Made by a program: the position numbers and the translations under genes
Assembly (NCBI GenBank): GCA_002729885.1
Contig: PBUB01000004.1
Location: forward strand, 1 to 64,000
Direction of reading: 5' to 3'
DNA: 64,000 nt
From: Spirochaetaceae bacterium
Lineage (GTDB): Bacteria; Spirochaetota; Leptospiria; Leptospirales; Leptonemataceae
Notes under the pieces: model-generated
Told to the model about the DNA's origin: nothing
Seen by the model: only the letters and a program-made list of their open reading frames with translations
Database searches by the model: none
Shown: in pieces, positions 1-64,000 of the stretch
Layout: every line of letters starts with the position of its first letter
Numbering within the stretch: the first letter of the stretch is position 1

Positions 1-68
1 CTTAGCTCAGCTGGGAGAGCGTCTGCCTTGCACGCAGAAGGTCACCGGTTCGATCCCGGTAGTCTCCA
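1..68 (+). tRNA. tRNA-Ala (TGC anticodon), 5' end truncated by the window
   Basis: Contains TAGCTCAGCTGGGAGAGC D-arm, CTTGCACG anticodon loop (TGC) and GGTTCGATCCC T-arm, ending ...TCTCCA. Confidence 0.93.
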
Positions 69-116
69 AATTTTACTTCCCAATAGAAACGTAGCAGTCC
101 AAATGCAGGAAGCTTT

Positions 117-1025
117 ATGAAAAAGGCCAAGAAGCTCCTGCAGGACCTGCTCTCCCGTTCACTCAATACAGAGCAGATTCACTATGTCGGACGAGAGGTG
201 GATCCATCTTTTGACCTGGCCGAGGTGTCTGGATTCGGTGATCATATCGTAATTCCCAGACAGGTAGCAGCCCAGTGCGTTATTCAGTATTTCAGCGCTC
301 GCGAGCGCCTCATGGATTTCATCGCCAAACTTGTGATGCTGGAAGGTTACGGCGGTAGTGGCGGAATTATAAAGCTGAAGGGAATTGAACCCATTCTGAA
401 TGAATTGCGCGAGAACGGATTCGTGCTGGATAAAGAGAAGGGTGGCTTTATTCGAGACCAGGCTCAGTCCAAGACCCAGGACTGGGGATTTTTACGAGAG
501 GACCAGGAGTATCGACTGGCTTTTGCCAGCCTTGATATAGTCGGAAGTTCCGAGCTCATTCGCACCAACGTTAAAGTAGACGTGGAAACTACCATCCGGA
601 CCCTCAGAGACTTTGTGGGCTCTCATGTAGAATTCAATAACGGTAGAATCTGGTTCTGGTACGGTGACGGAGGAATGGCTGCATTCATAGGGGACAGTTG
701 CGTACAGAGCGCAGTAATGTCCTGCCTGGGTATTCTGGCCTATTTACCGGTCTATAACATCACAAGAAATGCGCTTAGGGAAGAAAATGACATTCGTCTT
801 CGAATTGGCATTCATTATGGTTCAGTAGTTTATCATAGCGACACTTCCAGAATGCACAGCGAAGATATGGAACGGGCTTCCAGGCTGGAAGATCGACACG
901 GCATTCCAAATTCCATTATTCTGAGCGAAACTGCATTCAATCTTATGCCAGACGAACTTCGCAAGTATTTCCAGGCATCCGGACAGGCGGACTTTGGCGC
1001 GCTGTATCAGAATCTAATGATTTAG
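117..1025 (+). CDS. class III nucleotidyl cyclase-like protein (atypical active site)
   Basis: C-terminal cyclase homology domain: LDIVGSS, YGDGGMAAF, RIGIHYG, ERASRLE motifs. Confidence 0.75.
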   Translation: MKKAKKLLQDLLSRSLNTEQIHYVGREVDPSFDLAEVSGFGDHIVIPRQVAAQCVIQYFSARERLMDFIAKLVMLEGYGGSGGIIKLKGIEPILNELRENGFVLDKEKGGFIRDQAQSKTQDWGFLREDQEYRLAFASLDIVGSSELIRTNVKVDVETTIRTLRDFVGSHVEFNNGRIWFWYGDGGMAAFIGDSCVQSAVMSCLGILAYLPVYNITRNALREENDIRLRIGIHYGSVVYHSDTSRMHSEDMERASRLEDRHGIPNSIILSETAFNLMPDELRKYFQASGQADFGALYQNLMI

Positions 1026-1040
1026 GGAAACATTACTCAG

Positions 1041-2078
1041 GTGAACCTACTAATTATAGATCCAGACCAGGGAATTCAGGAGTACTACCGAAATACTCTG
1101 GAGTCGCAGTTTCAGGGAATTGGCGTCCAGTTCGTAAGCAAGATCCCCGAGGCAGAAGATAAACTTCATTCTACAGATTACGATCTGATCATTACGGAAT
1201 CAGAATTGGATCGTCCATTTTTTCCTTTTCTGGATGGATTGGTTAGAATGGGAGTTCCGGTAATTGTGGTTAGTCGGGATGATTCTGAACGCCTGGCAGT
1301 AGAAAGCATTCGCCTGGGAGCAATAGATTTCATTTCCAAGAAGAATTTAAAGCTGGGTATTTTTACCAATATTCTGGCCAGAGCACTGCTGGATGGCGAG
1401 CGCTGGAAGAAGATTCGTGAATTTGGAACTGGCATGCCTCCGTATCCCGAGGTGCGAAAGCATACAGATATCATCGTTGAATCGATCAAAAAAGAAAAGG
1501 AAGAGAAAACCAGACTGGAAGCGGCCCAGAAACTGGTAGGCGGGCTGAAGAACCTCAAGGAAGGACAGGCCTACAATATCCTATTTCTTTATGCTACAAT
1601 CAAGTTTACCGAGGGCACTTACTCGCAAATGGATGACTGGCAGTTACAGCAAGTGCTGACTCGCTGGAAAAAAATCCTGGGTAGAATTCCTGAATCCTAC
1701 GGTGGCCAGGTATGGATCGAAAAGAAGGCCTCCCTGGTGGCTGCATTCAATGGTGAGGAAGCATTGTCTGCTCTTCTCGCCTCCATGGAAATGAACTCAC
1801 GGATCTATCTTCTATCAGGAGAATTGCCCATCGACCGGGCCGGCCTGAGTATCGCACTCGCTGCTGGACAGACAGTGTATACCAGCGATATGGGCAGTCT
1901 TGTTTCCGAAGCTTTGAATTTTTCTGCGCACCTGGCCTACAGAGATGGATCCAGTAACGGTATCTTTATTCCAGGTGAGTTGTATGAGCGATTGAACGGA
2001 AGGGGGCGAAAGTACTTCTTTCGCGAGGATGCAGCATTCGAGGGGCGAACCATTTACAGGTTTGAGCGGACGGCCTGA
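1041..2078 (+). CDS. response-regulator receiver-like domain fused to a degenerate cyclase homology domain
   Basis: N-terminal REC-like fold (LLIIDPD, DLIITES, VVSRDD, DFISKK); C-terminal degenerate cyclase-like region with SEALNFSAHLA. GTG start just after the preceding gene. Confidence 0.65.
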   Translation: MNLLIIDPDQGIQEYYRNTLESQFQGIGVQFVSKIPEAEDKLHSTDYDLIITESELDRPFFPFLDGLVRMGVPVIVVSRDDSERLAVESIRLGAIDFISKKNLKLGIFTNILARALLDGERWKKIREFGTGMPPYPEVRKHTDIIVESIKKEKEEKTRLEAAQKLVGGLKNLKEGQAYNILFLYATIKFTEGTYSQMDDWQLQQVLTRWKKILGRIPESYGGQVWIEKKASLVAAFNGEEALSALLASMEMNSRIYLLSGELPIDRAGLSIALAAGQTVYTSDMGSLVSEALNFSAHLAYRDGSSNGIFIPGELYERLNGRGRKYFFREDAAFEGRTIYRFERTA

Positions 2079-3076
2079 TGGCTAGAACGCTGGAACGAAT
2101 CAGCCTTCTTTTTCCTGTCTGGGTTAGCATCTTTGTGGGCCTGGCCCTCATTGAACCTTCGATTTTTACCTGGTTTTCTGGGATCCTTATTCCGCTGGGC
2201 CTGGCCGGGATCATGCTCAGCATGGGATTGACTCTACTTCCTGCGGACTTTCGCAGGGTTCTGTCTTTTCCACTTCCGGTGCTTTTAGGAGTTCTCTTTC
2301 AATACACGATTATGCCCGTGCTGGGTTACAGCATTGGTCTGATGCTGGACATGGAGCCGCCTCTTAGAGCCGGCCTTGTTCTGGTAGCCAGTTGTCCGGG
2401 CGGTACCGCTTCCAATGTAGTGGCCTTTCTGGCCCGCGCCAATGTGGCCCTTTCGGTTTCCATGACTGCGGTTTCCACCTTGCTTTCCGCTCTGGCCACG
2501 CCGGCTGCAGTGGAGCTTTTGCTGAGAGGATCGTCCATAGATGTTTCCTTTCTGGGACTGTTGCGTTCCACGCTTCTTGTCGTAGTTTTACCTGTGCTGG
2601 GAGGAGTATTGCTGAACCGTTTCTTCGGTAAGACCAGATTGGTGCATCGGGCCAAGCCGGCGCTACCTGCTGTTGCCGTGCTCCTCATCTGTTTGATTGT
2701 GGCTTCTGTTATAGGAAAGGATCGGGGTCTTCTTCTGGAATCGGGCTGGCTGATCTTACTGGCTACCGTTCTGCTACATGCAGGAGGCTTTCTTTTGGGT
2801 TATGTATTTACTCGACTGATTCTTCATTTTCGAAGAGACGTAGAAGGAATGGCGCGGACTATTTCTATCGAAGTAGGGATGCAGAATTCCGGTCTGGGCG
2901 TCGTCCTGGCCCGTGCGCATTTTCCCCATCCCGCTGTTGCTCTACCGGCTGCCGTTTCCAGTGTTGTACATTCGCTGATTGGAAGCGCCCTTTCGGTGCT
3001 CTGGCGCAAGGTATGGCCCATACACAGGGTCGACGAAGAAGATACCGTCACATCGGACGGGCCTCCGCCGGGCTGA
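2078..3076 (+). CDS. bile acid:sodium symporter (BASS) family transporter
   Basis: Multi-TM protein with CPGGTASNVVAFLARANVALSVSMTAVSTLLS and EVGMQNSGLGVVLA motifs typical of BASS/SBF transporters. Confidence 0.88.
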   Translation: MARTLERISLLFPVWVSIFVGLALIEPSIFTWFSGILIPLGLAGIMLSMGLTLLPADFRRVLSFPLPVLLGVLFQYTIMPVLGYSIGLMLDMEPPLRAGLVLVASCPGGTASNVVAFLARANVALSVSMTAVSTLLSALATPAAVELLLRGSSIDVSFLGLLRSTLLVVVLPVLGGVLLNRFFGKTRLVHRAKPALPAVAVLLICLIVASVIGKDRGLLLESGWLILLATVLLHAGGFLLGYVFTRLILHFRRDVEGMARTISIEVGMQNSGLGVVLARAHFPHPAVALPAAVSSVVHSLIGSALSVLWRKVWPIHRVDEEDTVTSDGPPPG

Positions 3077-3229
3077 ATCCCGATCAAGAGTGTGTGACCT
3101 TCCCCGCAGCAATACCTTAGATTGGCTGTCGTGCAGCCAATTCTACCTTGTTTATTGCGGAGGCCACAGTGTCAGTATTAGATGCTTTCCGGGAGCAGCG
3201 GGTATTGCGCGGGGAGCGATCTATGATCC

Positions 3230-4612
3230 TTACTGACCCGAGGTAACGCTAACTCCATCCACAAGGAGGTAGGGAGCTCTGGCGCCACCCATAACTTCAT
3301 AATCCTGATCCGTTCCGGCTACGATTTGATTCAACAATTCAAACAGATTTCCAGCAACCATCACTTCCTTCACCGGTCGAATTTCTCCATTCTCAATCCA
3401 GTAGGAGTTTTTGGCTACACCGGAGAAATGCCCGGAGGATGGGTCTGCGTTACCACTGAATCGCTTGATCAACAATCCCTTACCCATTCGCTGGACGATC
3501 TTGTCCAGTTCCTGCTGCTCCAGATTCTCATTAAGCTCCAGCTTCAGGTTGAAAAAACCAACCCCCGGAGTTCCACCGGAGCCGCCGGCCGAATTCCCGG
3601 TGGCCTTGCTTCCTGCTTTTGATGCACTGTAGATGTTGTGCCCTACAAAATTCAGAACCCCATTTTTTACGAGTTCATGGCGATCCGTGAAATGGCCTTC
3701 TCGGTCAAAAGGAATGTATGTCTCCAGCCGATCCGTGTCCAGAGGATCCTCAAGTATGGTGAGTCCGGAGCTACAGACAGTCTGCCCGATCTGATCCTTC
3801 CAGGGACTGGTTCCATCTTGCTGATTCTTTCCGTTGGCGTTGGAGGCTACGGTTCCCAGGACAAACTGGCGCACCAGGGCCGGATGCAGTAGCACCTGAC
3901 CTCTGTAGCTGTGAGCAGGGCCTGGATTGAGACAGCCCAGAACACTCTGTGAAAATCTCTCCATGGATGTTTCGATTCTACTTTGAATCTGATCCCTGGA
4001 AAAGGCCACGCCTCCATCGTAGTCAAAGCTCGTAACCTGATCCCCATCACGGGCCATTCCCAAGGCAGTCCAGTTAATGTAAGCTCGTCGCATCCCCAGC
4101 TCTATACCGTTGCTATTAAGAATAGTACGTCCGTCACGAACCAGAGCCAACTCCACTCGATCCAGCCTTATCCTGGGATCGGAACCTGCCCTGGAAATTA
4201 CTTCTTCTGCAATTTCAATGATTTCTGCTTCGCTGAGTGCCAGAAGTCCCGAATCTTCATGAACGAATTCGGTCCGCTCCTGGTGCTTTAGTTCCGGTGA
4301 GGCGAGGCCATAGTGTGCGGACGGCGGAGAAAGCCTGGCGATGGAATAGGCTTCAGTAACTGCTTCCTGAATCGCCTTTTCGGATGTAGAATTCGTAGAA
4401 ACAAAGCCCGGTCGATGTTCGTCCAGAACCCGAATACCAAGACGCGTATTGCTTCCACTGGTACTTACGGAGAAATCATCGCTTTCGTAAACAATGCGAA
4501 TTTCATCCGAGGCGCCCCCAAAGATTTCAATGGGGCGGCCACCGGCCGCTTCCCGTGCTGTTCTGGACCTCTGTATCAGGTTCTGATTCAGATCTATTTC
4601 GGTTGTATTCAT
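3230..4612 (-). CDS. pmbA: TldE/PmbA family metallopeptidase subunit
   Basis: Full-length TldD/PmbA-like protein without HExxxH; contains GHNIYSASKAGSKATGNSAGG and NSYWIENGEI; adjacent to a TldD homologue. Confidence 0.82.
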   Translation of the reverse strand: MNTTEIDLNQNLIQRSRTAREAAGGRPIEIFGGASDEIRIVYESDDFSVSTSGSNTRLGIRVLDEHRPGFVSTNSTSEKAIQEAVTEAYSIARLSPPSAHYGLASPELKHQERTEFVHEDSGLLALSEAEIIEIAEEVISRAGSDPRIRLDRVELALVRDGRTILNSNGIELGMRRAYINWTALGMARDGDQVTSFDYDGGVAFSRDQIQSRIETSMERFSQSVLGCLNPGPAHSYRGQVLLHPALVRQFVLGTVASNANGKNQQDGTSPWKDQIGQTVCSSGLTILEDPLDTDRLETYIPFDREGHFTDRHELVKNGVLNFVGHNIYSASKAGSKATGNSAGGSGGTPGVGFFNLKLELNENLEQQELDKIVQRMGKGLLIKRFSGNADPSSGHFSGVAKNSYWIENGEIRPVKEVMVAGNLFELLNQIVAGTDQDYEVMGGARAPYLLVDGVSVTSGQ

Positions 4613-4707
4613 ACTGCTTATCTTATTCCGTACAGATGGCTTTGGTTACAGCGGAAGGTCGGCAGAGGGAACGTCCAAAAAGTCCTTCTGTCCCGGCTGT
4701 GCGAATG

Positions 4708-6156
4708 CTAGCTCTGGCCACCGCCTACCAGAAGCTCGCAACGGAGATAGGGTCCCCCCGCATCCACTTTGGCTGGTTGCCCTTTCCCGCAATGTCCTGA
4801 GCCCAGATCCCAGCGAAAATCGGAACTGATGGCATCAATGCTTTTCAATACATCGAATGCATTTCCAGAAACAGAAACCTTCTGAACCGTATCTGCAATC
4901 CGCCCATTCTTGATTCTGTTCACCCGGGATGCGCCAAACATAAATTCTCCGGTGGCATCTGCCTGTCCGCCTTCCGGACCGTCGATAAAATAGCCATCGT
5001 CGATGCCCCGAATCATATCCTCCAGATTATCGTTTCCTGGTGCTATGTAGGTGTTTCGCATACGAATCAAAGGCTCATCGTCGAATTCCCAGGCCCGGGC
5101 ATTTCCGGTAGGACTGGTCTCGAATCGCTGTGCACTTTCGCGATTATGCAAATAATTTACCAGCCGGCCATCTTTGATTACTTCAGTTCTCTGAGTGTAG
5201 ACTCCTTCATCGTCCACCGGCAATTCTCCCCCGGCATGGGGAGAGTATTCACTGGCCCCGCTATCGCATAACGTAACCAGCGGAGAAGCCACCATCTCTC
5301 CCAGTTTGCCCTGGGCCACGGAACCGGCCTGAACAAAGTCTGCCTCCACTGTATGACCGATGGCTTCATGACTTAGCAGCCCCACCATGGCCGGAGATAA
5401 TATTACTTTCTTTCTCCCGCCCTCTGCGGCGCCTGCATTCAGAAGATCGCTGGCATTTCGAGCGGCTGTGTCGATGTACTGCTCCAGAGGGCGATTCTGA
5501 AACAGGCAGTTCCATCCGCCGGTAGTACCCACAGAATCATAGCCCCTGGAGATTCGACTGCCGTCTCCGGCATAGGCCACAAATCGGAGCTCCGGTCTTA
5601 CCAGGCGAATCCAGCAATCGCTACCATCCGTGTTAAAAATATATTTCTCTTCAAAGACTTCTGTGTACTGACAGACAGCCGTTTCGATGGCAGAATTGGA
5701 CTTTCTCAGATTTTCCTCGGATTCTCGCACGGTCTGAAACTTCTGTTCCAGGGACATGGACTGTAAATCGTAGTAGCCATCCAGGTTGAATTCTCCCCGG
5801 GCCAGTTGATCTGTACCGGCCAGGTTTACCGGGTTCTTTTTCCTGGATGCCATGGATCGCGCCATGGCGGATGCTTTTTTCACGGCCGCTTCCAGTCCTG
5901 CTTCGGAGAGATCTGAAGTGGAGGCAAAGCCCCAGGCGCCTCCGCTCAGTACGCGAATTCCTGCTCCTTCGATTTGCTTGAAGGAGTTTTCATTTAATTC
6001 GCCTTTGCGTACTCCCAGGCTGCGCATTCTGCGATTGTGATATCGAAACTCAAGATAACCGGGAAAGCCGGAAGCTAGATTCTGTATGATTTCATTTACG
6101 GGCCTGGCCATAGATGCAAAATACTGCATTACGGTCGTCAGGGCAAGAGCATTCAA
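4708..6156 (-). CDS. tldD: TldD family metallopeptidase
   Basis: HEAIGHTVEAD zinc motif, PLVTLCDSG, and MFGASRVNRIKNGRI motifs. Confidence 0.87.
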   Translation of the reverse strand: MNALALTTVMQYFASMARPVNEIIQNLASGFPGYLEFRYHNRRMRSLGVRKGELNENSFKQIEGAGIRVLSGGAWGFASTSDLSEAGLEAAVKKASAMARSMASRKKNPVNLAGTDQLARGEFNLDGYYDLQSMSLEQKFQTVRESEENLRKSNSAIETAVCQYTEVFEEKYIFNTDGSDCWIRLVRPELRFVAYAGDGSRISRGYDSVGTTGGWNCLFQNRPLEQYIDTAARNASDLLNAGAAEGGRKKVILSPAMVGLLSHEAIGHTVEADFVQAGSVAQGKLGEMVASPLVTLCDSGASEYSPHAGGELPVDDEGVYTQRTEVIKDGRLVNYLHNRESAQRFETSPTGNARAWEFDDEPLIRMRNTYIAPGNDNLEDMIRGIDDGYFIDGPEGGQADATGEFMFGASRVNRIKNGRIADTVQKVSVSGNAFDVLKSIDAISSDFRWDLGSGHCGKGQPAKVDAGGPYLRCELLVGGGQS

Positions 6157-8213
6157 TAATTCTTAATTACCTGAACCGCTTCTTCGGCGGGCAGGGGACG
6201 GGAGATCAAATAACCCTGCACATATTCACAGTTACGTTCACGAAGAAAGGCCAGCTGAGCCTCCGTCTCCACTCCTTCGGCCACCACCTCCAGGCCCAGG
6301 CTTTTTCCCATGGCCAGAATGGCGCTGACGATAGCGGCATCATCAGTATTGGATGGGATGCTCATCACAAATTCACGGTCGATTTTTACCGAGTTTACCG
6401 GAAATCGTTTTAGATATGTGAGAGAGGAGAATCCTGTGCCAAAGTCATCTACAGCAACTCGCAGTCCCATATCATGGATCTCCTGGAGCTCTTCTATGGT
6501 CTGAGAAACATTCTCCAGAGCCACTGTTTCGGTGAACTCCATCTCCAGGGCGCCGGGAGGAAAGGATTTATCCTTCAGTTCCTGTCGGAGGAATCCCGCT
6601 ACAGTACGCGCACGAAATTCAGTGGGAGAAAGATTTACTGCCACGCGTACCCGCAGTCCCTGATTGTGCCAGGATTCCAGCTGATTTATGGCTTCCCTCA
6701 ATGTCCATTCTCCAATTTTGCCAATGAGTCCTGTGTCTTCAGCCACCGGTAGAAATCGCTCAGGCGAAATCAATCCCAGTTCCGGATGGGCCCACCGGAT
6801 CAAAGCTTCGAAGGCATTGATCTTTCCAGATCGCAGATCCAACTGAGGCTGGTAATATAGCCTGAATTGGCCTTCTTCCAGCGCCCTGCGAATGAGGCTT
6901 TCCAGTTGCATTCTTTCCCGGGAGGCTTCGCTCAGCTCATGGCTGTATATCTGAAATACAGAGCCACCTTTCTGCTTGGCAGTGTTCAGAGCGCTATGAG
7001 CATCCCGAATCAGGCTTTCCGGGCCTTCTTCCCGGAGTTCACTGAATATTACACCGGCACTGAAATCCAGATGTAGTTCTTCGCCGGAGAAATACAGCGG
7101 ACGATGCAATGCTTCTTTGAGCCTGGCTTCCACTGGAGCGAGATCAACGCCGGAGCTGGCTCCTTCTATGAGGATGAGAAATTCATCTGATCCGGGCCTG
7201 GAAATAGTATCTCCGGCGGACAGTGCATCCCTTAATCTTCGTGCCACATCGGAGAGGATTGTATCTCCACCGCGAATGCCGAAACTTTCATTAAGTCGAC
7301 CGAAGCGATTGATGTCCAGATAGATCAAAGCGAATCCATGACTTGTATGATTCTTGAATCGCAGATAGGCCTGCTCCAGGCGATCGGAAAAGAGCAGCCT
7401 GTTGGGAAGTCCTGTGAGGGTATCGATGAGTCGAAAATCGGTAATATCGGTAAGGGAGCCTGCAATTCTTCTTGCTCGACCGGTGCCGTCTCGCACTGCC
7501 TCGCCTCGAATTAACATCCATCGATACTGCCCGTCCGGATGCTGCACTCTGTATTCAATTCTCAGTTGCTTGAGATCGCCTTCGATATGTCTGGACATCA
7601 GATCCAGAAAAGCAGGGCCATCGTCTGGATGAAGTAATGCACTCCAGGATTGAAGATCCAACGGGGCCTGATCCGGGCCAAGTCCCATCATGGACAGGAA
7701 TCGGCGGGAAAAATAGAATTTCTTCCCGGTTATATCCCAGTCCCAGATTCCATCGTTTGCGCCTCTGGCTGCCAGAGCATATCGTTCTTCGCTTTCTTTA
7801 AGTGCGCTTTCGATCTTTTTTCTCTCGATGGAATGTCTCAATGACTTCTTAAGCAGAAGGGCATCCATCTCGCCCTTTACCAGAAAATCCTGCGCTCCTT
7901 CCTTTACAGCTTCCAGGGCCACGTCTCGATCGTCCAGGCCGGAAAGTATGACTACGGGAATCTGGGGGCATCGATTATGGAATGAGCGAAAGGTATCCAG
8001 TCCTTCGCCATCCGGTAAATAGAGATCCAGAAGCACGGCATCAAATTCTTGGCTTGAAATGGATTGGTAGGCCTCTGCCAGGCTCTCCGTTTGATGGACC
8101 TGGAAATCTGGCTCCTGTTCCAGGATGGCCATGGTAAGGCGAGCAGCCACCGGATTGTCTTCAATCAATAATAGTTGAATGCTTGCAGAATTCATGCAGG
8201 ACAGGTATCCCAT
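6153..8213 (-). CDS. response regulator with REC, PAS, GGDEF (GSDEF variant) and EAL domains; probable c-di-GMP phosphodiesterase
   Basis: REC (DAVLLDLYLPDGEG), PAS/PAC, RPGSDEFLILIEGA, and complete EAL motifs (EALIRW, DDFGTGFSSL, KIDREFV, EGVET). Confidence 0.9.
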   Translation of the reverse strand: MGYLSCMNSASIQLLLIEDNPVAARLTMAILEQEPDFQVHQTESLAEAYQSISSQEFDAVLLDLYLPDGEGLDTFRSFHNRCPQIPVVILSGLDDRDVALEAVKEGAQDFLVKGEMDALLLKKSLRHSIERKKIESALKESEERYALAARGANDGIWDWDITGKKFYFSRRFLSMMGLGPDQAPLDLQSWSALLHPDDGPAFLDLMSRHIEGDLKQLRIEYRVQHPDGQYRWMLIRGEAVRDGTGRARRIAGSLTDITDFRLIDTLTGLPNRLLFSDRLEQAYLRFKNHTSHGFALIYLDINRFGRLNESFGIRGGDTILSDVARRLRDALSAGDTISRPGSDEFLILIEGASSGVDLAPVEARLKEALHRPLYFSGEELHLDFSAGVIFSELREEGPESLIRDAHSALNTAKQKGGSVFQIYSHELSEASRERMQLESLIRRALEEGQFRLYYQPQLDLRSGKINAFEALIRWAHPELGLISPERFLPVAEDTGLIGKIGEWTLREAINQLESWHNQGLRVRVAVNLSPTEFRARTVAGFLRQELKDKSFPPGALEMEFTETVALENVSQTIEELQEIHDMGLRVAVDDFGTGFSSLTYLKRFPVNSVKIDREFVMSIPSNTDDAAIVSAILAMGKSLGLEVVAEGVETEAQLAFLRERNCEYVQGYLISRPLPAEEAVQVIKNY

Positions 8214-8346
8214 GATTTGAAGACGGCCATTTTGGTAAATTGCTTTATGGGACCACTGCCGGCTCTCTCTGGAATTTGCTACGCAGGGCTATACGGGTAG
8301 GGCGGTATAGACCAGCATTATGGCCCATTAAGTAAGCTCGGAAAGA

Positions 8347-9924
8347 TTACTCTCGCACTTCATCGTACCAGTAGAGCCACTGGTTTCGTGTATAGAATTC
8401 CTGATCGGTCTTTTCCTGCAGCAGCGTATAGATCATACTTGCAGACGTACTGGATGTATCTGTTTCTCGAAGTGTCTCGATGAGAATATCTACAACTTCT
8501 GGTTCCTTTCTGTATCTTAAAGCTCGAATGGCCGCTTGCTTCTGCTTTTCATCCCTGGAATCGGCCAGCTCTTTGAGTCTATCCAGGGCCTCCGGTCCCG
8601 GTATTTGACCGATGGCATCGATGGCCATGAAGCGCGAGGCAGTATCTCTCTGAGCCACGGAAGTCAAAAAGGACAGTGTGGATGGCTCATGCATCATTCC
8701 GATGGCTTCCACTGAAATCATGGCCAGTCGTTCATCCGAGGATCGCGCTGCCTGCATTAAGTCTGGCAGAGCTTCTCTGGCCTCCAGGATACCCAGAGAC
8801 CACGCAGCACCGTAGCGACCTTCTCCTTCATCCTCTTTCAGGACCTGCAGCAGTACAGGAACCGATTCCTTGCTTCCCAGCCAGCCCAGAGATCGGGCGA
8901 TGGTTTCTCTATCCGGTAATTCTTGATTCTGGAGTACTTCCTCGATGGGCAATCGGGCCTGGGCCAGTTTTCTGCGACCCAGAGCATAAGCTGCCGGGGC
9001 CACAGCGTTGGGATCCTCTGCATCCAGAAGTTTGAGCAGTCTGGGATTAAGAGAAGGATCTTCGATAGTGGCTATGATTTCTGCGGCTGCGAATCTGGTC
9101 TCCCTGCGTTCGCTGTGAATAAGAGGGAATGCCAGAGCAGGAGCGCGTCCATCTTTGATTTCCAGAGTGGCCTGGAGTGCATTCTCACGACCTTTCACGA
9201 ATTCTCGATCCAATGCAGCGATCAATTCCTGGGTAGCTGGATGGTAATCCACTCTTCCCAGGGCCAGGTATGTGGCCGCCAGGTTAGGGCCAGCTTCCAG
9301 GTTTCGCGCAAGGGTCAATAAGTATGCTCCCGAAGGGGCGTATCCAATCTTACCCAGAGCCATGATGTAGGCCCTTTGAACGTCCGGATCAGGTTTTTGC
9401 ATGGCCTGGGCACGGGAAAGTATCATGGGACCCATGGATCGGGCTTTCATGATCTCCAGCGCTCGGACCGCCTGAAGACGTACAGAATGATTCTCATGGC
9501 CCAGAAAGTCTACAACCGTGGGCGCTGTGGAAGCCACCCCCAGTCTGGTAAGTGCATCCAGAAGGAATGTAGGATTCTCTCCGTTCGGATTTCGCAGACG
9601 AGCTGCTATTAAAGGGGCTGCCCTGGTCTCTCCAAAATCAGCCAGAGCCAGAGCAGCGGTCTGACGAACTGCCGGGTGTTCATCCTTTTCGAACAATTCG
9701 TAGAGGGTAGGGATTACCTCGCGATAATTTCCATCAATCGCCGCAAGTATGGCCGTAGAACGGTTGGACCAGACATCGGACTTCAAAGCCTCTTTCACTT
9801 CTTCCAGGGAACGCTTTTCCGTGTAAGGAGTTTCGGTTTCCGGCATTTGATCCGGTTTCTCGGGGCCGCAGTTGAAAAGCCATCCAAGCATAAGAACGAT
9901 AATGGAAATTCTCCTGAATCGCAT
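8347..9924 (-). CDS. HEAT repeat lipoprotein
   Basis: N-terminal signal with lipobox-like LFNC; repeated HEAT/PBS-lyase-like units (e.g. HPAVRQTAALALADFGETRAAPLI). Confidence 0.82.
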   Translation of the reverse strand: MRFRRISIIVLMLGWLFNCGPEKPDQMPETETPYTEKRSLEEVKEALKSDVWSNRSTAILAAIDGNYREVIPTLYELFEKDEHPAVRQTAALALADFGETRAAPLIAARLRNPNGENPTFLLDALTRLGVASTAPTVVDFLGHENHSVRLQAVRALEIMKARSMGPMILSRAQAMQKPDPDVQRAYIMALGKIGYAPSGAYLLTLARNLEAGPNLAATYLALGRVDYHPATQELIAALDREFVKGRENALQATLEIKDGRAPALAFPLIHSERRETRFAAAEIIATIEDPSLNPRLLKLLDAEDPNAVAPAAYALGRRKLAQARLPIEEVLQNQELPDRETIARSLGWLGSKESVPVLLQVLKEDEGEGRYGAAWSLGILEAREALPDLMQAARSSDERLAMISVEAIGMMHEPSTLSFLTSVAQRDTASRFMAIDAIGQIPGPEALDRLKELADSRDEKQKQAAIRALRYRKEPEVVDILIETLRETDTSSTSASMIYTLLQEKTDQEFYTRNQWLYWYDEVRE

Positions 9925-9934
9925 AGGTGTAAGT

Positions 9935-10603
9935 CTATTCCTCCGGAATCTGCTTCATTACTTCCTGGTATTCTTCCAGTTCTTTCTTCCAGGTGGCAAT
10001 CTCTTCTGCAGCCATATTTCGCTGCTGTTTGTCCGGCTCACCGTTTTCAATGAAATACTGGATAAGCTGAATCCTGGATTCCAGCTCTTTGATTCTATAT
10101 TGAAAGTATTGTCTCTGCTCTTCCGGTTTTACGGGACTTTCCGAAGGTGCATCGGGACCATCTTCCCCCGGTTCTGCATTTCTGGCTTTTGCCTGGTTCG
10201 CCGCCAGTCGGGTCTCAACTGAGGAAACTAGATCCAGGGTTTCCCTTCTTGCTTTTTCCTGAGCCTCGGTCAGAGGAGTCTGGAATCTGCTGGGGATATA
10301 AAGGTTATCTGGATGTGTATCTGAAAACTCTTTCCATTGTCGGGCCACTTCCTCTCGATCCGGCCGTGGCAGATACAGATCCGGCCAGAGCCGTCGGATT
10401 TCCTCTGCGGAAATGTCCGGTGCGGGGGCATCTGGCCATTCTACTCCAGAAGGATCTCGATCGAAGGATTCCCGTGGCGGAGTGCCGCCTGGTCCTTCCA
10501 CAATATCGTCCTTACCATCTCCCGGAGAGGAGAGCAGCCAGATAATGGCCACCAGAAGGACAGCAACTACAGCGATGATTATGTAAATTCTAGACTTGGG
10601 CAT
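9935..10603 (-). CDS. hypothetical membrane-anchored protein
   Basis: ORF with N-terminal TM segment (IYIIIAVVAVLLVAIIWLL) followed by a hydrophilic, coiled-coil-like region. Confidence 0.65.
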   Translation of the reverse strand: MPKSRIYIIIAVVAVLLVAIIWLLSSPGDGKDDIVEGPGGTPPRESFDRDPSGVEWPDAPAPDISAEEIRRLWPDLYLPRPDREEVARQWKEFSDTHPDNLYIPSRFQTPLTEAQEKARRETLDLVSSVETRLAANQAKARNAEPGEDGPDAPSESPVKPEEQRQYFQYRIKELESRIQLIQYFIENGEPDKQQRNMAAEEIATWKKELEEYQEVMKQIPEE

Positions 10604-10654
10604 TTGGAACCTCTAATCTTCCAATCATAGGTCACGGATTTGACAATTAGTCAA

Positions 10655-10690
10655 AGATAAAAAAAGCCCGGCCACCAGAGGAAGCCGGGC
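10655..10690 (-). terminator. rho-independent terminator of the SGNH hydrolase gene
   Basis: GCCCGGC (10666-10672) / GCCGGGC (10684-10690) stem with A-run on + strand (T-run on -) just downstream of the stop at 10713. Confidence 0.85.
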
Positions 10691-10712
10691 CCGAATCAGG
10701 CTAAAAGCCGGA

Positions 10713-11975
10713 TCAGATAAATATGTTGATGATCCAGGAAATGGCCTGTCCCACGATGCTGTCGCTTAGCCAGCGCTTCAGATCAACAGGGTTTCTGTTC
10801 AGGGAATCGTAATACCAGGCAGCGTATTCACTGGCCTGAGGAATGTTTACGCCATACTGACGATTGATGTCTTTGATCAGCTCATTTGCCAGAACGGTGT
10901 GACCGTAGCGGTTCGGGTGAACTCCGTCCAGACCGAATACACCGGGTTTTCCGGGCAGTGGCCAGTTGGCTCCTGCGGTTCCGGGGCTCCATCCGCTGGA
11001 ATGCTGAATTGGTCGGCCATTTTCTTTGATGTCTGCGAAAATAGCTTCTGCATCTGTAAGAGCATAGTTACGAGCCGCGGCCTGACGACGCAGTTCATTG
11101 TTCAGCATGGTCAGGAAGTTGGTGATAGTAGCTACCTCACCGGCATCCAGAACATGATCAGGGCTGGAAACTCCACTTCTATAGAAAGCTTTCAGTCCGC
11201 TGTAGTTCGCTCGACCATTGGGATCGTTATATCGCTCCAGATAGTAGATAGAAGTAACATTTGGCACAGTAAAGACGCTTCCACCTTTGACGGTTCCTAT
11301 GTTGTCCAGCCGACGCATTACCTCGGCCACATCTCTCTTGAAGCGTGCTTCATCCAGGCAATCCAGGGTAGTGCTCAGAGCCGTACAGAGTACGTGGTTG
11401 GCACCTACGGATGCGAAAACAAAGCTAGGCTTTACTTTTTCCATGATCTGGATTTGAGTTCCAGCATCACGAAGACCAAATCTGTGGAATTTATCCGGCT
11501 CCTGGCAATCCTGGACTTCTACCCAGCGATATGTGTACCAGTACCATTTCTTCCAGTACCAGTCTTTTACCCATTTTTTGGCATAGATATCTTCGCATTT
11601 GCCGCTGGTTCGCAGCACAGAAGTATACTCTGCACCGGTAATACCGGCATGCGTGGGCAGACTGTAGGTTTTTTCATTACCACCCAGAACTGAAGATGCG
11701 AGGCAGAAAACTCCGCAATCCCCTTTCAGCACATCTTCCAGGTTAGCATAAGGTCCTTTTAGTTCATTGTAGTATACATTAGATCCAGCTTGCTTACTAA
11801 CAACGACAGGATAGGCCCAGTTCTGTGTCTTTTTCTCGACTGTTACTCCGTAGAAACCCTGAGACAGGGAATCACCCATAACAGCCGGTCTGTTGAAAAG
11901 CTCTGACACAGACTGAGCAGAAATTGAAGTGGCACTTACCAGAAGGGCGGCCACAATCCATCGACCCAGTTTCAT
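10713..11975 (-). CDS. SGNH/GDSL-type hydrolase, exported
   Basis: Block [15 protein letters not shown], and [10 protein letters not shown]; signal peptide [21 protein letters not shown]; start placed at 11975 because of the GGAGGAG RBS (ORF is open further upstream through the repeat). Confidence 0.82.
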
Positions 11976-12005
11976 ATACACTCCTCCGTATAGGTACGCT
12001 CGCTC

Positions 12006-12266
12006 GGATGCCTCGTGCATCCTCGCTCCCGTTTTATATTCAAAACCAGCCCTTCGGGCTGGCAAAACATCCTGTTTTGGCGGGCCTTCGGCCCTTGCGA
12101 ACTCGCCGCTCTCGGCCGTCCTGGCCTTCGCGGCACTAGAACTTCCTGTTCAGCGTCCTGTTCGCAGCAAAGTGTACTGCACTTTGCTCTTTCGGTAGCT
12201 GGGATGCCAGTGCATCCTCGCTCCCGTTTTATACTCAAAACCAGCCTTTCGGGCCGGCCAAGCATC
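12006..12266 (-). repeat. hairpin array with 56-bp direct repeats (units 12016-12071 and 12211-12266), candidate structured 5' leader or CsrB-like RNA element
   Basis: At least eight perfect or near-perfect hairpins in about 215 nt and two direct-repeat units (about 51/56 identical); four CAGGANG motifs on the minus strand. Confidence 0.8.
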
Positions 12267-12375
12267 GTCTACGGGCTATCCACCCGATTATAACCGTCAT
12301 CCTGGAGGCTATACCTCCCGGATATTTTGTGTTCGATCTCTATATCTATTGGTATAGAAAACGTGACACGGTGTC

Positions 12376-12405
12376 ATGTTAAGGGTATAGGTTGAGCCTG
12401 CGCAA
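12376..12405 (-). promoter_or_regulatory. possible sigma70-type promoter (TTGCGC-N18-TAACAT) upstream of the hairpin array
   Basis: -35-like GCGCAA (+ strand 12400-12405) and -10-like ATGTTA (12376-12381), adjoining a TGACAC-G-GTGTCA palindrome at 12364-12376. Confidence 0.3.
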
Positions 12406-12445
12406 GAAAAAATTACATCGTGTCACCTTTAGGGACGAAAAAAAA

Positions 12446-14650
12446 TTAGCTATCTGCCAGAAATTTTAGCAGTGAGCGAAAATCTCGGACACCGTTCAGT
12501 CGATAGTGCGCGTGGGTGTACCCGGCTCCGATCTTGATGGACCATCCATCGGAAGGGAGCGCCTGAAAGAGGTGTTCATCGGTGGCATCGTCTCCTGCTG
12601 CCATATGGAAGTCATAGCTACGGCCAGTGCCTTCCAGATAGGGCAGGATGTTACCCTTGTGAATTCCCTGTACTCTAACTTCGATTACCGATTTTCCATC
12701 CAGAACATCCAGCGGAGCTCCGGAGAGCATGTTTTTCAAATGCATCACAAGTTCCCGGGCCTGCCATTTTCCAAATGTTGGATCGCTCAATCGATAATGC
12801 CAGGCCAGAGCGGCCTCTTTCTTTTCTGTGAAGCTACCTGGGGTCTTCAGATTGAATTGTTCGAAGATATCTTCCACGGTGGCCAGCCAGGCCAGGTCAT
12901 GGCTTTCCGGTAATTGTTTGTCCCAGTCCTCGCCAACCATGCGAATCCATAAACCGTGCTCTGCAGAAAGGATTACCGGAAATTTGCCCATCCAGTCTTC
13001 TATCTCCTGTCTCTTGCGACCGGTAACGATGGCTACATCGGTATTTTTTAGGGCGGTGATTCTCTCCATAATCTCCCGCAACTCTTGATCTGGAGCCGCA
13101 GCCAGAGGTAGATTCTGAATCTCTGCAAGAGTTCCATCATAATCCAGCAGCAGGAGCCTGCGACTGGACTGCTCCATCACCTCTTTCAGTTCATTTCTCT
13201 TTTGAATGTTAAGCGGCATCACCGGCCCGTGGCGGTCCGCATGTTCCTCGGTGCTACGGATAAGGTCTTCCAGAAAGGATCTGGACCAGTAATGAACATT
13301 GTTGCGTTTTACCCGCTCGTACATGGCGGTCATGCGGCGAGTGCATTCATCCTGGCCCAGCTCCAGGGCCGTTTCCAAAGCATCCGAGATCTGATCCCGA
13401 TTCCAGGGATTGATGATGATGGCTTCACCCAGTTCGGATGCGGCACCGGCCAGCTCGCTCAGGACCAGGACTCCATGGTCCTTCTTTACTGCCACATACT
13501 CCTTCGCCACCAGGTTCATTCCATCGAAGTACGGAGTAACCAGAGCTACGTCGGCTTCTCTGTAGAATGCTGCCAGTCTGCGAAAGGGCAGAGATCTATA
13601 CATGAATTGTATGGGGGAATCGGGAAGGGTTTCATGGGCCTCGATAATATCCATGACAATTACTTCCACCTGGTCTTTAAGATGTCTGTAATCGGGAATC
13701 TTGGTGCGGGAAGGAACCGCCACCTGTACAAGCACAACTTCGCCGGCTTTTTCTGGATTTCGTTCCAGGAACTTCTTGTAGGCGCTCAGTCGTTCCGGGA
13801 TTCCCTTCGTATAGTCCAGCCGATCCACGCTAAGTATCATCTTGCGACCTTTCTTGATCTGCCTTACGATTCGCAGGTCTTCTTCGAAATCCGGCTCCTC
13901 CATGGCGGCGGCTATTTTGGCCGGATCCACAGAAATAGGATAGGCACCGATCTGAACGCTGTGGTCCTCAAGGTCGATGCGATTTATCTCAGAGTCCAGC
14001 CCCAGAATATGTAATAGGCTACTGCGAAAGTGCCTCAATCCGCTGTGGGTCTGAAATCCAATAAGGTTGGATCCCAGCAGACCCTTCAAAAGCTCTTCCC
14101 GGTAAGGTAGAGCACGAAACATTTCCGAAGAAGGAAAGGGTGTATGAAGAAAAAATCCGATTCGCGCCTCGGGAATCTTCTCTCGTACCATGGCAGGCAC
14201 CAGCATTAGCTGATAATCATGCACCCATACAATGTCCTGGGTATTTCCTGCCTGGAGTTCCTCTACAATGCGATCCGCAAATACACGGTTCACTTCGCGA
14301 TAGACTCTAAAATCCTTTTCATCGTAATCAATGTGAGTGGGTAGATAGTGCAATACAGGCCATAGAACTCGATTGGAGAATCCAAAGTAGAATCGATTTA
14401 GCTGACGCCTTGTTAGAAAGATTGCAGATGCATTATATTCCTTTTTGAGCTCGGTGGAAATGTTCTCCGGTTGAATCATGGAAAGATCCACCTCTCCAGG
14501 CCAGCCGATCCACATTAATTCGTATGCATCGTTAAGTGCGCTCAAAGCGCTGGCCAGTCCACCCGGACTTGGCTGAAAATGAAATGATCTTTCGGTAACT
14601 TGAATGGCAACAGGGAGACGATTGGCTACTACGAGAATTCTTTGCTTCAT
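12446..14650 (-). CDS. bifunctional trehalose-6-phosphate synthase / trehalose-phosphatase
   Basis: GT20 N-terminal domain (VANRLPV, WVHDYQLMLVPAMVREKIPEARIGFFLHTPFPSSEMFR, SVDRLDYTKGIPERL) and HAD-type phosphatase C-terminus (LLLLDYDGTLAEI, AAGDDATDEHLF). Confidence 0.95.
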   Translation of the reverse strand: MKQRILVVANRLPVAIQVTERSFHFQPSPGGLASALSALNDAYELMWIGWPGEVDLSMIQPENISTELKKEYNASAIFLTRRQLNRFYFGFSNRVLWPVLHYLPTHIDYDEKDFRVYREVNRVFADRIVEELQAGNTQDIVWVHDYQLMLVPAMVREKIPEARIGFFLHTPFPSSEMFRALPYREELLKGLLGSNLIGFQTHSGLRHFRSSLLHILGLDSEINRIDLEDHSVQIGAYPISVDPAKIAAAMEEPDFEEDLRIVRQIKKGRKMILSVDRLDYTKGIPERLSAYKKFLERNPEKAGEVVLVQVAVPSRTKIPDYRHLKDQVEVIVMDIIEAHETLPDSPIQFMYRSLPFRRLAAFYREADVALVTPYFDGMNLVAKEYVAVKKDHGVLVLSELAGAASELGEAIIINPWNRDQISDALETALELGQDECTRRMTAMYERVKRNNVHYWSRSFLEDLIRSTEEHADRHGPVMPLNIQKRNELKEVMEQSSRRLLLLDYDGTLAEIQNLPLAAAPDQELREIMERITALKNTDVAIVTGRKRQEIEDWMGKFPVILSAEHGLWIRMVGEDWDKQLPESHDLAWLATVEDIFEQFNLKTPGSFTEKKEAALAWHYRLSDPTFGKWQARELVMHLKNMLSGAPLDVLDGKSVIEVRVQGIHKGNILPYLEGTGRSYDFHMAAGDDATDEHLFQALPSDGWSIKIGAGYTHAHYRLNGVRDFRSLLKFLADS

Positions 14651-14686
14651 GTGTCTTAATTATTGAACTATGAAAACTCCTCTCTG

Positions 14687-15628
14687 TCAATCGCCTTTCG
14701 GGTATTCGCTCTCAGGTAAATCCTCATAGTACAGGTTATCGAATCGTCTGTACATGGGAGCTTTTGTGTATCGCTGGATGAAATTGGAACGGGCCCTGGC
14801 TGCATTGTTCTTATGATCTCTGTATTCTCGGGCGAAGTGCAACTTCCCTGTTGTCCAATCATATACAAAGAACACATCCTCGGTCTTTGCAGGCTGAAGA
14901 ACCGCTCGATACGCTTCATCCGAGAATTGAGCCACAGGTCCCGGTGGTAATCCGGTTCTTTTGTATACATTGTAATCCGACTGCAGCTCGAGATCTTTAA
15001 AAAGTAGAAATGGTCGATGATATCCCAGACCATATTCTACCGTTGGACAACTTCCCAGCACCTGTCCTGTGCTGAGACGATTCAAAAACACTGAAGCAAC
15101 CCGGTCATAGTCCTGGTTACTCACCGCTTCCTTCTCTACGATGCTTGCCAGGATCATCATTTCCTTTCTATGAAGCTTACTCAGGCGCGCATCCTGTTCT
15201 GAACTTTCGGATTCCAGGCTATCCAGTCGCCTGCGGCTTTCTTCAACCATGTAATCTAGAATCACACCGGCCTGGTTTAGCGGATCTGCCTCCAGGTTCA
15301 CCGTATGCTTTCCCGGAATAAAGTGCCCTTCATACCGCAAGAAGTTAATGATGGATCTTTTATTCGTAGGTAGATCGCCGGGCTTTATTTCCATAAATAA
15401 TCCCGAATTCTCTCTGGCTTTCGCAGCAGAATCAAAATCATCGCACCCGGGTCCTCCCTGGTTGTCCAGGCGGCTGCAGAACTGCAGCAGGGTTTCATCC
15501 AGTATTACCTCAAATTGAAAAACCTTTCCTGCCGGTTCTGCTCCGGAATTACAGGCGACGCCCTGGATTGCTATCAGGGAAAGAATCCAGACCAGGAGGA
15601 TGGAAAATAACCTTTCGGACTTTTTCAT
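14687..15628 (-). CDS. mltG: endolytic transglycosylase MltG (YceG-like)
   Basis: ILASIVEKEA, VFLNRL, TVEYGLG, SDYNVYKRTGLPPGPV motifs; start at internal Met 15628 preceding a signal/TM segment. Confidence 0.88.
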   Translation of the reverse strand: MKKSERLFSILLVWILSLIAIQGVACNSGAEPAGKVFQFEVILDETLLQFCSRLDNQGGPGCDDFDSAAKARENSGLFMEIKPGDLPTNKRSIINFLRYEGHFIPGKHTVNLEADPLNQAGVILDYMVEESRRRLDSLESESSEQDARLSKLHRKEMMILASIVEKEAVSNQDYDRVASVFLNRLSTGQVLGSCPTVEYGLGYHRPFLLFKDLELQSDYNVYKRTGLPPGPVAQFSDEAYRAVLQPAKTEDVFFVYDWTTGKLHFAREYRDHKNNAARARSNFIQRYTKAPMYRRFDNLYYEDLPESEYPKGD

Positions 15629-15716
15629 AACCCGAGTGATACCCGGGTGTCGCTGCTTGCCGGCTTTCCGTGCAATATTGGGAAGTCGCAGATGCATATA
15701 CCAATAGGGCTGGACC

Positions 15717-18700
15717 GTGTCTGGTGAACAATCAATTAAGGGCATGGCCGGAGCATGGAAGTTCTTTGCCGATCGCGGAGGCACATTTACCGATATCGTG
15801 GCGCTGGCGCCGGATAAGACAGTCCATATTCATAAGCTACTTTCGGTTTCCAATCAATATGAGGACCCGGTGCAGGCTGGAATCCAGCAGCTTCTTTCCA
15901 GGCTGCAAAGCCAACATCCAGGAGCAGCGATGGAATCCCTGGACGAAATACGGGTAGGGACCACCATCGGAACCAATGCCTTGCTCGAACATAAGACGGC
16001 AAGGGTGGGATTACTCATTACATCGGGGTTCAGGGATTTGCTTCGCATAGGGTTTCAGTCCCGACCGGATATCTTTGCTCTGAATATCGTTCTGCCGGAG
16101 CCCCTTTACGTTTGTTCCATAGAAGTTAAGGAGCGAGTGGACTGCAGTGGTCGGATTCTGGAGCCCCTGGACACGGAGTCTATCGCTGCTGCAACCAGGG
16201 AACTGATGGATGCAAAGGTGGACTGCGTGGCCATTCTGTTTTTGCATTCTACTCGCAATCCATCCCACGAAATGCAGGCGATGAAGTTTGTGCAGGAACA
16301 AACAGGCCTGCCGGTGTATGCTTCTCATTTGTCCAGTCCTCTGTCCGGGGCTGTGTCCAGAGGTGACACTACCCTGGTGGATGCAGCTCTGGGTCCTTTA
16401 ATTCAGAGCTACGCTTCCAGGGTTGAATCCATTAGTTCCGCACCGGCGTACTTTATGGGCTCTGCCGGCGCACTCTTTCCTGCCCGGGAATTTTCCGGCA
16501 AAGATAGCCTGCTTTCCGGTCCGGCCGGTGGAGTGAATGCCGTGGCTGCTATGTGCAGGGAATACAGTATTGATCGGGCTGTGGGTTTTGATATGGGTGG
16601 GACCTCCACCGATGTTTTTTGCTATGATGGTCATCTGCAAAGACAGGATAGCTGCGAAGTTGGTGGATATCGCATTCAGGCGCCGCATTTAAGGATCCAT
16701 ACCATCGCTTCCGGCGGAGGCTCCATTCTTCAAAGAGATGGACTTCGACTGCTGGTAGGTCCAGAATCCGCGGGAGCGCAACCCGGTCCTGCATTGTACG
16801 GGCTGGATGGACCGGCCACCATTACAGATGCAAATGTGATTCTGGGACGGGTTCGTGCGGAACGCTTGCCAGCCATCTTTGGTCCCGGGCGAAATGCGCC
16901 GGCGGATTCTGATTTGTCCAGAGCAGCTCTGGAATCGCTGCAAGACTCTGAAGCCTCCGAATCGAAACTGGAGGAACTGGCCCAGGGATACATCTCCATC
17001 GCCTGCGAACAGATGGCAGGAGCTGTGCGAAAGATCACCATCGAGCAGGGTAGAGATCCTGCTCATTTTACTTTGGTGAGTTTTGGAGGTGCCGGTGGTC
17101 AGGTTGCCTGCGAAGTGGCCAGGAGAGCAGGAATCAAGAGGATTCTCTTTCCTGCGCTTGCAGGGCTGTTTTCAGCTGCAGGCATTGGAAGGACCAACCA
17201 CAGTTCCCTGGTTACTATTCCATCCGGTCTGGAATTAGAAAAAGGCCTGGAACAGTCAAAGTCGCAATGTAATGCGCTTCTGGAGTCGGATGTGGAAAGC
17301 ATTCGTCTGGAATTTCGGGTGCTCCCGGAAGGAAGCGATTTTTATGTTTCTTTGATTTATGAGAGCTGGCCAGTTTATTCCAGAATTCAAACTGATTTCA
17401 ATAATAGATTTCAGGAACTCTATGGATATCGGCCTGCGGCAGGAATTCTGTCTTCTGTTCTCGTTGAGAAAATCAAGGGTGGCTCTGTCGACCTGAGATT
17501 GGCTGCAGATCTAAATGTTTCCCGGGATGCACCGCCAGCTGAAGATATCCAGGTCTATGATCAGAAGTGGATTGCAGCACGGCATTTCAGGAGAGACTTC
17601 CTACAGGCCGGGAGCTTTCTGAAAGGTCCTGCCATCATAAGTTCCGATACAGACACAGTCTACATCGCGCCTGACTGGGAGGGCGTGGTTACAGACTCCG
17701 GGGATCTGGACATTCAAAGGAACAAAAATGGGGCAATGGAAGGCGCCAGCGAAGAAAGATCCCTGGAAATATCTGCGGAGATTCATCAGCGCAAGCTGGA
17801 ATCCATCGCTATAGAGATGGGAACCGTTTTGCAGAGAACAGCCCGTAGCGTAAATATCAAAGAGCGCCTGGACTTTTCCTGTGCCATTTTCGACGCAGAA
17901 GGAAGAATCCTGGTTAGCGCTCCTCATATCCCGGTGCATCTGGGCTCCATGCAGGACAGTATTCAGGCGGTGCTGCCCTTGCTGGAATCCGGAGGCCAGA
18001 GGTACCCGGATAATCCAGCCCAGGAGCCGATCAATTCTCACAATTCAAAAGGAAAAAGTCTGCGAAAAAGGACAGAAGAGGCAAATCGCCTCAGAAGGGA
18101 GAGCGAAAACGAAGAGCGGATCGAAAACGAAGACCTGAACCAAAACGATACGAGGGCATTTAATGGTGGAAAGGAATTCTATTTGATCAATGATCCCTAC
18201 GGCGGGGGAACCCATCTGCCGGACGTTACCGTGGTCTGGCCAGTTTATCTCACTGGAGCGGCAAGCTCGGATGAAACAGATGAGCGAAAGCTGCCAGATT
18301 ATTTTGTAGCTGCAAGGGGACATCATGCAGACATCGGCGGAATCTCCCCGGGCTCCATGCCTGCACGATCCAGCACTATATACGATGAGGGTATTTTGAT
18401 TCCGGCCACCGGCTTTGATCGAGAGGCTCTCAGTCCTGGAGGGGCTGTGGAAGAGCTCTTTCGGAAGGGAGGTGCCCGCGCGCCAGAAACGAATCGCGCA
18501 GACATTGCAGCTCAGGTAGCGGCCTGCATTCGAGGCTTGGAAATGCTGGAATCTATGCAAGGAACGGGAGCCAGGCAAAAGGAATCCTATTTGAGAAAGG
18601 CTGCCCGTGCTTCCGTGCAGGACAGTCTTCGGCAGCTCCTGGTTCATGGAAAGTGCCGGGCCCGGTTAGAACTGGATCCCCTTGAGTCCGCGGAAGAGGC

Positions 18701-19532
18701 CTCCAGGGGCCCGTCCAATTCTGTGGATCCATCGGTTGAATCCAGGCAAGCCCACATAGAACTCAGCCTGGAGATGAGAGGTTCCCGATTTCTTTTTGAT
18801 TTTTCGGGCAGTTCATTGGCTCCCGTGGCTAATTTCCAGACACCTGCTCCGGTAGTGCGATCTGCTGTACTTTACTGCCTGTATCTCATCTCCAGGCGAT
18901 CCATCCCATTGAATGCCGGCGCTCTGGAGGATATCGATATAGAACTGGGAAATACATTTCTTCAGGCTGTTCATCCGATGCCGGTGGTTGCAGGAAACGT
19001 TGAGACATCCCAGGTGCTGGTAGATATTATCTTGATGGCCGCCGGGGCCCTCAGCCCGGGTCCCGGGACCATGAACAATCTGAGTTTTGGAAATGCAGGA
19101 TATCAGTATTACGAAACCATCGGCGGGGGCTCCGGAGCAGGACCCGGTTTCGCCGGAACATCCGCCGTACAATGCCACATGACCAATTCCAGGATTACGG
19201 ATCCCGAGGTTCTGGAAGGTCGATTTCCGGTGATTCTGGAGCAGTTCAGAATCCGAACCGGAAGTGGTGGCGCCGGACGGCTTTCCGGAGGCGATGGAAT
19301 CATTCGACAGATTCGATTCCTGGAGGATATGACTGTAAGTGTGCTTTCAAACCGGCGAAGAAGTTCGGCGCCGGGCCTGGAAGGAGGACAACCCGGAAGT
19401 CCAGGGAGAAACCTGGTGATTTCGCATAACCAGATCAGGGAGCTGGACTATTGTGATACCCTGGATTTAAAGTCCGGAGATTCTATTCGCATCGAAACAC
19501 CGGGCGGGTCTGGCTATGGAAGCGCCAGATAG
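15717..19532 (+). CDS. fused hydantoinase A/B, 5-oxoprolinase-type
   Basis: HyuA (RGGTFTDIVALAPD, VGTTIGTNALLEH, FDMGGTSTDV) and HyuB (LINDPYGGGTHLPDVTVV, ARGHHADIGGISPGSMP, ETIGGGSGAG) in a single 1271-aa ORF. Confidence 0.9.
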   Translation: MSGEQSIKGMAGAWKFFADRGGTFTDIVALAPDKTVHIHKLLSVSNQYEDPVQAGIQQLLSRLQSQHPGAAMESLDEIRVGTTIGTNALLEHKTARVGLLITSGFRDLLRIGFQSRPDIFALNIVLPEPLYVCSIEVKERVDCSGRILEPLDTESIAAATRELMDAKVDCVAILFLHSTRNPSHEMQAMKFVQEQTGLPVYASHLSSPLSGAVSRGDTTLVDAALGPLIQSYASRVESISSAPAYFMGSAGALFPAREFSGKDSLLSGPAGGVNAVAAMCREYSIDRAVGFDMGGTSTDVFCYDGHLQRQDSCEVGGYRIQAPHLRIHTIASGGGSILQRDGLRLLVGPESAGAQPGPALYGLDGPATITDANVILGRVRAERLPAIFGPGRNAPADSDLSRAALESLQDSEASESKLEELAQGYISIACEQMAGAVRKITIEQGRDPAHFTLVSFGGAGGQVACEVARRAGIKRILFPALAGLFSAAGIGRTNHSSLVTIPSGLELEKGLEQSKSQCNALLESDVESIRLEFRVLPEGSDFYVSLIYESWPVYSRIQTDFNNRFQELYGYRPAAGILSSVLVEKIKGGSVDLRLAADLNVSRDAPPAEDIQVYDQKWIAARHFRRDFLQAGSFLKGPAIISSDTDTVYIAPDWEGVVTDSGDLDIQRNKNGAMEGASEERSLEISAEIHQRKLESIAIEMGTVLQRTARSVNIKERLDFSCAIFDAEGRILVSAPHIPVHLGSMQDSIQAVLPLLESGGQRYPDNPAQEPINSHNSKGKSLRKRTEEANRLRRESENEERIENEDLNQNDTRAFNGGKEFYLINDPYGGGTHLPDVTVVWPVYLTGAASSDETDERKLPDYFVAARGHHADIGGISPGSMPARSSTIYDEGILIPATGFDREALSPGGAVEELFRKGGARAPETNRADIAAQVAACIRGLEMLESMQGTGARQKESYLRKAARASVQDSLRQLLVHGKCRARLELDPLESAEEASRGPSNSVDPSVESRQAHIELSLEMRGSRFLFDFSGSSLAPVANFQTPAPVVRSAVLYCLYLISRRSIPLNAGALEDIDIELGNTFLQAVHPMPVVAGNVETSQVLVDIILMAAGALSPGPGTMNNLSFGNAGYQYYETIGGGSGAGPGFAGTSAVQCHMTNSRITDPEVLEGRFPVILEQFRIRTGSGGAGRLSGGDGIIRQIRFLEDMTVSVLSNRRRSSAPGLEGGQPGSPGRNLVISHNQIRELDYCDTLDLKSGDSIRIETPGGSGYGSAR

Positions 19533-19639
19533 CTGGATCAAAATACGGAAGACTGCCCCAGGATGCAGGCCTGGTGGGATAATGGGCTTCATAGGATTCA
19601 TGGGATTTGAAATCGGGCACAATCGGATAACCGATGGTT

Positions 19640-20089
19640 CTAGATAGATTCTCCCCCGGAGCAATCCTTGATCATCGTTTCCACATTCGTTTTGGCCAGG
19701 CTTTCATGCTGAATATAGCTTACTGGCAGCCCAATAACGGGAATGGCCAGAGCCTCTGGAAAAACGAAGTACAACAGGATACCGGTACTCGAAAGCACAA
19801 TGTTCGTGCTCTGATACTGATTGGATAGATCCTCATATCTCTGAAGTGAGTAATCGTAGGCTTTCTGGCAGGTTGCGCTCTGACGGGGCATGGAGGCCGG
19901 CGGCGTGGTCAGGCAACCGGTAAGATTCAGCAGTATTGAGAATACGGAAGTATAGAGAGTGGCTCTAATTACTGAGTAAGCTTTGGCGCTTTTTTTTCCC
20001 GGGCTATTCATTGCTTTGGCCAGATTCGAACTATGTTCGTATGGCACAGAGCCCAGGCAGGGGAAAGCAAAAAAGAACGGAATTTGCAT
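19640..20089 (-). CDS. hypothetical lipoprotein (paralogue of next gene)
   Basis: Lipobox-like LTGC; conserved central hydrophobic segment with EALAIPVIGLPVSY shared with 20115-20441. Confidence 0.6.
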   Translation of the reverse strand: MQIPFFFAFPCLGSVPYEHSSNLAKAMNSPGKKSAKAYSVIRATLYTSVFSILLNLTGCLTTPPASMPRQSATCQKAYDYSLQRYEDLSNQYQSTNIVLSSTGILLYFVFPEALAIPVIGLPVSYIQHESLAKTNVETMIKDCSGGESI

Positions 20090-20114
20090 AAGCAGGAGAA
20101 GCGGGCTTCATTCA

Positions 20115-20441
20115 TCAGATCTGACCCTTCGAGCACTCTTTCTGAAGCGCATTCATGTTTTCTTCTGTCTGCCCTTCAAAGTAGTAATAGCTTGCCGGGA
20201 TTCCGATAGCAGGGATGGCCAGTCCTTCAATGAATCCGAACCAGATTACGGCACCGGAATAGGAGATCACCCCATTGGAAAAGTGATAGCTATCGGCAAT
20301 CTCCTTCTGCCTGCGCCTGGCCTCATAATAATTCTCCAGACACTGAGTGGATTCATTGGGTGCCTTTTCTGGCAAAGTGGACAGGCAGCCAGGGCTGATT
20401 CCCAGAGCTGCGATGCAAAGTGCTTTCTTCCAGTGAAACAC
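20115..20441 (-). CDS. hypothetical lipoprotein
   Basis: Lipobox-like ISPGC; EGLAIPAIGIPASYYY; C-terminal KECSKG matching KDCSGG of the neighbour. Confidence 0.6.
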   Translation of the reverse strand: MFHWKKALCIAALGISPGCLSTLPEKAPNESTQCLENYYEARRRQKEIADSYHFSNGVISYSGAVIWFGFIEGLAIPAIGIPASYYYFEGQTEENMNALQKECSKGQI

Positions 20442-20504
20442 TCAGGAATGGACGAGTATTCGAAGTTTCAGGTTCATTCGCTTTTTTGAAGATAATCTGG
20501 AAAT

Positions 20505-20532
20505 AAGAAAGGCGCCTCCGGGGAGACGCCTT
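20505..20532 (-). terminator. probable rho-independent terminator of the 20599-22896 gene
   Basis: AAGGCG-CCTCC...GGAG-ACGCCTT inverted repeat (20509-20532) followed on the minus strand by TTTCTT. Confidence 0.6.
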
Positions 20533-20598
20533 GTTAAGCGGGACGATAGATCGTTCCGCGGTGTAGCAGGGTTGCCCGCAGAATCCGCAGGCCTCCTA

Positions 20599-22896
20599 TC
20601 AGTGTTCTGCGGAAGCAGCTTCTTTGGAAGCAAATCCACCGGAGATGGGACCGGTGCCGCCTTTCATGGAAGCAGCTACCAGTTCAGCAATATCCAGTAC
20701 TTTTACATCCTGCAGTTCAGTGTTTTTCACACCGTCTGAAATCATGATCATGCAGAACGGGCAGGCCGTAGCGATGGTATCAGCTCCTGTGTCGATGAGT
20801 TGCTGAGTTCGCTTGTTGTTTACTCGCTCATACTGCTCTTCCATCCACATTTGAGCTCCACCAGCGCCGCAGCACAGGGAAGTCTTGTGGTGGTCGGAAG
20901 CCTCGGCGATGTCCATACCCAGAGCAGCGCGAATGGTATTTCGGGGCTGCTCGTAAACATCGTTATATCGGCCCAGGTAGCAGGAATCGTGGTAAGTTCC
21001 ACGACGGTTTTGCATCTCCTCCACCGCTTTTTCATCCATTTCGATCTTGCCATCGTTGATCAGATCTTCGATGAAATCGGAATGGTGTTGAACATCGAAA
21101 TTGCCGCCAAATTGCGGATATTCATTCTTCAACGTATTGAAGCAGTGAGGACAGGCTGTTACGATTTTCTTAACATTATATCGATTTAGAGTCTCCACGT
21201 TGGTCTGGGCCAGCATCTGATAGAGATACTCATTTCCACCTCGACGAGCACTATCACCGGTACATCCTTCTTCCGTTCCCAGGATACCAAAGTTCACATT
21301 GGCAGCCTGCATTACCTTTACGAAGGAACGAGCGATGCTCTTGTTTCGATCGTCAAAGGAAGCGGCGCAACCGGTCCAGTACAGTACATCCACATTAGGA
21401 TCTTCTTCCAGGGTTTTTACTCCAAGGCCATCGGCCCAGTCCGCTCGAGTGTGAGCTCCCACACCCCAGGGATTGGAGTTATTCTCCATATTTACGAATG
21501 CATTCTGCAGTTCCTGAGGCATGCGGCTTTCGGCCAGCACCAGGTTTCTTCGCATTTCCAGGATAGCTTCCAGCTGGTTGTTTCCCACGGGGCAGGCCTC
21601 TACGCAGGCGGCGCAGGAGGTACAGGCCCAGAGTTCTTCGTCGGTGATGTAGGGATCGCCAATTACCGGAGAAGGAGCAGGGCCTTCCTCTGCGTTGTGG
21701 TTCATGATGGTGCTGGAATGATCCAGCATCGCATGCTTCAGATCCACCATGATCTTTTTTGGATCCAGAGGTTTGCCTGTTCGGTTGGCCGGGCACTCTA
21801 CTGTGCAACGGCCGCATTCAATACAGGAAAGTCCATCCACCATGCTGGTCCAGGGCAGTTCGGTTACATTTCCAGCGCCCCATACAGCGGTTTCGCTTTC
21901 CAGATCAATGTAGTTCATGGTCCCTACAGGCTGATCTTTGATCATAAAGAAGTTGATAGGAGCAAAGATCAGGTGCCCGTGTTTGGAGTTGGGAACATAG
22001 ATCATGAAGATATATACCGTCATGATATGAACCCACCAGGAGAAGTTTCGCACTGCTTCAGCTTCTACAGTGGAATCCATTCCCAGTAGACCCAGTAGCT
22101 TGAGCACTACGTTGTTTACCCAGCTAGCATGAGCGCCGGCATTCAGGCTTACCTGAGCGGCGGAGCCAATCAGTGTGGAAACCATGAGGGTTCCAATCAT
22201 TAGAATTACGATGGCGGATTGAGCGGACGGAATATCCAGACCTTTGGCTCGTCGAATCCAACGACGATAGGCGAAATATCCCAGACCGGTGAGCACCAGC
22301 AAAGAAAAGTTCTGAACCACTGCTTCGTAGATAAATGCACCGGAACCAATGATGATTGCGAAGCCTGCGCCGAATTCGGCCAGAAGCAGAAGGAGGAAGG
22401 CCCATTGAGCGCCTGCACTCTTTTGAGCGGAAAAGCCTTTTCCGATCTTCAGGTTAAAGTAGGCAACGAAAGTCAGTGCCATCAGTGCAATTACACCGGC
22501 CACAGCCAGCAATGCCTGACCTTCCGTGAGATTCAGTCCCAGATAGGTGAATTCAGGTATCCAGAATTCATATGGGTTCATGCCTGCTGCTTTAAAAAAG
22601 CTCCAGCCATTGCCGGCCACCATCTGGCTGGTTGTGTGAACTCCATAAATCACAAAGCCGTAGAAGATAAACGCATGCATTAGCCCACGCATGGGATGCT
22701 TGAAGAGTTTCTTCTGAAATAGAACGTTTAAAAGGAATGAGCGGAGCCTCGCCTCAATAGGTGCAAGGTTGTCCACTTTCTGACCTTTGGATGCCAGCTT
22801 TAGCCGGTAATATACGGCATATACAAAGGCAGCATTGGCCAGAGTGAAAACGGTGATATGAAAAATGTGGGTTAGTATGTCCCCGGTGGAAAGCAT
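20599..22896 (-). CDS. heterodisulfide reductase-like (Fe-S)-binding oxidoreductase, membrane b-type cytochrome fused to HdrD-like domains
   Basis: N-terminal multi-TM region, two 4Fe-4S motifs (CIECGRCTVECP; CTSCAACVEACP), two CCG-type domains (ACPHC, SLCCGAGG). Confidence 0.87.
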   Translation of the reverse strand: MLSTGDILTHIFHITVFTLANAAFVYAVYYRLKLASKGQKVDNLAPIEARLRSFLLNVLFQKKLFKHPMRGLMHAFIFYGFVIYGVHTTSQMVAGNGWSFFKAAGMNPYEFWIPEFTYLGLNLTEGQALLAVAGVIALMALTFVAYFNLKIGKGFSAQKSAGAQWAFLLLLLAEFGAGFAIIIGSGAFIYEAVVQNFSLLVLTGLGYFAYRRWIRRAKGLDIPSAQSAIVILMIGTLMVSTLIGSAAQVSLNAGAHASWVNNVVLKLLGLLGMDSTVEAEAVRNFSWWVHIMTVYIFMIYVPNSKHGHLIFAPINFFMIKDQPVGTMNYIDLESETAVWGAGNVTELPWTSMVDGLSCIECGRCTVECPANRTGKPLDPKKIMVDLKHAMLDHSSTIMNHNAEEGPAPSPVIGDPYITDEELWACTSCAACVEACPVGNNQLEAILEMRRNLVLAESRMPQELQNAFVNMENNSNPWGVGAHTRADWADGLGVKTLEEDPNVDVLYWTGCAASFDDRNKSIARSFVKVMQAANVNFGILGTEEGCTGDSARRGGNEYLYQMLAQTNVETLNRYNVKKIVTACPHCFNTLKNEYPQFGGNFDVQHHSDFIEDLINDGKIEMDEKAVEEMQNRRGTYHDSCYLGRYNDVYEQPRNTIRAALGMDIAEASDHHKTSLCCGAGGAQMWMEEQYERVNNKRTQQLIDTGADTIATACPFCMIMISDGVKNTELQDVKVLDIAELVAASMKGGTGPISGGFASKEAASAEH

Positions 22897-23010
22897 GCAA
22901 AAACTCCCGATTGCAGATGTTTGAATGTCTGGTAGTGACAGGGAATTTGAGTACAGGCCGGAAGTCCAGAAAAAAGCTGTGCAATGTGCCCCGATTTGGA
23001 AAATTGAGGC

Positions 23011-24108
23011 ATGCAGCTTTTCGCCAACGACACAACGGATTCCATCCTGAAGAAGGCTCTGGGCGGCAATCGAATTACTCCAGAAGAAGCCCTGGAACTC
23101 TATGAGAACGGGGACTATCTCAAGATACAGGCCGTGGCCAGGGAGCTAAGAAACCGAAAGGTATCACCTGCAATAGCCAGCTATACGGCCTTTCGCGTTG
23201 TTAACTATACAAACTACTGCAATGTGGAATGCAGTTTTTGCAGTTTCATGGATGAAATCGGCAACGGCAAGGGATATGTACTCTCCAAAGAAGAAGTTCT
23301 CCAGAAAATGGAAGAAGCGGTGGCCCAGGGAGCCGACCAGATGTTTCTGCAGGGAGGGGTTTACCCGGAATTATCCTTTGATTATTACCTGGAATTGATG
23401 CGGTATGTAAAAGAGAAGCTGGGTGGCAACATTCACATCCGGGCTTTTTCGCCGGTGGAATTGCGTAGCATGGCGGAGATTACCGGACGATCTCTGTCCG
23501 AGACACTCAGGGAGCTCAAGGATGCCGGACTGGATTCGGTTCCAGGGGCCGGTGCAGAGATTCTTACAGAGAGGATGCGTAAGATTCTTAGCCCCAAGAA
23601 AGCCACCACCGAGCAATGGGTGGAGGTGATGGAAACCTGTCACAATGAAGGCCTACCAGGGAGCGCCAATGTAGTATTTGGTTCGGAGGAAACCGCCAGT
23701 GAAGTGGTGGAACATCTGGATGTAATTCGCAAACTTCAGGATCGAACAGGGGGCTTCAGAAGCTTCATTCCCTGGACATTCCAGAAGCAGACCAAGAAAT
23801 TCTATGTACGGCCGGTACCGGCTCAGGAATATCTGAAAGTGCTGGGACTTTGCCGCATCTTTCTGGACAATATCGATCATATGGAAACCAGTCTGATGGT
23901 GCTGGGACAGGGAGTAGGGCAACTGGCTCTGCATTCCGGTGCCGATGATATCTCCTCAATCGTCATTGAAGAAAACGTACTTCGAAGCTACGGGATCAAA
24001 TCTGAAGAAAAGGCCCGGAAGTTTCTCCAGGAATCTGGATTCATCCCCGTACGCAGGGATCTACTCTACAACTACCGGGACATGCCGGACCAACGACAAT
24101 CGGCCTGA
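23011..24108 (+). CDS. mqnC: radical SAM futalosine-pathway enzyme, probable dehypoxanthine futalosine cyclase
   Basis: Radical [52 protein letters not shown], all MqnC/MqnE family hallmarks. Confidence 0.82.
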
Positions 24109-24310
24109 GTTCTTTTTTTTGTCCAGGGAAGGCGATGCAGAAATAGTGTTTGCCAATGGGGCACTGCACTGTACGCTCCTGTCCTGGTCTGGACCAGAAT
24201 TCGCACATCTCTCCATGTCGGAGACCATGTCTGAAATTCAGGTTAGCCACGATGGCTGCGTTTGCAGCCCGTCAAAAAAAGAATCTTAGCTGCTGAGAGG
24301 AAGATCCGTA

Positions 24311-27124
24311 GTGGAATCCAGGGGAGATGTTCCCTTCCATAGAACTCTTCGATTTAAACTGCTGCTGGCCATCGTTGGCAGCCTGGGCATATTGTCTCTC
24401 TTTCTGATCCAGTACGGTTACAGCGTGGCCAGGGATGCCCTGGTAGAAGGAACTATCGAAGACCTCAAGCAAAGCACTCAGCTCGCTACAAATGAACTTC
24501 AATCCACACTGGATTTCTACGACCGTGGAATCCTGGATCGGCCCGAAGCGCTGGAGATCATCGACCGAAACCTGGCCGGTGAAATCAGGCAAATCCGAAT
24601 TCGCCTGGATGTGGAAGAGCTGGACCAGGTGCAGCGCTTATTTCCGGAAATCTTTCGCCGAGGCGAGCTGGATTGGATCGATCCGGTGATTCAGGATATG
24701 GACAATGCCAGCGAATTTCCTGGTATTAACGAAGAGCTGGATCATGGCAGCCCGGCGGTGCCCTTTCTTTACAGGGATGACCAGATCGGATGGTTATTGA
24801 ACCTGGATGGCCAGGCTGGACTTCTGATTACCGATCCTGAATTGAATCTTCGGCTTTTTAGAATCTATCTGCAGGCTGGCAGGGAACAGAAATCCAGGAT
24901 GGAGCGCATCCTGGATCTTCGCATAATGCGTGATCCTGCAACCGTTACTGTTCAGGCGGCGGGGGATGGGTATGTTTACGTGCTCACTCAATATACTCCT
25001 GGCTGGCTGCTTCCGGGAACCAGCTATCCGGAGGATTACAGCAGGCAGGCGATAAAGGATCGTATGGATGCTGGACTACCGCAGCTGGATACTCCTGCGG
25101 AAAAGCAGCGTTATATGGATCTGTATGGTTCCAGCGCCGAAGAACAGTACTACTTTATCCTGGAATTTATGCTACGGGATAATAATCCTCCCTTGCCCAT
25201 CTATGCAGTGGCCCATCCAAATCTGGGTTTCAGAAATGCAGACTCCATTGAATCCTACGGGGATCGCAGCGTTCGAAAAAAGAAGATCGGACGAGATTTG
25301 GCGGTGGCGGCCAACGGTGTTTACGAGTACTGGTGGAAAAATCCTGGAGAGAAAAAGGCACGCAAGAAGCTGGCGCATTACCGGAACTTTCACTGGGACA
25401 GCAAAGACGGTTCCTGGTCTGTGCGATGGGTTGTAAGTGCCGCCGCCTATGAAGACCAGGCATTTGCAGTGCTCAGCGATGTAAGGCTAAAAATCTATGT
25501 AGTCTCCGGCTTGCTGGCGCTGTTAACCGTTCTTGGTTTGCTCTATCTGTTTCGCACCTCGGTGCTGGCGGGATTCGAAGATCTTGTGACCGGCAGTCGA
25601 AACATTCTGAAAAAGAATTTCTATGTTAGAATTCCTGTAAGAGGCACCGACGAGATTTCCACTGTTGCCAGAGCCATGAATCTGGTGCTGGAGAAGGTAG
25701 GCGAAAGCCGAGAGCATGTTGAGAGTATTGCCAGAGAACTCAAGGTCAGGAGCAAATCGGAAAGCGACCTTCAGCAGTTAACCAGGGACCTATACGTTCG
25801 CTCGGCCATGGACATTCGTAGTCGCATGGAAGGGATGATCCGTGTGGCGGAAGCTCTGCAGGGGGCCCATTTTACTGACGGAGTGCTCAGAAGAGAAGTG
25901 GATACATTGCTTGAATCCGGCCTTCGATTGAGATCCTTCGTAAACGATTTCTATGAATTCTCGCTAATTCGCTCGGGCTCTATTCCACCGGCCCCTTCCT
26001 GTGTTCCTGTGGAACCGGCTGTGCATTTTTCCTTTAATCGGGCCCAGGAGATTGCTGAAGTTCAATCCAGTGTAAATCTAATCATGGCCAATCGCCATCT
26101 GCATCTGGATGTGGATCCTGTATTTCTGGAAGCCATCTTTGTGAATCTATTTCACTATTGCCTGGATCGTCAGAAGAAGGGCAGGCTGGATCTTGAGATT
26201 CAGGACCAGGGCCGCTGGATTGGCTTTCAGCTAACTCTTCGGGATACAGTAATGGACTCCCGGGAGGCTGTGGCTGCCTTTGATTTCTTTCTTTCTATAG
26301 TAGATAATCCCGGTGCAGGCACAGGGCTGGCTCTATGCCGACTCTGGATAGAGGCTATGGGAGGAAAGATCACACTTGCCAGCGAAAGCGATCTGGGAAC
26401 TCGATTCCTGTTTACCCTCCCTTCGCATCCGGGTCCAGGTGTTGATCCTGGCCAATTCGAACATACCCAGAATCTGGCATCCTATCTGGAATGGGCATCT
26501 CCTCGAGAAGATGAAGGGGATCGACTGGTATCCATACTTCCTCCCTGGACAATGAAGGAAGATGATCTGCAAAACTATGCCAGATTTTACGGAGAAGAAG
26601 AACAGCTTCGCGGAAGACTCTATTCAGGCAAAGATACGGAAGGCTATATGATTGTGCTTTCTGAGAGAGACCAGTCCTTGCAGAAGGCATACGATTTTCA
26701 GGATTCTGCTCTGGTGTATCAGCAGGCTCTTGGTCATAAAGGTCGATCCGCCGGAGCCCATTTTGTTTCCATGATGCGAGCCAGAGATCCCAAATTCCTG
26801 GCAGAGGTGCATCGGTGGCAGCAATGGTTATCGGTACCGTTTCTGATTGAGGGGGATATGGAAACTCCCGAGGAAGCGCTTCGCAGAAAGGTTCTGATTC
26901 TCAAAGATGAACAGAATCAGCAGCATGAATTCTATGAGCTCTACAGACCGGGAGATTATCTAAATCCACTGAGAAAAAAGACATTGCAGGACTTCGAAAA
27001 AGGCGTGGAAGAATTCTTCGCCAATCGCAGAGACCAGGCATTCTGGCTATTCGAGGAAGTGCTCCGGGAAGATCCATCGGATCGCGTGGCTTCCTCCTTT
27101 GCGTATCGCAATTTCTGGAAATAG
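24311..27124 (+). CDS. histidine kinase-like membrane protein with HAMP and degenerate kinase core
   Basis: N-terminal TM, large extracytoplasmic sensor, second TM and HAMP, HATPase-like GAGTGLALCRLWIEAMGGKITL G-box; canonical H-box His absent. Confidence 0.72.
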   Translation: MESRGDVPFHRTLRFKLLLAIVGSLGILSLFLIQYGYSVARDALVEGTIEDLKQSTQLATNELQSTLDFYDRGILDRPEALEIIDRNLAGEIRQIRIRLDVEELDQVQRLFPEIFRRGELDWIDPVIQDMDNASEFPGINEELDHGSPAVPFLYRDDQIGWLLNLDGQAGLLITDPELNLRLFRIYLQAGREQKSRMERILDLRIMRDPATVTVQAAGDGYVYVLTQYTPGWLLPGTSYPEDYSRQAIKDRMDAGLPQLDTPAEKQRYMDLYGSSAEEQYYFILEFMLRDNNPPLPIYAVAHPNLGFRNADSIESYGDRSVRKKKIGRDLAVAANGVYEYWWKNPGEKKARKKLAHYRNFHWDSKDGSWSVRWVVSAAAYEDQAFAVLSDVRLKIYVVSGLLALLTVLGLLYLFRTSVLAGFEDLVTGSRNILKKNFYVRIPVRGTDEISTVARAMNLVLEKVGESREHVESIARELKVRSKSESDLQQLTRDLYVRSAMDIRSRMEGMIRVAEALQGAHFTDGVLRREVDTLLESGLRLRSFVNDFYEFSLIRSGSIPPAPSCVPVEPAVHFSFNRAQEIAEVQSSVNLIMANRHLHLDVDPVFLEAIFVNLFHYCLDRQKKGRLDLEIQDQGRWIGFQLTLRDTVMDSREAVAAFDFFLSIVDNPGAGTGLALCRLWIEAMGGKITLASESDLGTRFLFTLPSHPGPGVDPGQFEHTQNLASYLEWASPREDEGDRLVSILPPWTMKEDDLQNYARFYGEEEQLRGRLYSGKDTEGYMIVLSERDQSLQKAYDFQDSALVYQQALGHKGRSAGAHFVSMMRARDPKFLAEVHRWQQWLSVPFLIEGDMETPEEALRRKVLILKDEQNQQHEFYELYRPGDYLNPLRKKTLQDFEKGVEEFFANRRDQAFWLFEEVLREDPSDRVASSFAYRNFWK

Positions 27125-27314
27125 GCATCGCTTCCTGGCCTCTGGTTTCCGAGGCTGGCATTGTCTAGATTTCCCTTGCGATGCGCGTTTCGCCTGCTTG
27201 AGATTGCAGCCCGGACCAGGGGAACGGCCGACTGAAATGCGCTTGCAGGCGGATTGGTCAGGACCGGCATGCTTCCTTCTGAGAAATGAACTTTGAACCT
27301 GGTTATCCAGGATT

Positions 27315-28445
27315 CTACCAGCTACCGGACGCTCCTCCGCCGCCAAAGCTACCACCACCGCCACTGAAGCTGCTGCCGGACGAAAAGGACGAAGAGGAAT
27401 AAGAACTGCTGGAATAGCTGCTGCCGCTGTAAGATCCGGAGGATGACATATCCGGTTCCCATTTCTCGGAAAGCTTTTTGCCCCAGTCTGTAAGTTGAAA
27501 GAGCAGCCGTAATCCTACAGTGCCGCCCAGAAACAGCCCCAGAAATAGCCAGAATGCAACAGAGCCAATGTCCGCTTCCACGGCAGCTGTTGCCAGGGAG
27601 GCACCTACAAATCCGGGAATCCAGCCTATAGCCACCAGGAAAATCCATCCGGTAGCACCCTCACCAAAGAACATGGCTCGAAAGAAGTATTGAGTCATCC
27701 AGATTGCGAAAGCCCCCATCCCGAGAAAGAAGATGAAACCAATGATCATGCCTACCCAGTCACCCAGATCCCGCCCCTCGGAGGGTTCTTCAGAGGGGGA
27801 CGGACTGGATTCTGTGGTATCAGTGGATTCGATGGAGTCGGTCGTCATCCCGGAGATTTCCGATGCAGGGCTTTCCGAAGTGGTTTCGGCCACCTGCTCT
27901 CCAATGACTGTGCCGGAAAAGCTACCCGTTCCGGACAGTTCATCGCTGGCTTCCGATGCCACGGGACTACCCAGGCGGTAAAGAATGCCGGATACTCCGT
28001 ACAGAATACCTTCACCAAAGTTCCCTTTCTTGAATTCTGGTACAATCCGGTTTTCGATGATGCGATTGGAATAAAGATCCGTCAGTTTTCCTTCCAGGCC
28101 ATAACCCACTTCTATACGAACCTTCCGATCGTTCTTTGCTACCAGGAGAAGCACTCCATTATCCTTTCCTTTCTGGCCGATTTTCCATTTTTCTACGACT
28201 CGCATGGAGTAGTCCTCTATCTCCAGACCTTCCAGGGAGTCTACTGTGAGCACCACTACCTGATCCGTGGTGGCTTCTTCATGTCTTTGCAGAAGGCTGG
28301 TTAATCTGGATTCGGTGGATGGTGGAATGATCTCAGCCAGGTCAACCACCCGACCGGTGAGGTCGGGAAGATCGTCTTCAGGCCTGGGATCGCAGGATAC
28401 CAGGAATAAAAAGAGAGGAACTAGAAATAGGGCAGCCCGGTTCAT
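27315..28445 (-). CDS. TPM domain protein with Gly/Ser-rich C-terminus
   Basis: VVDLAEIIPP...TDQVVVLTVDSLEG...GKDNGVLLLVAKNDRKVRIEVGYGLEG TPM motifs; C-terminal SGGGGSFGGGGASGSW. Confidence 0.87.
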   Translation of the reverse strand: MNRAALFLVPLFLFLVSCDPRPEDDLPDLTGRVVDLAEIIPPSTESRLTSLLQRHEEATTDQVVVLTVDSLEGLEIEDYSMRVVEKWKIGQKGKDNGVLLLVAKNDRKVRIEVGYGLEGKLTDLYSNRIIENRIVPEFKKGNFGEGILYGVSGILYRLGSPVASEASDELSGTGSFSGTVIGEQVAETTSESPASEISGMTTDSIESTDTTESSPSPSEEPSEGRDLGDWVGMIIGFIFFLGMGAFAIWMTQYFFRAMFFGEGATGWIFLVAIGWIPGFVGASLATAAVEADIGSVAFWLFLGLFLGGTVGLRLLFQLTDWGKKLSEKWEPDMSSSGSYSGSSYSSSSYSSSSFSSGSSFSGGGGSFGGGGASGSW

Positions 28446-28604
28446 TGGTGCAAATACTGAGGCTCTTTCCTCTGGAGGTCAACTGATTTAGGAGAAGAGC
28501 AGTGGTGCGATATGAGGACCCAGGCCAGCCATTGCGAAAATGGCATCCAGGCCAGCCACCGGGATCTTTGCGCTCTGGTAGATCGCCTGCAAGGGCCCAG
28601 GAGC

Positions 28605-29045
28605 TTACTTTTCTTCTCTCATTCCAAACATCCCGTTGCCCAGGAAATTCATTACCAGCTTGCCCTCCTGGTTTCTCAGCTCGGCCATGCCTTTTACGAT
28701 TCCAATGCCTTTACGAAATGGCTTGCATTCCGTGATTCTAAAATGTCCGGAAAGAGTATCTCCGGGTCTTACAGGTCTTTTCCAGCGAAGTTGGTCCACA
28801 CCCGGGCTTCCCATGCTGGCCGCTTTGTTTAGAATGGCATCCACATAAAGGCGCATGCAAATGGAAGCTGTGTGCCATCCGCTGGCGATAATGCCTCCGA
28901 ACATGGAGTCTCTGGCAGCTTCTTCGTCAATATGGAACGGTTGTGGATCGTACTTGCGGGCAAATTCTAGAATCTCCTCTTCCGTCACCGTATAGTTACC
29001 CAGCTCATACACAGAGCCCACTTCCATATCCTCGTAGTAGATCAT
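28605..29045 (-). CDS. MaoC-like dehydratase / hot-dog fold protein
   Basis: MIYYEDMEVGSVYELGNYTVTEEEILEFARKYDPQPFHIDEEAA and GIIASGWHTASICMRL match MaoC family; start at internal Met. Confidence 0.87.
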   Translation of the reverse strand: MIYYEDMEVGSVYELGNYTVTEEEILEFARKYDPQPFHIDEEAARDSMFGGIIASGWHTASICMRLYVDAILNKAASMGSPGVDQLRWKRPVRPGDTLSGHFRITECKPFRKGIGIVKGMAELRNQEGKLVMNFLGNGMFGMREEK

Positions 29046-29201
29046 GGTATGAATCTTTTCCAGTCGGATGAGACCGCAAGCAACATAATGATAGTTACAG
29101 AATGGAGGATACACCCGAATAATTTGTGAAAAAGGCCTGGATATACCTAGGTCCTGGAATGCCCGGCTTGACAGTGCAGAGCCCCGGGCTATCTAAAGTG
29201 C

Positions 29202-30290
29202 GTGTCCGAAAGTCAGAATATTCAGGAGTTTCCAGGACTATCCGGCCTGTTCATCAAGGAGCTGGATCTATTTCCTATTATCCTGGGACCGGGACACAAA
29301 ATCAAAGCGGTTTCCGGACGCTTGATCAAGCGGATGGGTTTTCGCTCTGAGGATATGCAGGGCGCCACAATTCTAAAGATCCTGGGCATAGAAGCCTTTC
29401 AAGAGCTCTTCATGCGTTCAGCGGATTGGAGCAGGCCCATCAAGAACTATCGATTGAAGCTGCGGGATGAGTCCGGTGGCAAACGGCTGTATCAGCTCTC
29501 CGGCTTCAAAAAGATTGATAACGGTCAGGACTTTTACTATCTGTTACTCCAGGACATTAACCTTCCGGAAGCAAATCTATCTACAGGCTTTTATGAAAAG
29601 GGAGTCAAAAGCCACGAGATTTTGAAGCCTTACGTATCCACTCACCTGGCTCACAGAGCCATGAGCGCAAGCCTGGCGGGCCTGGACCACATACCCAATG
29701 AAGAAAGGGAATTTACTTTTCTGTTCGCAGACCTGGTAAGCTATACATCCATCGCAGAGCGAACCAGTCCGGAAGCGATTCTGGAGATGCTAAATACATC
29801 CATTGGCGCTGCCTCATCCATAATCCTGCACAACCATGGCTTCGTAGATAAAATCATGGGGGATTCCATTTTTGCAGTCTTCGAAGATCCAGTGAACGCT
29901 CTACTGTCTGCCATCGAGATGCAAAAGCAGTTCAATCTGCTGAATCTGTTTCGTCTGAAAAGTGGCGAAGAGGAGATCAGCATTCGAATTGGAATCCACA
30001 CCGGAGAATGTATTCTGGGAAGCATTGGCGGCGATGGCTTTCTGGAACTTACTTTTATAGGGGATGCAGTGAACACGGCCTCCAGGCTGGAGAAGGCCTG
30101 CAAACCGTCCGCAGTACTGGTTTCAGAAAAGACAGCCAGCATGGTGGGCGAGAATGCCGGTTATCTAGAAACCATCGATTTGTCTGCTAAAGGTAAGTCC
30201 GAGCCATTAAAGGCGCACTATTTAAATAGAATCGAATTCGAAGGTCCCAAAGGCAAGATATCCATCGGTCTGGACGACGATCTATTCTAA
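29202..30290 (+). CDS. adenylate cyclase (class III) with N-terminal sensory domain
   Basis: FLFADLVSYTSI, DKIMGDSIFAVF, RIGIHTGECILG, FIGDAVNTASRLE; metal, Asn/Arg and K/D specificity positions all present. Confidence 0.88.
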   Translation: MSESQNIQEFPGLSGLFIKELDLFPIILGPGHKIKAVSGRLIKRMGFRSEDMQGATILKILGIEAFQELFMRSADWSRPIKNYRLKLRDESGGKRLYQLSGFKKIDNGQDFYYLLLQDINLPEANLSTGFYEKGVKSHEILKPYVSTHLAHRAMSASLAGLDHIPNEEREFTFLFADLVSYTSIAERTSPEAILEMLNTSIGAASSIILHNHGFVDKIMGDSIFAVFEDPVNALLSAIEMQKQFNLLNLFRLKSGEEEISIRIGIHTGECILGSIGGDGFLELTFIGDAVNTASRLEKACKPSAVLVSEKTASMVGENAGYLETIDLSAKGKSEPLKAHYLNRIEFEGPKGKISIGLDDDLF

Positions 30291-30348
30291 GAAGTATTGG
30301 CTGTCCTGGCAGGGTGGATGCGCCGGTTCCGGAGCAGGATTCAGATAA

Positions 30349-30879
30349 ATGCCAGAGCTCGGGCCCCGGATATTAGGCCGCGAAGATATGTCTCAGAGTA
30401 TTCCCGTAAAAGGGTTCCAGATTATCCATGATCTCGAATCTGTATTCGCATCGCTGTCGCAACTGGATCAGAGAGAGCTATTTCAACTCTGCGGATCTCT
30501 GTACAGTTTCCCTCTGGACAGAAGCGTTTTTCTGAATGATGTCCATTCCCTGGTTTCGCCAGAAGGAATCTATGGCTTGAACCGCAAAGCGGATGCATTT
30601 TTGCAGATTCGAAAAGTGCAGAGCCATTCGGCAATGATGGCCATGATTTTTGTTAAGCCAACTCTGCGAAACCGCGGAGTGGGTCGCAATCTCATAGAGC
30701 ATACCCTGGACTTTCTGCGCTCCCGCGGCATGCACACAGTACGCTTAAATGTATTTGCAGACAATCCGGCCAGGCATCTGTACCTTTCCATGGGCTTTGA
30801 GATCTCAGGAAGAAAAGAGAAAGAAGGGCCGGAAGGTACTCCAATCCAGAAATGGTTTATGGAAAAGAGTCTGCGCTGA
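30349..30879 (+). CDS. GNAT family N-acetyltransferase
   Basis: MIFVKPTLRNRGVGRNLIEHTLDFLRSRGMHTVRLNVFADNPARHLYLSMGFEISG. Confidence 0.87.
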   Translation: MPELGPRILGREDMSQSIPVKGFQIIHDLESVFASLSQLDQRELFQLCGSLYSFPLDRSVFLNDVHSLVSPEGIYGLNRKADAFLQIRKVQSHSAMMAMIFVKPTLRNRGVGRNLIEHTLDFLRSRGMHTVRLNVFADNPARHLYLSMGFEISGRKEKEGPEGTPIQKWFMEKSLR

Positions 30880-30926
30880 ATTACGAATTTAGATTGATAG
30901 GACCTGCAGTAGGCTTGAAATCAGGC

Positions 30927-31316
30927 ATGGCTGATACTCATAGCAAAACCCTGGGTTATCTACTCTGGATCTTTGGATTCACCGGAGCCCATCGATTCTA
31001 TTACGGAAAACCGGTTACCGGGATAATCTGGCTGTACACCGGAGGTCTATTCTTGATCGGATGGATCATCGACTTCTTCCTGATTCCTTCTATGGATGCC
31101 AGCGCTGATCAGAAGTACCAGGATGGAAAATATAGCTATGGTACTGCCTGGTTGCTACTGACGTTTCTGGGACTATTCGGAATCCATCGCTTCTACATGG
31201 GCAAAGTGCTTACCGGAATCATCTATCTACTGACCGGAGGTCTATTTACCATCGGCTATGCCTACGATTATTGCACGCTGAATGGACAGCTGGCCGAGTT
31301 AAATCGAGAAGGCTGA
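30927..31316 (+). CDS. TM2 domain protein (two TM2 units)
   Basis: Two copies of GFTGAHRFYYGKPVTGIIWL(Y)TGG.. / GLFGIHRFYMGKVLTGIIYLLTGG; start at MADTHSK. Confidence 0.82.
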   Translation: MADTHSKTLGYLLWIFGFTGAHRFYYGKPVTGIIWLYTGGLFLIGWIIDFFLIPSMDASADQKYQDGKYSYGTAWLLLTFLGLFGIHRFYMGKVLTGIIYLLTGGLFTIGYAYDYCTLNGQLAELNREG

Positions 31317-31376
31317 ATCCCGGCGGCTTACATTATTTCTGGATAGGGCCTGAAAGTGGATTAGGCGAAGAGCGAA

Positions 31377-32363
31377 TCAGGCCTCTACCAGGTCCAGATA
31401 GGCAGGGCGTTTGAGTCCGTTCAAAAAGAAGCCGTTATGGCCGCCATGCCTGGTCATGATCAAATTGATATTTGGATTTATTTCCAGCCGCTGCACCTCT
31501 TCCGGTGCAATAATAGGATCATCCTGAGCAGATAGAATGGTAAGTGGAACATTGATTTTTCTGGCATGCTCCGGTTGAATGGTATAGCTCTGAAAATAGT
31601 GAGAAGCATCCCGGTAATGGGAATATATACGGGCCACCCGATCTGTAAGAGTCATCACATCCACTGCATCCGAGAGCTTGCCAAAGTTATAGGTATCCGG
31701 AAAATGCTTCTCTTTGATCTTTAGAGATTCGAACCATTTTCGCAGAAAGTAATGCGAAAGCACAGGATGACTGTCCAGCAGTCTGGTCGTCTTTTCCGGA
31801 TCCACCGCTGGAGAAATGGCATAGATATGGGCCAGTCCAGAAATCTTCTTTTTCGCAATGCTGTGGCTTCCTGCGATTCGGATGGCAAAATTCCCACCCA
31901 TGGAAAAGCCGGCTACAATGGTTCGGGCCGGTTCCCTGGAAGCGAATTCATTCTGCCAGAAATCCACCGCCTGGCAAATAGAATCGTACACCTCATGGAT
32001 GAGTGAGCCATTGAAAAGACCTTCATTCAAATGATGCGTTGGTCCATGATCCCTGAGGTTCATACGCAATACATCCCAGCCTTTGCCGTACAGTTCCCTG
32101 CCCAGACGAAGAACATAGGCCGAACTGCTACTGCCTTCCCAACCATGAAGCAAGATTGCCAGTCTGCGCTCGGAAGAAATATCTTTAGGCTGCAGATCAT
32201 ACAGTCCATAGAGTCTTACCTTTCGGTCTTCCTGGGGACAGAAGGCCTGGAAAAGAAAGCCCATAGGATTTTCTGAGATGAGACCGGTTTTACCCCGGGA
32301 TGCCAGGGTAGATTGAATCATTGGATGCTTGATCCAGATTTTTGGAGTTTGGTCCAGGTTCAT
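31377..32363 (-). CDS. alpha/beta hydrolase (YheT-like)
   Basis: LLHGWEGSSSSAYVLRLGREL, MNLRDHGPTHHLNEGLF, GFSMGGNFAIRIAG, SAQDDPI, HGGHNGFF. Confidence 0.87.
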   Translation of the reverse strand: MNLDQTPKIWIKHPMIQSTLASRGKTGLISENPMGFLFQAFCPQEDRKVRLYGLYDLQPKDISSERRLAILLHGWEGSSSSAYVLRLGRELYGKGWDVLRMNLRDHGPTHHLNEGLFNGSLIHEVYDSICQAVDFWQNEFASREPARTIVAGFSMGGNFAIRIAGSHSIAKKKISGLAHIYAISPAVDPEKTTRLLDSHPVLSHYFLRKWFESLKIKEKHFPDTYNFGKLSDAVDVMTLTDRVARIYSHYRDASHYFQSYTIQPEHARKINVPLTILSAQDDPIIAPEEVQRLEINPNINLIMTRHGGHNGFFLNGLKRPAYLDLVEA

Positions 32364-32388
32364 AGAGCTCAATTGACAGATCCTCAGT

Positions 32389-33435
32389 TTGCTATATTCT
32401 TGCAAGTTTAAGTGTGCTTTCTGCACTGGCCCTGTGCGAGCGCTTTGCTTTCTTTTGCTGCTGTCCTGTTCTGGAGGGGCAGTATCGGCCGGGGAACCTC
32501 TGATTCCTGTTTTGCAGGGGAATCCGGGCCGTATAGCTTTCCTGGATTCCGAGGGGGCAGTGGCCCTTGAAACGGATTATTCCGTAGCCGAATTCTTTCA
32601 GGACGGAATGGCCCGGGTTTGCCATAAGAAGTGTGGATACATTGATTCCACGGGACAGCAACGATTTGGCTTTGATCTGGAATGGATCGGGCATCGCTCG
32701 GAAGGCAAGATCCCCTTCTGCGAGGCCCAGGGCTGCGGCTTTCTTGGTCTGAACGGTGAAGTGCTTATTCCGGCCCGATTCGAACAGGTGCAGTCCTTTT
32801 CCGAGGGTCTGGCCGGAGCACGTCAGAAGGGACTCTGGGGCTTTATAGACTCCACGGGAAAATGGAAGGTCTCCCCGCGCTATGGAAGCGTGGATCCTTT
32901 CTCAGAAAGTCGTGCCTCTGTACAGGACCCATCGCCTCCTCATCTATTTGGATTGATCAACAAGAGCGGGGAAGTGATCCTAAAATTCAAGCATCAGAGA
33001 ATCTATTCGTTCTCCGGCGGACGGGCCAGGTTCTTTCACTGGGACCGTTATGGTTTTCTGAACAGCAGTGGAATCATGGAGCTTCCAGCTTCTCTGGAAT
33101 GGGCTCAGGATCCAGTATCGGGCCTGGCCTATTTTATACATGAGAATTCACAGGGATACAGGGTTGCTTCTCAGATAATGCTTTCCATAAGCTGTCCAGG
33201 CGGAAGCGATTTCGCATCCCAGGATCCGGTAGTGGCCAGGGTTCGGGATTGCGAGAGCGGTCTTTTTCACTACATCGATGGAAAAGGAAATACCTGGAAG
33301 AAGGGATTCATAGAAGCGAGCGAATTCAGGTCCGGTTTTGCCCTGGCAAGGAAAGACTCTCAGGATCATTTTCTGCTTATCAATGCCTCCGGCGAGGAGA
33401 TGCCACTGGATAATGGAATCCGTCCGGCGTGGTAA
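32389..33435 (+). CDS. WG repeat-containing exported protein
   Basis: Repeated units such as KGLWGFIDSTGKWKVSPRYGSVDPFSESRAS and CGYIDSTGQQ. Confidence 0.78.
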   Translation: MLYSCKFKCAFCTGPVRALCFLLLLSCSGGAVSAGEPLIPVLQGNPGRIAFLDSEGAVALETDYSVAEFFQDGMARVCHKKCGYIDSTGQQRFGFDLEWIGHRSEGKIPFCEAQGCGFLGLNGEVLIPARFEQVQSFSEGLAGARQKGLWGFIDSTGKWKVSPRYGSVDPFSESRASVQDPSPPHLFGLINKSGEVILKFKHQRIYSFSGGRARFFHWDRYGFLNSSGIMELPASLEWAQDPVSGLAYFIHENSQGYRVASQIMLSISCPGGSDFASQDPVVARVRDCESGLFHYIDGKGNTWKKGFIEASEFRSGFALARKDSQDHFLLINASGEEMPLDNGIRPAW

Positions 33436-33532
33436 GTGTGGAAAGGGAAAGTTAGTCCAGCGACGAGTATCGAAGCAAGATAGTGGACAGTTCAATGTCT
33501 GCGAATCAACCTTGATGGCGAGTATCATCTTT

Positions 33533-34573
33533 TCAATCCTCCACCTCCAGGCTGTAATCCTGCATCTTCTTTGCCTTAAAGCGAAAGGTAGCATAGACTT
33601 TTTTTCCAGATAGAACATAGGGCAGCCAGAAACGATCATCCTCCCACATTTGATGAAGAGGCAACTGATGAATATTGTACCATTCAGGATTCATTTCTTC
33701 GGTTTCCACGGGCTTTCCCGAAAATCTGGTTGTAGTAAATAGAAATCCTTCGATTCGTCTGGGATCATCATCGAAATGGAAGTAAAGCTTTCCGGCCGCT
33801 TTAAGATCTCGGGCATCCATACCGCATTCTTCTTTGATTTCGCGAATGGCGGCCTCTTTCACGGTTTCCCCCGGTTCAATCTTTCCGCCAAATCCATTCC
33901 AGTAGCCAGCTCCAAAGCCTTTCTTCTTTAATCCCAGTAGCACTCGCTTTCCATCTAGAATAAAGCTGAGGGTTGCCCTGGTTACGGGAAAGTCTGGCAG
34001 TGCGATGGCCTTTTGATGTTTTCTATCCGGTCCTGAATCCTCGAAAAGCTGAGCAGAATCGTTCTGAAACTGCTGTGCGGAAAGGGCGCATAGATAGGCA
34101 TCCAGATAGTCCATCCAGTACTTTCGCTTTCGTCTTTCCTGGAGTAATGCAAGGGGCAAAGATCCCTCCAGTCCAAAGAGCCGATCCGCAACTGCGGATG
34201 GATAGGTTTCCAGTATTGTGGTTTCAGGGAAGGCCCTGGCGAACTGCCTGTGAATGGTTGCGCTCATTTCCATCCAGTGATCACTGTCAGGTTTTTCCCG
34301 GGGCGTATACAGGATGCGATATCCCAGACTGGCCAGGCTGGCTTCGCTACTGCGAATGTCCTCACCGGTGCGAAAGGATCGGGCCGGGCCATCTATGGCA
34401 ATGCAGTGCAATTTACTGCTTCTATGATTGAGATGGGCCTTTAGGAGATCCAGAAGATCGGATGCTGATCTTGCATGGGCCATGAATTCCACGCGCTGGT
34501 CTTGGAGCACACAAAGATGAAATCCCTTCCGAGCACCTCCTACATCGATTCCGCAGACCAGACCGTCTGTCAT
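33533..34573 (-). CDS. DUF429-like domain fused to MTH1-like Nudix hydrolase
   Basis: N-terminal GIDVGGARKGFHLCVL...IAIDGPARSF...ETYPSAVADRL; C-terminal Nudix box GGKIEPGETVKEAAIREIKEECGM. Confidence 0.82.
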   Translation of the reverse strand: MTDGLVCGIDVGGARKGFHLCVLQDQRVEFMAHARSASDLLDLLKAHLNHRSSKLHCIAIDGPARSFRTGEDIRSSEASLASLGYRILYTPREKPDSDHWMEMSATIHRQFARAFPETTILETYPSAVADRLFGLEGSLPLALLQERRKRKYWMDYLDAYLCALSAQQFQNDSAQLFEDSGPDRKHQKAIALPDFPVTRATLSFILDGKRVLLGLKKKGFGAGYWNGFGGKIEPGETVKEAAIREIKEECGMDARDLKAAGKLYFHFDDDPRRIEGFLFTTTRFSGKPVETEEMNPEWYNIHQLPLHQMWEDDRFWLPYVLSGKKVYATFRFKAKKMQDYSLEVED

Positions 34574-34644
34574 GGTGCCAGTTCGTCCTGTCCTTCGCTG
34601 AAAAAAACCACTTTCCTGCCTGATTCCCGATTACACCCTGGGGA

Positions 34645-35043
34645 ATGCACACCGTATTTGTATACGGAACTCTGAAAAGAGGGTTTCGACTGCATGATCA
34701 TATGGAAGGAGCTCGATTTCTGGCAGAGGGCGTCCTGCACGGCCATCGCATGCACAAAATTACCTGGTATCCGGCCATTTGTGCGGATCCTGAATACAGG
34801 GTATACGGTGAGCTATTTGAAGTGGACGATGCAATCCTGGAGGTGCTGGATGAAGTGGAGGACCGAGGCATTCTTTATGAAAGGCATCTAAAAACCGTAG
34901 ATGTGCTTTCGTTGAATCATTCGGGAAGCATCGAAATGTCAGAGGGGTCGGGCCCTATAAGCGAGCAGATCCAGGCCTTTGTCTATATCTATATGCATCC
35001 GCTGGAGGATGGATTGATTGCCAGCGGTCGTTTTGAAAAATAG
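34645..35043 (+). CDS. gamma-glutamylcyclotransferase (AIG2-like) family protein
   Basis: VFVYGTLKRGFRLHDHM and VYGELFEVDDAILEVLDEVE motifs. Confidence 0.87.
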   Translation: MHTVFVYGTLKRGFRLHDHMEGARFLAEGVLHGHRMHKITWYPAICADPEYRVYGELFEVDDAILEVLDEVEDRGILYERHLKTVDVLSLNHSGSIEMSEGSGPISEQIQAFVYIYMHPLEDGLIASGRFEK

Positions 35044-35049
35044 TTCAGG

Positions 35050-35985
35050 CTATTTCGTTTCTGGTTCTTCCTTTTTCGCTTTTCTGTACTTGCTTTCATC
35101 CAGAGGTTTGATATTCACTTTACCTTCTGCATCCAGAAGAGCTGTTTCAAATTCCTTTTTCAGCTTCTGCTCGCCTGAATAGGTGTTCTCCAGTAAAATC
35201 AGTCCCTGAATGGCCTGAAAACGAGCCACTCGAAGTCGCTGAATGGCCGCCTCTGGCTTTTCCTGGAGCATTTCTTCTGCGCCTTGAGCTGTCTTCAGAG
35301 AAAGTTGGAGCAGGGTGCGACCCTTGTTCAGTTTACGGCTGGAAATGGAAGTGGAGGAATATTGCGATTCGCTCATCAAGTTTTGAATTCGATTGCTCAA
35401 CCTTCCCAGAATCTGGTCCGTATTCTCGCTCATCGCCCGCCCATAGGCTGACAGAGCTTCGCGCTGTTTTTCAATGCAGATTTGAACCGTTTTCAGAGCT
35501 TCCGGGATTTCATTTTTTGAGTAATGGAGATATGCGTTGGCCGGACATTGTGAAAGCTCATCTTCTGAGTTTTCGTTGCTTCTCGATTCTTCCTGCGATG
35601 TAGAATCCGGGCCGGAGCCGCTGGCCAGTCTGGATGGACTACCATAGTTTTCATCCAGAACAGTTAGCATCTGGCGATACTGCTGACTTAGCTCGTAGAG
35701 CTCTCGATAGGCGATGCGAGCATGATGTAATTCCAGGGTAGATGGGCCGATGTCCGATTCCCCGGTAGCAGGCTCGGAAGATTTCTCTGAATCTACTTCC
35801 GGCGCACTGGAATCCGGATTCGGAGCATCCTCTGCCACAAGTGCGGATGAAGCTATCAGCACCCAGAGAGCCAGGGTCAATCGACCGTCAAATTTTCTCC
35901 GGACTTCCATAGTATACAATATCGGCATAAGAAATAAAAACTTATGGCAAGCAGGAAATGGTTTTTCTGGCACCGGATTATTCAT
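35050..35985 (-). CDS. hypothetical exported protein
   Basis: Long ORF with signal-like LTLALWVLIASSALVAEDA; start uncertain (35985 or internal Met near 35910). Confidence 0.6.
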   Translation of the reverse strand: MNNPVPEKPFPACHKFLFLMPILYTMEVRRKFDGRLTLALWVLIASSALVAEDAPNPDSSAPEVDSEKSSEPATGESDIGPSTLELHHARIAYRELYELSQQYRQMLTVLDENYGSPSRLASGSGPDSTSQEESRSNENSEDELSQCPANAYLHYSKNEIPEALKTVQICIEKQREALSAYGRAMSENTDQILGRLSNRIQNLMSESQYSSTSISSRKLNKGRTLLQLSLKTAQGAEEMLQEKPEAAIQRLRVARFQAIQGLILLENTYSGEQKLKKEFETALLDAEGKVNIKPLDESKYRKAKKEEPETK

Positions 35986-35996
35986 TTTCTGTCCTT

Positions 35997-37595
35997 ATGT
36001 CCTTAAACACTCCCGAAAACAACGAAACCAGCAGTGAACCTGAAATTACCGAGGACGATCTCTCCCACAAGCTTACCCTCAGAACCCTCCGAATCGACGA
36101 TTATGACGATATTCAGGAGATTATGAATCTGGTGTACAACCGGATGGGCGGAGCCTGGGCCAGAGAAGAGATATCTGTGCTTTTGAATCGATTTCCGGAA
36201 GGGCAGATCTGTATAGAAGATAAAGGCAAGGTAGTGGCCTGCGCTCTCTGTCTCATCGTCAACTATTCCCGGTTTGGAGATAACCATACCTACGACGAAA
36301 TTACCGGCTACAATCGTCTGGATACCCATGATCCTTCAGCAGATACACTGTATGGCATCGATTTGTTTGTGCATCCAGAGTATCGCGGTCTGAGGCTGGG
36401 GCGAAGGCTTTATGATGCTCGAAAACTGCTCTGCGAAGAAAAGAATCTGCGGCGCATAATTACCGGAGGGAGGATTCCAGGCTACAACAAGCATTCGGAT
36501 TCCATGAGTGTACAGGAATATATCAACCGGGTAAGAAATGGTGAGATCTATGATCCAGTTTTGAGCTTTCAACTGGCCAACGACTTCCATGTGCGCAAGG
36601 TGCTTCGTCGCTACATTCCTGAAGATGAAGACTCTCGTTCCTATGCAACTCTTCTGGAATGGATCAATATCTATTATGAAAACCGGGAAGGCCGCAGGGA
36701 TTCTTATCTGAGTTCTCGAAAATCCGTGGTGCGGGTAGGCGCCGTTCAATGGCAGATGCGAAGGTTCCATTCCATGGAAGATGTAATCGAGCAGATGGAA
36801 TACTTTGTAGATGCCATTGCAGGATATAACTCGGATTTTGTTTTGTTTCCGGAATTCTTCAATGGACCGTTGCTTGCCAACAGTCCGGAAAACCATCCCA
36901 GTCAGGCCATTCGCCACCTGGCCACCTATACAGACGATATGGCCGCTGCTGTGCGAGATCTGGCCGTGGCCTACAATATCAATATCGTGGCCGGCTCTAT
37001 GCCCTGGCTGGACGATGAAGGGGGCATCAAGAATGTTTCCTATATCTGTCGCCGGGATGGAACCATGGAAAGCCAGGCAAAGATCCATATTACACCGGAT
37101 GAAAAAGCCTACTGGGGTCTGCATGGCGGAGATACTCTCAGTGTTTTTGAAACCGATATTGGCAAAGTAGGAGTTCTGATCTGTTACGATGTGGAGTTCC
37201 CGGAGCTTTCCAGGGTACTGGCAGAGCAGGGAATGAAGATTCTATTTGTGCCTTTCTGGACAGACACACGAAATGCTTATCTGCGGGTGCGAAGATGTGC
37301 TCAGGCCCGGGCCATAGAAAATGAATGCTACGTTGTAATTACTGGAAGTGTGGGAAACCTGCCCAGGGTGGAGAACATGGACATTCAATACTCCCAGGCC
37401 GCCATGTTTTCCCCTTCTGATTTCTCATTTCCTCATGACGCCATTATTGCAGAGGCCACCCCCAATACGGAAATGACTCTGGTGAGCGATCTGGACATGG
37501 ACTTGCTGAAGGAACTGAGATTCCAGGGATCTGTGCAGAATTTCAGGGATCGAAGGCTGGATCTGTATCGTATCGACTGGCTAAAGCATGACTAG
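35997..37595 (+). CDS. GNAT acetyltransferase / carbon-nitrogen hydrolase fusion
   Basis: GNAT (YGIDLFVHPEYRGLRLGRRLYDARK) plus nitrilase E-K-C triad (LFPEFF, AKIHIT, LICYDVEFPE). Confidence 0.87.
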   Translation: MSLNTPENNETSSEPEITEDDLSHKLTLRTLRIDDYDDIQEIMNLVYNRMGGAWAREEISVLLNRFPEGQICIEDKGKVVACALCLIVNYSRFGDNHTYDEITGYNRLDTHDPSADTLYGIDLFVHPEYRGLRLGRRLYDARKLLCEEKNLRRIITGGRIPGYNKHSDSMSVQEYINRVRNGEIYDPVLSFQLANDFHVRKVLRRYIPEDEDSRSYATLLEWINIYYENREGRRDSYLSSRKSVVRVGAVQWQMRRFHSMEDVIEQMEYFVDAIAGYNSDFVLFPEFFNGPLLANSPENHPSQAIRHLATYTDDMAAAVRDLAVAYNINIVAGSMPWLDDEGGIKNVSYICRRDGTMESQAKIHITPDEKAYWGLHGGDTLSVFETDIGKVGVLICYDVEFPELSRVLAEQGMKILFVPFWTDTRNAYLRVRRCAQARAIENECYVVITGSVGNLPRVENMDIQYSQAAMFSPSDFSFPHDAIIAEATPNTEMTLVSDLDMDLLKELRFQGSVQNFRDRRLDLYRIDWLKHD

Positions 37596-37751
37596 ACCGG
37601 CTAAGACATGACTGGTAAGAACGGACTTGAGTTGGGCAATGGGGCCGCGATCCATCAGTCATCTGTCAGGTGGTCTCTGCATCTCTAAAACCAGCGCATG
37701 GAATTTAGCGTTTCTACTTGATACCCGGGGCCCCCTGCTTAAAGAAGTCCT

Positions 37752-38153
37752 ATGATTACTATCGCCGATTTGATGAGCCGGGGTCCGGTAACCGTACGCG
37801 AGGACCAGAAAATCCTCGAAGTAGTGCCCATCTATAGAGAGAAGAATATTCATCATATTCCGGTGGTGGATAAACAGGGCGATGTAATCGGGATGCTAAG
37901 CGCCAAAGATGTAGAGAACTTTGTTACTGTAACCAGAATCATCGAAGAGGAAGGCAGCAATGTTCTGGTTCAGGAAATCATGACACAGCCTATTTTCTCT
38001 TTTTACGAGGATGTTTCTGTCCAGCAGGCAGCACTTGCGATGGTGGACAATAAGATCCATGCCATCGTAGTGGCGGATCGAAACACCGAAAAGATGGTAG
38101 GAATCGTAACTTCTACAGATATATTAATGCACGTTGCGGGCATAAAACCCTGA
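37752..38153 (+). CDS. CBS domain protein
   Basis: Two CBS motifs: TIADLMSRGPVTV...HIPVVDKQGDVIGMLSAKDV; VQEIMTQPIFSF...HAIVVADRNTEKMVGIVTSTDIL. Confidence 0.87.
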   Translation: MITIADLMSRGPVTVREDQKILEVVPIYREKNIHHIPVVDKQGDVIGMLSAKDVENFVTVTRIIEEEGSNVLVQEIMTQPIFSFYEDVSVQQAALAMVDNKIHAIVVADRNTEKMVGIVTSTDILMHVAGIKP

Positions 38154-38452
38154 GCGCACGGTAGTAGCCAGTAGCCCTCTTTCACCAGTTTCTGCGCGGT
38201 TGCGCTGGCTTCGGAGCTGGTCAGTCCTGATGGTCCAAAGATTCACAGGTCCACAATTGGGCCGTTTTGCAGGACGTTCACAAAAATAGAGTCCATGACT
38301 TTTCCAGCAGGATAGTTCTGGAAGGAGCCCGGGGCTTCCTTTTGAAATTTCAGAATTATTGTTTTTAGCAAGGTCCATCCGGGGACGGTATTTATACGAT
38401 TGGGCAGGGGGAATGACTACGGGCCAGGCTACAGGGTAGCCCGGCCGATGGA

Positions 38453-38773
38453 TTATGCTCCCATCATTTCCCGTAATTCATTAACAGCGCGATCCACTTC
38501 GGTCACTTTAGTGCGGTTGACGGCTTTTCTCAGAACGGTCTCCCACTGCTTTTCCGGAAGATCTTCTTTCAGCCCTTCCAGGCTTTCCAGAATATCAAGA
38601 TCATCCTTGGTGTTGAATATCTCATTCATATCGTGACGAAAAAGGGAGGCTAGATGATTGATATAGAAACCGGCATTCTTTTTCTCTTCACCGGCTTTTC
38701 TTTCAAGCACTTCGACTTTCTTTTCTGCCCGACGTAGTTCGCGTTGCCTTCTTTCGAGTTCTGTGCGTTTCAT
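38453..38773 (-). CDS. hypothetical coiled-coil protein
   Basis: 106-aa ORF with charged N-terminal coiled coil; GGAGGG RBS 5' of the ATG. Confidence 0.65.
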   Translation of the reverse strand: MKRTELERRQRELRRAEKKVEVLERKAGEEKKNAGFYINHLASLFRHDMNEIFNTKDDLDILESLEGLKEDLPEKQWETVLRKAVNRTKVTEVDRAVNELREMMGA

Positions 38774-38990
38774 GTTCGAACCCTCCGGGTTGGCTATGCA
38801 GATTGTTCTGCATCCTCTTTATTAGACCGAAAAAGTGCTAAACTTGTTCGGTTTGGCTCCTATGGATTGAGCCTGGAAAGATGATCTTTTTCACCCTTCA
38901 GTATGCATTGTCAGAATTCTGCGATCGCTTCTGCTGACCACTCTTTTTAATAAGTAACCACCGGATGCCGCTAAACGAAATTCTAGCCAA

Positions 38991-40364
38991 ATGCCAGGAA
39001 AGACTGGTTTTCTGGGCCAGAGTACCGGCATTAAGGTTACCGGTGAACGTATGCAGAAATTACTTAACAGCCTTTATTTGATTATCGGTAATCCTCGATT
39101 TCACAGCCTGGAACATAGACTTTTTTCTACGATTACCTTTGTAAATGGACTGTCCAATCTTGTAGGTAGCTTCTCGAATCTGGGCCTGGAGATGGGACTG
39201 CCTCTGTTTTATCTGAATTTCGGAACCGGTCTGTTATTCTTTGTTCTGTATTTCTTTTCTCGATTCAAATCTGTCTACCGCAGCCTCTACTGGCCTTTGA
39301 TGTTTCTGATTTTTGGCTTTCTATCTGTTAACATCGTACTGAATGCCGGCTCCATGGGCGGCACTCATTACTATCTAATTCCGGCCCTGGTCATTGGAGT
39401 GATCCTTTCCAGGGGATGGAAGACCACCATGGCCGTCATCATTCTAAGCGGCCTGGTCACTCTGGCTCTATTCATGATAGAGAGGAATACAGATCTTATA
39501 GTGCCCTATGCCAGCGAACAGGAGCGATGGGAAGATGTGCTGGGACAGTATTTCTTTGTGCAGATGTTTACCGGGATTCTGGTGGTGATACTGGCCGGCA
39601 ACTTCCATGATGAAAGGGAGAAATCGGAAGCGTTGCTTAGAAACACACTTCCCACTCCTATCGCCGATGAGTTAAAGCGCGAGCAGAAGGTACAGCCCAG
39701 ACATTACGATGATGTCACAGTCCTTTTTACGGATTTCAAGGGCTTTACAAACATTGCAGAATCCATGAGTCCTCAGGAACTGGTTTCAGAGCTGGACGAA
39801 TGCTTTCGTTCCTTTGATGAAATCGTGAAGCAATGCGGTCTGGAAAAGATAAAGACCATTGGAGATGCGTATATGGCTGCTGGCGGAATTCCGCAGGAAA
39901 GCCATGATCATTCCGTTCGCACCATTCAGGCAGCCCTGGAAATGCTTCGTTTTATGGATCGCTGGAAAGAGCAGAAGGAGAGTCAGGGAAAACCCAGCTG
40001 GCAGATTCGGATAGGAATTCATACCGGTCCTCTGGTGGCTGGAGTCATTGGCACCGAGAAGTTCGCCTACGATGTCTGGGGAGATACTGTAAACCTGGCC
40101 AGTCGTATGGAATCTTCTGGTGAGCCTGGAAGAATCAATATATCCGGGGAAACCTATGAACTTGTGAAACGATTCTTCGACTGCGAACACCGGGGTCAGA
40201 TTCAGGCCAAGAACAAGGGAATGGTGGATATGTATTTCATCAATGGGTTGCTTCCGCATCTGCGAGATTCGGACGACCCACTCAAGCCGAATTTTCTCTT
40301 TGAAAGCCAGCTTCTGGATATGGCCCGTCAGAATGGGACCGGAATGGCCGCAACCGCTGGATGA
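38991..40364 (+). CDS. membrane-bound class III adenylate cyclase
   Basis: TM segments then VLFTDFKGFTNIAE, IKTIGDAYMAAGG, RIGIHTGPLVAGVIG, DVWGDTVNLASRME; start may be at 39051. Confidence 0.88.
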   Translation: MPGKTGFLGQSTGIKVTGERMQKLLNSLYLIIGNPRFHSLEHRLFSTITFVNGLSNLVGSFSNLGLEMGLPLFYLNFGTGLLFFVLYFFSRFKSVYRSLYWPLMFLIFGFLSVNIVLNAGSMGGTHYYLIPALVIGVILSRGWKTTMAVIILSGLVTLALFMIERNTDLIVPYASEQERWEDVLGQYFFVQMFTGILVVILAGNFHDEREKSEALLRNTLPTPIADELKREQKVQPRHYDDVTVLFTDFKGFTNIAESMSPQELVSELDECFRSFDEIVKQCGLEKIKTIGDAYMAAGGIPQESHDHSVRTIQAALEMLRFMDRWKEQKESQGKPSWQIRIGIHTGPLVAGVIGTEKFAYDVWGDTVNLASRMESSGEPGRINISGETYELVKRFFDCEHRGQIQAKNKGMVDMYFINGLLPHLRDSDDPLKPNFLFESQLLDMARQNGTGMAATAG

Positions 40365-40524
40365 TCATTGGATCGGTGCGCCAATACATGCAAATATTGG
40401 AAGCTCTCCTGTGAGCGAACTAGAGGTCGGGTCGGCTAACTGGCAATGGGTTCCCCGGACCAGGTCAGCTCACACTGGCAAGGAGTTACACAAAACCGGA
40501 CAGCGCGGGGAATTTTCGATAGTG

Positions 40525-41109
40525 CTACGCTGCATGATCCGGACGTCGTCTGTAGAAGTAAAGGTACTCAATAGCCTTCTTTAGAGCGATGTTGATGGGA
40601 AATCTCTGGTTCTGCAGATCGGGATGGACGCTATACAACTCGTAATGCAGATCCTGATAATTGGGAAGCTGACTCAGGCCTTCCTGTATTCTTTTCGAAA
40701 TGCGATCGATTTCTTCTGGCCAGGTAGACTTATGCTGCCTGCAAAAAACAGGAACGGTTTCGCCGCTCTTGTTATAGCGAGTAGAAAAGCCAAACATTCT
40801 ACACAAATACGGCCTGTTTTCATAGACCGAGCAGCGACCGTTTCCCAGGATCGCAGGATCTGCAATATAATGAATGCATGAACCATAATCTTCTGGAGTC
40901 TCATGCTCCAGCCTGTCGTAGATTTCATCTGCCTGGTTGGTTTCGTAGAAATGCCAGGCCAGAGGCAGGATTTCCAGTAAAGTAGCTTCTACGTCCGGAT
41001 TCTCGCAGCAACGGCCGCAACCGGGAGGGCAGCGGAATTGTTCCGCAATGTTAAAAGAATCAATCTGTTCGTCAATGCGTGCATATACCTCCAGAACCTG
41101 GCCAATCAA
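40525..41109 (-). CDS. YkgJ family cysteine cluster protein
   Basis: FRCPPGCGRCCENPDVEATLLE and NGRCSVYENRPYLCRMF. Confidence 0.84.
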   Translation of the reverse strand: MIGQVLEVYARIDEQIDSFNIAEQFRCPPGCGRCCENPDVEATLLEILPLAWHFYETNQADEIYDRLEHETPEDYGSCIHYIADPAILGNGRCSVYENRPYLCRMFGFSTRYNKSGETVPVFCRQHKSTWPEEIDRISKRIQEGLSQLPNYQDLHYELYSVHPDLQNQRFPINIALKKAIEYLYFYRRRPDHAA

Positions 41110-41177
41110 AATCTTGGGATCACGGATTTCGTCTATGTTCGCATCCTCCGATCATCCCTGGAATTCTTTCCCGGGAA

Positions 41178-42536
41178 TTAATGCGAAATGGCTGGAGTGG
41201 CCTCCATTACTGCAAGCAATTTATGGAATATTTCTGTATTTTCGTAGATGCCCGAAAAGGTCTCTGCACCGGGTCCATATGCGAATACCGGCACCATCTC
41301 CGCAGAATGTCCATGGGTGAGAAATCCTACCTTTTGTTTTTCACCGGGTTTTCCGCTGAGCACAGCATGTCCCCCGGTTTCATGGTCCGCTGTCACAACA
41401 ATCAGGACATTTCTGCCTTCCAGTTCTTTGAGAAGGGCCCCCAGGGTTTCGTCCAGATCCCTTAGTTCGGTAACCGCATAGTCCGCTTTGTTCGCATGCC
41501 CACCCCAGTCGATCTGGCTGCCTTCGATTAGCATCAGAAATGGACCACCCATGGTCTGTAATGTTCTGAGACTTCTCTCGCTGGCCAGCTCCAGGTAACC
41601 CTGCCTGGAACGCGGATCGGCTCCTATGCGAAGGTCATCGCTTTTTGAAATTGAATGGATTATAGAGTCCTTTTGGAGTGTTGAGGAGGAGCCGGAATCC
41701 TTCTTGTAGTCTAGCTTATGGGATGGATCCACCGGCGGAAGATGATTGTCGGCCAGAAGTGCAACGATTCGATCTACGGACTCACCATCCAGACATAGAG
41801 AATCGCAGCTCGAGTTCATAAAATCGCTGTAGGACAACGAAATGCTATGGGTTTTCTGTAGAATTTCTATTGGGCTCTTCAATGCATTCTGATTTGGCCC
41901 ATTCAGGCCTTTCAGAAAGTAGTTTCGGCCACCTCCAATGAGTATATCAGGAGGGTTTTCTGCTATCTGCCGTGCGATGGATTCTTCGCTGTCTCGATCT
42001 CGCACATGTGCGAAGGCCCCGGCCGGTGTGGCATGGGTCACAGAGCTGGTAGAAATGATGGCGGTGTTCCAGTGTCTTTCCTTTGCGATTTCAAATATGC
42101 TGGGAATGGGATTCCCATTTGTATCCATACCAATCCATTCGTTGTATGTTTTTTTACCGGTCAGAATAGCTGTAATGGCGGCGGCGGAATCTGTAACGCT
42201 ACCTGTGGCGCTGCTGGTTTTTTGGAGTCCCACCACCGGCATGCGTTCCAGATTCAGGGCGGTACCCTTTTCCAGGGATGCCTGACTGATCAGGGAAAGT
42301 CCCATACCATCGCCTACAATCAGAATGATCCCTTCCAGTGGTTGGCCTTCCTGAGAATCGTCGTTACAGGCCGCCGGGAGTATACATAGAAGAAGTATGG
42401 CAATGAACGCAGTTCCTTTTATGAAGGATAGCCCGAGGCGATCATAAAAAGGAGAGGATTCTCCAGTTCCTGATCCCCGGCTAGAACCAGGGCTAAACTG
42501 AGAAAGGAACGTCAAAGCAGCCCGGAAACGATTCAT
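41178..42536 (-). CDS. alkaline phosphatase
   Basis: IVGDGMGLSLIS, SVTDSAAAITAILTGKKT, EGSQIDWGGHANKADY, VTADHETGGHAV. Confidence 0.92.
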   Translation of the reverse strand: MNRFRAALTFLSQFSPGSSRGSGTGESSPFYDRLGLSFIKGTAFIAILLLCILPAACNDDSQEGQPLEGIILIVGDGMGLSLISQASLEKGTALNLERMPVVGLQKTSSATGSVTDSAAAITAILTGKKTYNEWIGMDTNGNPIPSIFEIAKERHWNTAIISTSSVTHATPAGAFAHVRDRDSEESIARQIAENPPDILIGGGRNYFLKGLNGPNQNALKSPIEILQKTHSISLSYSDFMNSSCDSLCLDGESVDRIVALLADNHLPPVDPSHKLDYKKDSGSSSTLQKDSIIHSISKSDDLRIGADPRSRQGYLELASERSLRTLQTMGGPFLMLIEGSQIDWGGHANKADYAVTELRDLDETLGALLKELEGRNVLIVVTADHETGGHAVLSGKPGEKQKVGFLTHGHSAEMVPVFAYGPGAETFSGIYENTEIFHKLLAVMEATPAISH

Positions 42537-42792
42537 GTGACAGATATGAAAATAGCATTAAGCGAAGAAAGCAAAAGTGCAGGAGGATTGTTACGATCCA
42601 GTTTTCATCCATTTAGCTCAGATTGCACCTTCTGCATCCAACCAGTCTCCGTCCGGGATTTCATCATCCGAACTTCTAAGAGCTTTCCGCTGTCTGGACT
42701 GTTTTCCCCCGTTTATTCTGGAGTGTTTCCGCGGAGCCCCGACAAATAGCGAGTGCAGGGGCGCTCTGAATCTTATTTTCAAGACCCAGCTA

Positions 42793-43185
42793 CTAAGGGC
42801 CCGCATGGTGCAGAATGATTTTCCAGGAATCATCCACCTTGCGAAACACATTGGTGGCGCGCACCTGGCCGCGATTGGTTTGTCCGGCAGATACCGCCAT
42901 TACCGATTCCGTGCAATGGACCACGGCCAGATCCATACCGGCCATGATTCGGATGTCCTGCACATCTATTTCCATATAGGAAGTGCCGGCAAAGATCATC
43001 TTCCAGGATTCCATGATGTCCTCAAATCCGACCAGGGAAGGCTGCTGAGGATGGATGCAAATTACGTCCGGGGTCTGGTCCCAGCATTCCTTCATATTGT
43101 TCCAGCTCAACTTCTCGAAGGCAGAATAGAAGCTCCGATTGGCTTCCATAACCTCTTTTTGTTGCTCGGTTAAGAACTCTTGCAT
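42793..43185 (-). CDS. SnoaL/NTF2-like (DUF4440-type) protein
   Basis: NRSFYSAFEKLSWNNMKECWDQTPDVICIHP...GFEDIMESWKMIFAG...VRATNVFRKVDDSWKIILHHAGP. Confidence 0.82.
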   Translation of the reverse strand: MQEFLTEQQKEVMEANRSFYSAFEKLSWNNMKECWDQTPDVICIHPQQPSLVGFEDIMESWKMIFAGTSYMEIDVQDIRIMAGMDLAVVHCTESVMAVSAGQTNRGQVRATNVFRKVDDSWKIILHHAGP

Positions 43186-43505
43186 CTCTCCTCGGACTCC
43201 AGGCCTTCTGCATACGGGAGGTACCTGAATGCAGCAATCCGGGGCTAGGTTACCAGGGCCCTTTGAACTGGCCAGCAGGTTTCAAAGCTTCGGGTTCTGG
43301 AACTGGAATGGACCGGGACTGCCAGGCTGGCCTCCATGAAAAGCAAGTCAGTCCGCGAGCCCGCCCGGCGGACATCGGATTCCCTGAGACCCTTTCCTCT
43401 GAAGCGGGAATTAGAGCCCGGCGAATATCCGCGAAGGGAAATCCGCCCTTGCAGCCGTAGAACAAATCCTTTTCACCAGAGGGCCCCTTTATTTTCTTGT
43501 ATTTC

Positions 43506-44927
43506 ATGGCCGGAAAAACCATTTACGATAAGATCTATGACGCCCACCTGGTGGCGGACGATGGAAAGAGCGCTCCGCTTCTCTACATCGACAGACATTT
43601 AATTCATGAAGTTACATCTCCCCAGGCATTCGAAGGCCTGAGATTGGCCGGCCGCAAAGTCCGTCGTCCGGATCTTACCTTTGCTACCATGGATCATAAC
43701 GTTTCCACTCGTACCAGAGACTGGAACGGAGCCGGCGAAATCAGCCGAATCCAGATGGAAACCCTGAAAGATAACTGCGAACAGAATGGAATCCGGCTTT
43801 TTGATTTGAACAATGAAGACCAGGGAATTGTCCATGTAATTGGACCGGAAATGGGACTTACCCTTCCCGGCCATACCATCGTTTGCGGCGATTCTCATAC
43901 ATCTACCCATGGAGCTTTTGGAGCCCTGGCCTTTGGCATCGGCACCAGCGAAGTAGAGCATGTTCTGGCCACCCAGACTCTTCAGCAGAGAAAGTCCAAG
44001 AATATGCTCGTTTATATCGACGGCCCGGTGGGCTACGGAGTAACCGCAAAAGACATTGTACTTGCAATCATTGGAAAGATATCTGCCAGCGGCGGCACCG
44101 GTTATGTAATCGAGTATGCAGGGGAGGCAATTCGCAACCTTTCTATGGAAGGTCGCATGACCATCTGCAATATGTCCATAGAAGCTGGCGCCCGGGCCGG
44201 TCTCATCGCTCCGGACGAAACTACCTTCGAATACATCAAAGGTAAGGATTTCGCGCCTAAAGGAGAAGCATTCGATAAGGCTGTAGAATACTGGAAAAGC
44301 CTGGTTTCTGACAAAGAGGCGAAATACGACCGAGAAGTGGTGCTCAAAGGTTCTGAGATTGCACCGCAGGTTACCTGGGGAACCAATCCAGGCCAGGTTG
44401 TGGGGGTGGATGGAGCGGTTCCCGATCCAGATTCCATTTCTGATCCTGTGGAGCGAGAATCGGCCCGCCATGCTCTGGCCTACATGGATCTAAAGCCAGG
44501 CCAGAAGATCGAAGACATTTCCATTAATACTGTGTTTATCGGATCCTGCACCAACTCCCGTATTGAGGACTTGCGAAGAGCTGCCAATGTCGTAAAGGGA
44601 CAGAAGGTGGCTGCAAACATTCGCGCCATGGTGGTTCCAGGTTCCGGCCGTGTGCGCAAGCAGGCCATGGATGAAGGTCTGGACAAAATCTTTACGGATG
44701 CAGGCTTTGAATGGCGATTCGCCGGATGTTCCATGTGTCTGGCCATGAATGATGATAACCTGGCTGTGGGAGAACGATGCGCATCCACATCCAATCGAAA
44801 CTTTGAAGGTCGTCAGGGCAAAGGCGGTCGCACACATCTTGTAAGTCCGGAAATGGCGGCTGCTGCAGCCCTGAACGGCCGCTTCGTGGATGTCCGCAAG
44901 GTAACAAAGGAAGGAGTTACTGTATGA
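43506..44927 (+). CDS. leuC: 3-isopropylmalate dehydratase large subunit
   Basis: [68 protein letters not shown], aconitase motifs. Confidence 0.97.
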
Positions 44928-45556
44928 AGCCATTTACTGTACATGAAGGAATTCCCGCTGCCCTGGATCGGGCGAACGTAGATACGGACCAGATCATCCC
45001 CAAGCAATTCTTAAAGAAAATTGAGCGCACTGGCTTTGGAGTGCATCTATTCCATGATTGGCGATACCTGGACGATGAAGGAACTCAACCCAATCCGGAG
45101 TTCAGCCTGAATCGCCCGGAGTTCAAGGGAGCCAGCATTCTTCTGGCCCGGGAAAACTTTGGCTGCGGATCCAGTCGAGAGCATGCCCCCTGGGCTTTGC
45201 TGGATTATGGCTTCTATTCTATCATCGCACCATCTTTTGCTGATATCTTCTACAACAACTGCTTCAAGAATGGTATGTTACCAGTTCAACTGACCAGCGC
45301 GGAAGTAGACGAGATATTTAAATGGGTAGAGTCGCATGTAAGCGAGCCCATAGTTGTGGATCTGGAAAAGCAGGAAGTTCGGCTGGGAAGCGAAAAGACC
45401 TACAAGTTTGAAGTGGATGCCTTTCGCAAGGAATGCCTCATCAATGGAGAGGATGATATTGCACTTTCTTTGAGACATTCCGATTCCATCGATGAATTCG
45501 AAAAGGGATACGAAGATACGTATTCCTTCATGTTTCCCGCTCAAAAAGCCGGATAG
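44924..45556 (+). CDS. leuD: 3-isopropylmalate dehydratase small subunit
   Basis: [48 protein letters not shown]; overlaps leuC stop. Confidence 0.97.
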
Positions 45557-45695
45557 CGTCAGCCATCCGGCACAAACCTGATATGATTCCAGGATCTGTC
45601 CGGACCCCGAAATCCAGCAGAACTGGATGCAGCCTTTAGCCGTCCAAGCTTGAGTAGGCAGCCCGCGGATGCTAAAGCGGGTCAGGAGGGATGTT

Positions 45696-46145
45696 ATGCC
45701 GGTGCATCAGCGAAAGCCACATAAGAACTCTGGAATCGAGATTTCCCGGATCTTAGATCATCGGAATCAGCCAAATCGACACCCATCCAGGCTGCCGTTT
45801 TTGGCTCTGCGTAGCTTCCTGGTTTTTCTAGCAATAGCATCTGTAAACCTGGCCGGGTGCAAATCCTTCTTTCGGCCAGAAATCCCAACTGGAGTGGAGC
45901 GCAGAGTACTCACCGATGGAAGTCTGGAGCTGGTTGTAACCGGCCAGGCCTCAAAACTGGCTCTGGCAAAAGACAGTGTTGCCATGAAACAGACCACTTC
46001 CAGGGAGGCAGCTCGGCTGCTTCTGGAGGCGGAATTGCAGTCCGGAAACTATCCGGGACATAAAGAACGGTTTGAAATTCAGTCCGTGGAATTTCTTTAT
46101 GACTTCGAGTATTGCATCATTAAAGGAAAGTACAAGAAGAAGTGA
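45696..46145 (+). CDS. hypothetical lipoprotein
   Basis: Lipobox VNLAGC; start at MPVHQRK; translationally overlaps folD (GTGA). Confidence 0.62.
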   Translation: MPVHQRKPHKNSGIEISRILDHRNQPNRHPSRLPFLALRSFLVFLAIASVNLAGCKSFFRPEIPTGVERRVLTDGSLELVVTGQASKLALAKDSVAMKQTTSREAARLLLEAELQSGNYPGHKERFEIQSVEFLYDFEYCIIKGKYKKK

Positions 46146-46987
46146 CTCTACTGGACGGAAAAACCCTATCCCTGGAAATTCGAGAAGATATTCGCAAGCA
46201 GATCGAAAAGCGAAAAGCAGAAGGCAAGTCCATCCCCTGCCTGGCTACCATCCTGGTAGGTCAGGATCCTGCCAGCGAAACCTATGTTAAGATGAAAGTG
46301 AAGGCCTGCGAACAGGCCGGGATGAAATCCATTCGTCGCGATCTGCCAGAAAGCACAACTACTGCCGAACTGCTGGAAGAAATCCAGCGGCTGAATGCCA
46401 ATCCGGATGTGCATGGAATACTACTTCAACATCCTGTACCGGAACAGATCGATGAGCGAGCCTGCTTCGATGCCATCTCCATAGATAAGGATGTGGATGG
46501 AGTTACTACACAGGGCTATGGATTGATGAGCTTTGGTCTGCCTTCCTATCCGTCCTGTACACCGGCTGGAATCATGCGAATGATGAACCACTACGGAATC
46601 GAAACAGAGGGCAAACATGCCGTGGTAGTAGGCCGATCCGCCATTCTGGGGCGACCTCTGGCTGCGTTATTGATCCAGGCAAATGCCACTGTCACTGTAT
46701 GTCATTCCAGAACAAAGGATCTACCTTCGCATCTGGCCAGCGCTGACCTGGTATTTGCTGCCTGCGGTAAACCCAACTTTGTTCAGGGAGACTGGCTTAA
46801 GGAAGGCTGCGTAGTTATCGATGCTGGCTACAACAAAGGCAACATAGGGGATGCGGATTTCGAGAGTTGTTCGAAGAAAGCCAGCGCCATTACCCCTGTT
46901 CCTGGCGGAGTGGGACCCATGACCATTGCCATGCTGCTTTCGCATACATTGCAATCGGCCCAGGGCCGTGATGTATCCCTGGTGTAA
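46142..46987 (+). CDS. folD: bifunctional methylenetetrahydrofolate dehydrogenase/cyclohydrolase
   Basis: PCLATILVGQDPASETYVKMK, GILLQHPVP, DVDGVTTQG, VVVGRSAILGRPLAALL, TPVPGGVGPMTIAMLL. Confidence 0.96.
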   Translation: MTLLDGKTLSLEIREDIRKQIEKRKAEGKSIPCLATILVGQDPASETYVKMKVKACEQAGMKSIRRDLPESTTTAELLEEIQRLNANPDVHGILLQHPVPEQIDERACFDAISIDKDVDGVTTQGYGLMSFGLPSYPSCTPAGIMRMMNHYGIETEGKHAVVVGRSAILGRPLAALLIQANATVTVCHSRTKDLPSHLASADLVFAACGKPNFVQGDWLKEGCVVIDAGYNKGNIGDADFESCSKKASAITPVPGGVGPMTIAMLLSHTLQSAQGRDVSLV

Positions 46988-47158
46988 AAGACTTTAGTCT
47001 GGCGAATATCCGGAAAGGAATCTTTATCCGTCCCGGCTCAATTCAGTGTTGTGCCGATTCAAGCCGCGAATAAAGCCCAAAGAGCTATAAAAGAAGACCC
47101 TGAATGAAGGCTATAGATGCGAAGCATTTCGCAACCAGTCCAATGGGCCTTCGCCGGA

Positions 47159-48031
47159 TTACAGGTTAAATCCTACACCAAAAGAAAGAGTCTTCATGCT
47201 GAAGGTAGGGCTTTCCAGTCCGTAGGTCTCTGAATTTCCGTTACTATCAGTATAGGTCTTTGCAATTCTCAGCCGATGTAGTTCATATTCCATCTGGAAG
47301 TAAGCGAAAAATCGTTCCGATACATTGGCCTGGATTCCAACCTTGGGAGCCATCTTTACAATGCGGCAGGAACCATCAAATTCTATATCTATGTAGCAGA
47401 CTCCCAGGCCTAGATCCAGACCCAGATACGGATCGATTAATTGATCTCGAAATGGGTGCAGGCTCATGCCACCCTCTACCATATAGTACTCGTAGCCATA
47501 TTCATTATTGTAGTTGGATAGTCCTTCAAGACTGGGGGCTGGAAGAGGAATCGCATAACCCTGAATCATAGCCTCCAGAGCTGCATTGGGTGATGCCTGT
47601 AAAAACTCAAGATAAGCCAGGCGAGTGAACTCACCACAGTTCAATTTGCACTGTTCCACTCCATTTCCGTAAACAATTCCAGCATTAATCCTGAGATAGG
47701 GCAGGCCCTGAATATCTTTATGAAGGCCGGCCCGGAACTGTCGTTCATCTCTACTCCAGCGACTTGTGTTGGCACCTTCGGTCAGAAGTGCGTTTTCCAG
47801 TTGTGAATAGCCCGTAGGCGAAGTGGGAAAGACGAATCGGCCCAGTCCAACCCTCAAGAAGGCATCGTCAAATTGAGGGCCGGAGGTGTATTCATCGAAA
47901 GAATAGGCTCCTCCCATATAGAAGGAGAATCCTTTCGTGAAGCTGGATTCTGCGACAATTCCTGAAAAGGGAACCAGGATCATGAGTGCAAGCGCAGTTA
48001 GCAGTCTGGAAAATGATAACGTTCTAATCAT
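47159..48031 (-). CDS. predicted outer membrane protein
   Basis: Signal peptide MIRTLSFSRLLTALALMILVPFSGIVAES; beta-rich sequence ending FGVGFNL; start at 48031 rather than the upstream ORF extension. Confidence 0.7.
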   Translation of the reverse strand: MIRTLSFSRLLTALALMILVPFSGIVAESSFTKGFSFYMGGAYSFDEYTSGPQFDDAFLRVGLGRFVFPTSPTGYSQLENALLTEGANTSRWSRDERQFRAGLHKDIQGLPYLRINAGIVYGNGVEQCKLNCGEFTRLAYLEFLQASPNAALEAMIQGYAIPLPAPSLEGLSNYNNEYGYEYYMVEGGMSLHPFRDQLIDPYLGLDLGLGVCYIDIEFDGSCRIVKMAPKVGIQANVSERFFAYFQMEYELHRLRIAKTYTDSNGNSETYGLESPTFSMKTLSFGVGFNL

Positions 48032-48258
48032 TGGTCTCTCCGGAGTATTCACCAGGCATTCCAGGCCTTCGGGCTTGAATACTGGGCTTCCAGCAGTCCT
48101 TCCAGCTGCCGAAGAAAGGTCAAGTAAAAACACAATTATTAATACATAAGATATTAAAACAGGAATAGATTGACAGAAACCAGAAGCCATGGAGTGAATC
48201 CAGCTATAATCAAGTATAGATTCTCTATTGAATGATAGGAGTCTGCAGGAGACTTTAG

Positions 48259-48654
48259 ATGAGAACCATAGTTCTTTGCGGGGTCCTTGCCCTGGCCGGA
48301 GTTGGTTGTATGGGCACCGACATTGCGAACGGAGACATTGCCCTGACCCGTGGTTACAGAGCGAACACGAATCCGGCTCAGGAATACCACAGTGTAGCAA
48401 CTACCTGGGGAAAGGGAGGACTAATGTTTCATATGAACTCTGTGCCGCAACAGGTGGGGCTTAACGCGGAGTCCACGAAAACCGGGGAAGCCTGTGTGTA
48501 TGGGTTCTTCTGGCTGGTGGCCTGGGGCGATCAGTCCATAGAAACGGCCAAGAAGAATGGTGATATCCAGAAAGTGGCCAGCGTGGAGCAGAGAATTATG
48601 GCCGCCCTGGGAGCAGTATTCCAAATGAATTGCACGGTGGTGAAAGGCTCATGA
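48259..48654 (+). CDS. TRL-like family lipoprotein
   Basis: LAGVGC signal; TGEACVYGFFWLVAWGDQSIETAKKNGDIQKVASVEQRI...NCTVVKGS. Confidence 0.82.
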   Translation: MRTIVLCGVLALAGVGCMGTDIANGDIALTRGYRANTNPAQEYHSVATTWGKGGLMFHMNSVPQQVGLNAESTKTGEACVYGFFWLVAWGDQSIETAKKNGDIQKVASVEQRIMAALGAVFQMNCTVVKGS

Positions 48655-49007
48655 GAACGGCTGCAAGAATGAATAGAATGAAATTAGGAAGAATGCTCAT
48701 ATTGAGTGTGATCGCGGCTCTACTCCTGGTAGCACCGGCCTGCGTTACCGGACCATCCAGTGGATTTCTGTTTAGCAAGACAAAGTTTGCCGGAGAGATC
48801 AATCCCTCCAACGAAGTGAGCGCCAGTGTCTCGGCCGAAGGGTGCCAGCATCAGATTCTTGGATTGGTGGCCATTGGCGAAGCCGGGGCCGGTCAGATAG
48901 CCCGTGATAATGACATCCGACGAATCGCTACCGTAGATCATTCATCTTTGAACGTTCTAATAATGCTCTATAGAAATTACTGCACCATCGTAACCGGGGA
49001 GAAATAG
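48651..49007 (+). CDS. TRL-like family lipoprotein
   Basis: Signal with VAPAC; GCQHQILGLVAIGEAGAGQIARDNDIRRIATVDHSS...NYCTIVTGEK; ATGA overlap with upstream gene. Confidence 0.75.
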   Translation: MRTAARMNRMKLGRMLILSVIAALLLVAPACVTGPSSGFLFSKTKFAGEINPSNEVSASVSAEGCQHQILGLVAIGEAGAGQIARDNDIRRIATVDHSSLNVLIMLYRNYCTIVTGEK

Positions 49008-49017
49008 GCATAAATTC

Positions 49018-49359
49018 ATGAAAAGATATCTAAAGCTATTAATTCCATTCGCACTTCTGGGACTCATGCAATGCATTTCCTCTCCCATGCAGGGTGCCTT
49101 TCTGACATTTACGGAGCATACTGTGCATGACCGCACTACGGGAAATCTAATTGGAAATGGAGAGGTCAGTAAACGAGGAGAATCCTGCTCCTACGGCTCT
49201 GGTTTCCTCACTCCGTTCTTTTACGGAGGGGGCAGAAGCCTGGAAGAGGCCATGGCCGATGGAGGCATTTCCCAGATTGCCATTATCGATCACAGTTCTC
49301 TTGCCGTGCTGGGCGGATTCTTCTTTCATCAGGAATGCGTGGTGGTCTGGGGAAGCTAG
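49018..49359 (+). CDS. TRL-like family lipoprotein
   Basis: LMQC lipobox; GESCSYGSGFLTPFFYGGGRSLEEAMADGGISQIAIIDHSS...QECVVVWGS. Confidence 0.77.
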   Translation: MKRYLKLLIPFALLGLMQCISSPMQGAFLTFTEHTVHDRTTGNLIGNGEVSKRGESCSYGSGFLTPFFYGGGRSLEEAMADGGISQIAIIDHSSLAVLGGFFFHQECVVVWGS

Positions 49360-49458
49360 GCTGCCAGCAAGAAAATTCAAAAGCCTGATTATCCCTTTGA
49401 TGCGGCCGGGTTCCTGGATGATCAGCTAAATCTGCTTCCTTAAAAAGAGAAGGACTGA

Positions 49459-49755
49459 ATGAGAATCATCTGTTTAATCCTCATTTCAGGTAGCATGCTT
49501 CTTGTGGGCTGCCTGAGATACGAAACAGTCCGAATGAACAACGTCATTCTAACCAGAACGGCGGACCCGGGCTTGCGCTGGATTAAGATTCCAGACTATG
49601 ACTGCCGCGCGATCAGGAAAACTGGATTCTGGGATAACGCAGCATTGCTAGAACACGAGGCCTGGACTATCCGGTCGAACACTCTAACTGCAGGCATTGG
49701 TATGGGTGCCTATAGGGTCTGCATGGAAAAGCTCGAGGATGCAAACCAACCATGA
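49459..49755 (+). CDS. hypothetical lipoprotein
   Basis: Lipobox LLVGC; ATGA overlap with next gene. Confidence 0.62.
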   Translation: MRIICLILISGSMLLVGCLRYETVRMNNVILTRTADPGLRWIKIPDYDCRAIRKTGFWDNAALLEHEAWTIRSNTLTAGIGMGAYRVCMEKLEDANQP

Positions 49756-50195
49756 ACCGGGGAAAAAGATGCCTGAGGACTTTTCCTGGTTCATTCATGG
49801 CCGTGCGATTTATGTTCGGAGTGGCCACTTTGCTCGGTTTGGCAGGCTGCCTATCTACCGGGCCAATATACGAAGTCCGGCAAGCTGCGGGCCCAGGTAA
49901 GGAACCAGATAATCTGCTCAGTGTTTCCGGAAAACATTGCGGATCTCATTTTCTTTTTATACCGCTAATCTTTCCTTCCGCCAGTGAAGCGGTCCAAAAT
50001 GCACTGAACAACTTACCGGTCGAATTGCGGAATGCCAATAGCTGGAAGGTGCATCGACTGGAATTGGATGTAGACACCTATTTCATCCTCTTTCCCTGGG
50101 AGTTTGTTGGCCCATTCGGAATCTGCATTAATGCAAATATTGAAATTGATCCGGATGCGCAAGGGCGGGCCTCCGAATCCCTGAACCAGCAATGA
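49752..50195 (+). CDS. hypothetical lipoprotein, weakly TRL-like
   Basis: Lipobox LAGC; SGKHCGSHFLFIPLIFPSASEAVQNALNN...GICINANIEI; overlaps neighbours by 4 nt. Confidence 0.65.
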   Translation: MNRGKRCLRTFPGSFMAVRFMFGVATLLGLAGCLSTGPIYEVRQAAGPGKEPDNLLSVSGKHCGSHFLFIPLIFPSASEAVQNALNNLPVELRNANSWKVHRLELDVDTYFILFPWEFVGPFGICINANIEIDPDAQGRASESLNQQ

Positions 50196-51028
50196 CCATG
50201 CGAAACCATTTGATTGAACGGAAGCAATTGAATATGCCAATGCGCTTTCTCTATGTGGCTTTTACACTGTGGCTCGCTCTGGTATTGTTCTCTTCGTCCG
50301 GTCTGGCTGCCGAAGAAGCTGAAGCACCTGAAGCTTCTGGAATCAATCGATTCTCCATGACGATTCTGGGCGGCTCGGGAATGCGAACATCCCGCGTGGA
50401 TGCGGATGTTCAGAGGCTATCCAGGGATCTTTTTCTGCGAGATGTATTGCTGGGCCAGATGAGCCAGGATCCCGTACAGAACCTGATCATCTACCGGGAG
50501 ATCAAGAATCGGCCGGATTACTCTCTGGACGCTGCGAGCTTTGCATTCACAACTTATATAAAGAACAGCGGGCTCGGTTTTGGCATTGGAATAGATCATT
50601 ACTATAATCAGCGCTACGGACCCATTCCTGGATACATGAAGATTGTGGATTCCAGTGGTCTACCCGCGACAATTCTACGATTTACGGGGTTACAGCCCTT
50701 TTGTTCAGGGGACATGGAACTATTCTGCCGCGCCAGAGAATCCTATGCGGCTTCACCCCAGACTGTTCCCTATTTTGTCGTCGAATACCGATATGAGCCG
50801 TTCCCCTTTCTGGTCCTGGGGCTGGGCCTGGGCGGTATTCCTTATGAGAGCCGTTATGGGCAGGTTTATGCTTACTTTGATGTGAAGCTGTGGCAGCATC
50901 TTTCTCTGCAGCTCAGGGCCAGGGCAGTTTCCATCGACGATGAAAAAAGATATCCTCAGATTACCTCCACGCGAAGAGCAGATAGCTCTCTGGTAATCTA
51001 TCAGATCGGGATGAGGTCTGCGCTATGA
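50192..51028 (+). CDS. predicted outer membrane protein
   Basis: Signal peptide-like N-terminus; alternating beta-strand pattern (GLGFGIGIDHYY, YFVVEYRYEPFPFLVLGLGLGG). Confidence 0.65.
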   Translation: MTMRNHLIERKQLNMPMRFLYVAFTLWLALVLFSSSGLAAEEAEAPEASGINRFSMTILGGSGMRTSRVDADVQRLSRDLFLRDVLLGQMSQDPVQNLIIYREIKNRPDYSLDAASFAFTTYIKNSGLGFGIGIDHYYNQRYGPIPGYMKIVDSSGLPATILRFTGLQPFCSGDMELFCRARESYAASPQTVPYFVVEYRYEPFPFLVLGLGLGGIPYESRYGQVYAYFDVKLWQHLSLQLRARAVSIDDEKRYPQITSTRRADSSLVIYQIGMRSAL

Positions 51029-51705
51029 GCGGGGTGGATAATGCTCCCATTCGAAAGTCTTTGCTGATTCTGTTTCCCATCCTTCTGTGCCTCGGTCTCT
51101 CTTTACAGTGCAGAACCCTGGATCATAGGTCCCCCAAGTCCACAGCCTTACTTTACCTCACAATACAGCTGAATGCGGAAACTGAATATGGATGTCGCAT
51201 TCTGGAGTATGCCTCCTCGTATCCATTCGATCTCGAGGAGGATATCCCGCTGTCGCCGGCATCCAGTTCCCTTAATCGGCATCCGTCAAACCTGGATGTA
51301 TATATTAGAATCAAGACATCCGGGAGCATTGCGGTGCCTGCGGAGGCCGGGCAAAGCATTCATGTATTGTGCGAAGAGCAACGAGCATTTTTCAGCCAGT
51401 TGCACGCTCTCAGAATTAATCTTCATTCCCTGGAATCGGGCATCAAAACCAATTGCCTTTCTCGCGGAACGGCTATCATGAGTAGCCGTTCCGAATGCAA
51501 CCTTGCCCTTCCATCGGAGGACTCGCCGGAGCCACGATTAATGAACGTCTCTGTGGATTTTGGACCCGCAGCAAGAAGCGATCGTCCTATTCGAGCCTGT
51601 GCCTATCCATTCACCGCATTCGAAAGTGTTTTCCCATTCGGGCCGGAAATTCATTTAGAAATGGTGCCCCGAATCTCGGTGGATGAGCAGGTGCAATTAC
51701 CTTGA
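51025..51705 (+). CDS. hypothetical lipoprotein (paralogue of 51702-52463)
   Basis: SLQC lipobox; shared QSIHVLCEEQRAFFSQLHALRIN and VPRISVDEQVQL. Confidence 0.65.
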   Translation: MSGVDNAPIRKSLLILFPILLCLGLSLQCRTLDHRSPKSTALLYLTIQLNAETEYGCRILEYASSYPFDLEEDIPLSPASSSLNRHPSNLDVYIRIKTSGSIAVPAEAGQSIHVLCEEQRAFFSQLHALRINLHSLESGIKTNCLSRGTAIMSSRSECNLALPSEDSPEPRLMNVSVDFGPAARSDRPIRACAYPFTAFESVFPFGPEIHLEMVPRISVDEQVQLP

Positions 51706-52463
51706 TGATGGCTGCGCTTTTCAAAAGATCGGAGGGCGGCATTCCCATGTTGAACGGCCATTCTGTCGACAGCCAGTCTATGGAATTGCGAAGAGGCATG
51801 GGCACACCGGCCAGGGACCTTTTCTTTTCCGCCCGGCTTTTCTTACTATCTCTGTTTATTCTATTGGTCTCCTGCCTTGGTACACAGGAGACCAGGCCAC
51901 CTTCCGGACGACTACTGATACTGGAGATCCAGACGGGTACTGCGAAAACATACGATTGCAGATTGGTGAAACTTCCGACAGACAGTGCCTACGAAGTCGA
52001 GGATGAAATGCTACTGAATCCTTTTCAGAATCCCTTTGCCTCCCTTCAAAAGGAATATCGATTGGAGTTTGCGGTAAACGATGGCTCTGAAGTTAGAGTT
52101 CCTGTCTCGTCCAGAGAAAGCATTCATATACTTTGTGAAGAAGACCGCTTTTTCCGGGCGCAGAGCCATGCATTTCGAATAAACATCGAATCTGAGAATC
52201 AAAAGCCTGCCTGCGAATCCGTGGCATCCCGCTTTCTCAGTAGTAAGACCCATTGCTCATTGCCTGTGGTTCCGCCCGATGCAGAAGACCAGCTATATCT
52301 GACTTTAAATCTAAGTCGCGGGATTTCTCAAGAGGAACCTGTGCGCTCCTGCGCCAGTCCATTCCAGGGTCTGGACAATCATCCGGCAAGAGAACCTTTA
52401 GTGCATGAATCCATGGTTCCCAGAATAACGCTGGCCCAGAGAGTGCTTCTTTCCGGTGATTAG
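51702..52463 (+). CDS. hypothetical lipoprotein
   Basis: LLVSC lipobox; ESIHILCEEDRFFRAQSHAFRIN and VPRITLAQRVLL shared with upstream gene. Confidence 0.65.
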   Translation: MMMAALFKRSEGGIPMLNGHSVDSQSMELRRGMGTPARDLFFSARLFLLSLFILLVSCLGTQETRPPSGRLLILEIQTGTAKTYDCRLVKLPTDSAYEVEDEMLLNPFQNPFASLQKEYRLEFAVNDGSEVRVPVSSRESIHILCEEDRFFRAQSHAFRINIESENQKPACESVASRFLSSKTHCSLPVVPPDAEDQLYLTLNLSRGISQEEPVRSCASPFQGLDNHPAREPLVHESMVPRITLAQRVLLSGD

Positions 52464-52506
52464 CGGTAATTGAGGCGCGAAATTAAGCGGTTCCCGGTCG
52501 ATGAAT

Positions 52507-52528
52507 ACCGGTGCTGGCACCGGTTTTC
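52507..52528 (+). terminator. rho-independent terminator of the lipoprotein operon
   Basis: Perfect ACCGGTGC-TG-GCACCGGT followed by TTT about 43 nt after the last stop. Confidence 0.75.
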
Positions 52529-52759
52529 GTATGCCCGTGCGAAGCGTCCGTTCGCGGTTTTCAAAAGTTATCTCCATGACTTTTTACTGGCGTAGATTTG
52601 CTTCGGCAGGCCTGGCCCATGAGTTCTGCCCACGAGTATGGCGCAGAATGGCTCTCTAATTCTCTGGTGCTGCAAGCTTGGTTCATAAGGCTGCCGCAGA
52701 AATCTACTCCGGGACTCCCTGTGGCCGCCGCGGCAAATTTACTATAGACTACTCCTGTT

Positions 52760-53509
52760 TCAGGCTCGTTTGATCATCATTTGCATATACAGCCATGGCC
52801 AGACCGCCCACAGAATGCGAGCAACGCGAGCTTGAAGCGGAATCATCAACCTGGGCTTTCGTTTCTCTATTCCTTGAACGATTCTTCGAGCTACCTTTTC
52901 GGGGGTGACGCTTCCTCTGGATTTACGGGCCGTCTGATAACTGCTGCTTTTTACCTCTGTAGTCAGGAAAGAAGGGTAAGCGATCAAAAAATCTACTTCA
53001 GGGGTTTCGCTGCGAAGGGTATCTATAAATGCGCTGATTGCATGCTTGGAAGGAGAGTAAGCACTGCGAAGCTTCAGCGGAGCAAAGCCACTGACGCTTG
53101 AAATGGCCGCTACAAAACCTCGCTTCTCAATGAGGTCTGGAAGCAATGCCTGCAGAGCGCCAACGCTTGAGAAGAAATTTACCTCGAAGACCTTGCGAAA
53201 GTCTGACTCCTCGGTTTCCATGAACGGTGCAATTCTTGTAATTCCTGCGTTCAGAATGACTCCATCTGGTTGAAACTGCACTACCTTTTTCCATGCAGCG
53301 GCGCGGGATGCAGATGTTAAATTCATTCGCAGAAAACGCAACTGCCTGTCTGAAGCCAGAGGTCTGAGGGATTGAAGGGCCTCCTGATTTACGTCGATGG
53401 CCAGAAGCTGGCAACCCTTCTCCAGAAGCCCCTTTACCAGGGCCTGGCCCAGGTTACCTGCCGCACCGGTAACTACCACTTTGCATCCGTCCAGAGGTCT
53501 GCGTTTCAT
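52760..53509 (-). CDS. short-chain dehydrogenase/reductase
   Basis: VVTGAAGNLGQALVKGL, LNAG, SAYSPSKHAISAF (YxxxK). Confidence 0.87.
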   Translation of the reverse strand: MKRRPLDGCKVVVTGAAGNLGQALVKGLLEKGCQLLAIDVNQEALQSLRPLASDRQLRFLRMNLTSASRAAAWKKVVQFQPDGVILNAGITRIAPFMETEESDFRKVFEVNFFSSVGALQALLPDLIEKRGFVAAISSVSGFAPLKLRSAYSPSKHAISAFIDTLRSETPEVDFLIAYPSFLTTEVKSSSYQTARKSRGSVTPEKVARRIVQGIEKRKPRLMIPLQARVARILWAVWPWLYMQMMIKRA

Positions 53510-54576
53510 ACAAGCCCTGCAGATTTCACAAAGAACTGGAAGGTTTCTTTGCTGGTTTTCGCTGGAGTGTAACCGAAGACTTCTTTGAGTTTTGTGTTAT
53601 CCAGCACCGGTCTGTACTGCAAAAAAGGAATCTGCTCGGGTCCGTACTGACTGAGTCCCAGGGGTCGGGCAATTCCCAAAAGCAGCTTCAATGGTCCTGG
53701 CCATAACCAGCGAATCTTCTTTCTCAATATTGAGGCCACTTCTTGAATGGGTAGCCAGCCATCGCCTGCCAGGTTATAGATGCCGGCTGGAGCGATGTAG
53801 CTCGTCTTTCTGTCCGAGTCAGCGGGCTCATCGCTCTTTCTCCCCGCATGCATCAGAGCTCCCACCACATCCTCATCCCAGATGAATACGAAAGGAGTAT
53901 TGCTTCCGCGAATACCGAGAACCTTCGGTTTTTCAAACAGAGCGGTAATTTGATTCTTAGTATTTGCACCCAGTATTGTGCCAGATCGTAATACGACCAC
54001 GTCAGGGGAATGCCCCGTAGCGCTGTGCTCAGCGAGCATATTTTCCACCAGTTGCTTATGATGAGAATACGCGAAACCGGTGTATGGTTTGAGCGGCTGA
54101 TCTTCGGTTATGGGAACTGGATTGCTGGCATGGTAACCATAAGCTGCGCCGCTGGAAGTTACCACCAGTCGTGATGTACCATACTTGATACATGCATCCA
54201 GGATATTCTGGCTGCCTTCCGCATCTACCGCATAGGCCCGTGCTCGCTCTTCTGCATTCCTGGGATTTACCATGGAAGCCAGATGATACACCAGTTCCGG
54301 ACGATGCTTTGCAAACAAACGATCTACGGACACTGGATCAGTAATATCGCAGATTTCACGGTCTTCGCTCATTTCCGGAAAGGCTACATCCGTGGCCACG
54401 ATTCGCACTTCTGAATCCCTGACAGAGGTTGCAGAAACCAGACCACCGGATCCTGATGTCGCTTTGAATCCGGCCATTTTCCCGGAGGATTCTCTGGCTG
54501 CGAATTGTTCGGTCAATCGACGATGCAGCAGACTACCTAGGTAGCCCGCTGCTCCGGTAATCAGAATCTTTCTCAT
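53506..54576 (-). CDS. NAD-dependent epimerase/dehydratase (extended SDR)
   Basis: ILITGAAGYLGSLLHRRL, YHLASMVNP, VVTSSGAAYG, YSHHKQ (YxxxK). Confidence 0.88.
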   Translation of the reverse strand: MRKILITGAAGYLGSLLHRRLTEQFAARESSGKMAGFKATSGSGGLVSATSVRDSEVRIVATDVAFPEMSEDREICDITDPVSVDRLFAKHRPELVYHLASMVNPRNAEERARAYAVDAEGSQNILDACIKYGTSRLVVTSSGAAYGYHASNPVPITEDQPLKPYTGFAYSHHKQLVENMLAEHSATGHSPDVVVLRSGTILGANTKNQITALFEKPKVLGIRGSNTPFVFIWDEDVVGALMHAGRKSDEPADSDRKTSYIAPAGIYNLAGDGWLPIQEVASILRKKIRWLWPGPLKLLLGIARPLGLSQYGPEQIPFLQYRPVLDNTKLKEVFGYTPAKTSKETFQFFVKSAGLV

Positions 54577-56312
54577 TTCCCGGAAGGTTCCTCATGCATC
54601 GCTTTGAAATATCGCAATCCCGGAGCCCACATATGCGCCACCGGATCTACATCTACATGGATCACTGATGGTCCATTTACTCCCAGGCAGCGATTCACTG
54701 CATCATTCAGGCCTTCGTTCCGGGATACCCGTTCGCCATGAGCTCCCATGGCTTCAGCTACCTGGTCGAAGCGAATTTCCCCCAGGTCCGCGGCAATGGT
54801 TTCCCCCGGGTCCAGACTTTTATAGAGAAGCATTTTCCAGGGCCGCAATGTGAAAGACTGATTCATCTTCACCATGCCCCATTGTTTATCGCACAGAACT
54901 ACGTAGACAATCTTCAGGTTATGCCGCACGGCTGTTTCAATTTCCTGAGGATGAAATCCCATGGCCCCATCTCCAATGATGCAGCATACAGGCCTATCCG
55001 GATGGGCCTTGGCCGCGCCCAGAGCCTGCGCCACTCCTGCGCCCAGCATACCAAACTTGAACGTGGAAAGCAGGGTGCCTGGAGTTTTCACTTTCCAGTA
55101 GAAGTTTGCCCAGATGGCGGTATTACCTCCATCGGCCACGAGAATTGAATTGTCCGGAAAAGCATCTCTGCAGGCTACCACAGCGCGAGCTGGATGAACG
55201 TACTCAGTGTCTTTCTCCAGAGATTTATCCAGCTTTTCTCGGTACTGAATCTTTCTCTTATCGAAGCTGGATAGATCGGGCTTACTGGAACGACCGTTTT
55301 TCTTTAGAGCGGCTATCAGTCCCTTCATAAAGGTCTTAACATCAGCTTGAATCGGAATCGCCGCCGGTTTATTGGCACCCAGGATCATTGGATCCATATC
55401 TACCTGAATCATCTTTTGCTCGGAAGGTTTGGCCCAGTAAGGAGCTTTGCCCCACCAGTCTGTTTCGCCGATTCGGGATCCAAGCGTTAGCACTACATCG
55501 GCCGCGTTGCGTACTCGATTGTTCAGCGAAATATTCACCATGGGAATGGCCAGTTCATGCTCTTCGCTCAGGACGCCCCGGGCACCCCAGCTTGTTGTGA
55601 CGGGAGAACCCAGAAGCTCCGCCAGCTCCTGCAGCTCGGCGTAGGCTTCTGCGTGGATGATTCCTCCGCCAGCATGGATCATGGGTAATTTCGCATCCGT
55701 CAGCAACTTGCGAGCCTGTTCCAGTTGCTCTGCATCGGGCGACACCGGAGCAGTGCGGCGATAGGATTCCACGCTTTGTTGGGGCAGGGCGCCTTCGAAT
55801 TTCCCATTCATGATATTTTCTGGAATGTCCACATGCACAACCCCGGGCCTGCCTTCGAAGCAGTATCGCAGCGCTCGCTTCATCACTTCCGGTATTCGCT
55901 CGAAGGAATGCACCGCCTCGCTATGCTTGGCAATCTGACCGATTACGCCGCTCTGATCAAAGCATTGATATGTGCCACCGCGATCGGGATACATGATTCC
56001 TGTGCGCCGTGCGCTGGTAATTACGAGAACCCGGTTGCCCTCTGCTTGCTCAACAACGAGCCCTGGAAGAATGTTCGCCACCCCCGGGCCGTTGGATGCC
56101 ATGCATACGCCCAGGCGGCCGGAGCTTCTTGCATAGGCCCCAGCCATATGCGCTGCACTGGTTTCATGCCTGGGACTCACCAGCTCAATGCCATCGCCTA
56201 CCGCTGAAGAATAGAATCCGAAGTAGGTTCCATCTATGATTCCGAATATTTTCTCTACACCTTCGTTCTTTAGAAATCGGGCTGCAACAGCCCCGCCACT
56301 TACCTTTGCCAT
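54573..56312 (-). CDS. thiamine pyrophosphate-dependent enzyme, acetolactate synthase-like
   Basis: SPRHETSAAHMAGAYAR (catalytic Glu), NGPGVANIL, ThDP motif GDGAMGFHPQEIETAVRHNLKIVYVVLCDKQWGM. Confidence 0.88.
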   Translation of the reverse strand: MAKVSGGAVAARFLKNEGVEKIFGIIDGTYFGFYSSAVGDGIELVSPRHETSAAHMAGAYARSSGRLGVCMASNGPGVANILPGLVVEQAEGNRVLVITSARRTGIMYPDRGGTYQCFDQSGVIGQIAKHSEAVHSFERIPEVMKRALRYCFEGRPGVVHVDIPENIMNGKFEGALPQQSVESYRRTAPVSPDAEQLEQARKLLTDAKLPMIHAGGGIIHAEAYAELQELAELLGSPVTTSWGARGVLSEEHELAIPMVNISLNNRVRNAADVVLTLGSRIGETDWWGKAPYWAKPSEQKMIQVDMDPMILGANKPAAIPIQADVKTFMKGLIAALKKNGRSSKPDLSSFDKRKIQYREKLDKSLEKDTEYVHPARAVVACRDAFPDNSILVADGGNTAIWANFYWKVKTPGTLLSTFKFGMLGAGVAQALGAAKAHPDRPVCCIIGDGAMGFHPQEIETAVRHNLKIVYVVLCDKQWGMVKMNQSFTLRPWKMLLYKSLDPGETIAADLGEIRFDQVAEAMGAHGERVSRNEGLNDAVNRCLGVNGPSVIHVDVDPVAHMWAPGLRYFKAMHEEPSGK

Positions 56313-56656
56313 TTCGCTCTCCTCGATCCTGCTTTTGCTGCTCGGCGAAGTAGGTTAGTTGGCCTCATCGGTACCACTATCCTCAGGCCTGCTACCTTCG
56401 GTGCATGAGCCCGAATGATTCAAGCGGACCCTCTAACTGACCGCAGCTCATGAATCTTCGCCTCTTGCATTGATGGTGCAAATTGTATGCCAGGTGTTAC
56501 AGAGACCGGGTGGCTTCATATTTCGCAACACGGTGGAATCATGCCCGGGAAGACTCTGAAATGCACTGTAAGGCCCTATATCTGGATCTGACGGTGCTAA
56601 CTGAGACTAGCTGAGAGTGCTGCCAGTTTGTCCATGGCAGGCTGGACCGCTGACAG

Positions 56657-56691
56657 AATCTGGTCGTCAAAAATTAATCATTGACCAGATT
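56657..56691. promoter_or_regulatory. 9-bp perfect inverted repeat, candidate operator/enhancer site
   Basis: AATCTGGTC (56657-56665) / GACCAGATT (56683-56691) with AT-rich centre, about 100 nt upstream of the activator start. Confidence 0.45.
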
Positions 56692-56791
56692 TGATCAGCC
56701 AGGCTTTCTCAGGCAGGCAGGGATTCCATTGGAAGATAGATTTGCAGATAACAGGGAAGCGGCCTCGGAGGAGCATAGAGAGGAGGACATT

Positions 56792-58645
56792 ATGGACTCT
56801 GAAGGTCCGTTTCTCTCCGCTGAGAGCATTCATTCAATTCTAGAGGTGATGCCCAGTATGGGGTATGCCTACGAGGACATTCCCGCCTTTCTGGATAACG
56901 TAATTCGATTTCTGAAAAACCAGTTCCAGTGTCAGCGAACTTCCCTGATCCTGTCTCGGGCCTACGGCGGCATCCTGGCAGGGGATAGCCTGTCGGCAGC
57001 AGAGATTCATTCCCGAAAGGCTCGGCAGCGCAATACTCCCCCTTCGCACAATGTTTCGAACGAATCCAGGGATGCCAACTCGGTGCCGCTACCGTTCAGG
57101 GATCTATTGGAGAATCATACTCCATCATCTGAGCGAACACTTGCTCTCAAGGAAATCTGTCTGGAGATCAACAGCAGGTTTGCGCACCGAATAGATAATT
57201 CAGCCCGCGAAAGCAAAACATCTTTGCCGCGTGCTGATTTAGCTGAGCAGGACGATGAAATTCAATCCTACGTTCGTGCTCTGGATCAGATGGGCTTCGA
57301 ATTCATCTATCCTATCCTTTTGCAGCGGGATCTTGTAGGTTTGATCCTTCTGGGGCATTCTTCCAGACCTTTCGAATCCAGGGATACATTGTTTGTGGAA
57401 ATGGGCTCTGCTTTACTGGCTCTGACCCTCAGAAATGCAGCCATCCGCAGGGAAAATTCGCGGCTGCGTCTAAACCAGGTGCGTCCGGTATCGCCGCCAG
57501 AGCGGACTGAGGGGCCTCCAGATTCATCATCGAAATCAGTCGAAGAAACCCGGACGACCCAGGGAAATGCAGACACCAGACGTGAGATCCAGGTTGGCAA
57601 TCGCACGATAATCGTCTCCGATGGTCTGTGGCACTATTCCCTGGAAACCTGGTCCAGGCTGGCCACCGTGGATGTGCCCATTCTGATTTCTGGCGAAACA
57701 GGCACCGGTAAGGAATTGTTCGCTCGCTGGATTCATCAGGAATCCGGAAGTTCAGGTCCTTTTGTTCCCATCAACTGTGCATCTGTTCCCGACACTCTCT
57801 GGGAAAGCGAACTGTTTGGACATGTGCGAGGGGCATTTACCGATGCCCGCGAACGAAGAAAGGGCCTGGTAGAAATGGCCACCGATGGAATTCTGTTCTT
57901 TGATGAAATAGGGGACATGCCTCTGGATATGCAGGGAAAGCTACTGCGATTGATTCAGGAGAAGCAGTTCAGACCACTGGGGGCCAGCGAAGAAAGACCG
58001 GCCCGATGCAGATTCCTTTTCGCCACGCATCGCGATTTGAGTTCCATGGTAGCAGCCGGAAGTTTTCGTCAGGATCTCTTCTATCGCATTTCAACTCTAA
58101 ACGAGCGAATTCCTCCTTTAAGAGAGCGTTCCGGGGATATCCAGGCACTTCTTGAATACTATCTGGATGTAAATTCGAAGAAGTACAGGATTCAACCGTT
58201 GATTCTGGACTCCACATTGAAAGATGCTGCTATCCAGTATTCCTGGCCTGGCAATGTTCGAGAACTGGAAAGTCTGGCCTTGAGACTTTCTCTGGAATAC
58301 CCGGGACAGAGTCCCGGTCTAAAGCAATTTTATCAGGCCCTGGATCCATCCTACCTTTCGCAGACAGATTCTCGTTCTCCCATCGCGCCTGATGCTGCCC
58401 GGTCAGAGGATGACAGCCTACAATCTCAGAACTGGAAAGTGCAGGAAAAGGCTTTGAGCGATCTTGGCCTGGCCTCCGGTATCAGCCTGGATTTTGATCA
58501 TCTGGTACAGAATTACAGTAAACAGATCTTGCAAGAAGCTCTGGAGCGATCGGAGGGCAACCGCACCAGAGCAGCCCAGCACCTGGGAATCTCCCGAGGA
58601 CGATTCAACTATCAGTGGAAACTTCTCTTCGGCGATAACCAATGA
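56792..58645 (+). CDS. sigma-54-dependent-type transcriptional activator (GAF-like, AAA+, Fis HTH)
   Basis: Walker [22 protein letters not shown] loop, [19 protein letters not shown]-terminal Fis-type [21 protein letters not shown]; start at 56792 chosen for AGAGGAGG RBS. Confidence 0.88.
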
Positions 58646-58816
58646 GAGATCTTGATTGCCATCCACTTGCCTGGAATTCCCGCGATTTCCGGCAGGGCCT
58701 GGTATTCTGATTGAGCGAATCCTCAAATCGAATGCGCCGGAGAGTTCTCCGAAGAAAACATTAACCCGGGGAATCGCTATTGGAAGGTTTAGAAGTCAAC
58801 TCCCGGTTGCTGAGCG

Positions 58817-59629
58817 TCATGGGACGGAAGATTGGATATCTGCAGTATTCGAATCAACGAATTCCATCAATCGGTCCAGAAGTATGGCTGTGGCCACACC
58901 GGCATTCAATGACTGGGTGCGGCCTCTGAGTGGAATGTGTAATGTGAAATCACATTGATCCAGAAGAGAGGATTTCATACCATCGCCTTCGCTTCCAATA
59001 ACAAGAATCAGGCGATTCGAATCGGGAAGAGGGCTGAGATCATGACAGCTCAAGCTCTTCTTGTGTTGTTCGGCCGACGGATCGAAGTCTGCTCCCAGTA
59101 ACCAGTAGTTGAGGTTCTTTGCCGTTTTGACCACAGACTGGCTGCTGGACTGAAAGATGGGAAGAAGCATTGTGGCTCCGGCGCTCACCCTCGCAGCTAC
59201 ACTTCCAGGTCTCGCCCCTTTTCCGGTAACAATCAGGCCTTTTGCACCCAGGGCTTCTGCGCTTCGAACAATGCTTCCCAGGTTCTGCTCATCCTGAATG
59301 CGATCCAGCATCACATAAAGTCCAGGCTTTTCATCCAGTGCCTGCTTCAGACCAGCTTCTTTCGATTCAACACTTCCTGAACCGGAGCTGGCCTTGAGTC
59401 GAATTACAATTCCCTGATGACGAAGATCCGTAAGTCGCGAAAGTTCTGCGGAGCTTACAGTCTGCACCGGTCCTTTTCCCAGAAGAGCAGAGAGTTCCTT
59501 TTTGATCTTAGCCGGAAAGCTGTCGGAAATGTACACCATCTGGATTCCAGGAGGAGAACCGGATGGGTCCCGTAGTGCCTGATCCAGTGCTCGCGCAGCC
59601 TGTCTGCCGCAGATTAGATCCTGTGCCAT
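58817..59629 (-). CDS. TrmH/RlmB family RNA 2'-O-ribose methyltransferase
   Basis: LDRIQDEQNLGSIVRSAEALGAKGLIV, LVIGSEGDGM, IPLRGRTQSLNAGVATAILL. Confidence 0.93.
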   Translation of the reverse strand: MAQDLICGRQAARALDQALRDPSGSPPGIQMVYISDSFPAKIKKELSALLGKGPVQTVSSAELSRLTDLRHQGIVIRLKASSGSGSVESKEAGLKQALDEKPGLYVMLDRIQDEQNLGSIVRSAEALGAKGLIVTGKGARPGSVAARVSAGATMLLPIFQSSSQSVVKTAKNLNYWLLGADFDPSAEQHKKSLSCHDLSPLPDSNRLILVIGSEGDGMKSSLLDQCDFTLHIPLRGRTQSLNAGVATAILLDRLMEFVDSNTADIQSSVP

Positions 59630-61257
59630 TTGGTGCCTTCCGGCGTGTCCTTGATCTCGATGCCCAGGTTCGTTAGTTCATCGCGAATCTCATCGGCCCG
59701 AGAAAAATCTTTGCTCTTTCTTGCCTCTGCTCTTTGAGCGAGCAGGTCTTCTACTTTCGATGCCAGATCCTGATCCAGGCTGGTTTCCTCCGGAGTAAAG
59801 CGAAGCACTCCCAGAACTTCGTTTACTGCAGCCAGAAAGGCCAGAGCATCCGTAAGATGGGCCTCGGTGTTTTCGGAGTTAGAGTTTTTCTCATCTTCAC
59901 TTTCGGATTTTTTCTTTTTTGTGGAAGATGTATTCGTTTCCGCTGATGGGTGGGCTTTCGTACCAGAATCGGCAAGCAGAGTATTGGCTGTTTTTACCGC
60001 TTCAAAAACTGCAGCCAGAGCGCGAGAGATATTTAGATCATCGTCCATGGCCTGGAGAAATTCAGTAAGCTCATCTGCAAAAGGGGAATCCTTCGAGAGA
60101 ATTCGGGCTGAACCGTGGCCAGGCTTATCGCTCTTTCTTCGATCTCTGAGTTCCGAAAGAACCTGATCCTCTGTGCTTCCCGTTCGCTCCAGAAGACTGT
60201 CGATGCATTGCTGGATTCGCTCAATGGAGGTTCTAGCAGCTTTGAGTCCATCAAAGGTAAAGTTTAGCTTGTTTCTGTAATGCGTTGCGCTGAGCAGATA
60301 GCGAATACATAGAGGCATCCATCCGCTATCAATGTAGTCCAGGATCCAGGCGGGTGCTACTTCGTTTTCAACGAGCTTTTGGGCCTTTTCCTTTTCTGTG
60401 AGATCTCGCAGGGTAAAGAAATTGCCCAGGGACTTGGACATCTTTTTGCTTTCTACAAGCAAATGCTCATTGTGCATCCAGTATCGCACAAAGTTTTCGC
60501 CGGGGTAGGCACCGCGGCTCTGTGCGATTTCATTTTCATGATGGGGAAAAAGCAGATCGATGCCACCGGTATGGATGTCGATCCCATCCTTGCCGTAGAT
60601 ATTTCGAATCATAGCCGAGCATTCCAGGTGCCATCCCGGACGACCATCGCCCCAGGGAGAGTTCCAGGAGGGCTCATCCTTCTTCGCAGGGGCTTTCCAC
60701 AGTGCAAAGTCCCTTACATCTTCTTTATCGTATTCATCCGCCTCGAAACGCCCGCCAGCAGCGGTCATCAAGTGCTGAGATTCAATGCGCGAAAGCTTTC
60801 CATATTCAGGAAACGATTTCAGTTTAAAATAAACGTTTCCATCCACCGCGTAGGTATGGCCTCTCTTTTCCAGTTCGCCAATCATCTCAAGCATGGTTTC
60901 AATATGCTCTGTGGCTTTTGGCCGATGTTCCACGGTCTGGATTCTAAGCGTTTCCAGATCCTGTAAGAAAGCAGCCACGTAGGGAGATGTAAACTCCTGA
61001 ATGGATTTTCCTTCCCGTAATGCATTGTCGATGATCTTATCGTCTACATCCGTGATATTGGATGCATGATCCAGCCCGTAGCCTCTAAACTTTAGATACC
61101 TGCGCAATTGATCTACGAAGATGTAGGCCCGGAAGTTTCCGATGTGATTGAAATTGTATACCGTAGGACCGCAATTATAGATCCTTACCCGCGCCGGATC
61201 CGCGGGCTGAAAGGGTTCTTTCTTGCCAGTAATGGAATTGAAAACGGTAAAGCTCAT
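59614..61257 (-). CDS. cysS: cysteinyl-tRNA synthetase
   Basis: YNCGPTVYNFNHIGNFRAYIFVD, NITDVDDKI, WHLECSAM, IDLLFPHHENEIAQS, KMSKSLGNF. Confidence 0.97.
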   Translation of the reverse strand: MSFTVFNSITGKKEPFQPADPARVRIYNCGPTVYNFNHIGNFRAYIFVDQLRRYLKFRGYGLDHASNITDVDDKIIDNALREGKSIQEFTSPYVAAFLQDLETLRIQTVEHRPKATEHIETMLEMIGELEKRGHTYAVDGNVYFKLKSFPEYGKLSRIESQHLMTAAGGRFEADEYDKEDVRDFALWKAPAKKDEPSWNSPWGDGRPGWHLECSAMIRNIYGKDGIDIHTGGIDLLFPHHENEIAQSRGAYPGENFVRYWMHNEHLLVESKKMSKSLGNFFTLRDLTEKEKAQKLVENEVAPAWILDYIDSGWMPLCIRYLLSATHYRNKLNFTFDGLKAARTSIERIQQCIDSLLERTGSTEDQVLSELRDRRKSDKPGHGSARILSKDSPFADELTEFLQAMDDDLNISRALAAVFEAVKTANTLLADSGTKAHPSAETNTSSTKKKKSESEDEKNSNSENTEAHLTDALAFLAAVNEVLGVLRFTPEETSLDQDLASKVEDLLAQRAEARKSKDFSRADEIRDELTNLGIEIKDTPEGTKWHRI

Positions 61258-61291
61258 CTCTTTTGAGAGAAAAATAACCTGGCCCAGGCTG

Positions 61292-63628
61292 TCAATTCAA
61301 GCCCTGGCCATAGATCCTGTCTGTGATCCAGTAATGCATATAGTTCTGATGCGTGATTCGACAGTAGTTTCGACTCTCCGCTTTGGGGATATGTTCCAGG
61401 AAATGATTGAAATCGCCGTTATAATAGCGGGCTTTCCACTTCTTCAGGTTTCCGGGACCTCCGTTGTAGGCGATGGAAGCCCAGCGAAAATCCTGATCAT
61501 ACATTCTCAGTAGATCTGCGAAGAACATGGAACCCAGACGAATAGAGGTCTCAGGGTCAAGAAGATCATAGTTGGGCATATTGCTTCTGCTGGCCAGCCA
61601 TTCGCCGGTTCTGGGCATGATCTGCATTAGTCCTCGTGCACCGGAGCGGCTGATGGCCAGCTCTCGAAACATACTTTCCTGCCGCATAAGTCCATAGACC
61701 ATAGATTCATCTACTTTGAATGTCTGACCGTATTTCTGGACTACATCATGATACGGACGGGGATACAGAATTCGAAGCAATTCCGGGGGCAGGGTGAATG
61801 GGTCTTCAGACACTCCACTTTCTCGCAGCAGATTTCTTGTATAATAAACAGATACAAACAGTGTTTCGCTTTTCAATCCTACCTGGGCCAGGCGCCGCAG
61901 GAATTGATAGTCGCTCACTTTGCCGGAGTATTTCTCGCGAAAGAATGCCATTCCCAGTTGCCATTCTCCCAGGCGAAATAGATCTACAATGTCATCTGGA
62001 ATGGCCTGCTGATCTCTTTTAAGATCTCGCAAAATTCGAACCGCATCCTCATTCCAGTAAGCGCTTAGATTCTTTCTGGCCAGGAATGCCAGTGCCTGTT
62101 CGTTTCCGCCGTAGCGAGAAACCCATCCCAGGTAGGTACCTCTGTCTCGAACGTACGCCCAGTGATCGGCATACGTATCCTTCTTCGCAGAGTCATTCAG
62201 ATCCCAGAAAGCCTGTTTGTAATAGGAACCAGGCATCCTCTGATAGAAATTCTTTAACAGATCTTCCTTCTCTGCAGGGCTGTTTTTTTCGTAATATCTA
62301 TAGAGCCAGTACACGAATCGGCCACTACCTGCCTGAGCAGGCATCATACTTTTCGCATACTCCCAGTATCGCTTGTCGGCCCAGATTAAATGATCTGGAT
62401 CATTACCAATGAGAAATTCAATGAGTTCATCATGTGTTTCATAATCTGCATGGTTTTCGTTTAGATAGGCTACCAGCTCTTTAAAGTAATCATCTTTGTT
62501 GCCAGAGCTTTTAAGAATATCTAGATACAGATGCCACAGGGAAGGATCCTGGCTTTTCGCATGCTCGAATCTACTGAAAAGCTGCTTCGCAACGCCGTAT
62601 TGTTTGGTCTTCTTTAGCTGATAGGCCCAGGTTCGTAGTTTTCCCGGATTCGATGAAAGAAAAGTGTAGGCTCTGGACGAAAGCTCCAGCACATCGCTGT
62701 ACTTACCCAACTCCATAAGTACCATGCCATCGTGTCCCACTGTGATCGCATTTGACGTAGCAATCAAATTCTCCGAAGAAAAGGTCGAATTGCTTTTGTA
62801 GAATGAAGAGGGAATATATTGCTGAAACAGTACCAGCTTTCTTCGGTAATGTGGCAGATCTGAATACGCATCGGGCAGGGCCGGGTCATTCTTCTTTAGC
62901 TCATAGTAAATAGCCTTGGCCAGCCACCCAGGTGGATCCATTTCTGCGGCTTTGAATAGATAGTCTCTGGCCTTATCTCTCTGTCCGGCCTGGCGAAAGG
63001 CTCGACCTTTCAAAAATTCAGTATAATCCCCGGAAACATTTCCAAACTTCTGAGCGATTTCAGCTGCCCGCGAAACCTGATTCATGTCCAGAAGGATGTC
63101 CAATCGCTTTTGTAAGATTTTCTGATCCAGCACATCGCCGCGACTTAGATCGGCCCGAGCCAGGATCTTCTCTCGTGCACTCTGGGATAGCTCCTTCACC
63201 GTGGCTTCTTGAGCTCTGTAAAGTGCCAATCGCTCCAGCAGGTCAGACGCGGAGTGCTCGGGAATGCGATCCAGGCATTGATTCATTTCCGCTTCGGTAT
63301 GACCCTTCATGCATCCTCGTTCGACGACGTTTAGAAAGGGAGCAACAGCTTCCAGGCCGGAATGGCCTTTGCTCTGTTGCATCGCCCTGGCCAGTGCATA
63401 GAAATCGGACTTATTTCTTGGGCTTTCCTTCTCAAAATGTCGCAGGATCTGAGCCCAGCGACCTGCTCGGAGCATCTCGAATGGATCGGAATAAAGGGGA
63501 GTGGCCTGGCCTGGCTGCTGGCAGAAAAAAAAGAGAAATAATACCAAATGAGCCGTTAGATTTGCGCTTCGTTTCATCATACTGTCCGATCCTAATAAGG
63601 AGAAAAACCTTACTCTACCATCGGACAA
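61292..63628 (-). CDS. SLT-type lytic murein transglycosylase
   Basis: C-terminal MRQESMFRELAISRSGARGLMQIMPRTGEWLA...YNGGPGNLKKW; N-terminal helical repeats. Confidence 0.9.
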   Translation of the reverse strand: MSDGRVRFFSLLGSDSMMKRSANLTAHLVLFLFFFCQQPGQATPLYSDPFEMLRAGRWAQILRHFEKESPRNKSDFYALARAMQQSKGHSGLEAVAPFLNVVERGCMKGHTEAEMNQCLDRIPEHSASDLLERLALYRAQEATVKELSQSAREKILARADLSRGDVLDQKILQKRLDILLDMNQVSRAAEIAQKFGNVSGDYTEFLKGRAFRQAGQRDKARDYLFKAAEMDPPGWLAKAIYYELKKNDPALPDAYSDLPHYRRKLVLFQQYIPSSFYKSNSTFSSENLIATSNAITVGHDGMVLMELGKYSDVLELSSRAYTFLSSNPGKLRTWAYQLKKTKQYGVAKQLFSRFEHAKSQDPSLWHLYLDILKSSGNKDDYFKELVAYLNENHADYETHDELIEFLIGNDPDHLIWADKRYWEYAKSMMPAQAGSGRFVYWLYRYYEKNSPAEKEDLLKNFYQRMPGSYYKQAFWDLNDSAKKDTYADHWAYVRDRGTYLGWVSRYGGNEQALAFLARKNLSAYWNEDAVRILRDLKRDQQAIPDDIVDLFRLGEWQLGMAFFREKYSGKVSDYQFLRRLAQVGLKSETLFVSVYYTRNLLRESGVSEDPFTLPPELLRILYPRPYHDVVQKYGQTFKVDESMVYGLMRQESMFRELAISRSGARGLMQIMPRTGEWLASRSNMPNYDLLDPETSIRLGSMFFADLLRMYDQDFRWASIAYNGGPGNLKKWKARYYNGDFNHFLEHIPKAESRNYCRITHQNYMHYWITDRIYGQGLN

Positions 63629-63665
63629 TTTTTGGTTCCAGATGCAACGATTTCAAGGGTGGCTT

Positions 63666-64000
63666 ATGCAGTTTCAGGAATTAATATCCAGAACATTTTT
63701 CAAGGGAGATATGTGGATTGTGTCCGTGGCCTTTAGCCTGGCTCTGCTTCTGTTAATACTGCTTACTATTTTTGGATTGGTGCGCCTCATTCGCAGTTCC
63801 AGGCGGGCTTCCAGGAAGGTGGCTCCACCAGGAGTTCGCAGAACGGAAGAGGCCGCCCGATCAGTCACTGGTTCTACGGATTCAGATACGCCCGCTGACA
63901 TCGCAGCCGATTCTGAGAAGGGTGAAAAACGTTCCGGAGCGTTGGGCACCGGACCGGAGAACGGTGCCACAGGTTCCAGGGAGTCCGATAGCCGTGGTAA
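63666..64000 (+). CDS. hypothetical single-TM protein, truncated by window end
   Basis: Open frame from ATG 63666 (MQFQELISRTFFKGDMWIVSVAFSLALLLLILLTIFGLVRLIR...) to the window edge; not in the ORF track because it has no stop. Confidence 0.6.
   Translation, partial: MQFQELISRTFFKGDMWIVSVAFSLALLLLILLTIFGLVRLIRSSRRASRKVAPPGVRRTEEAARSVTGSTDSDTPADIAADSEKGEKRSGALGTGPENGATGSRESDSRG

Follow-up and report, generated by a model that had tools for sequence, protein, structure and literature searches.

A REP/BIME-like structured repeat array with CsrA-type loops in the putative leader of an SGNH hydrolase gene from the phylum of Leptospira

The chain of hairpins ahead of a lipase-like GDSL/SGNH hydrolase gene in the metagenome-assembled genome of an uncultured Spirochaetaceae bacterium (Leptonemataceae) represents a new structured repeat family that has the habit of REP/BIME elements and includes a module, R1, carrying CsrA-type loops. 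Judged by sequence, the reading that we tentatively prefer for this array, which lies in a 64,000-nt stretch of DNA (hereafter the window), is that of a REP/BIME-like repeat array serving as a cis-acting leader bound by CsrA. The array combines R1 with a second repeat, M2, and covariation shows the stem structure of both to be under selection.

The hairpin array and its locus

On the minus strand, the array is flanked 5′ by a trehalose-phosphate synthase/phosphatase gene of the same strand and 3′ by the hydrolase gene, the array's 3′ end lying just ahead of the ribosome-binding site (Table 1; genes were called as long ORFs, and the genomes are drafts). A conserved block with two palindromic sites is located between the trehalose-phosphate gene and the array in four species. 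This layout, with a conserved promoter/operator upstream and a ribosome-binding site immediately downstream, fits the 5′ leader presumed in an earlier interpretation made from the sequence alone (the sequence-only reading): because it lies between a putatively regulated promoter and the SGNH start codon, the array would be transcribed as the 5′ leader of the SGNH gene. A hairpin array occupies the same SGNH site in five congeneric species and is absent at more distant homologues of the gene. The two TGACA..TGTCA-type palindromes 5′ of the SGNH gene (window 12364–12425) resemble TTGACAAAAATGTCAA, found near the gene in the distant homologue L031, which suggests that a conserved regulator may act on the SGNH gene.

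Table 1. Features of the array and its surroundings in the window
Feature	Position	Strand	Basis
GDSL/SGNH hydrolase gene, 420 aa	10713..11975	-	Pfam PF00657, 26.7 bits
Ribosome-binding site ACGGAGGAGT	11980..11989	-	sequence; kept in orthologues
M2 unit 2 (complete)	11993..12079	-	R2 covariance model, 84.6 bits; this copy is among the R2 seeds
M2 unit 2, order: CAAAAC-AGGAT-GTTTTG, CCAGCCC-GAA-GGGCTGG, spacer, ACGGGAG, GGATGC-ACGAG-GCATCC, GAGCGAGCGTACC	11993..12079	-	
M2 unit 1 (variant), R1 inserted in first hairpin	12082..12188	-	sequence, fold
M2 unit 1 hairpin GGGCC-GAA-GGCCC	12082-12094	-	sequence, fold
M2 unit 1 hairpin arms GCGAAC and GTTCGC, loop holding the R1 module; they close the junction domain around 12154-12160	12160-12165 and 12097-12102	-	sequence, fold
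R1 module, paired hairpins	12105..12151	-	R1 covariance model, 72.9 bits; this copy is among the R1 seeds
R1 hairpins GAAC-AGGAA-GTTC and GCCGC-GAA-GGCC-AGGAC-GGCC-GAGA-GCGGC	12105..12151	-	sequence
Fourth heptamer, CAGGACG, placed in the junction of the domain that bears R1 rather than in a hairpin loop	12154..12160	-	sequence, fold
M2 unit 1 hairpin AGCAAAGTG-CAGTA-CACTTTGCT	12166-12188	-	sequence, fold
M2 unit 0 (degenerate): GAA-loop hairpin, spacer, ACGGGAG, GGATGC-ACTG-GCATCC, CAGCTACC	12189..12274	-	R2, 24.1 bits
Perfect palindrome TGACACCGTGTCA, putative operator at the promoter 5′ of the array	12364..12376	-	conserved in four species
Second related site, imperfect TGACA..TGTAA	12413..12425	-	conserved in four species

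The eight hairpins and four CAGGANG heptamers that the sequence-only reading had assigned to the minus strand were all found where it had placed them. Three of the heptamers do sit in hairpin loops, as it had described, whereas the fourth is single-stranded in a multiloop junction. Four CAGGANG within 261 nt arose in 0 of 20,000 shuffles, three AGGAN-loop hairpins likewise in 0 of 20,000, and nowhere else in the window do even three CAGGANG fall within 261 nt of one strand. Folding of the minus strand from 11960 to 12290, which that reading had proposed as a check, gave −141.2 kcal/mol (z = −6.2, better than every shuffle), and the leader from 11975 to 12360 reached z = −8.5. Since the plus strand comes close to this (z = −7.6), folding alone is uninformative on the strand.

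The direct repeats described around the core are real (57 nt at 12015–12071 and 12210–12266, 91% identical) and stem from M2 unit 0: the array consists of about 2.5 head-to-tail M2 units, and one M2 hairpin carries R1 within its loop. In the congener G004, the matching hairpin, GCGAAC-AGGAT-GTTCGC, is free of the R1 insert. A genome-wide DNA similarity search for further copies, also proposed earlier, returned the array itself as the sole clear match in its own genome; covariance models were needed because diverged stems hide the copies from such a search.

Two covarying repeat families

R1, modelled on the 47-nt core at 12105–12151, is present in 38 of 120 genomes scattered through the phylum (four copies in this genome, 44 in G004 and 44 in G085, which is less closely related within the phylum), while R2, the covariance model of the repeating M2 unit, finds 19 matches here, 14, 2, 11 and 43 in four congeners, and outside the genus one marginal match each in two other genomes only. 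M2 is thus an intergenic structured repeat nearly restricted to this genus, and the interspersed repeat family with CsrA-type sites that the sequence-only reading had offered as one option is indeed seen in the relatives. Plasmid, phage and E. coli collections held no convincing copy. Neither R1 nor M2 is in Rfam (above its cut-offs) or in the literature searched, where nothing was found on CsrA with REP repeats or on Leptospira palindromes.

Across 70 distinct R1 copies, 98.1% of the pair cells in the stems are standard, and double changes number 200, compared with 57 in shuffles; for M2, 95.7% of cells are paired, with 439 double changes against 131. Both alignments were fitted to their own models, and sliding controls collapse. 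The loops of the two families behave differently. In R1, nearly all of those in the 70 copies read C-AGGAN-G or C-ANGGAN-G, a census that is ascertainment-biased because the model itself contains GGA loops; ANGGAN hexaloops are nevertheless common in the second hairpin, although the seeds there had pentaloops only, and a loop-blind search, run on sequences partly fetched with the R1 model, found A(N)GGAN in 40 of 45 cases (one match in shuffled sequence). In M2, GGA occurs in 42 of 90 first-hairpin loops and 50 of 90 third-hairpin loops, and AYGAN (mainly ACGAN in the first hairpin) in 26 and 12 of 90, respectively; the second-hairpin loops read C-GNA-G with any N. Conserved stems with unconserved loops, a pattern that the sequence-only reading had named as speaking against itself, therefore apply to M2 and not to R1. 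In an unbiased loop census over 857 kb of this genome, GGA-loop hairpins with long stems were too few to serve alone.

Between tandem genes, as called from ORFs, 11 R1 copies are sense, 15 antisense and 6 mixed, i.e. without sense bias, and copies also occur in inverted pairs and, in G085, within MITE-like elements with terminal inverted repeats. Short elements of this kind with R1 inside were seen in G085 and G110 (L125–L129, L209–L214, L217, L223), their inverted ends being of three or more kinds (CCCTCCCTTGATGGGAGG; GGGGTCGGGCTATCCC; CAGTTT.CTGAAAAA). In the congeners G001 and G004 (L056:1490–1625, L055:1340–1580), R1 elements adjoin tRNA genes and have on their opposite side an apparent duplicate of the tRNA 3′ end, as after integration there; in G033 (L132:1494–1807), the space from one tRNA gene to the next is taken up by six tandem R1 copies at intervals of ∼53 bp. 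In G085, R1 follows a TPP riboswitch (56.7 bits) on the same strand, about 170 nt on (L126:1670–1983). Hairpin arrays also lie inside or against genes resembling XRE-type helix-turn-helix regulators (L123:4498–5127 and L244), the former array forming one continuous ORF with the XRE-type gene.

M2 arrays in tandem-gene contexts are sense in 18 and antisense in 6 cases (n = 24), a bias that falls to about 8:3 and is not significant once orthologues are collapsed by eye. Such arrays were seen 5′ of a FliM/FliN-type flagellar switch gene (L286, L297) and of citrate synthase (L298, L312), each in two congeneric genomes, and in this genome a second array, built of three units in tandem with loops reading ACGAT, immediately precedes a DinB-like gene (C2:425604–425865; L023:1600–1866). 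Might M2 be a structured cis-regulatory RNA whose unpaired ACGGGAG and GAGCGTACC serve to recognise a partner other than CsrA? Both segments are nearly invariant whereas the stems covary, and arrays end 4–30 nt from several start codons, and several arrays recur at orthologous genes of two or three species (genes matched by length and, for some, also by Pfam). Yet, the downstream genes are functionally unrelated and several of the arrays run antisense or lie between convergent genes, and we consider such a role very unlikely.

CsrA and the competing readings

The genome encodes CsrA (PF02599, 88.7 bits), a point that the sequence-only reading had wanted checked, and csrA adjoins fliW, which suggests a protein antagonist of CsrA (PMC8668096). 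As CsrA is near-universal in the phylum (110 of 120 genomes), co-occurrence cannot test the link between repeat and protein. Three motif-bearing genomes (G119, G107 and G007) are without csrA and fliW, most simply because the operon is missing from draft assemblies, so that the absence of csrA is powerless as a refutation.

The three A(N)GGAN loops and the one junction GGA of the array match the CsrA/RsmE site: RsmE binds ANGGAN, CsrA bridges sites 10–63 nt apart (PMC7652899), and binding by Leptospira biflexa CsrA requires GGA in the loop (PMC8668096). In L. biflexa, motif-based prediction has yielded a CsrA-like ncRNA (PMC4863578). About 25 nt separate the paired loops of R1, a spacing that would suit one CsrA dimer. 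In the leaders of the five congeneric SGNH genes, GGA-loop hairpins number 14 in sense and none in antisense, although these are orthologous leaders rather than 14 independent events. In the stems, G-U exceeds A-C by 19:4 in M2 and 15:3 in R1, about 5:1, suggesting that the GGA strand acts in single-stranded form.

Close behind the CsrA-bound leader, and possible if somewhat less probable, comes a pure DNA role, in which the array is a REP/BIME- or MITE-like repeat whose hairpins persist because, as single-stranded DNA, they undergo recognition or processing, and whose loops are unrelated to CsrA. The C-GNA-G loop follows a known rule for extra-stable DNA mini-hairpins. Such loops, together with the ACGAN loops, the random orientation of R1, its copies in MITE-like elements and inverted pairs, and the apparent insertions at tRNA gene ends, all speak for this role, as does the fact that G-U makes up only about 2% of stem pairs. 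By the same token, the lack of sense bias in R1, its presence in MITE-like elements of G085 and the frequent ACGAN loops of M2, which are not a CsrA site, count against the leader. On the other side, a role in DNA alone leaves the detailed fit of R1 loops to the RsmE/CsrA consensus, down to the optional N and the closing C-G pair, and the common orientation of the array at the same leader in five species to be accounted for, and no mobilising enzyme was found for it. RAYT (Y1_Tnp) is absent from this genome and from all listed members of its family, and only one of 30 Y1_Tnp loci tested elsewhere had a significant R1 match nearby; mobilisation by a RAYT in the window's family is not supported on these grounds.

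The array shares CAGGA(U/C/A)G hairpin loops with CsrB, CsrC and RsmX/Y/Z, and these could bind CsrA alike. The sequence-only reading had accordingly counted a CsrA-sequestering RNA of CsrB type among its candidates. To such a sponge acting in trans, the four CAGGANG motifs (three in loops), the encoded CsrA and the best Rfam match over the region, CsrB (RF00018, E = 0.014), lend some support. However, that match reaches only 17.4 bits, below the 71-bit gathering cut-off, and the array has only three or four sites against the 22 GGA sequences of E. coli CsrB (PMC7652899). It is also part of a dispersed repeat, and instead of an sRNA layout it has that of a leader, with a ribosome-binding site right behind it. 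Further, only about half of the M2 loops hold GGA, R1 occurs in both orientations, and the neighbouring fliW suggests a protein antagonist (PMC8668096). A dedicated sponge is therefore very unlikely, and this part of the earlier interpretation is not supported.

TwoAYGGAY (RF01731), of the same Rfam clan as CsrB (CL00106), has a pair of hairpins whose loops read A(Y)GGA(Y), with tandem G-A in the stem, and is predicted to bind CsrA (PMC4333381). R1 resembles it in its paired hairpins and a tandem G-A in the stem; its loops are ANGGAN pairs in many copies elsewhere and AGGAA and AGGAC pentaloops in the window copy. R1 differs in its 4-bp stems, frequent pentaloops, dispersal and occurrence in the phylum of Leptospira. 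The TwoAYGGAY model had no match in this genome, and the best relative, G085, reached 37.7 bits against a cut-off of 43. With GTAG-/CGTC-tagged REP/BIME/REPIN sequences (PMC3733652), the family shares short intergenic palindromes, arrays, inverted pairs, compensated stems and some intragenic copies, and the dispersed short intergenic palindromes that mark REP/RAYT systems were recovered by both the R1 and R2 searches. Unlike these, its units are composite and multi-hairpin and its A(N)GGAN loops are constrained, and inspection of the M2 alignment by eye showed neither a GTAG nor a CGTC tag at the hairpin foot. Falling below the CsrB and TwoAYGGAY cut-offs and being REP/BIME-like without a RAYT, the family was therefore filed as new.

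CsrA-bound mRNA leaders such as those of glgC and Leptospira flaB likewise have a hairpin-loop GGA 5′ of the ribosome-binding site, a kind of loop that Leptospira CsrA binds (PMC8668096); unlike them, the array offers several tandem-repeat sites, at least about 80 nt upstream and without Shine-Dalgarno overlap. In the preferred reading of a CsrA-bound leader, CsrA tethered to the leader would act in cis, altering how accessible or how stable the SGNH message is. Titration of CsrA in trans, if any, would be a side effect, and the repeats would spread and turn over like REP/BIME hairpin repeats, unlike an sRNA gene.

Implications for Csr regulation

CsrB-like RNAs are established mainly in Gammaproteobacteria, and Leptospira reportedly has none. 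A more far-reaching idea, which we consider rather unlikely, is that R1 is a mobile CsrA-docking pair of hairpins. Its dispersal across the phylum, in part as a passenger of other mobile elements, would then have planted sites for CsrA dimers in leaders and rewired the Csr regulon of bacteria for which no CsrB-type antagonist RNA is known. If the loops bind CsrA, this would be a repeat family that spreads CsrA sites. If they do not, near-perfect CsrA motifs can arise for DNA reasons, which would call for caution when sRNAs are predicted from motifs. In both cases, R1 and M2 constitute two covarying structured repeat families.
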